Assembly (NCBI GenBank): GCA_944325555.1
Contig: CALVAN010000021.1
Coordinates: forward strand, 1-34,527
Length of the DNA: 34,527 bases
From: Candidatus Gastranaerophilales bacterium
GTDB taxonomy: Bacteria > Cyanobacteriota > Vampirovibrionia > Gastranaerophilales > Gastranaerophilaceae
Direction of reading: 5' to 3'
Shown: positions 1 to 34,527 of the stretch, in pieces
Layout of the letters: the number at the start of each line of letters is the position of its first letter
How positions within the stretch are numbered: the first letter of the stretch is position 1
The notes under the pieces: model-generated
What the model was told of the DNA's origin: nothing
The model's database searches: none
What the model saw: only the letters and a program-made list of their open reading frames with translations
Translations under genes and position numbers: made by a program

Positions 1-2
1 TG

Positions 3-65
3 CAGGCAAAAGAAAAGAAACGAACCAAAGAAAAGAAAACCGGCGCTTATCAAAAGAAACAGTAA
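3..65 (+). CDS. C-terminal tail of an unidentified protein (partial)
   Basis: An open frame enters from the left edge and ends at TAA 63-65. Its 20 visible residues are very rich in Lys, Gln and Arg (it ends GAYQKKQ). A Lys-rich tail is common at the C-terminus of secreted, nucleic-acid-binding or membrane proteins, so no function can be assigned. The first two bases belong to an incomplete codon. It is called partial because the frame has no stop up to the window edge, but 20 codons are weak proof of coding. Confidence 0.4.
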   Translation, partial: QAKEKKRTKEKKTGAYQKKQ

Positions 66-79
66 AGTGTTTTATCAAA

Positions 80-110
80 GATTTTGCCGTGACAAGCTAC
101 GGTCAAAATC
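80..110. repeat. Imperfect hairpin after the partial gene
   Basis: GATTTTGCCGT (80-90) pairs with ACGGTCAAAATC (99-110) around an 8-base loop, with one unpaired base. It lies 15 bases after the stop of the partial gene and is followed by TTCTC rather than a clean T run. It may be a weak terminator or part of an intergenic repeat. Confidence 0.4.
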
Positions 111-168
111 TTCTCAAAACACAACTGTTTCTAATCAAGGTTCCGTCAGGGTTCCGCCCCTAACCTCC

Positions 169-191
169 TACGGCTTACTTTGTAAGCCGTA
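169..191. repeat. Perfect 10-bp hairpin between the partial gene and kdsA
   Basis: TACGGCTTAC (169-178) and GTAAGCCGTA (182-191) form a perfect stem with a TTT loop. No T run follows on either strand, so it is not a classic terminator for kdsA, which ends at 308 on the minus strand. It could be a dispersed repeat or an mRNA 3'-end stabiliser. The rest of 66-307 shows no gene. Confidence 0.55.
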
Positions 192-307
192 TATAATAAA
201 CAGTGAATATCAAACCGTACAGAATAATTATATTTTCATAATAATCATTACAATATTTGTCACTGAATTACGTAACATATACAGGAATTACCAATCCGAC
301 AAACTGT

Positions 308-1126
308 TTAATTTACAAGTTTAAATATCTCATTGCAAATTTTAAATACATCTTTGGCCATATCAATGGAAAGCATATTGGGTCCATCGCACAGTGCTTT
401 GTCGGGATCCGGATGAACTTCAAAGAACAAAGCCTTTGCACCTGCTGCCATTGCTGCTTTGGCAAGTGTGGAAACGTATTTTCTTTCACCTGAGGAGCAT
501 TCGCCCGCACCGCCAGGAAGCTGTACGCTGTGTGTTGCGTCAAACACAACCGGATAGCCCATCTCCTGCATTATGGGGATTCCACGCATGTCAACAACAA
601 GGTTGTTGTAACCGAAACTTGTGCCTCTGTCAGTAAACAGAACTTTGTCGTTTCCGGAATCAACAACTTTTTGGGCAAGAGGTTTCATCTGTGCGGGAGC
701 AAGAAACTGCCCCTTTTTGATATTTACTATTTTCCCCGTTTTTGCTGCAGCAACCAGTAAATCCGTCTGTCTGCACAAAAATGCCGGAATTTGAATAATA
801 TCTGCAACTTCTGCCACGGGAGCAGCCTGATCAGGAGTGTGTATATCCGTAACTATAGGCAGGTCAAATTCTTTTTTTACTTGGGATAACAGTTCAAGTC
901 CTTTATCTAAACCGGGGCCTCTAAAAGATTTTATGGAGCTTCTGTTTGCTTTATCAAAAGAGGATTTGAATACATAATTTATATTCAGTTCTGCTGTAAG
1001 TTTTTTTAGCGCTTCCGCTACCGTAAAAAGCACGTCCTTGCTTTCTATTGCACAGGGACCTGCCAGTATTGAAAGTTTGTCCCCACCGATTTCAAAATTT
1101 CCGAGTTTAACGGGTTTTATGTCCAT
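308..1126 (-). CDS. kdsA: 3-deoxy-8-phosphooctulonate (Kdo8P) synthase
   Basis: Condenses arabinose-5-phosphate with phosphoenolpyruvate to Kdo-8-phosphate, the first committed step of Kdo synthesis for the LPS inner core, in the cytosol. At 272 residues it has the usual family length for a TIM barrel. Seen: GPCAIES near residues 23-29, KSSFDKANRSS at 54-64 and FDATHSVQLPG in the C-terminal half, all family signatures. The Cys in GPCAIES (C25) is the metal ligand of the metal-dependent class, as in Aquifex; the E. coli type has Asn there. A GGAG-type ribosome site precedes the ATG. The gene is divergent from pilT, with about 130 bases shared for promoters. It implies an outer membrane with Kdo. 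No kdsB, kdsC or kdsD lies in the window. Confidence 0.95.
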   Translation of the reverse strand: MDIKPVKLGNFEIGGDKLSILAGPCAIESKDVLFTVAEALKKLTAELNINYVFKSSFDKANRSSIKSFRGPGLDKGLELLSQVKKEFDLPIVTDIHTPDQAAPVAEVADIIQIPAFLCRQTDLLVAAAKTGKIVNIKKGQFLAPAQMKPLAQKVVDSGNDKVLFTDRGTSFGYNNLVVDMRGIPIMQEMGYPVVFDATHSVQLPGGAGECSSGERKYVSTLAKAAMAAGAKALFFEVHPDPDKALCDGPNMLSIDMAKDVFKICNEIFKLVN

Positions 1127-1256
1127 ATCTATATCTCCATAATTTATTTTGACAATAACGCTTCAAGATTGTAAAATTTAGTTAAGCATATTTATTATAT
1201 CATTAAAAAATTCGTTATCGAAATTTCTCGGAATGAATTAGTAGGAGCAATTTATT

Positions 1257-2324
1257 ATGTTAATAGAAGAATTATTGGAAGATGCTGTCGGGCAAGGTGC
1301 CAGCGATATTCATATTTCAGCTAACCTGCCGCCGGTTTTTCGTATAGACGGTAAATTAATCAGAACAAACCATGAGATGTTAACAGCAGAAAATGTGGAA
1401 ACTCTCATATTCCCTATATTGAACAATGAACAAAGAAGAAAGCTCGAGCAGGATTGGGAGCTTGACCTTTCTTACGGTATTCACGGTTTGGGTAGATTCC
1501 GTGTTAACGTTTATAAAAACAACAACACTTACGCAGCTGCCTTCAGAACCATTAACACCGTATGCCCGACTTTTGAATCTTTGGGCTTGCCTCCGATTGT
1601 AAGAAAGATTACGGAAAGACCAAGAGGCTTGATTCTTGTAACAGGGCCTACAGGTTCCGGTAAATCTACGACACTTGCTTCAATGATTGACTATATCAAT
1701 GAAAACAGAAACGAACACATCTTGACAATCGAAGACCCTGTCGAATTTGTGCACAAATCAAAACAAAGTGTTGTTCACCAGAGAGAGCTCGGACAGGATA
1801 CAAGATCTTTTGCCAACGCTCTTAAATCAGCACTTCGTGAAGACCCTGATATCATTCTGGTAGGTGAGTTGCGTGACCTTGAAACAATTTCACTTGCGAT
1901 TACAGCCGCAGAAACAGGCCACTTGGTAATGGGTACACTCCACACCTCGTCTGCCAGCCAGACTATCGACCGTATTATTGACGTATTCCCGCAAGGGCAG
2001 CAGCAGCAGATTCGTATCATGTTGTCTAACTCACTTTGTGCGGTATTTTCACAAACACTTCTGCCTAAATTGACTGAAACAGGCGAAAAGAAAGGTCGTG
2101 TAATGGCATTGGAGGTTATGGTTGTTAACGGTGCGATTGCCAACCTTATTCGTGAAGGTAAAACTTCTCAAATGTATTCAGCAATCCAAACCGGTGCGCA
2201 GCACGGTATGCAGACTTTGGAAACTTCACTGGCTAACTTGTATAAGAAAAATCTTGTTTCGGCTGAAGATGCGCTTGCAAAAACAAGCCGTCCCGATGAA
2301 TTGAGAAGACTTATTAATCTATAA
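1257..2324 (+). CDS. pilT: Type IV pilus retraction ATPase PilT
   Basis: A hexameric cytosolic motor that depolymerises type IV pili for twitching or DNA uptake. It has 355 residues, typical for PilT. Visible parts: an N-terminal PAS-like domain (ASDIHISANLPPVFRIDG, about 15-32), Walker A GPTGSGKST (130-138), Asp box TIEDPVEF (157-164), Walker B DPDIILVGELRD (196-207), His box GHLVMGTLHT (221-230), and the PilT-specific C-terminal signature seen as AIANLIREGKTSQMYSAIQT. TAGGAG sits at a good distance upstream of the ATG. It stands alone here, without pilB, pilC or pilM-Q, and ends at a strong terminator. A paralogue lies at 15685-16800. Confidence 0.93.
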   Translation: MLIEELLEDAVGQGASDIHISANLPPVFRIDGKLIRTNHEMLTAENVETLIFPILNNEQRRKLEQDWELDLSYGIHGLGRFRVNVYKNNNTYAAAFRTINTVCPTFESLGLPPIVRKITERPRGLILVTGPTGSGKSTTLASMIDYINENRNEHILTIEDPVEFVHKSKQSVVHQRELGQDTRSFANALKSALREDPDIILVGELRDLETISLAITAAETGHLVMGTLHTSSASQTIDRIIDVFPQGQQQQIRIMLSNSLCAVFSQTLLPKLTETGEKKGRVMALEVMVVNGAIANLIREGKTSQMYSAIQTGAQHGMQTLETSLANLYKKNLVSAEDALAKTSRPDELRRLINL

Positions 2325-2343
2325 TTGAAGAGTATGAAGGTAA

Positions 2344-2380
2344 ATAAAAAGCGGCTTTAATTTTAAAAGCCGCTTTTTAT
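2344..2380. terminator. Bidirectional terminator between pilT and the matrixin-like gene
   Basis: A perfect 15-bp inverted repeat (2344-2358 and 2366-2380) with core GCGGC/GCCGC and a 7-base loop is flanked by A and T runs on both sides. It can therefore stop transcription from pilT (+) and from the convergent protease gene (-). The last codons and stop of the protease gene lie at its edge. Confidence 0.9.
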
Positions 2381-3186
2381 TGTTTTTCATTGTTTTTCAT
2401 CATTATGTTTTTTTTAATATACTCCTGAATATCAGAGGAGATTTGCACATTTTGCAAACCAAGGTTGTATTTTTTTAATTCAGCAAGGGTTTTTTGTTCT
2501 TTTTCCAGATCTTTTTGTTTAATTCTTATGGAATTTTTTATATCTTCAAACTCCGAGGATTTGCCGGCAGTGGCAATTTTTGTGATTATATAATCTATAT
2601 CGTCGGATTGTACACCGTATTTTGACGCAAGCTCTTTGACGCTTATTCCATATGGCAGCTTGTAAAGCCATTGCAGTGAGTATGCATCACGAGGTGAAAG
2701 GCTTACAACGCCGTATTTATGAGGAGTGTACATTATATCAGTGTCATAAGGACTGTGACCTAACCCCAGTGAGTGCCCTATCTCATGCAAGATAGTGTGA
2801 TAAACTTCGTTTTCGTCCTGATACTGTTGATGTATTATACCGTCGGAAAGCCCTATTTGTACCTCTGCCGAATATAGCCTGCTCTGGTTGTCAAAATGAA
2901 AATAGCAGTGCCCGAGAGCTTTTCTGTCTATCCTTTTCCAATCAAGGTTAACTTGTGATTCGTTTAGTGTTTGAACAAGTTTGAATCTGACCTTGCCGCC
3001 GCTTACGCTTTCCCAGGTTTCAAGAGCTCTTTTTACAAGAGCAAAGTATTTGTAGCTGTCATTTTGTTCCCTTTTATACCATCTGAAAGGTGCGATATAA
3101 AATTTGAGAGGGAAACATGTGTCAGGCCATCTTATGAGTTTGTTTTCTTTTAAATTGTCTTGAAGGTATGTCAGCTTTTCTTTCAT
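2377..3186 (-). CDS. Matrixin-like (M10-type) zinc metalloprotease
   Basis: Predicted metzincin protease of 269 residues. HEIGHSLGLGH at 134-144 gives the three zinc-binding His and the catalytic Glu, and DIMY (150-153) gives the Met-turn. The N-terminal WPD...PLKFYI segment and the ALETWESVSGGKVRF segment resemble the start of matrixin catalytic domains. Residues around 205-240 are rich in Lys, Glu and Leu and probably form a coiled coil. No signal peptide or pro-domain Cys switch is visible, so export and activation are unclear. It follows rseP after 12 bases, probably in the same transcript. No Shine-Dalgarno site is seen; TAAAAT lies 6 bases before the ATG. Family assignment is confident; substrate unknown. 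Confidence 0.82.
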   Translation of the reverse strand: MKEKLTYLQDNLKENKLIRWPDTCFPLKFYIAPFRWYKREQNDSYKYFALVKRALETWESVSGGKVRFKLVQTLNESQVNLDWKRIDRKALGHCYFHFDNQSRLYSAEVQIGLSDGIIHQQYQDENEVYHTILHEIGHSLGLGHSPYDTDIMYTPHKYGVVSLSPRDAYSLQWLYKLPYGISVKELASKYGVQSDDIDYIITKIATAGKSSEFEDIKNSIRIKQKDLEKEQKTLAELKKYNLGLQNVQISSDIQEYIKKNIMMKNNEKQ

Positions 3187-3198
3187 ACTTAAATTTTA

Positions 3199-4569
3199 TC
3201 ATATTTGTTTTGTTACGATAGCAAAAATATCGTTAAAAATTAACACCATCATAAGTATAATCAAAAGCAAAAAGAAGAAATTGCTTATCTTTGCCGTAAC
3301 CTTTTCGTCAAGCGGCTTTCCTTTGCATTTTTCTATAATCAAGAACATAAGATGTCCGCCATCCAGTGCTGGAATTGGCAAAAGGTTCATAACTGCAAGG
3401 TTTATGCTTATTATTGCCGTTAACAATATGCCGTTTAATATACCGGTTTGTTCTATCATATCACCGCCCATTTTTGTTGCAGCAACTATACCTCGCAGCT
3501 CTTTGACGGGAATTTGTCCTGTGATGAGTTTTTCAAGTCCGAGCAGTGTGTATTTTGTGTTTATCCATGTGTATTGAAGCGAGCCCGTAACAATTTTGAC
3601 CGGAGAATTTGTTTCTATAAAGATTCTGTTTCCGTCACGTTCAATGCCGATTAAACCTTCTTCGTTAGAATAGATTGCGGGCAGGTTCAGCACCTTATCC
3701 CCTCTTTTAACCGTGAAGAACATTGGTTTTCTTGTATCTGAAACAGCTTTTGCTATATCAGAGAGAGTTGTTTGCCCGTCTGCAACATATTCGTTTTTAT
3801 TTTCAAGAGAGTTTCTTAACGCAGTCTGGGTTTTGTTTAACCTTATTTTGTCGTTTTTTATTTTTTCAATGCCCATTAATGCGGCTGCTGAAAGATGCAG
3901 TGCTTCTTCATCCTGCGGTTTTATCAATTTAACCTTTGTCCCTTTGGCTATGGGTTGTGAAATGTCTTTGATTTCAGGGTTTTTAGCTCGTAATTCTTTT
4001 AAAGACTCATTGTATGATTTATCCGAAATGTAACCGTCAAACTTTTTACTTGCTTTTGCGTAAATGTTTGTTTGGAAAGGCTGTATGATGTTTGAATTGT
4101 TTATTCTTAAAATAATATCGCCTTTTTGCAAGCCTGAAGCTTTAACGGATGCCCCTTTGGCTTCGCCAACGCTTTTGACAAAAACGATTGCTTTATCAGA
4201 AGGTAATTTATGAGTAATTGCACCCGTCAGCATAATTAAAGCCACTGCGCACAGCATATTTGCAGCTACACCTGCCACCAGTACCAGTGCTCTTTTCCAG
4301 GCTGCCTGATTCTGAAAAAGTTCCGGAGAGTCTTTAGGGATATTTTCATCTTCTTCGTCATCGGGGAAGGAAACATAACCGCCCAGTAACAAAGCATGCA
4401 CAAGAATTTCTATATCACCGATTTTGCCTTTGTAAAGCGTGGGGCCGACAGGCAGACCAAAGCCGAATCTTGTAACTTTAAACCCAAGCATCTTTGCAGT
4501 CAGCAAATGTCCGAGTTCATGCACAAGTATCAAAAAGCTTATCAGCAAAATCATTATAATGATATTCAT
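3199..4569 (-). CDS. rseP: Site-2 protease RseP family, M50 intramembrane zinc protease
   Basis: Cleaves single-pass membrane proteins inside the bilayer, classically anti-sigma factors and signal peptide remnants. It has 456 residues, near the E. coli length. Seen: HELGH at 17-21 in the first membrane segment, GGYV motif near 67-70, an extended periplasmic region with PDZ-like sequence (GLQKGDIILRINN and a second copy further on), and NLLPIPALDGGH near the C-terminus, which supplies the third zinc ligand. Two C-terminal membrane segments follow. It is divergent from comF and probably co-transcribed with the matrixin-like gene downstream. In many diderms rseP sits with dxr and bamA, but here it does not. 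Confidence 0.93.
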   Translation of the reverse strand: MNIIIMILLISFLILVHELGHLLTAKMLGFKVTRFGFGLPVGPTLYKGKIGDIEILVHALLLGGYVSFPDDEEDENIPKDSPELFQNQAAWKRALVLVAGVAANMLCAVALIMLTGAITHKLPSDKAIVFVKSVGEAKGASVKASGLQKGDIILRINNSNIIQPFQTNIYAKASKKFDGYISDKSYNESLKELRAKNPEIKDISQPIAKGTKVKLIKPQDEEALHLSAAALMGIEKIKNDKIRLNKTQTALRNSLENKNEYVADGQTTLSDIAKAVSDTRKPMFFTVKRGDKVLNLPAIYSNEEGLIGIERDGNRIFIETNSPVKIVTGSLQYTWINTKYTLLGLEKLITGQIPVKELRGIVAATKMGGDMIEQTGILNGILLTAIISINLAVMNLLPIPALDGGHLMFLIIEKCKGKPLDEKVTAKISNFFFLLLIILMMVLIFNDIFAIVTKQI

Positions 4570-4647
4570 AAAAAGTTTATCCTATAAAACTAAAAACTGT
4601 GGTAATACATTTATTCTATCATATACAATTTATCGTAAAACAGTTAT

Positions 4648-4653
4648 TATAAT
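4648..4653 (+). promoter_or_regulatory. -10 box directly before comF (possible leaderless start)
   Basis: A perfect TATAAT ends 6 bases before the comF ATG, and no Shine-Dalgarno site is present. Transcription would begin at or next to the start codon. No good -35 box is seen. Confidence 0.45.
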
Positions 4654-4659
4654 TATTAT

Positions 4660-5328
4660 ATGTTTAAATTTTTATCTCAATTACTCGACCTGATATATAA
4701 AAAACGCTGCTATTGCTGCAAGAGCACAAAAGAAAACTCTTACCTTTGCTCAAAATGCTATAAAAGTATTAAACAATTACCCCACAATAGTTTAGAAGTT
4801 ATAAACGGAGCAAAAGTTTACAGTGCGGCTGTTTATAAAAATAACGTGCAAAAAATAATACGGGGCTTGAAGTATCATAAACAAAGAGAACTCGCAGTTT
4901 ACCTTGCAAAATTTATGTACGAATACTGGCAGAAACTTGAAATATCAAAGCAGCAGTTTGTTATCGTACCTGTTCCGATAAGTAAAAAAAGAATGAAAGA
5001 AAGACACTACAACCACATGTCACTGGTTGCAAAAGAGTTTGCAAAACTAACGGGTTATGAAATAAACGAAAATCTTATAATAAGGGTTAAAGACACAAAA
5101 CCGCAGTACAAGCTAAACAAAACAGAAAGAGCCAAAAATTTAAAGGGTGCTTTTGAAGCGCTAAAAGAAAATTTTGAAAATCTTTCCGAAGAAAATTTTC
5201 TTATCTTTGATGATATCCTTACAACAGGCAGTACTGTTGCGGAAATAACAAAGATATTTCACAAAAACGGTGCTGATAAATTAACCGCTTTTACCACCTG
5301 TTGCAGTGAATATAATTTGAACGGATAA
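4660..5328 (+). CDS. comF: ComF-family phosphoribosyltransferase-like protein
   Basis: Member of the ComF/GntX family, needed for uptake of transforming single-stranded DNA in competent bacteria; its biochemical role is not settled. It has 222 residues. The N-terminus has a zinc-finger-like set of Cys (C17, C20, C30, C33). The C-terminal half is a type I phosphoribosyltransferase fold with PRPP loop LIFDDILTTGST at 181-192, and KERHYNHMSLVAKEFA upstream is also typical. The ATG follows a TATAAT box by 6 bases, so the mRNA may be leaderless. With PilT in the window it hints at natural transformation, but no comEA or comEC is present here. Confidence 0.88.
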   Translation: MFKFLSQLLDLIYKKRCYCCKSTKENSYLCSKCYKSIKQLPHNSLEVINGAKVYSAAVYKNNVQKIIRGLKYHKQRELAVYLAKFMYEYWQKLEISKQQFVIVPVPISKKRMKERHYNHMSLVAKEFAKLTGYEINENLIIRVKDTKPQYKLNKTERAKNLKGAFEALKENFENLSEENFLIFDDILTTGSTVAEITKIFHKNGADKLTAFTTCCSEYNLNG

Positions 5329-5643
5329 TTTGAAACGCCAAACTTTTGAAATCTTTATCAATCGTGTGTGTTCAGAATCTTACAGGTGTTTTTGGTTGTC
5401 TTTCTCTATTTTTACCGCTCCACAGCCCACCCTTCCCCAAGTCGGGGAAGGCGTTCAGTAGGGTAGACTTTAGTCTACCGATAATATTTTTCCACACAGA
5501 TAAAAATCGTGCCGTAATTCTGATGCATAAGCCTCGGTCCGTATAAAATTTCAAATTGTATTTGAATGTGTTTTTTAGTACAATTTTTAATTGAAAAGTG
5601 AAATGGAAAAAGGATTTTTCCGACGTGTGGGTACGGTGAGTTG
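5329..5643. other. Repeat-bearing spacer between comF and murF
   Basis: About 315 bases without a supportable gene. It contains two adjacent perfect hairpins (5431-5479), a segment near 5343-5400 that loosely resembles one at 28514-28590, and the upstream region of murF. The murF operon promoter should be here but no clear -35/-10 pair was found. Confidence 0.6.
5431..5479. repeat. Tandem pair of perfect 8-bp hairpins
   Basis: CCTTCCCC (5431-5438) pairs with GGGGAAGG (5444-5451). Ten bases later GGTAGACT (5462-5469) pairs with AGTCTACC (5472-5479). The segment is GC-rich compared with its AT-rich surroundings. This is the look of a dispersed intergenic (REP-like) element rather than a terminator, since no T run follows either stem. 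Confidence 0.6.
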
Positions 5644-6969
5644 ATGAAGTTTACATACGAAGAATTAGTTAAGGTCACGGAAGCACAAGTGCTGCATTGC
5701 TGCAATACTGCAGGTGTATTGAGTGTTTCCACGGATTCTCGCAATATAAATGATACAAATGTTTATTTGCCTTTAAAGGGTGAAAAATTTGACGGGCATG
5801 ATTTTGTTAAAGATGCTGTGGATAAAGGTGCAAGAGGCTATTTTACAAGTGACAAATCACTTGTATTCCCGCAGGCAAAATTTGTTCTCTATGTAAAAAA
5901 TACACTGGAAGCATATCTAAAACTTGCTCTTTATTACAAAGAAAAAATAAAACCGATTACTATCGCAATTACCGGAAGTTCCGGAAAAACCACAACAAAA
6001 GAAATGATGGCGTCTGTTGTTTCTCAGGCATATAAAACACATAAATCACTGCTGAACCACAATAATGAAATAGGCTTGTGTCAGACTTTGCTTTCTATGC
6101 CTGCTGATACGGAAGTGTTGATTCTTGAAATGGGTATGCGTGGTCTTGGCGAGATTGAGTTGTTATCCAGATATTCAAAACCTGATATAGCTGTTATAGT
6201 AAATACCGGTACAACTCATATAGGCAGGCTGGGGTCTGAAAAAAATATTGCAATAGCCAAGTGCGAAATCACAAAATATCTGCATAAAGAAGGCTGCCTG
6301 TTCGCACATGATACGGAATTAATCAGAGAAGTTAACAGCTTTGACGGACAAACCGTTTATTTGAGTTTGAACTCGCCCGAGCTTAAAGATGTGAAATTAA
6401 ACGAAAACTCCAGCACTTTTACTTACAAAAATTATCCTTATGAATTGAATATCGAAGGATTGCATAATATACAGAATGCACTGTTTGTAATAAATGCAGC
6501 ATTAAAGCTTGGTATATCTGAAGCTAAAATCGCCAAAGGTTTAAAAGAGTATCATCCGATTGAAAAAAGATGGGAGCTTGTTGAAGCTGCAGGATTTAAA
6601 ATTATTAATGACAGTTATAATTCTAATCCGGAATCATTGAGAGCAGCTGTTTCAACTTTTTTAACAACCAAAAAATCTCCAAGACTGCTTGTGCTGGGGG
6701 ATATGGGAGAACTCGGTCAAAATGAAAAAGAATACCATAGACAAATTGGTGTATTTTTAAATAATTTTGATGATGTTAAACTTATTACGGTGGGCGAACT
6801 TGCAAAATATATTGCTCAGGGTACAAAACACAAATCAGTAAGTTTTGCGGATAATAAAGGTGTTGCGGATTATATACTTAAAAATATAGAAAAAGGAACC
6901 ACAATGCTTTTTAAAGCATCACGCTCAATGAAATTTGAAGAAATAATCAAGGAGTTAAATCAACAATGA
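5644..6969 (+). CDS. murF: UDP-MurNAc-tripeptide:D-Ala-D-Ala ligase
   Basis: Adds D-Ala-D-Ala to UDP-MurNAc-tripeptide, the last cytosolic step of the peptidoglycan precursor. Mur ligase of 442 residues from the ATG at 5644; a TTG at 5641 is an alternative start one codon earlier. Seen: ATP loop ITGSSGKTTTK near 109-119, HNNEIGLCQTL (139-149), EMGMRGLGEI in the central domain, and NDSYNSNPESLRAA in the C-terminal part, all MurF family signatures. The GGTGAG upstream is a weak ribosome site. It is the first gene of the five-gene operon and overlaps mraY by 4 bases (ATGA), indicating translational coupling. Confidence 0.95.
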   Translation: MKFTYEELVKVTEAQVLHCCNTAGVLSVSTDSRNINDTNVYLPLKGEKFDGHDFVKDAVDKGARGYFTSDKSLVFPQAKFVLYVKNTLEAYLKLALYYKEKIKPITIAITGSSGKTTTKEMMASVVSQAYKTHKSLLNHNNEIGLCQTLLSMPADTEVLILEMGMRGLGEIELLSRYSKPDIAVIVNTGTTHIGRLGSEKNIAIAKCEITKYLHKEGCLFAHDTELIREVNSFDGQTVYLSLNSPELKDVKLNENSSTFTYKNYPYELNIEGLHNIQNALFVINAALKLGISEAKIAKGLKEYHPIEKRWELVEAAGFKIINDSYNSNPESLRAAVSTFLTTKKSPRLLVLGDMGELGQNEKEYHRQIGVFLNNFDDVKLITVGELAKYIAQGTKHKSVSFADNKGVADYILKNIEKGTTMLFKASRSMKFEEIIKELNQQ

Positions 6970-7931
6970 TATTAGCAATAGTAGCAGCACTTGTCGCATT
7001 TGTTTTGTCTTTGCTTTTGGGCGTACCTTATATAGATTTTTTAAAGAAAAAAATGCTCGGACAATATATCAGAGAAGAAGCTCCCGAATCTCACGCACAA
7101 AAAGGCGGAACACCGACAACAGGCGGCGTATTCCTTGTAACTGCAGCAGTTGTAGCTTCTGTTGTATCTTTGTTTATGGCCGAAAAAACATCGACTGGCG
7201 CATTTTTGCTTTTAATAACATTTATTTTTTACATGTTTGCAGGGTTTCAGGATGATTCTCAAAAATTTGAACACCATGCGAATAAGGGGTTGAGTGCCAG
7301 GGGCAAATTAATCTTGCAAATAGCCATTGCCTGTCTTCCTGTTATGTTTGTTACAATCAGCGGAAGAACTTTTTTGACCTTCGGAGAATATACTTTGAAT
7401 CTCGGTTATTTGTATCCTGTTTTCGGAATTTTTCTTATAACAGGAGTATCAAATGCTGTAAACCTGACTGACGGATTGGATGGTCTGGCTGCTTCTAATA
7501 TGGTTGTATCAACGCTGGCGCTTGCAATAATAAATCTTATTATGGGTAACATTGATATTGCTATTATATGCGCTTCCGTAATGGGTGCGTGCCTTGGATT
7601 TTTATATTTCAACAGACACCCTGCAAAAGTGTTTATGGGCGACACCGGCTCGCTTGCGTTGGGCGGCGTGTTAGGTACAATAGCTGTTATGGGAAAATTT
7701 GAACTCTGGCTTATTCCCATAGGAATAATATTTTTACTTGAAACATTATCCGTAATGCTTCAGGTAACAAGCTACAAACTTACGGGCAAAAGAATTTTCA
7801 AAATGAGTCCGATACATCATCATTTTGAACTTTGCGGCTGGAAAGAGGTAACAATAGTAAAAGTCTTTACTCTTGTTAATATTATTTTCTGTACCGGCGC
7901 AGTTCTTTTGTTCTGGTATTTAAACAGGTAA
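6966..7931 (+). CDS. mraY: Phospho-MurNAc-pentapeptide transferase MraY
   Basis: Integral membrane enzyme that moves phospho-MurNAc-pentapeptide from UDP to undecaprenyl phosphate to give lipid I. It has 321 residues and about ten hydrophobic segments. Seen: the DD pair in FAGFQDDSQK (96-97), NLTDGLDGLA (166-175), FMGDTGSLALG (223-233) and the SPIHHHFE stretch (281-288), which form the Mg/UDP site in the family. It starts inside the murF stop (ATGA) and is followed by murD after 9 bases. Confidence 0.96.
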   Translation: MILAIVAALVAFVLSLLLGVPYIDFLKKKMLGQYIREEAPESHAQKGGTPTTGGVFLVTAAVVASVVSLFMAEKTSTGAFLLLITFIFYMFAGFQDDSQKFEHHANKGLSARGKLILQIAIACLPVMFVTISGRTFLTFGEYTLNLGYLYPVFGIFLITGVSNAVNLTDGLDGLAASNMVVSTLALAIINLIMGNIDIAIICASVMGACLGFLYFNRHPAKVFMGDTGSLALGGVLGTIAVMGKFELWLIPIGIIFLLETLSVMLQVTSYKLTGKRIFKMSPIHHHFELCGWKEVTIVKVFTLVNIIFCTGAVLLFWYLNR

Positions 7932-7940
7932 GGTATAAAA

Positions 7941-9302
7941 ATGAAAAGAAAATGGTTTGATAAAAAGGTATTAATATTGGGACTCTCAAAAAGCGGCATA
8001 GCCGCCGCCAAGTATCTTAACTCACACGGCGCAGACTGTTTTATTACTGAAAAAAAACCGCTTGACCCCAAAGATGAACAAACCGTTAAAGAGCTTAATG
8101 AAAGCGGAATAAAAACGGAATTCGGCGGACACAGCGAGGAATTTATGAGCGATGTTTATCTTGCTGTCACAAGCCCCGGTATTCCTCCAAAATCAGAGCT
8201 TATGCAAAAATTGAAAGAAAAAAATATTCAGATTATAAGCGAGATTGAGCTTGCATATCTTGAAACTCAGATTCCTTTTATTGCAATAACAGGAACAAAC
8301 GGAAAAACAACAACAACTGAGCTTACAAATTTTATAATAAACAAAGAATACCACTCAGAAAAATGCGGTAATATAGGCATTCCGCCATGTTCACTGCTGG
8401 ACAAATGCAAGGATATTGATTATCTTGTGTGCGAGGTCAGCTCTTTTCAGCTTACATACAGCCCGAGTTTTCGCCCGCAGATTGCAGTGTGGATGAACTT
8501 TACACCTGACCATATAGACTGGCACGGCGGTCTTGACGGGTATTTTGAAGCAAAAGCATCTTTATTCGCTGCAAATAAAAAGCCCGGCTTTGCTGTTTTT
8601 AACGCTGCAGATGAAAAAGTTTTTGACTTTGGTAAAAATTACGACGGAGAAAAATATTTCTTTGACAAAGAACTGGAGAAAAACTGTTCTTATATTAAAG
8701 ATAATGCCATATATTTTAAAAACGGCAAGGGTGAAGAAGAAAAAATTATTGATATAGCTGATGTTCCGCTTGTCGGAAACCATAATTATCAAAATATAAT
8801 GGCGTCTTTAATATGTGCAAAAATCGTAGGTATAGACACGGACAAAATCACGCAGGCAATAAAAGAATTTAAGGCTCCTGAGCACAGATGCGAATTTGTT
8901 GACAATATTTGCGGCAAAGATGTTTACAATGACTCAAAAGCAACAAATCCTGAGGCTGCAATAGTGGCACTAAAATCTTTTGAAGGCAAAACTGTTACCT
9001 TGATTGCCGGTGGTACCGATAAACATACCGACTTAACGGAATTTTGCGAAACCATTAAAAAATATGTGAATCATGTTGTGCTTTTAGGAGCTGCCAAAGA
9101 ACGTTTTGAATCTGAGCTTCGCAAAAACGGTTATGATAATATAATAATGGAACAAGGAAGTTTTCAAGACGGAGTTGACAGAGCGTTTGAACTGCCTGAT
9201 GAAGTGATTTTGTTATCACCGGCATGTTCAAGCTATGATATGTTCTCAGGTTACGAAGAACGTGGAAGGGTATTCAAAGAGTATGCCTTATCGAAAAAAT
9301 AG
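7941..9302 (+). CDS. murD: UDP-MurNAc-L-Ala:D-Glu ligase
   Basis: Adds D-Glu to UDP-MurNAc-L-Ala in the cytosol. It has 453 residues. Visible: N-terminal Rossmann-like part (VLILGLSKSGIAAAKYL), ATP loop GTNGKTTTT (118-126), EVSSFQL, NFTPDHIDWHGG in the central domain, and YNDSKATNPEA and LSPACSSYDMF in the C-terminal domain. The last two are characteristic of MurD rather than MurC, MurE or MurF. It overlaps the start of ftsW by 20 bases. Confidence 0.96.
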   Translation: MKRKWFDKKVLILGLSKSGIAAAKYLNSHGADCFITEKKPLDPKDEQTVKELNESGIKTEFGGHSEEFMSDVYLAVTSPGIPPKSELMQKLKEKNIQIISEIELAYLETQIPFIAITGTNGKTTTTELTNFIINKEYHSEKCGNIGIPPCSLLDKCKDIDYLVCEVSSFQLTYSPSFRPQIAVWMNFTPDHIDWHGGLDGYFEAKASLFAANKKPGFAVFNAADEKVFDFGKNYDGEKYFFDKELEKNCSYIKDNAIYFKNGKGEEEKIIDIADVPLVGNHNYQNIMASLICAKIVGIDTDKITQAIKEFKAPEHRCEFVDNICGKDVYNDSKATNPEAAIVALKSFEGKTVTLIAGGTDKHTDLTEFCETIKKYVNHVVLLGAAKERFESELRKNGYDNIIMEQGSFQDGVDRAFELPDEVILLSPACSSYDMFSGYEERGRVFKEYALSKK

Positions 9303-10491
9303 ACAAAATACAAATGATAATATAAACGATTATGAAAATATGCCTCCAACCGGCGATGTCGTGTTATCTTCTGCCGATAGAACATTGATGGTTGTGGTTG
9401 CCTTTCTTGTTGTAATAGGTCTTATGGCAACATTTTCAGCAGGTGCACCAAAAGCCATGGATTTAGGGCAAAACCCTGCTGCGTTTGCCATAAAACAGTT
9501 TGCATATCTTGTGGTTGGCTTTTTCGGGCTTAAATATTTTATGAAGCTGGATTATAAAAAGCTGAGAGATTGGGCTGTACCTTTTGCGTGGTTTGTTATA
9601 ATTATGCTTGCTTTTGTTGATTTTACACCGCTGGGGGTTATGGTAAACGGAGCTAAAAGGTGGATTATGATCGGTCCGATACAGTTTCAGCCTTCTGAAA
9701 TGACAAAAATTGCAGTGATATTGCTTTTGGCAAATGCCTTTCAACGTGACGGGAATTTGTTTGATACAACAAAATGGACAAGATATTTTATACCGATTTT
9801 GATAATGGTATTTCTTGTTTTTAAACAGCCTAACCTTTCCATGGTTGTTTTGTTGTTTTTAACCTCATGCGTAATGTATTTGAGTATTGCAGGCTCAATA
9901 AAATACATGATTGCCGCAGGATTAGGATTAATAGGCACAATAGCTGCCGGGTTTATGATGTTCGGGCACAAATTGTTGCACGGATACCAGATGCAGCGTA
10001 TCCAAATATGGTTAAACCCTAACTCTGACCCGTATGGCGCTGGCTATAATATCATTCAGTCTTTACTTGCTTTTGCAGCAGGCGGATTTTGGGGAGTCGG
10101 TTACGGTAACTCAAAACAAAAACTTTCCTGGCTTCCTGAAGGACATACTGACTTTATTTTTGCGGTAATTGCTGAAGAATTAGGATTTTTGGGCTGCTTT
10201 TTAATTATAGGTCTGTTCTGGACATTTATACACAGAGGTATTATTATAGCCTCGAGAGCAAATGACATGTACGGCAAACTTCTGGCTGTAGGTATTACAT
10301 TATCTATAGGTTTACAGGCGTTTATCAACATGAGTGTATCAAGTTCACTTATACCCGCAACAGGCGTTCCGCTTCCGTTTATAAGCTACGGCGGTACATC
10401 TCTTGTTGTTTCACTGTGTATGGTAGGAATTTTGTTAAATATTTCAAAAAAGAGAATAAAAAGGATAAAAAATTATGAGCGAAACTATTGA
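9283..10491 (+). CDS. ftsW: SEDS-family peptidoglycan polymerase FtsW
   Basis: Septal glycosyltransferase that polymerises lipid II with a partner class B PBP. From the ATG at 9283 it has 402 residues, with a hydrophilic N-terminal tail of about 30 residues and then about ten membrane segments. Seen: GAKRWI and QFQPSEMTKIA in the first half, QMQRIQIWLNP in the middle, and the late LPEGHTDFIFAVIAEELGF and PLPFISYGGTS signatures of FtsW/RodA/SpoVE. The frame stays open back to an ATG at 9235, but that start would overlap murD by 68 bases and adds an unlikely 16-residue extension. FtsW is chosen over RodA because of its place in the mur cluster. Confidence 0.93.
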   Translation: MPYRKNRQNTNDNINDYENMPPTGDVVLSSADRTLMVVVAFLVVIGLMATFSAGAPKAMDLGQNPAAFAIKQFAYLVVGFFGLKYFMKLDYKKLRDWAVPFAWFVIIMLAFVDFTPLGVMVNGAKRWIMIGPIQFQPSEMTKIAVILLLANAFQRDGNLFDTTKWTRYFIPILIMVFLVFKQPNLSMVVLLFLTSCVMYLSIAGSIKYMIAAGLGLIGTIAAGFMMFGHKLLHGYQMQRIQIWLNPNSDPYGAGYNIIQSLLAFAAGGFWGVGYGNSKQKLSWLPEGHTDFIFAVIAEELGFLGCFLIIGLFWTFIHRGIIIASRANDMYGKLLAVGITLSIGLQAFINMSVSSSLIPATGVPLPFISYGGTSLVVSLCMVGILLNISKKRIKRIKNYERNY

Positions 10492-11608
10492 TAACAGCAA
10501 AAAAGTTTATTTTGTTACAGGCGGCGGTACCGGTGGACATATTTACCCTGCTGTAGCTGTCGGAAACGCTTTGCAAAAAGAATCCGATACAGAAAAAGTT
10601 TACTATGTAGGCAATCCCGACAATTTGGAAAAAAAGGTTGCAGACGAAAAAGTTTTTGACTTTTTACCTGTTTCTATAACCGCAATGCCAAAAACAATGA
10701 GCCTTGATTTTATAAAATGGGGCTTTAAATTGTTGGGTGCAACCGCAAAATCAATGGGTTATATCTTTAAATACAAACCAGCTTTGATATTTGGTACAGG
10801 CGGATATGTCAGTGCACCTATGCTTTTTGCCGGTATTTTGACCAGAACCCCTATAGTAATCCATGAGTGCGATGCTATTGCAGGTAAAGTTACCAAAGTT
10901 ATTGCTCCTTATGCAAGTTCGGTTTCCGTTGCTTTTGAAAGCGCAAAAGATGATATTAAATCTGATAAAATCCACTATAACGGCAACCCTGTAAGAGAAG
11001 AATTCTCTACTGTGGACAGATACCATGCAAGACAAAAGTGGAATCTTAAAGACAAGCTGACCATTATGGTTATGGGTGGTTCTCAAGGGGCAAAAAAACT
11101 AAACACTGTACTTGTTAACAGCATAAAGAACCTGTTTAAAAAGTATGACATACAGATTATTCATCAGACTGGTCTTAAAAATTACGATGAAACTGTTAAA
11201 GAATTAAAGAAAATTTACCCTGAATACACGGAAAATTCTCAATATATAATAAGACCGTACTTTAAAAAGATGTACTTGCCGATGATTGCATCTGATATTG
11301 CGGTATCAAGAGCTGGTTCATTGAGTATTTCTGAAATATGTGTATCCGGTTTGGCTTCTATATTGATTCCGTACCCGTATGCGGCTGCCGATCATCAGAG
11401 AAAGAATGCAAAAGAGATGGAAGAACTCGGAGCTGCTTTATACCTTGAGGATGCTCAATGCACTGTTGAATCTTTTACGGAAAAGCTTGAAGAACTTATA
11501 AATGATACTCAAAAGATGATAGAGCTTCAAAACAATGCAAAGGCGCTTGTTAAAACCGATGCTACAAAAAATATTGTTGAGCAAATTAAATCGGTGTTGA
11601 ATAAGTAG
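10475..11608 (+). CDS. murG: UDP-GlcNAc:lipid I N-acetylglucosaminyltransferase MurG
   Basis: Peripheral membrane GT28 enzyme that makes lipid II from lipid I. It has 377 residues. Seen: GGGTGGHIYP (16-25), FGTGGYVSAPM and HECDAIAGK in the first domain, VMGGSQGAKKLN opening the second domain, and ISEICVSGLASILIPYPYAAADHQ (segment near 285-310) for UDP-sugar binding. It overlaps ftsW by 17 bases, and AAAGGA before the ATG is a good ribosome site. It is the last gene of the operon; murC, murB, ddl, ftsQ, ftsA and ftsZ, which often follow, are absent here. Confidence 0.96.
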   Translation: MSETIDNSKKVYFVTGGGTGGHIYPAVAVGNALQKESDTEKVYYVGNPDNLEKKVADEKVFDFLPVSITAMPKTMSLDFIKWGFKLLGATAKSMGYIFKYKPALIFGTGGYVSAPMLFAGILTRTPIVIHECDAIAGKVTKVIAPYASSVSVAFESAKDDIKSDKIHYNGNPVREEFSTVDRYHARQKWNLKDKLTIMVMGGSQGAKKLNTVLVNSIKNLFKKYDIQIIHQTGLKNYDETVKELKKIYPEYTENSQYIIRPYFKKMYLPMIASDIAVSRAGSLSISEICVSGLASILIPYPYAAADHQRKNAKEMEELGAALYLEDAQCTVESFTEKLEELINDTQKMIELQNNAKALVKTDATKNIVEQIKSVLNK

Positions 11609-11627
11609 TTTTAATATACGTAATTAA

Positions 11628-11660
11628 AAAACGGGTCTATCTTAGCGGGTAGCCCGTTTT
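11628..11660 (+). terminator. Terminator of the murF-murG operon
   Basis: AAAACGGG (11628-11635) pairs with CCCGTTTT (11653-11660), followed by ATTTTG. It lies 20 bases after the murG stop. Confidence 0.75.
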
Positions 11661-11787
11661 ATTTTGCAGTTTTATAAGTGTAATGTAAACTTATGTAACG
11701 ATAAGAAGCCAAAACCTAAAGAAAATAAAAAATAAACCGATAAATAAAATGTAATTGAGAACAGGCAAGTCTAAAGGGAAATAATTT

Positions 11788-11943
11788 ATGTTAAAAAAAT
11801 TGGAGAAACCAACAAGTAACGTAAGCGACGGAGTAGCATTCTTGCTGAGAGGAGCAAAAAAAAGACGCTCTATGGCAATAGCAAGTGCAAAGATGATTAA
11901 TTCCGATATCGGTATTTCTTCAAGACTTGTTGCAATAAAGTAG
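11788..11943 (+). CDS. Small basic protein, 51 residues, unknown
   Basis: A short frame with a good ribosome site (AAAGGGAA about 8 bases before the ATG) and a strong terminator after it. The product begins MLKKLEKPTSNVSDGVAF and is strongly basic, with a GAKKRRS patch near residue 22-28. The C-terminal half (IASAKMINSDIGISSRL) could form a short amphipathic helix. There is no membrane segment and no motif I recognise. It is probably transcribed alone, between the murG terminator and its own. Nucleic-acid or ribosome binding is possible from its charge, but that is inference. The coding call rests on the ribosome site, the isolated unit and codon use like its neighbours. Confidence 0.6.
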   Translation: MLKKLEKPTSNVSDGVAFLLRGAKKRRSMAIASAKMINSDIGISSRLVAIK

Positions 11944-11998
11944 TTTATTAAAAAAAGGCGATGTGAGGTTTTTTACTGTATAACGAACATTAATAAAC

Positions 11999-12037
11999 AA
12001 AAAGCTCCTTTGGCAGTGTATGCAAAGGGGGCTTTTT
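11999..12037. terminator. Bidirectional terminator between the 51-residue gene and the ftsB-like gene
   Basis: AAAAAGCTCCTTTG (11999-12012) pairs with CAAAGGGGGCTTTTT (12023-12037) with one G-T pair and one bulge. A and T runs flank it on both sides, so it serves both convergent genes. Confidence 0.85.
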
Positions 12038-12041
12038 AGTT

Positions 12042-12452
12042 TTAATTTTTTTGTGTTTTATCAGTTTTATTTTTAATCAAAGGATTTTTCTTTTTTTGTT
12101 TGTTCGTCTGGGCAGGCTCCTGTGGTTTGTTAATTATAACAAGCACCTCGTCTTCACCTGCCATTTTCAGGTTGTTTCTTGCAATAGCTTCAAGGCTTTT
12201 TGTAGAATTAAAATCTTCAAGTTCTTCTTTTAATCTCTGGTTTTCAACATAAGCTTGTTCGTTCAGGGCTTTCATTTTTTTTATTTTTCCGTGATAGCTT
12301 ATACTTTTTGTAATGTTGTTAAAAGCACTGAAACCTATTTGAACAAGGCAAACCAGCAGAACTATTGTGAGGAAAGAATAATAAAAACGGATTTTATTCT
12401 TTCTTTTGTTATTTTTTGCCTGAGTCTTTTCTATTAAATCAGGTTTGTTCAT
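12042..12452 (-). CDS. FtsB/DivIC-family septum formation protein
   Basis: Bitopic division protein that links early divisome proteins to septal peptidoglycan synthesis through the FtsQLB (DivIB-DivIC-FtsL) complex. It has 136 residues: a basic cytosolic N-terminus (to about 22), one membrane segment (about 24-44), a coiled coil (about 55-82, KMKALNEQAYVENQRLKEEL), then LEAIARNNLKMAGEDEVLVI, the usual end motif of the family. A Lys/Gln-rich tail (about 110-136) is an extension beyond E. coli FtsB. The ribosome site is weak (GGGG 7 bases before ATG). It is close to, but not in, the mur operon. Confidence 0.8.
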   Translation of the reverse strand: MNKPDLIEKTQAKNNKRKNKIRFYYSFLTIVLLVCLVQIGFSAFNNITKSISYHGKIKKMKALNEQAYVENQRLKEELEDFNSTKSLEAIARNNLKMAGEDEVLVIINKPQEPAQTNKQKKKNPLIKNKTDKTQKN

Positions 12453-12572
12453 ATTTAACCCCGTTTTACTTGTCTTAGGTTACAATATTATAGCTTTAAA
12501 ATGCGCAGCTGGCAAGTTTGAAGCCGTTCGCCATATTTTTATAAAAAAATCTATGCAAATTGATTACGAAAG

Positions 12573-12602
12573 TTGTACTTAATCCGCTAAAAATGGTATA
12601 AA
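12573..12602 (+). promoter_or_regulatory. Promoter of the ZorAB-like pair
   Basis: TTGTAC (12573-12578) and TATAAA (12597-12602) are separated by 18 bases. An AAGGAAG ribosome site and the ATG at 12635 follow at normal distances. Confidence 0.5.
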
Positions 12603-12634
12603 TATAATAAACAAGCTAAATATAAGGAAGTAAA

Positions 12635-13525
12635 ATGTTTGATTTATCTATTCTTTTGAATCCGATTATTCTCGCAATAATTGTCTGTTTTATCGGTGTT
12701 GTTCTGTACTTTGTGATGAAAGTAAACTATATCAATACATCGTTAAACGGGCTTACAGATGTATTAAGAAGTTTCAGAAAAGGAAATATTGTTTACAGGT
12801 TCAAAGAACTTGATGATATGTTTTTAAAAAATCCTTTTATCTCAAATTACTGGGTTGAGTTTAAAAATACACTTGTTTTTAATGAAGGAATTTCTCTCAA
12901 GGGTTCTCCGGTTGAAAATTCGTCCATCCAGTGTACGGTTGATTCTTCTTACTTTTTTAATGAAGAAACACTTATTAACAGCAAACTCAACTACAAATTT
13001 ATATCAGCAGTACCTACAATCCTAACAGGCTTAGGCCCTTTATTTACCTTTATGCATATTGCGATTGCTTTTTCAAAAGTAAATTTTGCCACGCAGGAAG
13101 CAACCATTGCTTCTGTATCTTCATTACTGGCTTCAATGAAAGTTGCGGCAATGATTTCCGTTGTTGCTGTAGGTACGTCCATACTGTTTATGGTTATAGA
13201 ACGAATTTTGTATAAAAACATGTGCAAAACTCCGTTGAGTGCTTTTCAACTGGAGATGAACAAGCTTTTTGATACAATTACGTCCGAAAAATTTCTTGTT
13301 GAACTTTTAAGGGAATCTAAACTGCAAAACAGTGTTATAAACCAGACTTTTACAACTATGCCTTTGCAATTGAAGGCTGCTTTCGATAAGAGTTTTAAGG
13401 AAACTCTTGTTCCTTATCTTGATAACCTGATATTTTCTGTTAACAAATTGCAGGATAATATTAAGAGCAGTGCATCAAAGGGACTATTAGACGATTTATT
13501 CGGCAATAATGACGACGATGAGTAA
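12635..13525 (+). CDS. ZorA/MotA/TolQ/ExbB-like proton channel subunit
   Basis: Predicted ring-forming stator subunit of a proton-driven membrane motor. It has 296 residues with three membrane segments (about 6-28, 122-147, 167-193). NYKFISAVPTILTGLGPLFT before and in the second segment, and the Ser-rich LLASMKVAAMISVVAVGTSI stretch leading into the third, match the MotA/TolQ/ExbB core as I know it from ZorA proteins. The last 100 residues are helical and acidic at the end (GNNDDDE). ZorA of Zorya defence systems usually carries a much longer cytosolic tail, so this is a short form. The OmpA/MotB-like partner starts 6 bases downstream. No zorC, zorD or zorE lies beside it. It could equally be a housekeeping energy-transfer module of the TolQ kind. 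Confidence 0.75.
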   Translation: MFDLSILLNPIILAIIVCFIGVVLYFVMKVNYINTSLNGLTDVLRSFRKGNIVYRFKELDDMFLKNPFISNYWVEFKNTLVFNEGISLKGSPVENSSIQCTVDSSYFFNEETLINSKLNYKFISAVPTILTGLGPLFTFMHIAIAFSKVNFATQEATIASVSSLLASMKVAAMISVVAVGTSILFMVIERILYKNMCKTPLSAFQLEMNKLFDTITSEKFLVELLRESKLQNSVINQTFTTMPLQLKAAFDKSFKETLVPYLDNLIFSVNKLQDNIKSSASKGLLDDLFGNNDDDE

Positions 13526-13531
13526 CGGATT

Positions 13532-14230
13532 ATGAAATATATTAAATACAAAACAGATGCACAAAGCGGCGGCGATGATAATGTTTTTTGGGTTACGATG
13601 AGTGACCTCTTGCTGGGTCTTGTTGTCGTTTTCCTTGTTTTATTTGTGTTTGCAATAACCGGCTATACTCAGTCAAAAGTTTCCGAACAGGAAAAACGCT
13701 ATGAGGTTACGGAAAAAATAGCCGAAGAGCTTAAAAAGAATAATATTAACGTTGATGCTGACAAATTTTCGGGCAGAATAAAAATTTCTGATCTGGAGCT
13801 GTTTGAACTCAACAGCTGGGAATTATCTTCAAAAGGCAAAGAGTATATGTCAAAGTTTGTTCCGGTATATTTGAATGCCGTATTAAAAGATCCCAAAGTG
13901 AGAAAAAATATCACCCAGATTGTAATTGAAGGTCACACCGATTCCCAGACTTTTGCAGGTGCTAAATCAGAGGAAGAAAAGTATTACAGAAATATGGACT
14001 TAAGCTTGAAACGTGCATCAAGTGTTGCCAAATACATTATCTTTTCTGATTTTGAAGGTAAAAAAGAATATCAAAAAGATTTGTTTAAAATAATTTCAGT
14101 AGAAGGCAAAGGACCATCTAATCCTGTTATTGTTAACGGAAAAGAGGACTATGCAAAAAGCAGACGTGTAGAGCTGCAGGTTGTCTTTAAAGAAAACTTT
14201 ATGCTGGGCAAAGACAAATCAGCACAATAG
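13532..14230 (+). CDS. ZorB/MotB-like OmpA-domain protein
   Basis: Partner of the channel subunit just upstream. It has 232 residues: a short cytosolic N-terminus, one membrane segment (about 26-45) that follows the conserved Asp of WVTMSDLLLGL (D25, the expected proton carrier), a short linker helix (about 48-70), and a C-terminal OmpA/MotB peptidoglycan-binding domain with IVIEGHTDS, LSLKRASSVAKYI and KSRRVELQV. Unlike TolR or ExbD it has the peptidoglycan-binding fold, so the pair resembles MotAB and ZorAB. The gene ends 14 bases from the convergent deoC stop. Confidence 0.8.
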   Translation: MKYIKYKTDAQSGGDDNVFWVTMSDLLLGLVVVFLVLFVFAITGYTQSKVSEQEKRYEVTEKIAEELKKNNINVDADKFSGRIKISDLELFELNSWELSSKGKEYMSKFVPVYLNAVLKDPKVRKNITQIVIEGHTDSQTFAGAKSEEEKYYRNMDLSLKRASSVAKYIIFSDFEGKKEYQKDLFKIISVEGKGPSNPVIVNGKEDYAKSRRVELQVVFKENFMLGKDKSAQ

Positions 14231-14244
14231 GCGTTATTTTATCT

Positions 14245-14895
14245 TTATTGTGCAACGATTGCGACTCCGGAGCTTGTTCCTAATCTGTCAGCTCCTGCTT
14301 CTATCAAAGCAAGTGCCTTTTCCCTGTCACGGATTCCGCCCGATGCTTTAACACCGAGTCCGTGTGGCTTAACCGTTTCCGCCATAAGTTTTACATCGTC
14401 AACTTTTGCGCCAACGCCGTTTTTAACAAAACCGGTAGATGTTTTCACAAAATTTGCCTTAGCTTCAATACAAAGTTCACAGGCCTTTTTGATTTCTTCT
14501 TTAGTTAAAAGGTCGGTTTCTAATATAACTTTTAAAATGTTATCACCGCAAGATTTTTTAACGGTTGAAATATCCTCTTTTATGTAGTCATAGTCTTTGT
14601 CTTTGAGCTTTGATACGTTAATAACCATATCAATTTCATCAGCACCGTCTTGAACAGCTTTTTGTGCTTCAAATGCTTTAACCTCTGGAAGGCTTGCCCC
14701 GAGAGGAAAACCGACTACAGTAACCACCTTTACATCGGTATCTTTCAGATACTTTTTAGCTGCTGCAACGTTAAAGGGGTTTACGCATACCCCTTTGAAA
14801 TTATATGTTTTTGCTTCTTCAAGGAGCTTTTCAAGGTCCTGCTTGGTTGCATCCTGTTTTAAAAGTGTATGCTCTATATAGTTATTTAATTCCAT
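14245..14895 (-). CDS. deoC: Deoxyribose-phosphate aldolase
   Basis: Class I aldolase that splits 2-deoxyribose-5-phosphate to acetaldehyde and glyceraldehyde-3-phosphate in deoxynucleoside catabolism. It has 216 residues, the short form common outside enterobacteria. Seen: EHTLLKQDAT, GFPLGA (62-67), DEIDMVIN with D89, FVKTSTGF with the Schiff-base Lys K151, and VKASGGIRD with K183. It is the last gene of the pilT2-recO-deoC operon, 13 bases after recO, with an AAGGA ribosome site. Confidence 0.95.
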   Translation of the reverse strand: MELNNYIEHTLLKQDATKQDLEKLLEEAKTYNFKGVCVNPFNVAAAKKYLKDTDVKVVTVVGFPLGASLPEVKAFEAQKAVQDGADEIDMVINVSKLKDKDYDYIKEDISTVKKSCGDNILKVILETDLLTKEEIKKACELCIEAKANFVKTSTGFVKNGVGAKVDDVKLMAETVKPHGLGVKASGGIRDREKALALIEAGADRLGTSSGVAIVAQ

Positions 14896-14908
14896 TTTGT
14901 TGTCCTTT

Positions 14909-15670
14909 TTATTTGATTACTTCAAGCATTTGAGCAGATTTGATTTTTTTGGGCGCAAACTGTTCCACATGTTTGCTCATTAAAGTAAAACAAAACTCGC
15001 AAATTTTTTCCGTTGCAAGCTCGTCATATTTTGTTTTGGCGTCAAAGTCCATTTGCAAGAGGGTATTCAAAAAATCTCTGAGTTTGTAATGGAGTTTAAC
15101 TGACTTTATGGCATGTTTTTTGCACTCTTCGCAGATTGTGCCGCCGTTTTCAGGAGAAAACCAGATGTTTTCCTTATCCAGTTTGCCGCCGCAGCAGGCG
15201 CAGGTCTCCAGCTCAAGCGAATACCCCGCAATATGTGTGATTTTAAGCTGGAACTTTAGTACTGCCAAAAGCAGAGCAACCTTGTCTTTAGATTTTGATA
15301 TTGCATCTAAAGTTTTGTAGAAAAGTTCATAAATTTCTTCGCTGTTCGGGTCATTTTCTATACCGAAGCTGTGGACAATTTCGCTGCAATATATTGAATA
15401 AAACAGTTTGTCCATGTCGTTTCTGGTATTTTTAAAGGTGTTGATAGCCTCTGCCTGACAGATTGTATCAAGATTTTTGCCTTTGTGCAAAAGCAGCCTG
15501 TTTGCTATCAACAAATCCATTCTGCCGCCGAGTTTGCTTGTCGTTTTTTTAGCCCCCTTGGCGACTCCTCTTATAATCCCCTTGTCTTTTGAATACATGA
15601 CAACTATCTTGTCCGTTTCGGACAGGTTATAAGACTTTAAATTAATGGCATTTGTTGTAAAGTTTTGCAT
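14909..15670 (-). CDS. recO: DNA repair protein RecO
   Basis: Recombination mediator that loads RecA on SSB-coated DNA with RecR. It has 253 residues. The N-terminal OB-fold part shows SETDKIVVMYSKDKGIIRGVAKGAKK (13-42), a family hallmark. The C-terminal helical part carries a zinc site (C157, C160, C180, C183), present in many but not all RecO. It is sandwiched between a pilT paralogue (14 bases) and deoC (13 bases). Confidence 0.93.
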   Translation of the reverse strand: MQNFTTNAINLKSYNLSETDKIVVMYSKDKGIIRGVAKGAKKTTSKLGGRMDLLIANRLLLHKGKNLDTICQAEAINTFKNTRNDMDKLFYSIYCSEIVHSFGIENDPNSEEIYELFYKTLDAISKSKDKVALLLAVLKFQLKITHIAGYSLELETCACCGGKLDKENIWFSPENGGTICEECKKHAIKSVKLHYKLRDFLNTLLQMDFDAKTKYDELATEKICEFCFTLMSKHVEQFAPKKIKSAQMLEVIK

Positions 15671-15684
15671 GATGCTAAAAACTG

Positions 15685-16800
15685 TTAGAACTGGATATCA
15701 AATTTATCCACAGTACCGTGGTAAGCGCCTCTAAGCATTTGTTCAATCTCAACTTTATTGTCGCTGGATTCGATAGCAACATCTTTAGAGATTAAATCCT
15801 CTTTAATAAGCTGGAACAAGGACATGTTCATCGTAATCATGTCGTTGTAAGAACCTTTTTTAACAAGGTCGTAAATTTGTTCAAGCTCGTCTTTGATAAT
15901 AAAGTCTTTGATAGTAGGTGTAACCACCATAATCTCACAAGCAGGAATACGACCGTGACCGCTTTTGAGCGGTATAAGTTTTTGTGCAACACAGGCTTTG
16001 AGTGTTTCTGCAAGTTGTTTTCTTACACCTTCTCTGTCTTTTGGCTCAAACATGCCGACTATTCTGTTGACGGTTTGGATAGCATCGTTTGTGTGCAGAG
16101 ATGCAATAACAAGGTGACCTGTTTCTGCAGCCTTCATTGCGCTGGAGAGTGTTTCCAAATCTCTGATTTCGCCGATGAGTATAACATCGGGGTCTTGTCT
16201 TAATGCATATTTTACGCCGTCAGGGAAGGACAGAGTATCTATTTCGACCTGTCTTTGCGTAATAATACAGTTTTTGTTTGAATAAATAAACTCAATAGGG
16301 TCTTCGATTGTGATAATATGTTTGCGTTCGTTTTTGTTAATAAGGTCAATTAAAGACGCAATTGTTGTTGATTTACCACTACCGGTTGGACCTGTAACCA
16401 GTACGATACCGCTGTTAAACTTTGAAAACATGTTCAACGCAGGCGGCAGCCTTAACTGTTGAAATGTCGGTATTTCATAAGGAATGATTCTGAATACAAG
16501 AGATGTGTTGCCCATCTGGCGGGCGAGGTTGATTCTGAATCTTGAAATGCCTTTAATTTCATAAGAAAAGTCTAAATCAAAAGCAGATTGGACCTTTGTC
16601 CTCAAGTATTTAGGCAATACAATATTTAAAACATGCGATATATCCTTTTCCTTAATAACAGGATAGTTTGTTTTTACTATTTTGCCGTCTTTTCTTACTA
16701 CGGGAACTTCATCTATGCGCAGGTGCACGTCTGATACCTGCTCTGCCACTGCTTTTTTCAAGAATCCGTTTATATCAAATATTACTTCAGGTTTATCCAC
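15685..16800 (-). CDS. PilT-like type IV pilus ATPase, second copy
   Basis: Paralogue of the PilT at 1257. It has 371 residues from a GTG start with a GAGGAG ribosome site. Seen: ASD-type N-terminal domain (QVSDVHLRIDEVPVV), Walker A GPTGSGKST (137-145), TIEDPIEF (164-171), Walker B DPDVILIGEIRD (203-214), GHLVIASLHT (228-237). The PilT end signature is altered to TIKDFIIKDELEQIYDLVKK, so it is closer to an accessory retraction ATPase (PilU-like) or a divergent PilT. First gene of the operon with recO and deoC. Specific role uncertain. Confidence 0.85.
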   Translation of the reverse strand: MDKPEVIFDINGFLKKAVAEQVSDVHLRIDEVPVVRKDGKIVKTNYPVIKEKDISHVLNIVLPKYLRTKVQSAFDLDFSYEIKGISRFRINLARQMGNTSLVFRIIPYEIPTFQQLRLPPALNMFSKFNSGIVLVTGPTGSGKSTTIASLIDLINKNERKHIITIEDPIEFIYSNKNCIITQRQVEIDTLSFPDGVKYALRQDPDVILIGEIRDLETLSSAMKAAETGHLVIASLHTNDAIQTVNRIVGMFEPKDREGVRKQLAETLKACVAQKLIPLKSGHGRIPACEIMVVTPTIKDFIIKDELEQIYDLVKKGSYNDMITMNMSLFQLIKEDLISKDVAIESSDNKVEIEQMLRGAYHGTVDKFDIQF

Positions 16801-16981
16801 ACTAATCTCCTCATATCCTCTATTTTATATTGTATTATCTTTTGTAAAGAAAAGAAACAATTTTATAAAGCTTTACATAATTTTACTCAAGTTTTGAAAA
16901 AAAATGCCGTAATACAAACTATGAACCGAAGGGATAATAAAATTAAGGTTCATTGTTTATTACATAACTGGAGGCGTATTC

Positions 16982-17140
16982 GTGATTTCAAAGAACATGT
17001 ACCTGGAAATGGACGCAGACTTGGCTTTAGAAGAGCTCCAAGATGAATTGGAAGGAATCAAGCTAATGTTCAATGAAAAGAAATGTATCAAAGTAAGAAG
17101 GAAGGAGAAGAAATTCAAAAATAAAGTCTGCTGGGAATAA
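16982..17140 (+). CDS. Small protein, 52 residues, unknown
   Basis: A short frame starting with GTG, with a perfect GGAGG 7 bases upstream and a strong terminator 37 bases after its stop. The product begins MISKNMYLEMDADLALEELQ. The first 30 residues are acidic and helical, and the last 25 strongly basic (KVRRKEKKFKNK), ending KVCWE. It has no membrane segment and no motif I recognise. An ATG lies 5 codons inside, but the ribosome site fits the GTG better. A 7-bp inverted repeat (16921-16927 with 16947-16953) sits in its leader. It may be a small regulatory protein or the antitoxin of an unseen pair; neither can be shown. Confidence 0.6.
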   Translation: MISKNMYLEMDADLALEELQDELEGIKLMFNEKKCIKVRRKEKKFKNKVCWE

Positions 17141-17176
17141 CCCAAGCTTTTAATAAAACTGAATAAAAAATATATC

Positions 17177-17203
17177 AAACCGGCTTATCCCAAGCCGGTT
17201 TTT
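17177..17203 (+). terminator. Terminator after the 52-residue gene
   Basis: AAACCGGCTT (17177-17186) and AAGCCGGTTT (17192-17201) form a perfect 10-bp stem with a 5-base loop and a T run. Confidence 0.9.
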
Positions 17204-17385
17204 ACAATATTAACATTGACAAAAATCTAAAAAAAAACGAAAATACAATAAAGATATTGTACATATTTACCTTGGTAACGAATTGTTAAGAGCATGCTTT
17301 AAAAAAGTAAATTTAATTTTTTAGCAGACTTTATACTGATGTGATGTGTCAAATCAAAAATTTAATTAATAGGGCGGAATAGATT

Positions 17386-17697
17386 ATGTTTAATTTAAAA
17401 AATTTGAAAATCGTAAAACATATTAAGTCAATTAAACCACGTTTAAAATGGCTAATGTTTTCTCAAATGCAAGATTACAAAGTCAATTCAAAATATATTG
17501 ACATGATTTGTTCCGACAATGATACGGAAACCGCTAATGACAAACTCGAAGAAATTGTCAGAGCATCTTTAATCAGAGAGTTTACACCTGAAATTACAAA
17601 AATGAAATCGTATGATTTGTTGGTAGATGCGGTTGTACACAACTTAAAGAAAAAACAATTAGAAGCATACGACGCAGCTTTTGACGAAGAAAACTAG
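17386..17697 (+). CDS. Hypothetical protein, 103 residues
   Basis: Starts at ATG with a GGCGGA stretch about 10 bases upstream as ribosome site. The product has a basic first third (MFNLKNLKIVKHIKSIKPRL) and an acidic, helical remainder with LEEIVRASLIREFTPEI and SYDLLVDAVVHNLKKKQLEA. No membrane segment, Cys or known motif is seen. It stands alone between the terminator at 17177-17203 and the convergent Xre-type regulator. I do not recognise it; by size and charge it could be a small DNA-linked or phage-derived protein, without evidence for either. Confidence 0.7.
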   Translation: MFNLKNLKIVKHIKSIKPRLKWLMFSQMQDYKVNSKYIDMICSDNDTETANDKLEEIVRASLIREFTPEITKMKSYDLLVDAVVHNLKKKQLEAYDAAFDEEN

Positions 17698-17739
17698 TTT
17701 CTTCTGTTTTATTTAAGCCAAAGTCTTGTATGTCAAAAA

Positions 17740-17952
17740 TTATTCTGTTTTATCGGGGATATATACGAGAATATCATTCGGCGTGCATTCTAGCGCCCAG
17801 CAAAGCTTGTCCAGAGTGTCAAATTCAATGCCAACATTTACATCGTTATAAAGATTAAGCACTGTATCATAACTGAGCCCCGACATTCTTGCGAGTTCAG
17901 CTTTGTTTATTCGTTTGCTACCCATTATTGTTGATAAATTGTTCTTTATCAT
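17740..17952 (-). CDS. Small Xre-type helix-turn-helix regulator
   Basis: DNA-binding protein of 70 residues from the ATG at 17952. The sequence MIKNNLSTIMGSKRINKAEL, then ARMSGLSYDTVLNLYND (recognition part), then FDTLDKLCWALECTPNDILVYIP matches the compact Cro/CI-like family (HTH_26 type), whose members are about 70 residues and begin with this MIKNNL pattern. The frame stays open to a TTG at 18009, but the family start is clearly at 17952. No effector domain. It is divergent from the frameshifted gene at 18058, a typical regulator-target arrangement in mobile or accessory DNA. Confidence 0.88.
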   Translation of the reverse strand: MIKNNLSTIMGSKRINKAELARMSGLSYDTVLNLYNDVNVGIEFDTLDKLCWALECTPNDILVYIPDKTE

Positions 17953-18057
17953 ATGGGAATTGTAACAGTTGCTAAAATATCCGTTGATATTCAGGATACT
18001 ATTATTCAATATAAAGATAGTAGTCGATAAAATTAGAAATATAACTTAACAATAAAA

Positions 18058-18367
18058 ATGAAATACTATGACGTAACCCCGGCAGCAAAACACACCATCT
18101 TGTCAAAAAAATGACGAATCCGATTTTGATGAGCTGCTTGCAACTCTTGATGACATATTTATTGACATTATTCAGCTAAAGGGGTTTATGACTATGCTTG
18201 AAGTGCTTGAACAATTTAAAGACAAAAAGGGTCGAATAGATTTTGATTACATAGAAACCTACATCCGCAGCAAAGCATTAAAAGTAAGAAAGCGAAAAGA
18301 CAATGTAGACGCCTGTATTGAAGAAATACAGTTCCAAAAATCAGCTCAGCGGCAAAATTGCGGGTAA
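18058..18367 (+). pseudogene. Gene frameshifted at an A7 tract (about 100 residues if joined)
   Basis: An ATG at 18058 opens MKYYDVTPAAKHTILSKK and stops at TGA 18112-18114, just after seven A (18105-18111). The -1 frame across the A7 run continues with NDESDFDELLATLDDIFI for about 80 more codons to TAA 18365-18367. Removing one A would give a single frame of about 102 residues, rich in Asp/Glu first and Lys/Arg later (RSKALKVRKRKD). It may be a decayed gene, a sequencing error or a site of transcriptional slippage. No family recognised. Divergent from the Xre regulator. No clear ribosome site. Confidence 0.5.
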
Positions 18368-18419
18368 TATTTTATGTTGCAATTTTTTAAAAGAAAAAAG
18401 TATTCCTGAATAAGGAAAA

Positions 18420-18440
18420 GGCAAGATATATAGTCTTGCC
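18420..18440 (-). terminator. Likely terminator of the 629-residue gene
   Basis: GGCAAGA (18420-18426) pairs with TCTTGCC (18434-18440). On the minus strand the stem is followed by TTTTCC, and it lies about 45 bases beyond the stop of the gene ending at 18487. Confidence 0.5.
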
Positions 18441-18486
18441 CTTTGTAATAGATGATGTATATAGTTAAGTTTAATAGATTTTTTTA

Positions 18487-20376
18487 TTAGTACATCTTCG
18501 GATATGGAGAAACATACAAGTCTTCAAATCCTAAACCTGAGCCCATTGGCGGCTGTGCCGTCATAGTTGTGTAAGCACCTGCGCCATACGGATTGGTTGC
18601 ATATTGCTGATTTTGCTGTTGAGAAGAGAGAAACTCATCTGCGTTGTTTAATGCCTGCTGGCTGCTGTTCATTGCGTTTATGTAATCTTGCATAGCCTGT
18701 GCTGATTCAAACCCGTAGGATTGTGCTATCATATCGGCTTCGCTCAATTCTTGTCCTGTCGGTGCTGAGGTATTTGCAAGATAATAAGTACCGTATGCAA
18801 GTCCGACTTTTGGAAGATGTTTTTGTGCAGCTACTTGATAGTTTGCATTTTTTAGAATTTGTTTGTCTTTGACAATTGTTTTTTCGATTCTTTCAATTCT
18901 TGCTGCAATGCTTTGTTTTTGCGCATCAGTTTTTGCGGTTCTTAATTGGTCGTTAAGTCTTACAATGTCTGCTTGTGCTTTTTGTACATTGTGTTGTGCA
19001 ACTTCAACCTTTTGTTGTTTTTTGATGCCTTTCAAAATTTTCTGCTGCAGTTTGAGTTCGGCTTCCAGTGCAGGTTTTTGGTCATCGGCAGCTGTTTTTA
19101 TACTTTCTTTAAGATTTTTAATATATTGTTCTTTTGCTTCCATAGCTTTGTTAAAGCCGACTTTGTATTTTGAATCAATTACATCTGCCATTTGATACAG
19201 TTGCTCTCTTTGAGCCGTCAATCTTGCTTTGTCTGCTGCCGATACAGTCGGGTCAGCAAGTTTTGCTTCAACATCGGTTATTTGTTTTTCAAGTGAGTCA
19301 ATCACTTTATTTTTACCGTCATTAACGTTTAATCTTGTTTGATTAAGTAACTTTTCATTATTCAATTTTGCAATTTGTTCATTGATTTGAGCAACTCGTT
19401 TTGCATCCGGAGCAGTTGCAAGTTCATCATTTAATGCTTTAATTTTTGCATCAATATCATTAATATTTTTGTTGAACTTTTTGTCCATGGTTTCGGTATA
19501 ATTTTTGTGACCGTTTTTGTAAGAGAAGGCCTGCTGCATATTGGGCTTAACGGTGTTTTGATAATAACCGCGTACCGCATTAAACGATTTTATTGGTGAT
19601 TGGGTGAATAATGCTTTACCGCCGTTTATTGTTGCTTTTCCTGCAATCTTAAAGCAATCACGTGTAGCTCTTAAAGAGCTTGTAACCATATTGCCTTTAG
19701 GTACGGGTGCACCTGCCGATTTTAATGCGCCTTTTGCACCGGCTACGGAACCTACTAGGGCGGTTGTTCCGCTACCTATTTCCTGCCAAGCTGCTTCAGC
19801 TTCTGCATCTGTTTTTGCTGTAGCTGCTTTATAAACCCCTTTACCGGTTTGTACGGCTGCAACAGTTGCACCTGCAGCGACTAAGAACGGTGTGGCTGCT
19901 CCGCCTGTTGCTACTGTTAAAGCAACAGCACCTGCAGCAACGCCTACGGTAGTAAGTGTTCTTTTTAAGCTGAATTTGCCGTTTTCATCACAAACCATTC
20001 CTTTAAAGAAGTTGCCGACACCTTTAAAGAAGTTTTTTACTTTTTTGCCGGCGCTTATTTTTCCGTCATCTTTGCCGTCACCTTGTGCAACCTGCGGTGC
20101 GGTAGCAGTTTGCTGTTGTGTTGTTTGTACGGTATCAACGGGAGCTTGTACGGAAGTATTCTGGGCAGCTTGATTTTGCATTGCGGCTTGTTGTTGCTGC
20201 AATTGTTGCTGTTGTTGTAACTGCTGTTGCTGCAATTGTGCCTGCTGCATAGCACGATTATATTGTGCTTGTTGCATTTGTTGTGCTTGCTGCATTGATT
20301 GCAGTAAGTACATCCAGTACAAATTGTTTTGATAATTTGTCGGTATTCCGGCACCAAAACTCATTCCGTATCCCAT
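18487..20376 (-). CDS. Gln-rich, Gly-zipper and coiled-coil protein, 629 residues, unknown
   Basis: Starts with ATG after an AGAAAGG ribosome site. Layout: N-terminus MGYGMSFGAGIPTN; a Gln/Met-rich tract (about 28-80) with several runs of Gln; a linker; a Gly/Ala-rich hydrophobic region (about 140-185, VGVAAGAVALTVATGGAATP) that could be a membrane-inserting glycine zipper; then a long Lys/Glu/Gln-rich coiled coil (about 295-510) with repeated DIxAKIxxLNDEL-type heptads; then a Tyr/Gly/Gln-rich tail. No signal peptide is seen. I do not recognise the family. The build resembles scaffold, surface or phage tail-measure proteins, but no phage genes are near. It stands in the accessory stretch next to decayed genes. 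Confidence 0.8.
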   Translation of the reverse strand: MGYGMSFGAGIPTNYQNNLYWMYLLQSMQQAQQMQQAQYNRAMQQAQLQQQQLQQQQQLQQQQAAMQNQAAQNTSVQAPVDTVQTTQQQTATAPQVAQGDGKDDGKISAGKKVKNFFKGVGNFFKGMVCDENGKFSLKRTLTTVGVAAGAVALTVATGGAATPFLVAAGATVAAVQTGKGVYKAATAKTDAEAEAAWQEIGSGTTALVGSVAGAKGALKSAGAPVPKGNMVTSSLRATRDCFKIAGKATINGGKALFTQSPIKSFNAVRGYYQNTVKPNMQQAFSYKNGHKNYTETMDKKFNKNINDIDAKIKALNDELATAPDAKRVAQINEQIAKLNNEKLLNQTRLNVNDGKNKVIDSLEKQITDVEAKLADPTVSAADKARLTAQREQLYQMADVIDSKYKVGFNKAMEAKEQYIKNLKESIKTAADDQKPALEAELKLQQKILKGIKKQQKVEVAQHNVQKAQADIVRLNDQLRTAKTDAQKQSIAARIERIEKTIVKDKQILKNANYQVAAQKHLPKVGLAYGTYYLANTSAPTGQELSEADMIAQSYGFESAQAMQDYINAMNSSQQALNNADEFLSSQQQNQQYATNPYGAGAYTTMTAQPPMGSGLGFEDLYVSPYPKMY

Positions 20377-20564
20377 ATAATACCTTTCTCTAAATAATAA
20401 ATTCCCGTATAAATATAATCTCTTAAATTCCCTTATTAAAATAAAGTTATTTTTTTTGATAAAATTGCTTAAAATAACAAGTGTGTTAAGAAATGTTACG
20501 ACAGTATTTGCAGAATTATATGTTAAATAGTCAATTAATGTAAAAAATGGAAAAAATAAACATT
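20377..20564. other. Non-coding AT-rich spacer
   Basis: The upstream region of the 629-residue gene. No gene or stable hairpin is evident. Together with the glycosyltransferase remnant that follows, it makes a gap of about 430 bases without an intact gene. Confidence 0.5.
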
Positions 20565-20694
20565 ATGACCTAAATATCCGTAATAGTACCTGTTTATAAA
20601 GTAGAAAAATATTTTAAGCTTTTGATCTCGGATTGAATAAAATGGTGATTTTGTTTTTATCGATAGAGGAAATTTCAACCAAAATTTTATGTAA
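20565..20694 (+). pseudogene. Remnant of a family 2 glycosyltransferase
   Basis: Reading from ATG 20565 gives MT, a stop (TAA 20571), then ISVIVPVYKVEKYFKLLISD and another stop (20634). The string ISVIVPVYKVEKYF is the nucleotide-sugar-binding N-terminus of GT2 glycosyltransferases. In the +1 frame from 20641, NGDFVFIDRGN faintly resembles the GDxxxFIDSDD stretch found about 80 residues later in the intact family, which would mean an internal deletion; that second part is weaker. The next functional gene pair includes a CMP-sugar synthetase, so this may be what is left of a surface polysaccharide gene. Confidence 0.45.
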
Positions 20695-20735
20695 CATTAT
20701 TATAAAGATTACTCAAAATGATATAGAAAATATAA

Positions 20736-20797
20736 CCTTTTGATGTATAATATAATGGTAAATGTTGCTATACACAGATAGGGAAATCATCAAAAGG
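20736..20797 (+). promoter_or_regulatory. Promoter region of the RHH-NeuA unit with flanking inverted repeat
   Basis: CCTTTTGATG (20736-20745) and CATCAAAAGG (20788-20797) are perfect inverted copies. Between them are two overlapping TATAAT boxes (20746-20751 and 20751-20756). The right copy overlaps the ribosome site AAAAGGAG of the RHH gene. It could be an operator for the RHH protein, or the two copies could pair in a longer transcript and hide the ribosome site. Confidence 0.5.
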
Positions 20798-20804
20798 AGA
20801 AAAT

Positions 20805-20993
20805 ATGGCAAGAATTCTGGTATCAATGCCCGATGAATTTTTAAGCAAAATTGACCAGGTAGCTGACAGCGAACAAAGAACAAGAAGCGAATTGGTTAGA
20901 GAAGCTTTAAGAAGTTATATAAAACGTACAAAATTGCCAAGCCCCCAAAAAGCTTTGAGCAATGCAAAAATTCTTGAAGAAATTTTAGACTAA
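20805..20993 (+). CDS. Ribbon-helix-helix (CopG/Arc-type) DNA-binding protein
   Basis: A 62-residue protein; MARILVSMPDEFLSKIDQVA forms the beta strand and first helix, and RTRSELVREALRSYIKR the second helix of the RHH fold, as in CopG, NikR N-termini and antitoxins. It probably acts as a dimer of dimers on DNA. A strong AAAAGGAG ribosome site precedes the ATG. The NeuA-like gene begins 2 bases after its stop, so the two are translated together. No toxin gene of known type follows, so autoregulation of the operon is more likely than a toxin-antitoxin role. Confidence 0.88.
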   Translation: MARILVSMPDEFLSKIDQVADSEQRTRSELVREALRSYIKRTKLPSPQKALSNAKILEEILD

Positions 20994-20995
20994 AA

Positions 20996-21715
20996 ATGGA
21001 AATACTCGCAATAATACCTGTTAGAGGCGGTTCTAAGGGGATTCCCGGCAAAAATATAAAACTTCTGGCAAATCGTCCGCTGGTTGCATATTCAATAGAT
21101 GCGGCTAAAGATTCAAAATATGTCACAAGAACGGTAGTTTCAACGGAATCACCCGAAATAAAACAGGTTGTGCAAGACCTTGGTGCTGAGGTTGTGGACA
21201 GACCGCAAGAACTTGCGCAGGATGAAACCAAAACAGCACCGGTTTTACTTCAGGTTTTGGATTATTTAAAACAAACCGAGGATTACGAACCAAAGATAGT
21301 TGTTTTACTGCAGGCAACTTGCCCGTTAAGAGATTCTAAGGAGCTTGACGAGGCATTTGAGTTGTTTTTTAAAAAAGAAAAACAAGGATGTGATTCTGTT
21401 TTTGCAGGCAAAATGCTTGGTACAACCCATGCAAAATGGCGTCAAAACCCTGATACAGGCAAATACGAGTGTCTTTATGACTACAGAAACAGGCCGAGGC
21501 GTCAGGATAAGGACAGACATTTCCCTATGCTTCGGGAAACAGGTGCCACTTATATAATAAAAACCGAGGTTATGAAAGAGGTTAACGATTTTATCGGTAA
21601 AAGTCCTGAAGTATATTTTGGCGGAACCTGTGTTGATATAGACACTGTTTCTGATTTTGAAACGGCTGCAGCTATAATTGAACAAAGACGCTCTGCGCAA
21701 AACGGATGTGTGTAA
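20996..21715 (+). CDS. CMP-nonulosonate (NeuA-like) cytidylyltransferase
   Basis: Activates a nine-carbon acid sugar (sialic, legionaminic or pseudaminic acid type) with CTP to a CMP-sugar for surface glycans. It has 239 residues, the single-domain length. Seen: AIIPVRGGSKGIPGKNIK (5-22), the CTP-binding loop; VSTESPEI; LLQATCPLRDSKELDEA, with the family's LQPTSPLR-type motif; and DIDTVSDFETA near the end. It is not KdsB-like, so it does not serve Kdo. No neuB, neuC, pseB or legB lies in the window, so the exact sugar is unknown. Co-transcribed with the RHH gene and overlapping the next gene at TAATG. Confidence 0.85.
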   Translation: MEILAIIPVRGGSKGIPGKNIKLLANRPLVAYSIDAAKDSKYVTRTVVSTESPEIKQVVQDLGAEVVDRPQELAQDETKTAPVLLQVLDYLKQTEDYEPKIVVLLQATCPLRDSKELDEAFELFFKKEKQGCDSVFAGKMLGTTHAKWRQNPDTGKYECLYDYRNRPRRQDKDRHFPMLRETGATYIIKTEVMKEVNDFIGKSPEVYFGGTCVDIDTVSDFETAAAIIEQRRSAQNGCV

Positions 21716-22290
21716 TGGATAAAAACAACAAAGAAATATTGTATTCGGACTTTACAAGCCTTGATAGTATTATGTCATCTGTTTTGCAAAATTCGAACCT
21801 TAAACAAGGAGTTAAAAAAGCGTCATTGTTTAAATTTTGGCCCAAAATTGCCGGGAAAAAATTTGAAAAATATTCAAGACCCGAATCCGTAACAAATGCA
21901 AATGTGCTTGTTATAGCTTGTGCCAATGCAGCCGTAAGTTCTGAATTAACAATGTTTAAACAGGATATTTTAAAAAAGATAAAAACTTATGCCAATCCTC
22001 TAGGGATAGAAATTGATGATATAAATTTTTCTCACAAAATTTGGAAATCCCAGCAAAAAGAAGACGTCTCGCAATACAAAGAGCCTGCTAATCCGTATAA
22101 AAGAGATTTAACAAACTTTAATCCTGATGAAATAGAGCTTGACCCCAAAGAAGTTGAAGCTATAAAAAAGAGTGTTGAAAATAATACCTTTGCAACACCT
22201 CAGCAGCGCAAAAAAATGTTTGATGCGATTATTCTTGACCTTAAAGTTCAAAAATATGACAACGCAAGGAAGAATAATTCTACCCCATAG
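21715..22290 (+). CDS. DciA-like (DUF721) protein
   Basis: DUF721 proteins include DciA, the ancestral loader of the DnaB replicative helicase. From ATG 21715 it has 191 residues. The DUF721 core is seen at about 40-95: KFWPKIAGKKFEKYSRP, then NANVLVIACANAAVSSELTM, then KQDILKKIKTY. A charged C-terminal half (about 110-191) is less conserved. The ATG overlaps the neuA-like stop (TAATG). An ATG three codons earlier (21706) is possible. Its last 11 bases overlap the convergent bioY end. DnaB is not in the window; the role follows from the family. Confidence 0.75.
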   Translation: MDKNNKEILYSDFTSLDSIMSSVLQNSNLKQGVKKASLFKFWPKIAGKKFEKYSRPESVTNANVLVIACANAAVSSELTMFKQDILKKIKTYANPLGIEIDDINFSHKIWKSQQKEDVSQYKEPANPYKRDLTNFNPDEIELDPKEVEAIKKSVENNTFATPQQRKKMFDAIILDLKVQKYDNARKNNSTP

Positions 22291-22936
22291 AAACCCACAG
22301 AATCTGTCTTACGGGTTTTGCAAGCAGTATGGCAAGATAGCCGAATACACAGTCATAAATCATTTTTGTGCTGCTTTGCATTGCAATCCAGTTGGAAACT
22401 TCGGTAAACGGGTCACGGTGTATAATCGCCATAAGTATCAGATAAAACACACCTATTATATGAATGGTTAAAACACCTAGTATTGTAGCCTTGGCAACAT
22501 TTGAGTAGCTGAATTTATCCTTGAGCATAAAAGATACGATAAACACAGCCGGTATGTAAGCCAAAATATAGCCGAAATTATACTGAAACAGGTACCCTAT
22601 GCCCCCGCCCAGCGCAAATATCGGAAAACATGTCAGTCCAAGCAATATATATATCACAACCGAAGTAATCCCGAATCTGCAGCCTATCAGAGCGGCAATG
22701 AAAAGAATGGTGGGAATCTGCGGAATATAAATGCAATGTTTGAGTTTTAAAAAACCTGGTTCCATCGGATTCCAAGAAGCAAAAATATAATGGTTAAAAT
22801 CAAGCTGTGTAAAGGTTGAGATAATAATCAAAAATACACACCAGCCCATAACAACCAGGGTCCCCAGTGTTATGCGGAGCTTTTTGTTTTCTGCATTGAA
22901 GGTATCCAGTTCATCTTTCAGGCGTTTTGTGTTCAT
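22280..22936 (-). CDS. bioY: BioY-family biotin transporter (S component)
   Basis: Substrate-binding membrane subunit of a biotin ECF transporter; some BioY work alone, and EcfA/EcfT are not nearby. It has 218 residues with about six membrane segments and a hydrophilic N-terminus of about 25 residues. The stretch IPQIPTILFIAALIGCRFGI, then YILLGLTCFPIFALGGGIGY, then FGYILAYIPAVFIV follows the BioY pattern of a proline-rich loop, PxF-GGG-GY and a Gly-Tyr motif. It starts in the rimI stop (ATGA overlap), so both are on one transcript. Biotin uptake fits a host-associated auxotroph. Confidence 0.78.
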   Translation of the reverse strand: MNTKRLKDELDTFNAENKKLRITLGTLVVMGWCVFLIIISTFTQLDFNHYIFASWNPMEPGFLKLKHCIYIPQIPTILFIAALIGCRFGITSVVIYILLGLTCFPIFALGGGIGYLFQYNFGYILAYIPAVFIVSFMLKDKFSYSNVAKATILGVLTIHIIGVFYLILMAIIHRDPFTEVSNWIAMQSSTKMIYDCVFGYLAILLAKPVRQILWVSMG

Positions 22937-23448
22937 TTTTGATTTAGAGGCTCCTTAGATGCTTTCAAATTATTATACAATGTTTTGAACTTTTCGTACC
23001 ATATATTTTCCGTAAACATAATCAGGGCATTTTCATTGTTGTCCTGATAATAACCTTTACGGGTGCCGATAGACTTAAACCCGTTTTTTTCATACAAGGA
23101 TATTGCGGGAATATTAGATTCTCTCACTTCAAGAGTTATGTATTTAATTTTATTTTTGTAACAATCATCAATAATTGCAAAAAGAAGGTGCTGTGCAACT
23201 CCCATTTTTCTGAAATCCGGATTAACGGAAAGAGTTGTAATATGTGCTTCTTCAAAGATATGCCAGCAGCCTGCATAACCCATTAAAGTGTTTTTGTCAT
23301 TTAATGCACAATAATAATGAGCAAGGTTGTTTTCAAGTTCGTTATAAAAAGATTCCTTAGACCAGTGATGCTCTCCGTAAGAAAGCGCTTCAAGGCGGAC
23401 AACCTCATCAACATCTGATTTTTGCATTTGTCTTATTGTTATATTCAT
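22933..23448 (-). CDS. rimI: Ribosomal-protein-alanine N-acetyltransferase RimI-like
   Basis: GNAT enzyme; RimI acetylates the N-terminal Ala of S18 in E. coli and has wider targets elsewhere. It has 171 residues. Seen: HHWSKESFYNELENN (27-41, typical RimI), the acetyl-CoA loop RKMGVAQ (80-86), LEVRESNIPAISLYEKNGF and IGTRKGYYQDNNENALIM. The end after about 150 is a short extension. It has no Shine-Dalgarno site; TAAAAT lies 6 bases before the ATG. First gene of the rimI-bioY unit. Confidence 0.88.
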   Translation of the reverse strand: MNITIRQMQKSDVDEVVRLEALSYGEHHWSKESFYNELENNLAHYYCALNDKNTLMGYAGCWHIFEEAHITTLSVNPDFRKMGVAQHLLFAIIDDCYKNKIKYITLEVRESNIPAISLYEKNGFKSIGTRKGYYQDNNENALIMFTENIWYEKFKTLYNNLKASKEPLNQK

Positions 23449-23454
23449 AGCAAA

Positions 23455-23483
23455 ATTTTATCAAAACAGTTTTTTATAGTCCA
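23455..23483 (-). promoter_or_regulatory. Promoter of rimI-bioY, possible leaderless start
   Basis: On the minus strand TGGACT and TAAAAT (23455-23460) are separated by 17 bases, and the -10 box ends 6 bases before the rimI ATG. There is no room for a normal ribosome site. Confidence 0.45.
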
Positions 23484-23565
23484 GAAATAACCGTAAAATT
23501 TGTATTTATATATTTTATTTGTTAGAATACAGCTGTATATATGTTAGTGTAACGGATTAGTATAA

Positions 23566-25668
23566 ATGTCAGAGTTTGAAATGCCTAAAAAATTTAAAAA
23601 CCCTAAAAAAAACGGCCCGTTTAAACAGCTGTTTATAATGCTGTTTTCTTTTATGCTTGCAGGTTTTATCGGGGTAAATATGTATTTGGCTTCGCAGCCG
23701 CCAATACAGCATCTGGAAGATTTTAAACCAAATGTTGTAACAAAAATTTATTCGGCTGACGGTGAAGTTATAAAAACATTTACCGCATATAAGTTTGAAA
23801 AAGTTGATATTGAAAATGTTCCCGAAGATATCAAAAATGCAATTATTGCAACTGAGGACAAAAACTTTTACCATCACCACGGTTATGATCCGATAGGTGT
23901 TGCCCGTTCAATGGTTGTAAACATTATGACAGGAGATCTAAAGCAGGGTGCAAGTACTATTACTCAGCAGCTTGCGAGAATACTTTTCTTAAGCAATGAA
24001 AAAACTTTTGACAGAAAGATAAAAGAATTTATTGTTGCTGCAAGAATTGAAAAAACAATTTCAAAGGATCAAATTCTTGAAATGTATCTTAATAATGTAT
24101 ATTTGGGTTCAGGTGCATACGGGGTAGCCGGTGCTGCTCAGATATATTTTAATAAACCATTGAAGGATTTAACGCTTGCAGAGTCTGCTTTGATAGCAGG
24201 TCTTCCTCAGGCGCCTTCTGTTTATTCGCCGTATAACAATAAAAAACTGGCTTTACAACGACGTGATCAGGTTCTCGGCAGAATGTTAAAGATGCGTTAT
24301 ATTACACAGGAACAATACGATGCTGCTAAAAAAGAAAAATTACACTTAAATCCGAATCCGAGTGTATATTCATTGAATCGTGCTCCGTATTTTGTTGATT
24401 ACGCAATGAACGAGCTTGAGGAGCTGGGCTTTGACGAAACGGAAATTTCGCAGGGCGGTTATAAAATAACTACAACATTGAATTATAAAGCACAAAAGAC
24501 TGCCGAAGATGCTGTTGTAAAAACTCTTGGCTCCGGCGGTAACAGACAAGCTGCCGTTTTTGCATTTTCTCCCATTACCGGAGAAATTTATGTATATGTC
24601 GGTGGAAAAAACTATTATAAAAGTCAATACGACCGTGTAACACAATCAATAAGACCTCCCGGGTCTGCGTTTAAGCCGTTTGTTTATGCAGCGGCGATAG
24701 AAAAGGGCTGGGGACCTAATGATATGTTGGATGATACCCCTGTTAACATCAATGGGTGGCGTCCTCATAACTATAATAACAAATACAGGGGCAGATTGCC
24801 GTTGTATATGGGGTTGACTTTGTCTTCAAACGTAATGGCTGCAAGACTTATTAAAGATGTAGGAGTACGTTCTGTTATAGGTGTTGCTCGTTCCCTGGGT
24901 ATTACAACTCCGCTTGAATATGATATGACTATTGCACTCGGTTCTAACGGTGTAAAACTATATGAAATGACTGTTGCATATGGAGCATTAGCTAATGGCG
25001 GCTTTAAAGTGAAACCATATGCCGTAGAAAGGGTAGAAACTTCCAGAGGAAAAGTAATATATCAAGCGCCCAAAACAAGGGTTATGAAAGTACTTAACTT
25101 AAATACTGCAGCAGTTGTTACTGCAATGTTAAAAACTGTTGTTGAAAGAGGTACTGCTCGTGCCGCAAATATAGGTGTTCCTGCTGCAGGTAAAACAGGT
25201 ACAACCGATGACAGCAAAGATGCTTCCTTCTATGGATATACACCGGATGTTGTTGCAGGTGTTTGGGTAGGAAACGATGATAACTCAAAGATGGGTAGTG
25301 TATATGGTAGTACAATTCCTGCTTCTGTTTGGAAATCAACAATGAAAGTACTTGTCGAAAAATTCGGAAAGTCTGATTTTGATTATCCTGAAATTGAATT
25401 AAAAAGATATGGAGCAGGAAATATAAAAATTATTTCTGATGAAGAAGCTCTTGAGGCAGAAAAGAAAACGGAACAGTCTGTTCCTAACATAGTTGGTGAT
25501 GTACTTGAAAAAGAACAACAAACACAGCAGCAGGAAGCACCAAATCCTGTATCCTTTAACAATACATTTTTGGAACCTACGCCAAAAGCACCTCAGCAAA
25601 AGCCTGCTTTAAAACCTGTTGCGCCACTTAATCCTCCTGTTCCACCATTACAAAAATTAGGTAATTAA
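23566..25668 (+). CDS. Class A penicillin-binding protein, PBP1A family
   Basis: Bifunctional peptidoglycan synthase anchored in the inner membrane. It has 700 residues: a short basic N-terminus, one membrane segment (about 21-43), a GT51 glycosyltransferase domain with E97 in IIATEDKNFYHHHGYD and GASTITQQLAR (128-138), and a transpeptidase domain with SAFK (S367, K370), SSN (420-422) and KTGTT (543-547). The tail (about 635-700) is rich in Pro, Gln and Ala and probably unstructured. All catalytic motifs are intact. It works on the lipid II made by the mur operon. Single-gene unit by position. Confidence 0.95.
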   Translation: MSEFEMPKKFKNPKKNGPFKQLFIMLFSFMLAGFIGVNMYLASQPPIQHLEDFKPNVVTKIYSADGEVIKTFTAYKFEKVDIENVPEDIKNAIIATEDKNFYHHHGYDPIGVARSMVVNIMTGDLKQGASTITQQLARILFLSNEKTFDRKIKEFIVAARIEKTISKDQILEMYLNNVYLGSGAYGVAGAAQIYFNKPLKDLTLAESALIAGLPQAPSVYSPYNNKKLALQRRDQVLGRMLKMRYITQEQYDAAKKEKLHLNPNPSVYSLNRAPYFVDYAMNELEELGFDETEISQGGYKITTTLNYKAQKTAEDAVVKTLGSGGNRQAAVFAFSPITGEIYVYVGGKNYYKSQYDRVTQSIRPPGSAFKPFVYAAAIEKGWGPNDMLDDTPVNINGWRPHNYNNKYRGRLPLYMGLTLSSNVMAARLIKDVGVRSVIGVARSLGITTPLEYDMTIALGSNGVKLYEMTVAYGALANGGFKVKPYAVERVETSRGKVIYQAPKTRVMKVLNLNTAAVVTAMLKTVVERGTARAANIGVPAAGKTGTTDDSKDASFYGYTPDVVAGVWVGNDDNSKMGSVYGSTIPASVWKSTMKVLVEKFGKSDFDYPEIELKRYGAGNIKIISDEEALEAEKKTEQSVPNIVGDVLEKEQQTQQQEAPNPVSFNNTFLEPTPKAPQQKPALKPVAPLNPPVPPLQKLGN

Positions 25669-25710
25669 ATTTTAATTAACATTTGTTTAAATAATAGCAA
25701 AAATTTTTAT

Positions 25711-25747
25711 ATAGCCGTGTTAATACTAAAAAGGTTAACACGGCTAT
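25711..25747 (+). promoter_or_regulatory. Perfect 13-bp hairpin covering the start of the next gene
   Basis: ATAGCCGTGTTAA (25711-25723) pairs with TTAACACGGCTAT (25735-25747). The loop TACTAAAAAGG holds a Shine-Dalgarno-like AAAAAGG, and the right arm ends on the AT of the ATG at 25746. It may end PBP1A transcription in part or control translation of the downstream gene. It is not followed by a T run. Confidence 0.7.
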
Positions 25748-26186
25748 GTTTAATAAAATCAACAACAATGTATCGTTTAAAGGTGTTTATATTTTCCCGA
25801 ATATAAATAATCTAAAAGAAAAAAACAGAGAAAAAGCAGGTTGTTTTGCAAAAATTGCAGGACAAGTTTTTCCTTCCAATGATATTTTTCTCGGGGCAGA
25901 TGAAAAGGGTGAACTCTATATGAGAGTTCAAAAATCCAATCCGCTTCATCTTCTTCTGGATAATGAGATTGCGCAAAAAATGGATATGAATCCTATTCAA
26001 CTTGCTGCTTTAATTAATCTTGTAACTGCATATAAATATGCTCACGACAAACTTTGGGGTATCCCTGAAGCGTATATTTTGGATAAAACAAACAATATAG
26101 ATGATATGGATACAATGGATGTATCATACCAATTTTGCAGATCAATAGATTTGTTTAATAAAACACATAAAGAAATTGAGAGCTGA
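25746..26186 (+). CDS. Hypothetical protein with N-terminal VSFKG motif, 146 residues
   Basis: Begins MFNKINNNVSFKGVYIFPNI. A short N-terminal segment ending in SFKG is, from memory, frequent in small proteins of Gastranaerophilales-type genomes, so this may be a lineage-specific family; that is recollection, not a search. The middle has hydrophobic strands (ELYMRVQKSNPLHLLLDNEI) and a helical region (MNPIQLAALINLVTAYKYAH). No signal peptide or membrane segment. Its start codon is in the arm of the hairpin at 25711-25747. It ends in a strong terminator. Function unknown. Confidence 0.75.
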   Translation: MFNKINNNVSFKGVYIFPNINNLKEKNREKAGCFAKIAGQVFPSNDIFLGADEKGELYMRVQKSNPLHLLLDNEIAQKMDMNPIQLAALINLVTAYKYAHDKLWGIPEAYILDKTNNIDDMDTMDVSYQFCRSIDLFNKTHKEIES

Positions 26187-26187
26187 T

Positions 26188-26222
26188 AAAAAGCCCTGTA
26201 TCAATTTGATACAGGGCTTTTT
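26188..26222. terminator. Bidirectional terminator
   Basis: AAAAAGCCCTGTATCAA (26188-26204) and TTGATACAGGGCTTTTT (26206-26222) are perfect inverted copies around one T. It serves the VSFKG gene (+) and the flavodiiron gene (-). Confidence 0.93.
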
Positions 26223-26236
26223 ATTAATAATAATTT

Positions 26237-27418
26237 TTATAAGCTTTTGTGTTTTTCTATTATTTGGTCTGCAAGTGTATCGATTTTTTCAAAATCTTCT
26301 TTTCTTGGCTGACCTTTCACAATAACGTAATCCAGTTTTTCTGGTTTTATTATTGTAAACATTTTTTCTATTGTACCTTCAAGATTTCCGCCCCAGCCGT
26401 AAGATCCGATTATAGAGTAGTATCTTAATTTTGGTCTTAAAGCGTTAACAAGGTATGCTGCAGTTACTGCAGCAGGGTGAGGACCTGCAAGTACCATTGA
26501 AGAACCGAGGACTACGGTTGCACAATCCACGAGTTCCATAGAAAGTTCACCTTCGTCACAGTGCACAAGGTCAAACAATTTAACGTCAATTCCCGCATTG
26601 GTTAGTTTTTCCGCCAATCTGTTAACCAGCATTGTTGTACTTTCATACATTGAAACGTAAGGTATAACAACTTTGTTTTCTACCCTGTCTGATGTCCAGT
26701 CAGCGTACAAATCCAAAATCCATTCGGGTTTGTCATAAACAGGGCCGTGGCTCGGTAAAATAATATCAACATCCATTGATTTTACTTTGTCGGTATATTT
26801 TTTAGCAAAATTTCTAAACGGCATTATGATTTCCGCATAATATCTTTTTGCTGCTTCTACAAGGTCTTCCGTGTAATCTGCAAAAAGTTCGTGTTTTGTA
26901 TAGTGAGAACCTAAAAAGTCACATGTGAATAACATTTTGTCTTCTTTTAAATAAGAAAACATTGTATCGGGCCAGTGAACGAACGGAGCAATAATAAATT
27001 GGAATGTTTTATCCCCCAAAGAAAGTTCGTCACCGTCGTTTATTACAATAAACTTATCTTCATCCACGTGAAGCATGTTGATAACATTTTCTTTAACTTT
27101 GGAGTTAGTTACCACTTTGGCTTCGGGAAACATTTCCAAAAGCATCGGAATCCCGCCCGAGTGATCCTGTTCTGCGTGGTTAGAGATAATGTAATCCACT
27201 TTTGTTATGTTATTTTCCTGCAGTCTTTTTTTGTATTCATCAAGTTTTTTGGGGTAATCAGTATCTACGATGGCTGTTTTTTCGCTGCCTTTAACAAGAT
27301 AAGAGTTATAAGTTGTACCCTGCGGAAGTGGAACCAACTGGTCAAAGAGCTTTCTGTTCGCATCTTTTGAGCCGATAAAAAAGACATTGTTCTTTATAGG
27401 TCTGATTTTTAAATCCAT
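26237..27418 (-). CDS. Flavodiiron protein (FprA-type O2/NO reductase)
   Basis: Reduces O2 to water or NO to N2O with electrons from rubredoxin, protecting anaerobes. It has 393 residues: a metallo-beta-lactamase-like diiron domain with the full ligand set H81, E83, D85 (HAEQDHSG), H148, D167 and H224, then a flavodoxin domain (about 250-393) with VIPYVSMYESTTMLVNRLAE for FMN binding. There is no C-terminal rubredoxin or flavin reductase fusion, so it is the simple class. A rubredoxin gene lies just upstream in the same direction, and AAGGAGA precedes the ATG. Confidence 0.95.
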   Translation of the reverse strand: MDLKIRPIKNNVFFIGSKDANRKLFDQLVPLPQGTTYNSYLVKGSEKTAIVDTDYPKKLDEYKKRLQENNITKVDYIISNHAEQDHSGGIPMLLEMFPEAKVVTNSKVKENVINMLHVDEDKFIVINDGDELSLGDKTFQFIIAPFVHWPDTMFSYLKEDKMLFTCDFLGSHYTKHELFADYTEDLVEAAKRYYAEIIMPFRNFAKKYTDKVKSMDVDIILPSHGPVYDKPEWILDLYADWTSDRVENKVVIPYVSMYESTTMLVNRLAEKLTNAGIDVKLFDLVHCDEGELSMELVDCATVVLGSSMVLAGPHPAAVTAAYLVNALRPKLRYYSIIGSYGWGGNLEGTIEKMFTIIKPEKLDYVIVKGQPRKEDFEKIDTLADQIIEKHKSL

Positions 27419-27497
27419 GACGATATCTCCTTATTTTATAAGGGGATTTCACTGCCAAAAATCCTTGTGTGCTCGTGTTTACTTATTTAAAATAGGG

Positions 27498-27635
27498 TTA
27501 TACTTTGGAAAATTCGTCTTTTCCCACGCCGCATAGCGGACAAACCCAGTCAGCAGGTAAATCTTCAAAAGGGATATTATCATGTTCGGCGGGGTCATAA
27601 ACATAACCGCATACGTTACAAATGTATTCGTCCAT
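27498..27635 (-). CDS. Rubredoxin
   Basis: Small iron protein that carries single electrons, here most likely to the flavodiiron protein 79 bases downstream. It has 45 residues. The two iron-binding knuckles are clear: [16 protein letters not shown] near the start and [18 protein letters not shown] at the end (CxxC twice). It is slightly shorter than the usual 52-54 residues because of a short loop. AAAAGGAG sits 8 bases before the ATG. Its NAD(P)H-rubredoxin reductase is not in the window. Confidence 0.93.
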
Positions 27636-27961
27636 CAAAAATGCTCCTTTTAACTTTTACCTGAGCAGTATAAATTATTATGCGACAAAAATAAATCGCC
27701 GTACAGGTTAGGTTAAAGATTGTAAAATTTTCATATGGTCGACTGAGGGTTAAGCATTCAAAAATATAACCAGAGAGCAAAACACATCGATTTTATTATA
27801 AAAATGTGAGATAAGGAAAATTCGATTTATTATTTTATGTTCCATCTGATTAGAGATTTATTCTATATGAACAAGCAAAAAATTAAAAACATATTTTAGT
27901 GATGAATTTTTAATAATGTATATCAGAGTATCTGCAATTAAAATAAAAAGATTTTTCTTTT
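27636..27961. other. Spacer upstream of the rubredoxin gene
   Basis: About 325 AT-rich bases. It must hold the promoter of the rubredoxin-flavodiiron unit, but no clear -35/-10 pair, operator or hairpin was picked out. Only very short open frames (for example 11 codons near 27868) occur. Confidence 0.5.
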
Positions 27962-28384
27962 TTATTTAAATTTAAAATCCGGATATAAATAATCGAGTTC
28001 TTTTATATATTTATTTACTTCAAGTCCAGTACAACTTTTGGAAGTAATAGCTTTATATTTATAACATAATTTTATTGTACATGTTGTTGTGCCAAAATCA
28101 TGTTTTTTTACAACAACATTTCCGCATTGACCATTGTTATAAGCAGCTCTGATGAATTTATGATCTTCCATACAATATTTGTATGCAAAAGGCGAAATCT
28201 TTTTGGATTCTTCCTCTCTCCAAGTTTTGCAATTTTCATCGTCTGTTTTATTTGGGTCAAAAGAAGCCGAAAATGTGTAATTTTCTGCATTAACATTAAC
28301 ACAATAAACCTCTTGGCACTTTGCAACAGGAATATATGCAAGAAATAAAAACAATAAAATTAATATTTTTGTGAATTTTTTCAT
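27962..28384 (-). CDS. Secreted Cys-rich protein, 140 residues, unknown
   Basis: The N-terminus MKKFTKILILLFLFLAYIPV is a clear signal peptide, with cleavage expected near residue 21-23; no proper lipobox is seen (VAKC). The rest carries eight Cys (C23, C28, C52, C71, C87, C102, C107, C118), suggesting disulfide bonds outside the cytosol, and is Lys/Tyr-rich with no membrane segment. No ribosome site; TATTAT lies 7 bases before the ATG. Single gene, no family recognised. Could be a periplasmic or secreted small protein. Confidence 0.75.
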   Translation of the reverse strand: MKKFTKILILLFLFLAYIPVAKCQEVYCVNVNAENYTFSASFDPNKTDDENCKTWREEESKKISPFAYKYCMEDHKFIRAAYNNGQCGNVVVKKHDFGTTTCTIKLCYKYKAITSKSCTGLEVNKYIKELDYLYPDFKFK

Positions 28385-28601
28385 ATATTTTATAATATTT
28401 TACTAAATAATTATAAATTGTGTTAAAGCAGAACACAATCCAACAAATAAATTAAAGTATGTAGGTTGCGATAAATTAAAATTTCCCGCAACCAAAAATG
28501 TTTTTGTTGGCGTTTTGAAATCTTCGATTGAGTTATGCAATGATTGTGTGTGCGTAAGCTTGCAGGTATTGTGGATTATTTCTCATCCCTCACAAACAAA
28601 T

Positions 28602-29717
28602 TTATTTCACAACAAACCCGGGCAGATGTTTGTCAACGAGTTTGCCGTTGAATTTTTCCAAAAGTTTGTGAAAAATGTAACTGACAGTGTCTCCTGCTTT
28701 GTATCCGTTTTCCAGTGCTTCCGCTTCTACGATTTGTTGCTCGTATGCTGCTTCATTATCTTTAAAGTCAGTGTAATTATCAAAATTTTCTTTGTATTGT
28801 TTTGCTTTCTGCGCTTTTTCTCCGTTCAGCAAGCCTTTTTCGTATAGTCTGACATCTCTGTACTGGCGGGCATGTGTCAATTCATGTTCTGTTATGGTAG
28901 TAAAAAACGGTTTGTAATCACATCCGGGGTAATCCGAATTAAAAATAAGCTTCCTTTCCGAATCTCTGTAAAATGCAAACTGTGTCGGTTCAACTCTTTT
29001 ATATCCGAGGTTCGCACATCTCAATTGTATATTTTCATCTTTCAGTCCGTTTTTTTGTATCGCATCTTTAAAAAGGTTGAGTTTAAATTCCTGAGGCTTC
29101 CAGAGCATTGTGTGTATATAGTCGTTGTTATATACATCCTCGGGTAAACCGTCGTTGGAATGTGTGACGGATTTTTTCGTTATATAGCCGTCTTTATCTC
29201 TTTGAATTGTTGTTTGATAATAGTTTTTGGGTGTTTTGTTCTGGTATTGATTTATTGAAGTTGTTTCAATATAAGGAGCATCGGGATTTGTTTTTTGTTT
29301 TTCAACAAGTGATTTTGTTACGACTTTGTTTTTGTCCGTATTCTCAGTAACCGTAAAAACTTCTTCTCTTGTTTTTACAACAGTTTTATTCTTTAAATTA
29401 ACAACCGAGGTTTTTACTTCTCTGTAAGGGAGTGTTCCTTGTTGGTTAAAGATGCGGGCTTCTCCAGTTGTATAAAATCTTTTTATCATATAGGGAAGAT
29501 TAAATTTAAATAGTCGGTAAAGTATATTGTTGTCTTTATCTCGCAGAGTGGATATTTGGGTTTTTCTTCCCTGTTTGTTTAAAACTTCTACTGTATCCAT
29601 CGAAACGGCATCGGGAAAGATTTTTTTAATTGCTTCCTGTTCAATTGCCTGATTTAAAACTTTTTTAAGCAATTTGGGTTTAATTGTACTTGTAATACCG
29701 GTTGGAGAAATTGCCAT
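28602..29717 (-). CDS. Putative HExxH zinc peptidase, 371 residues
   Basis: The C-terminal third has ITEHELTHARQYRD with HELTH at 278-282, and NEAAYEQQIVEAEALENGY about 45 residues later, which can supply the third Glu ligand as in gluzincins. The first 200 residues are rich in Thr, Lys and Asn with repeated short strands (KTVVKTREEVFTVTENTDK) and no recognised domain. No signal peptide or membrane segment. The start MAISPTGITSTIKPKL follows AGGCAGG. Single gene. It is unlike M50 or M10 proteins in the window. Peptidase activity is predicted from the motif only. Confidence 0.6.
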   Translation of the reverse strand: MAISPTGITSTIKPKLLKKVLNQAIEQEAIKKIFPDAVSMDTVEVLNKQGRKTQISTLRDKDNNILYRLFKFNLPYMIKRFYTTGEARIFNQQGTLPYREVKTSVVNLKNKTVVKTREEVFTVTENTDKNKVVTKSLVEKQKTNPDAPYIETTSINQYQNKTPKNYYQTTIQRDKDGYITKKSVTHSNDGLPEDVYNNDYIHTMLWKPQEFKLNLFKDAIQKNGLKDENIQLRCANLGYKRVEPTQFAFYRDSERKLIFNSDYPGCDYKPFFTTITEHELTHARQYRDVRLYEKGLLNGEKAQKAKQYKENFDNYTDFKDNEAAYEQQIVEAEALENGYKAGDTVSYIFHKLLEKFNGKLVDKHLPGFVVK

Positions 29718-29772
29718 TTACCTGCCTTTGTAACACCTTCACACTGACATAAAAACAAATCGCTTAAAAAAA

Positions 29773-29803
29773 TTGACATCAACTGAATACTTACGGGTAT
29801 AAT
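29773..29803 (+). promoter_or_regulatory. Consensus promoter of the uvrD-pepA unit
   Basis: TTGACA (29773-29778) and TATAAT (29798-29803), both perfect, are separated by 19 bases. The ATG follows 6 bases later and no ribosome site is present, so the mRNA is probably leaderless. Confidence 0.65.
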
Positions 29804-29809
29804 ATTTGT

Positions 29810-31807
29810 ATGGACAATTTAACAACTGAAAATACAACCAAAGTTGCCGTAAAAAAATACGTTTTAAAAAAGCAAAACACTCAGTCGCAATTTAAAATAA
29901 ACTACGAAAAAGAACTGAATCCAGCCCAGCTTGAGGCGGTTAAAAGCAAAGAAGGCTCTATCCTTGTTATTGCGGGGGCGGGCTCGGGCAAGACAAAAAC
30001 GTTAACATATCGTGTGGCAAGGTTAATAGAAAGCGGCGTTAAACCCGACAATATTCTGCTTTTAACTTTTACCAAAAAGGCAGCGGATGAAATGCTCAAC
30101 CGTGCGGTTATGATTCTTGATTCACGCTGTGAACAGGTAGCAGGCGGAACATTCCATTCTTTTGCAAATTACATTTTAAGAAAATACTCAAATTGCCTTG
30201 AGCTGCAGAATAATTTTACCATTATTGACCGTGCAGATGCAGAGGATGTTGTTAACCATATCAGAAGCAAAATCATTGATAAACAGGAAAAACGCTTTCC
30301 ACGCAAAAACACTATTTTGGACATCTATTCAAAAGCGATAAACAAAAATATGTCTGCAGAAGCGGTTATCGAAGCCGAGTACAACCAGTTTTCTCACTGT
30401 GTGGAAAAAATCAATGAAATTTCAAAAGAATACATTGCCTACAAAAGACAAAACAGCCTCTTAGATTATGATGATTTGCTTTTGTATCTGAAAACACTTT
30501 TGACCTCTAACGAGGAAGTAAGAAAAAAACTCTCCAATCAGTATAAATACATAATGATAGACGAGTATCAGGATACAAACGCTTTGCAGGCGGAAATTAT
30601 CAGACTGCTGGCATCCGAACATAATAATGTGATGGCTGTAGGCGATGATTCACAGAGTATTTATTCTTTTAGAGGAGCAAATTTTAGAAATATTCTGGAC
30701 TTTCCTGCAATTTTTTCCGGCACAAAAATTATTAAACTAGAACAAAATTACAGAAGCTCGCAAAATATTCTTGCCTTGACAAATGAAATAATAAAAAAAG
30801 CCAAAGAAAAATACACAAAACACCTGTTTTCGGAAATTGTTTTTCCTGAAAAGCCTGCAATAATCTGCACAAATGATATGCAGACCGAGGCGGAATTTGT
30901 TGCCCAAAGAGTGCTTGAGCTGCAGGAAGAGGACATCTCTCTAAACGATATGGCTGTGCTTTGCCGCAGCGCAAGAATGACTTACAATCTTGAAATTGAA
31001 CTTGCAAAACGAGCTATTCCGTATAAAAAATTTGGCGGCTTAAAGTTTATTGAAACAGCACACATAAAAGACGTAATAGCTCACCTGCGCTTTATTTTAA
31101 ACCCTAACGATATAATAAGCCTAAACAGAATACTTTTGCTGTTAGACGGAGTTGGCAACCAGACAGCAATGCGTCTTTTGCCGATGCTTGCCAAACCTGA
31201 TGTGCAAACGGACAAACTTATGCTGCCCGCAAAAAGTTCCGACGGCATAAAAAAACTGTTTAATACCGTAGAAAATCAGCGTAAACTGCTGTTAAAACCG
31301 GCCTCTATTGTGGAAAATGTTCTTGCTTACTACGAGCCGATTTTAATGGACAAATACGATGATTATCAGAAACGTTTGAAGGATTTGGAGCATTTTCTTT
31401 ATTTGTCAGAGCAGTACAAAAATCTTGAAGATTTTTTGAGCGACCTTGCTCTTGAACCGCCGGATTCTTCCGTTTCAGAAGTTGAAGACGGAGCTGTAAA
31501 AGATGAGTATTTGACACTTTCGACAATACACAGTGCCAAAGGGCTTGAGTGGAAAGCTGTATTTATCATCGGAGCTGTTGACGGTCGTTTTCCTTCTGTA
31601 TATTCGTTTAACTCAGAAGAAGAACTGGATGAAGAATTGCGGCTTATGTATGTTGCCGCAACAAGGGCAAAAAGCTGGCTTTATATAACTTATCCTATTG
31701 ATATGTTCGATTATTCTACAGGTATGGTTTTGTCCAAGCCGTCAAGATTCTTAGACGGTATTGGAGAGGATATTCTCGAGCGCTGGTCTTTGGAGCTTGA
31801 AGAATAG
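29810..31807 (+). CDS. UvrD/PcrA-type superfamily 1 DNA helicase
   Basis: A 3'-5' helicase for nucleotide excision or mismatch repair and for clearing RecA or stalled forks. It has 665 residues. Motifs in order: Q motif LNPAQLEAV (36-44), Walker A GAGSGKT (56-62), LLLTFTKKAADEM, GTFHSFA (113-119), DEYQDT (251-256), GDDSQSIYSFRGA (278-290), LEQNYRSSQNIL, STIHSAKGLEWKAVFIIG and RLMYVAATRA. A Lys-rich leader of 30 residues precedes the Q motif. UvrD, PcrA and Rep cannot be told apart by sight. It is followed by pepA after 50 bases. Confidence 0.92.
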   Translation: MDNLTTENTTKVAVKKYVLKKQNTQSQFKINYEKELNPAQLEAVKSKEGSILVIAGAGSGKTKTLTYRVARLIESGVKPDNILLLTFTKKAADEMLNRAVMILDSRCEQVAGGTFHSFANYILRKYSNCLELQNNFTIIDRADAEDVVNHIRSKIIDKQEKRFPRKNTILDIYSKAINKNMSAEAVIEAEYNQFSHCVEKINEISKEYIAYKRQNSLLDYDDLLLYLKTLLTSNEEVRKKLSNQYKYIMIDEYQDTNALQAEIIRLLASEHNNVMAVGDDSQSIYSFRGANFRNILDFPAIFSGTKIIKLEQNYRSSQNILALTNEIIKKAKEKYTKHLFSEIVFPEKPAIICTNDMQTEAEFVAQRVLELQEEDISLNDMAVLCRSARMTYNLEIELAKRAIPYKKFGGLKFIETAHIKDVIAHLRFILNPNDIISLNRILLLLDGVGNQTAMRLLPMLAKPDVQTDKLMLPAKSSDGIKKLFNTVENQRKLLLKPASIVENVLAYYEPILMDKYDDYQKRLKDLEHFLYLSEQYKNLEDFLSDLALEPPDSSVSEVEDGAVKDEYLTLSTIHSAKGLEWKAVFIIGAVDGRFPSVYSFNSEEELDEELRLMYVAATRAKSWLYITYPIDMFDYSTGMVLSKPSRFLDGIGEDILERWSLELEE

Positions 31808-31857
31808 TCACGATGGGCGTATAATTGACCCAAAGACAGTTAATAAAAGGAGTTTAT

Positions 31858-33360
31858 ATGGCTGATAAGTTAGAATTAAACGTTGAAAAAGGACTATTGG
31901 AAGAAACCCCTGCTAATGTCCTTGTGTTAAACCTTTATGAAGGAGTAAAAATTCCCTCGGGAGCAACAGGCTCTATAGATATAGCTTTAAACGGACTGAT
32001 AACAAAATTTGTTATCGGGCAGGAAGGTTTTGACGGTAAATTCGGCTCTATGTACACACTGCAAACCTACGGTAAAATCGGGGCTGAAAAGATTCTTCTT
32101 GTAGGTATGGGTAAAGCAAAAGACTTTACACCGAACAGATTAAGAGAATTATCGGCTAAAATCATAAGAAAATGTAAAAAAATGACAAACGCTAAAAGAG
32201 TAATATCTGTTCTGCACGGCGCTGGTATTGGTGGATACGACCCCGAATTAAGCGCAAGAATGATTACGGAAGGAACACTGCTGGGGTCTTATACTTTTGA
32301 CAAATACAAAACAGACAAAAAAACACAAAAGGTTAACGAGTTTGTTATTGTTGATATGGACGAGGAAAATTGTAAAAAGGCAAAGGCCGGCATGAAAAAA
32401 GGTAAAATTATTGCTTCTGCCGTCAACTTTACAAGAGATTTGTCCAATGAGCAGCCTTCGTATGCAACGCCGTCAAAGCTTGCGGAGATTGCTCAAAAAT
32501 TAAAAGATGTGGAAGTTAAAGTCTACGACAGAGATGAAATTGCAAAAATGGGTATGGGTGCGTTCCTTGGCGTAGCAAGAGGAAGCAGCCAGCCGCCAAA
32601 ATTCATCCACATCAAATACAACGGCAGCAACCAGAAATTAATCCAGAGAAAAATTGCAATAATCGGCAAAGGCATCTGTTTTGACTCGGGCGGGCTTGAT
32701 ATAAAGCCGCCGTCATCAATGCTTAATATGAAAGATGATATGTCAGGTGCAGCGGCAATACTCGGCGTAATGAGTGTTATGAAAGACCTTAAACCCTCTT
32801 GCGAAGTCCACGGTATTATTGCAGCCTGTGAAAATATGCCCGGAGCTTCGGCTTACAAACCCGGTGATATACTAACCGCAATGAACGGTAAAACAATTGA
32901 AGTCGACAACACTGATGCAGAAGGCAGATTGACATTGGCTGATGCACTTTGTTATGCTTGCGACCTTGATGTTGACGAGGTTGTTGACCTTGCAACCTTA
33001 ACGGGTGCCTGTGTTGTTGCGTTAGGAAGTGTTGCTTCAGGTATTATGGGCAACCACCAGCCGACTATCGATAAATTAATCAAATGCGCAAACGCAGGCG
33101 GTGAAAAAATGTGGCAGATGCCGATGTTTGAAGATTACAAAGATTCTTTAAAAAGCGATATTGCCGACATGAAAAATACAGGCTCGAGAATGGGCGGCAC
33201 ACAAATTGCAGGTCTGTTCTTACAAAACTTTGTTAAAAAAGTTCACTGGGCACATATTGATATTGCGGGTACCGCATATATCGAAAAACCTCAGAATGAA
33301 TTTTGCAAAGGCGCAACCGGTGCTGGGGTAAGGACATTGATTAATTACATAATGTCGTAA
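31858..33360 (+). CDS. pepA: Leucyl aminopeptidase (M17 family)
   Basis: Hexameric two-metal aminopeptidase that removes N-terminal residues in cytosolic peptide turnover. From ATG 31858, with AAAAGGAG before it, it has 500 residues, as in E. coli PepA. Seen: the metal and catalytic set K271, D276, K283, D294, D353, E355, R357 in GKGICFDSGGLDIKP, MKDDMSGAAA and NTDAEGRL. The frame stays open to a TTG at 31825, but the ribosome site decides for 31858. Probably on the helicase transcript, with its own translation start. Confidence 0.95.
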   Translation: MADKLELNVEKGLLEETPANVLVLNLYEGVKIPSGATGSIDIALNGLITKFVIGQEGFDGKFGSMYTLQTYGKIGAEKILLVGMGKAKDFTPNRLRELSAKIIRKCKKMTNAKRVISVLHGAGIGGYDPELSARMITEGTLLGSYTFDKYKTDKKTQKVNEFVIVDMDEENCKKAKAGMKKGKIIASAVNFTRDLSNEQPSYATPSKLAEIAQKLKDVEVKVYDRDEIAKMGMGAFLGVARGSSQPPKFIHIKYNGSNQKLIQRKIAIIGKGICFDSGGLDIKPPSSMLNMKDDMSGAAAILGVMSVMKDLKPSCEVHGIIAACENMPGASAYKPGDILTAMNGKTIEVDNTDAEGRLTLADALCYACDLDVDEVVDLATLTGACVVALGSVASGIMGNHQPTIDKLIKCANAGGEKMWQMPMFEDYKDSLKSDIADMKNTGSRMGGTQIAGLFLQNFVKKVHWAHIDIAGTAYIEKPQNEFCKGATGAGVRTLINYIMS

Positions 33361-33386
33361 ATAATGTTTAGAACATTTGCATACAC

Positions 33387-33423
33387 ACGATTTATCCCTC
33401 TTATATTAAGAGGGATAAATCGT
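33387..33423. terminator. Strong hairpin between pepA and the aldo/keto reductase
   Basis: ACGATTTATCCCTCTT (33387-33402) and AAGAGGGATAAATCGT (33408-33423) form a perfect 16-bp stem, extended outside by ATACAC/GTGTAT with a gap. T runs are short on both sides, but the site between convergent genes fits a bidirectional terminator. Confidence 0.8.
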
Positions 33424-33435
33424 ATTTAGTGTATT

Positions 33436-34281
33436 TTAAATTTTGTAATTAACAATAAATTCCACAAACTCGGGGCTGTAGTGGTCGCAAAACAGGCTTT
33501 TGCCGGTATCTAATGCTCTGATTTTGTTTAAGTCATCTTCTGATAATTCAAAATCAAAGATGTTAAAGTTTTCTTCCATTCTGTTTTTGTGTGTTGATTT
33601 CGGGATTACAACAACGCCTTCTTGGGTAAGGAATCTTAAAGCTGCCTGTGCAACGGATTTTCCGTATTTAGCTCCGATTTCTTTAAGTGTTTCGTTATGG
33701 AAATAATTGTTTTTTCCTTCAGCAAAAGGTCCCCAAGACATAATTTGGGTATTATGTTTTTTCATAATTTCTTTTGCTGTTTTTTGCTGCTGAAATACGT
33801 GTGTTTCTACCTGATTTATCATAGGTTGAATTTCGCAGAAATGTGACAAATCAACGAATCTGTCGGGGTAAAAATTGCTGATGCCAATAGCACGTGTTTT
33901 TTCGTTTTTGTAAGCTTCTTCCATTGCTCTGTAGGTACCGTAATAATCGTTAAACGGCTGGTGAATCAGTATTAAGTCAAGGTAATCCGTTTGTAATTTT
34001 CTTAAAGATTCATCAATTGAGTCCTTGGCTTTTTCGTATCCGCCATTTGATACCCATACTTTTGTGACAAGGAAGATATCTTTTCTGTCGATGCCGCTGT
34101 TTTTTATGGCTTTACCAACGGCTTCTTCGTTAAAATAAGCTTGAGCGGTATCAATAAGTCTATATCCTGTTTCCAGAGCTTCTGTTACAACTCGTTCGCA
34201 TTCGTTGTGGTCGGGAATCTGATAAACGCCAAATCCTAAAATCGGCATTTCAATGCCATTATTTAATTTTACTGTTTGCAT
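33436..34281 (-). CDS. Aldo/keto reductase
   Basis: NADPH-dependent oxidoreductase of the AKR superfamily. It has 281 residues, the family length. The catalytic tetrad is visible: D44 and Y49 in LIDTAQAYFNEE, K74 in LVTKVW, H107 in LILIHQP. The cofactor region has VVVIPKSTHKNRMEENFNIF. Similar to bacterial 2,5-diketo-D-gluconate reductase-like proteins; substrate unknown. AAAGGAGAA precedes the ATG. Single gene. Confidence 0.92.
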   Translation of the reverse strand: MQTVKLNNGIEMPILGFGVYQIPDHNECERVVTEALETGYRLIDTAQAYFNEEAVGKAIKNSGIDRKDIFLVTKVWVSNGGYEKAKDSIDESLRKLQTDYLDLILIHQPFNDYYGTYRAMEEAYKNEKTRAIGISNFYPDRFVDLSHFCEIQPMINQVETHVFQQQKTAKEIMKKHNTQIMSWGPFAEGKNNYFHNETLKEIGAKYGKSVAQAALRFLTQEGVVVIPKSTHKNRMEENFNIFDFELSEDDLNKIRALDTGKSLFCDHYSPEFVEFIVNYKI

Positions 34282-34397
34282 GGTTTTCTCCTTTGTTTTA
34301 TTGGTAATTTTTAAATTATGGTTTGATAATATTTATTATGTAAATCTGAAAGTAATATTGTATTTTTATATTAATTTATGGAGTTGCTTTATTAGAT

Positions 34398-34447
34398 ACT
34401 GCTTAAGCAGTGTAAGCGAATTAAATCTAAGACAGCGGCTCTGCCGC
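34398..34447. repeat. Palindrome and hairpin near the right edge
   Basis: ACTGCTTAAGCAGT (34398-34411) is a perfect 14-base palindrome. GCGGC (34435-34439) pairs with GCCGC (34443-34447) around TCT. The following 80 bases to the window edge are GC-richer than the neighbourhood, with no gene recognised. It may be the start of a dispersed intergenic repeat. Confidence 0.5.
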
Positions 34448-34527
34448 AGTAATACGACTAAACACTGTTAGTTTTTAGAGTGAATTTTGACAGACCGTAA
34501 CGCAGTGGAGCGGATTTGCGGACGGAT

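Follow-up and report, generated by a model that had tools for sequence, protein, structure and literature searches.

The motor proteins ZorA and ZorB have so far been described only within Zorya defense, and a locus in Candidatus Gastranaerophilales (Melainabacteria) that encodes a ZorAB-like pair with no Zorya effectors beside it raises the question of what such a motor does for its host. We analyzed this pair in the window, that is, the whole 34,527-nucleotide stretch of contig CALVAN010000021.1, together with its homologs in 192 genomes of the order that were at least 85% complete; a spurious match in G195 (E 4e-5) was removed from the carrier count. The original prediction had read the locus as a ZorA/ZorB-like motor pair that stands alone, lacking the effectors of Zorya, and had left three readings side by side, namely a different ion-driven machine, a housekeeping envelope motor, or a defense system with distant or unknown effectors. 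Our results agree with the first description, and among the three readings they favor a housekeeping-type, lineage-core motor outside defense. In the openly available literature mentioning ZorAB that our search reached, no such short stand-alone pair is described. The features of the locus are as follows.

12042..12452, minus strand: FtsB/DivIC-like gene, divergent neighbor (PF04977, 1.3e-8)
12623..12634, plus strand: ribosome-binding-site-like aaggaagtaaa directly 5' of the A start codon (read from the sequence)
12635..13525, plus strand: A subunit, short ZorA-like channel protein, 296 aa (profile, fold, and ORF evidence)
13238..13525, plus strand: tail of A, residues ~202-296 (model and conservation)
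13532..14230, plus strand: B subunit, ZorB-like, 232 aa (profile, fold, and residue conservation)
14245..14895, minus strand: deoC-like aldolase gene, convergent neighbor, ordinary (sequence profile)

A ZorAB-type motor by profile, residue, and predicted fold

Both open reading frames are intact and lie where they had been placed by the original prediction, 6 bases apart on the plus strand, with a good ribosome-binding site preceding the A start codon. The FtsB-like gene foreseen on the other side was likewise recovered, and the adjacent window genes of the pair are FtsB-like, deoC, recO, and pilT. Across 117 loci, the pair was intact in 116, and A and B were adjacent on the same strand in 116, far beyond chance. 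Two PilT-like ATPase genes (window 1257-2324 and 15685-16800) lie on opposite strands with about 13 kb between them.

Sequence and predicted fold clearly make the pair a member of the ZorAB branch among 5:2 motors. The proposed profile search returned ZorA1 (3.7e-27) and ZorB1 (1.2e-53) as the best PADLOC profiles for A and B, with no MotAB or TolQR best match, while the NCBIfam scores lay far under their cut-offs (86 of 750 bits for ZorA1 and 68 of 400 bits for ZorB1). A had been described as a channel protein of the MotA/TolQ/ExbB type with three membrane segments; the three helices were borne out, but the general MotA_ExbB profile missed A in our profile search, and it is the ZorA profiles that recognize it. 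Strong sequence matches of A in the PDB were confined to ZorA chains, and B matched ZorB best, followed by MotB-type OmpA domains. Modeled as a single chain from a profile (mean pLDDT 76), A shows three membrane helices, two cytoplasmic helices with a strand pair, and a two-helix tail. Its helices span residues 10-45 (membrane part ~10-30), 120-147, and 154-211, the latter two being long, and its cytoplasmic strand pair (80-82/98-100) is of the Zorya type; a strand pair at that place was called unique to Zorya-type proteins in a 2025 stator study (PMC12505986). Foldseek with the A model placed ZorA first (1.4e-10) and TolQ second (0.03), and the VIA-align Z was ~17 for ZorA, ~10 for TolQ/ExbB, and at most 8 for PomA/MotA. 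For the B model (mean pLDDT 81), ZorB of types I and II were the first fold matches. B has the anticipated architecture, with a single membrane helix bearing the proton-carrying D25 and an OmpA domain (PF00691, 3.1e-11; peptidoglycan-binding region ~91-217).

Residue conservation followed the same direction. Loss of D25, the counterpart of ZorB2 D24, was looked for in orthologs and was seen in none of the 39 homologs, and H135, R161, R211, and R212 of B were each present in 39/39, with L157 also invariant. The pore-ring residues T138 and S175 of A, which align with T147 and S184 of ZorA1, were found in 37/37. According to the Zorya study PMC11890865, ZorB D24 and the His, Leu, and Arg residues of the peptidoglycan site are required for defense, and mutations at the wall site of ZorB break peptidoglycan binding. 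The position of ZorB2 S143 is occupied by D137 in B, and that of R230 is not conserved. With the calcium-site residues of ZorA taken as E86 and E89 from the title of entry 8qyh, the E86 counterpart (E75) is mostly kept and the E89 counterpart is mostly Asn (N78). Profiles, fold, and tree all place the pair closer to ZorA/ZorB than to MotAB, TolQR, or ExbBD.

A short tail ending in a conserved motif

The tail of A had been estimated at about 100 residues in place of the long ZorA tail, and in our model it covers ~90 residues in two helices. Complete A proteins of the 117 loci measure 292-348 aa (one copy truncated by its contig is shorter), compared with 455-773 aa for the long ZorA proteins examined. 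The tail runs from an invariant PYL (260-262) through a linker of variable length to a conserved DDLF (286-289) and, in the window genus, GNNDDDE. A D[acidic]LF-type motif occurs within the last 20 residues, at or near the C-terminus, in 101 of the 117 A proteins; among the 1422 other proteins encoded at these loci, 2 contain the slightly different pattern D[DEKNQ]LF. Measured against close relatives, dN/dS of the tail by itself was 0.02-0.045 where unsaturated, and residues beyond 236 gave no separate structure match. This constraint and the conserved end motif would fit a docking peptide on a tether. Because the model confidence of the tail is low (pLDDT 36-68), the docking idea draws on the conservation of the sequence. 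PMC11890865 reports that the ZorA tail extension is necessary for Zorya defense.

Distribution, inheritance, and selection

The pair was detected in 140 of the 192 genomes, and its carriers belong to Gastranaerophilaceae and a few sister families. By hand count, it is fixed by genus: 23 genera carry it (140 of their 141 sampled genomes), and the other 20 do not (0 of 51 genomes). Its absence from 20 of the 43 sampled genera means that the order can do without it, a point against the core-motor reading. A second, less complete sample gave no match in 4 of 23 genomes of the window genus, three of which were below 90% completeness. Beyond the order, the search gave nothing closer than weak matches to long-tailed ZorA. 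The distances among A and among B proteins tracked those of RpoB (Spearman 0.58 and 0.65, respectively) and each other (0.79), and none of 2000 permutations reached values as high. Fixation at the genus level and the tracking of RpoB point to vertical inheritance of a core pair, unlike the strain-level patchiness of defense genes. Defense genes can also be kept vertically, a consideration that counts against reading the pair as a core motor. No copies of the pair were present in the viral contigs searched, and the plasmids searched held long-tailed ZorA of annotated Zorya systems only, with no short form. Relative to close relatives, dN/dS was 0.02-0.08 for A and 0.01-0.07 for B; the pair is under very strong purifying selection, tail included.

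The short A proteins formed one clade (100/98), which the best tree nested with the ZorA of G068, a distant relative, and proteobacterial ZorA1. An alternative topology in which the short clade is sister to all Zorya ZorA was not rejected (AU p 0.288). The B tree also contained one short clade (97/98) of unresolved placement. These trees fit either of two origins for the short pair: a defense motor recruited to a core role, or descent of the short pair and the defense motor from a common ancestor. A large stator phylogeny had excluded ZorAB as too remote (PMC12505986).

Missing effectors and changing neighborhoods

The predicted absence of ZorC, ZorD, and ZorE held in all but one genome of the order for ZorC and beside the motor for the other two. 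The ZorC domain (EH_Signature) was missing from 191 of the 192 genomes, the host included, and the sole exception, G068, encodes a complete Zorya I system (L070:663-7869, A-B-C-D, ZorA 542 aa) adjoining type I restriction genes, with its own short pair at a separate place. Next to the motor, ZorC and ZorD were not found and the neighbors were housekeeping genes; ZorE and ZorF/ZorG were not found among the adjacent window genes or 107 neighbors. ZorAB alone is reported to be insufficient for defense (PMC8565338), and every Zorya gene is reported to be required for it (PMC11890865). Among the characters of Zorya, the pair has the ZorA/ZorB core and lacks the long tail, adjacency to ZorC/ZorD, ZorE, or ZorF/ZorG, and a patchy mobile distribution. 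Given its short tail, missing effectors, and genus-fixed distribution, the pair is most probably not a Zorya defense system.

In cyanobacterial Zorya I loci, a conserved gene of 113-128 aa with the motif NHAWKxA lies directly before zorA (L162:8112-8489, L161, L163, L164, L167, L169, and L203:1474-1824). Its product, which had no Pfam or PADLOC match in the one case tested, could be an unrecognized Zorya component, and ZorD is frequently non-adjacent in those loci.

The comparison of ortholog neighborhoods, which had been suggested as a way of separating a core function from defense, showed that neighbors change between genera but are housekeeping genes, with families such as DUF711, SecA, and starch synthase. 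No defense family recurred among 107 neighboring proteins from 30 loci, and no nuclease or helicase recurred beside the orthologs. Mobile and defense genes also show changing neighborhoods, which weighs against the core-motor reading. FtsB, SecA, UvrC, and a DSHCT-helicase were considered as conserved neighbors, and each proved clade-specific; the ftsB-like gene adjoins the pair here and in close relatives and is not conserved as a neighbor across the family. In the window genus, the pair comes after a mur/mraY/ftsW/murG cluster and the ftsB-like gene, which is inverted after murG in the window and some close relatives compared with other members of the genus (L079).

Downstream of the pair, many non-flagellated genera have DUF711 together with a family of 110-170 aa proteins in one or two copies (L047:6273-7981 and similar loci), and the first downstream gene nearly overlaps B. 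This 110-aa family was rejected as a required partner because it is absent from the window genus and occurs in genera without the pair. The oldest neighbor is a 1106-1285 aa protein carrying double zinc ribbons, to which one member adds weak matches of AAA and TPR-like type. Its gene is divergent and directly upstream of the pair in about ten genera and one gene further in another, spanning three families (L054:2981-6508, L055:4407-7907, L045, L046, L051, L052, L063, L066, and L068), and is missing from the window locus. C-terminal peptides of acidic-hydrophobic character can be ligands of TPR domains, and the zinc-ribbon protein is a first candidate for DDLF docking, offered as a lead only.

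Flagellar and envelope motors of the host

The host encodes FliG, one ExbB-ExbD-ExbD set, and two MotAB sets, one of which adjoins genes judged by eye to be FliM/FliN-like from the starts of their sequences. In a hand count over the 192 genomes, 39 had the pair and FliG, 101 the pair only, 32 FliG only, and 20 neither; a flagellar stator was rejected, since the distribution of the pair is independent of FliG. In most carriers without flagella, a single MotA_ExbB gene is present. OmpA domains in the host genome are limited to the two MotB proteins and B, which indicates that Pal is absent, and each genome of genus g9 has one OmpA-domain match, consistent with B alone. The host lineage is diderm, with SomA/SomB-type porins (PMC4040986). 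In some non-flagellated genera, an OmpA-domain protein of ~180 aa is encoded beside the gene for a 404-aa protein (L158:2692-3225 and L159:2631-3182); it is a Pal-like candidate that is not present in the window genus.

Discussion

We propose, at a probability of roughly 0.6, that the pair is a vertically inherited, wall-anchored core ion motor and that its five short tails serve as docking sites for a cytoplasmic protein whose gene lies elsewhere. Homology, fold, conservation, purifying selection, distribution, and the lack of effectors are observed; the stoichiometry, ion flow, rotation, docking, and cellular role are inferred, as follows. By homology, B would grip the cell wall through its OmpA domain and plug a pentamer of A in a 5:2 complex, and ions would cross via D25 of B and the T138/S175 ring of A, turning A around B. 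The long ZorA rod, which signals to ZorC/ZorD or ZorE, would be replaced by a short tail of helices followed by a flexible linker, whose acidic-hydrophobic D-D-L-F end, present in five copies per motor, would engage the cytoplasmic partner. The output may be envelope force or the signaling of envelope state in cells without Pal.

Other readings deserve weighing against this core motor. A divergent anti-phage system, in which the short ZorAB would respond to disturbance of the wall by an infecting phage and switch on effectors from other parts of the genome, is suggested by the restriction of known ZorAB to Zorya, by ZorA1/ZorB1 as the closest profiles, by the position of the short clade within or next to Zorya ZorA in the tree, and by a context that differs between genera. 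We consider it unlikely, as the long tail and each Zorya gene are needed according to PMC11890865, whereas the pair is genus-fixed rather than patchy, has neither ZorC nor recurrent defense neighbors, shows no plasmid or phage copies of its short form, evolves at a dN/dS near 0.02, and coexists in G068 with a true Zorya I system encoded apart from it. Decay of an old Zorya system would account for the short tail and the missing effectors, but a remnant is highly improbable for a pair that is intact in 116 of 117 loci, has acquired a new conserved C-terminal motif, and is held by purifying selection, tail included, at dN/dS values that contradict decay.

An envelope motor that stands in for the missing Tol-Pal system, coupling ion flow to constriction of the wall and outer membrane at division, would suit a diderm lineage (PMC4040986) whose host lacks Pal, the position after cell-wall genes in the window genus, and the single OmpA-domain match per g9 genome. 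It seems as unlikely as the divergent defense system: no TolA-, TolB-, or Pal-like gene was seen among the neighboring genes examined, TolR lacks the OmpA domain that B carries, the cell-wall neighborhood is not conserved beyond the window genus, and pair-less genera are in part also without Pal-like proteins (g68 and g26). Slightly less probable again is that ZorAB motors have been put to a third use, in which a domesticated motor would transduce wall tension and, by way of its five DDLF docking peptides, pass the signal to a cytoplasmic protein dedicated to it; the zinc-ribbon protein with its weak AAA/TPR-like matches would be the best candidate receiver, and if so, the defense motor and the core motor would be two outcomes of one ancestor. 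An auxiliary stator of the flagellum or another surface-motility machine is improbable: membership in the same motor superfamily and a window genome with FliG and two MotAB sets speak for it, but 101 carriers lack FliG, 32 FliG genomes lack the pair, and A has no MotA-type fold match, so that a non-flagellar motility machine is the form in which it could still hold.

A short, effector-free, vertically inherited pair found throughout a family of gut bacteria related to cyanobacteria would extend ZorAB to a core cellular use and offers a minimal motor for asking what ZorAB detects and transmits and what is gained by the long defense tail. A caution for annotation is that matches to ZorA/ZorB profiles by themselves are no proof of phage defense.

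Among known systems, Zorya I ZorAB (E. coli, 8qyd; Shewanella ANA-3, 8vvn) shares the A fold, including the cytoplasmic strands, the pore residues (T147/S184, here T138/S175), and the proton-carrying Asp and OmpA domain of B; the pair differs in having no long tail rod and no ZorC/ZorD, in its genus-fixed distribution, in the new C-terminal DDLF, and in one altered calcium-site Glu of two (E89 to N78). By profile and fold, B is equally near the ZorB of Zorya II (Sulfuricurvum kujiense, 8vvi) and that of type I, yet ZorE is missing from the pair, and ZorA2, although shorter N-terminally, is long-tailed (550 aa in E. coli). TolQR-TolA-Pal works on a similar principle, as an ion motor linked to the wall whose A subunit has three helices, and the host lacks Pal, but the fold match is much weaker (Z ~10), B is of the OmpA type, and neither TolA nor TolB was found among the neighbors examined. 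MotAB/PomAB, also ion-driven with an OmpA-domain B subunit, gives the weakest fold match of the superfamily (Z at most 8) and differs from the pair, whose distribution does not depend on FliG.
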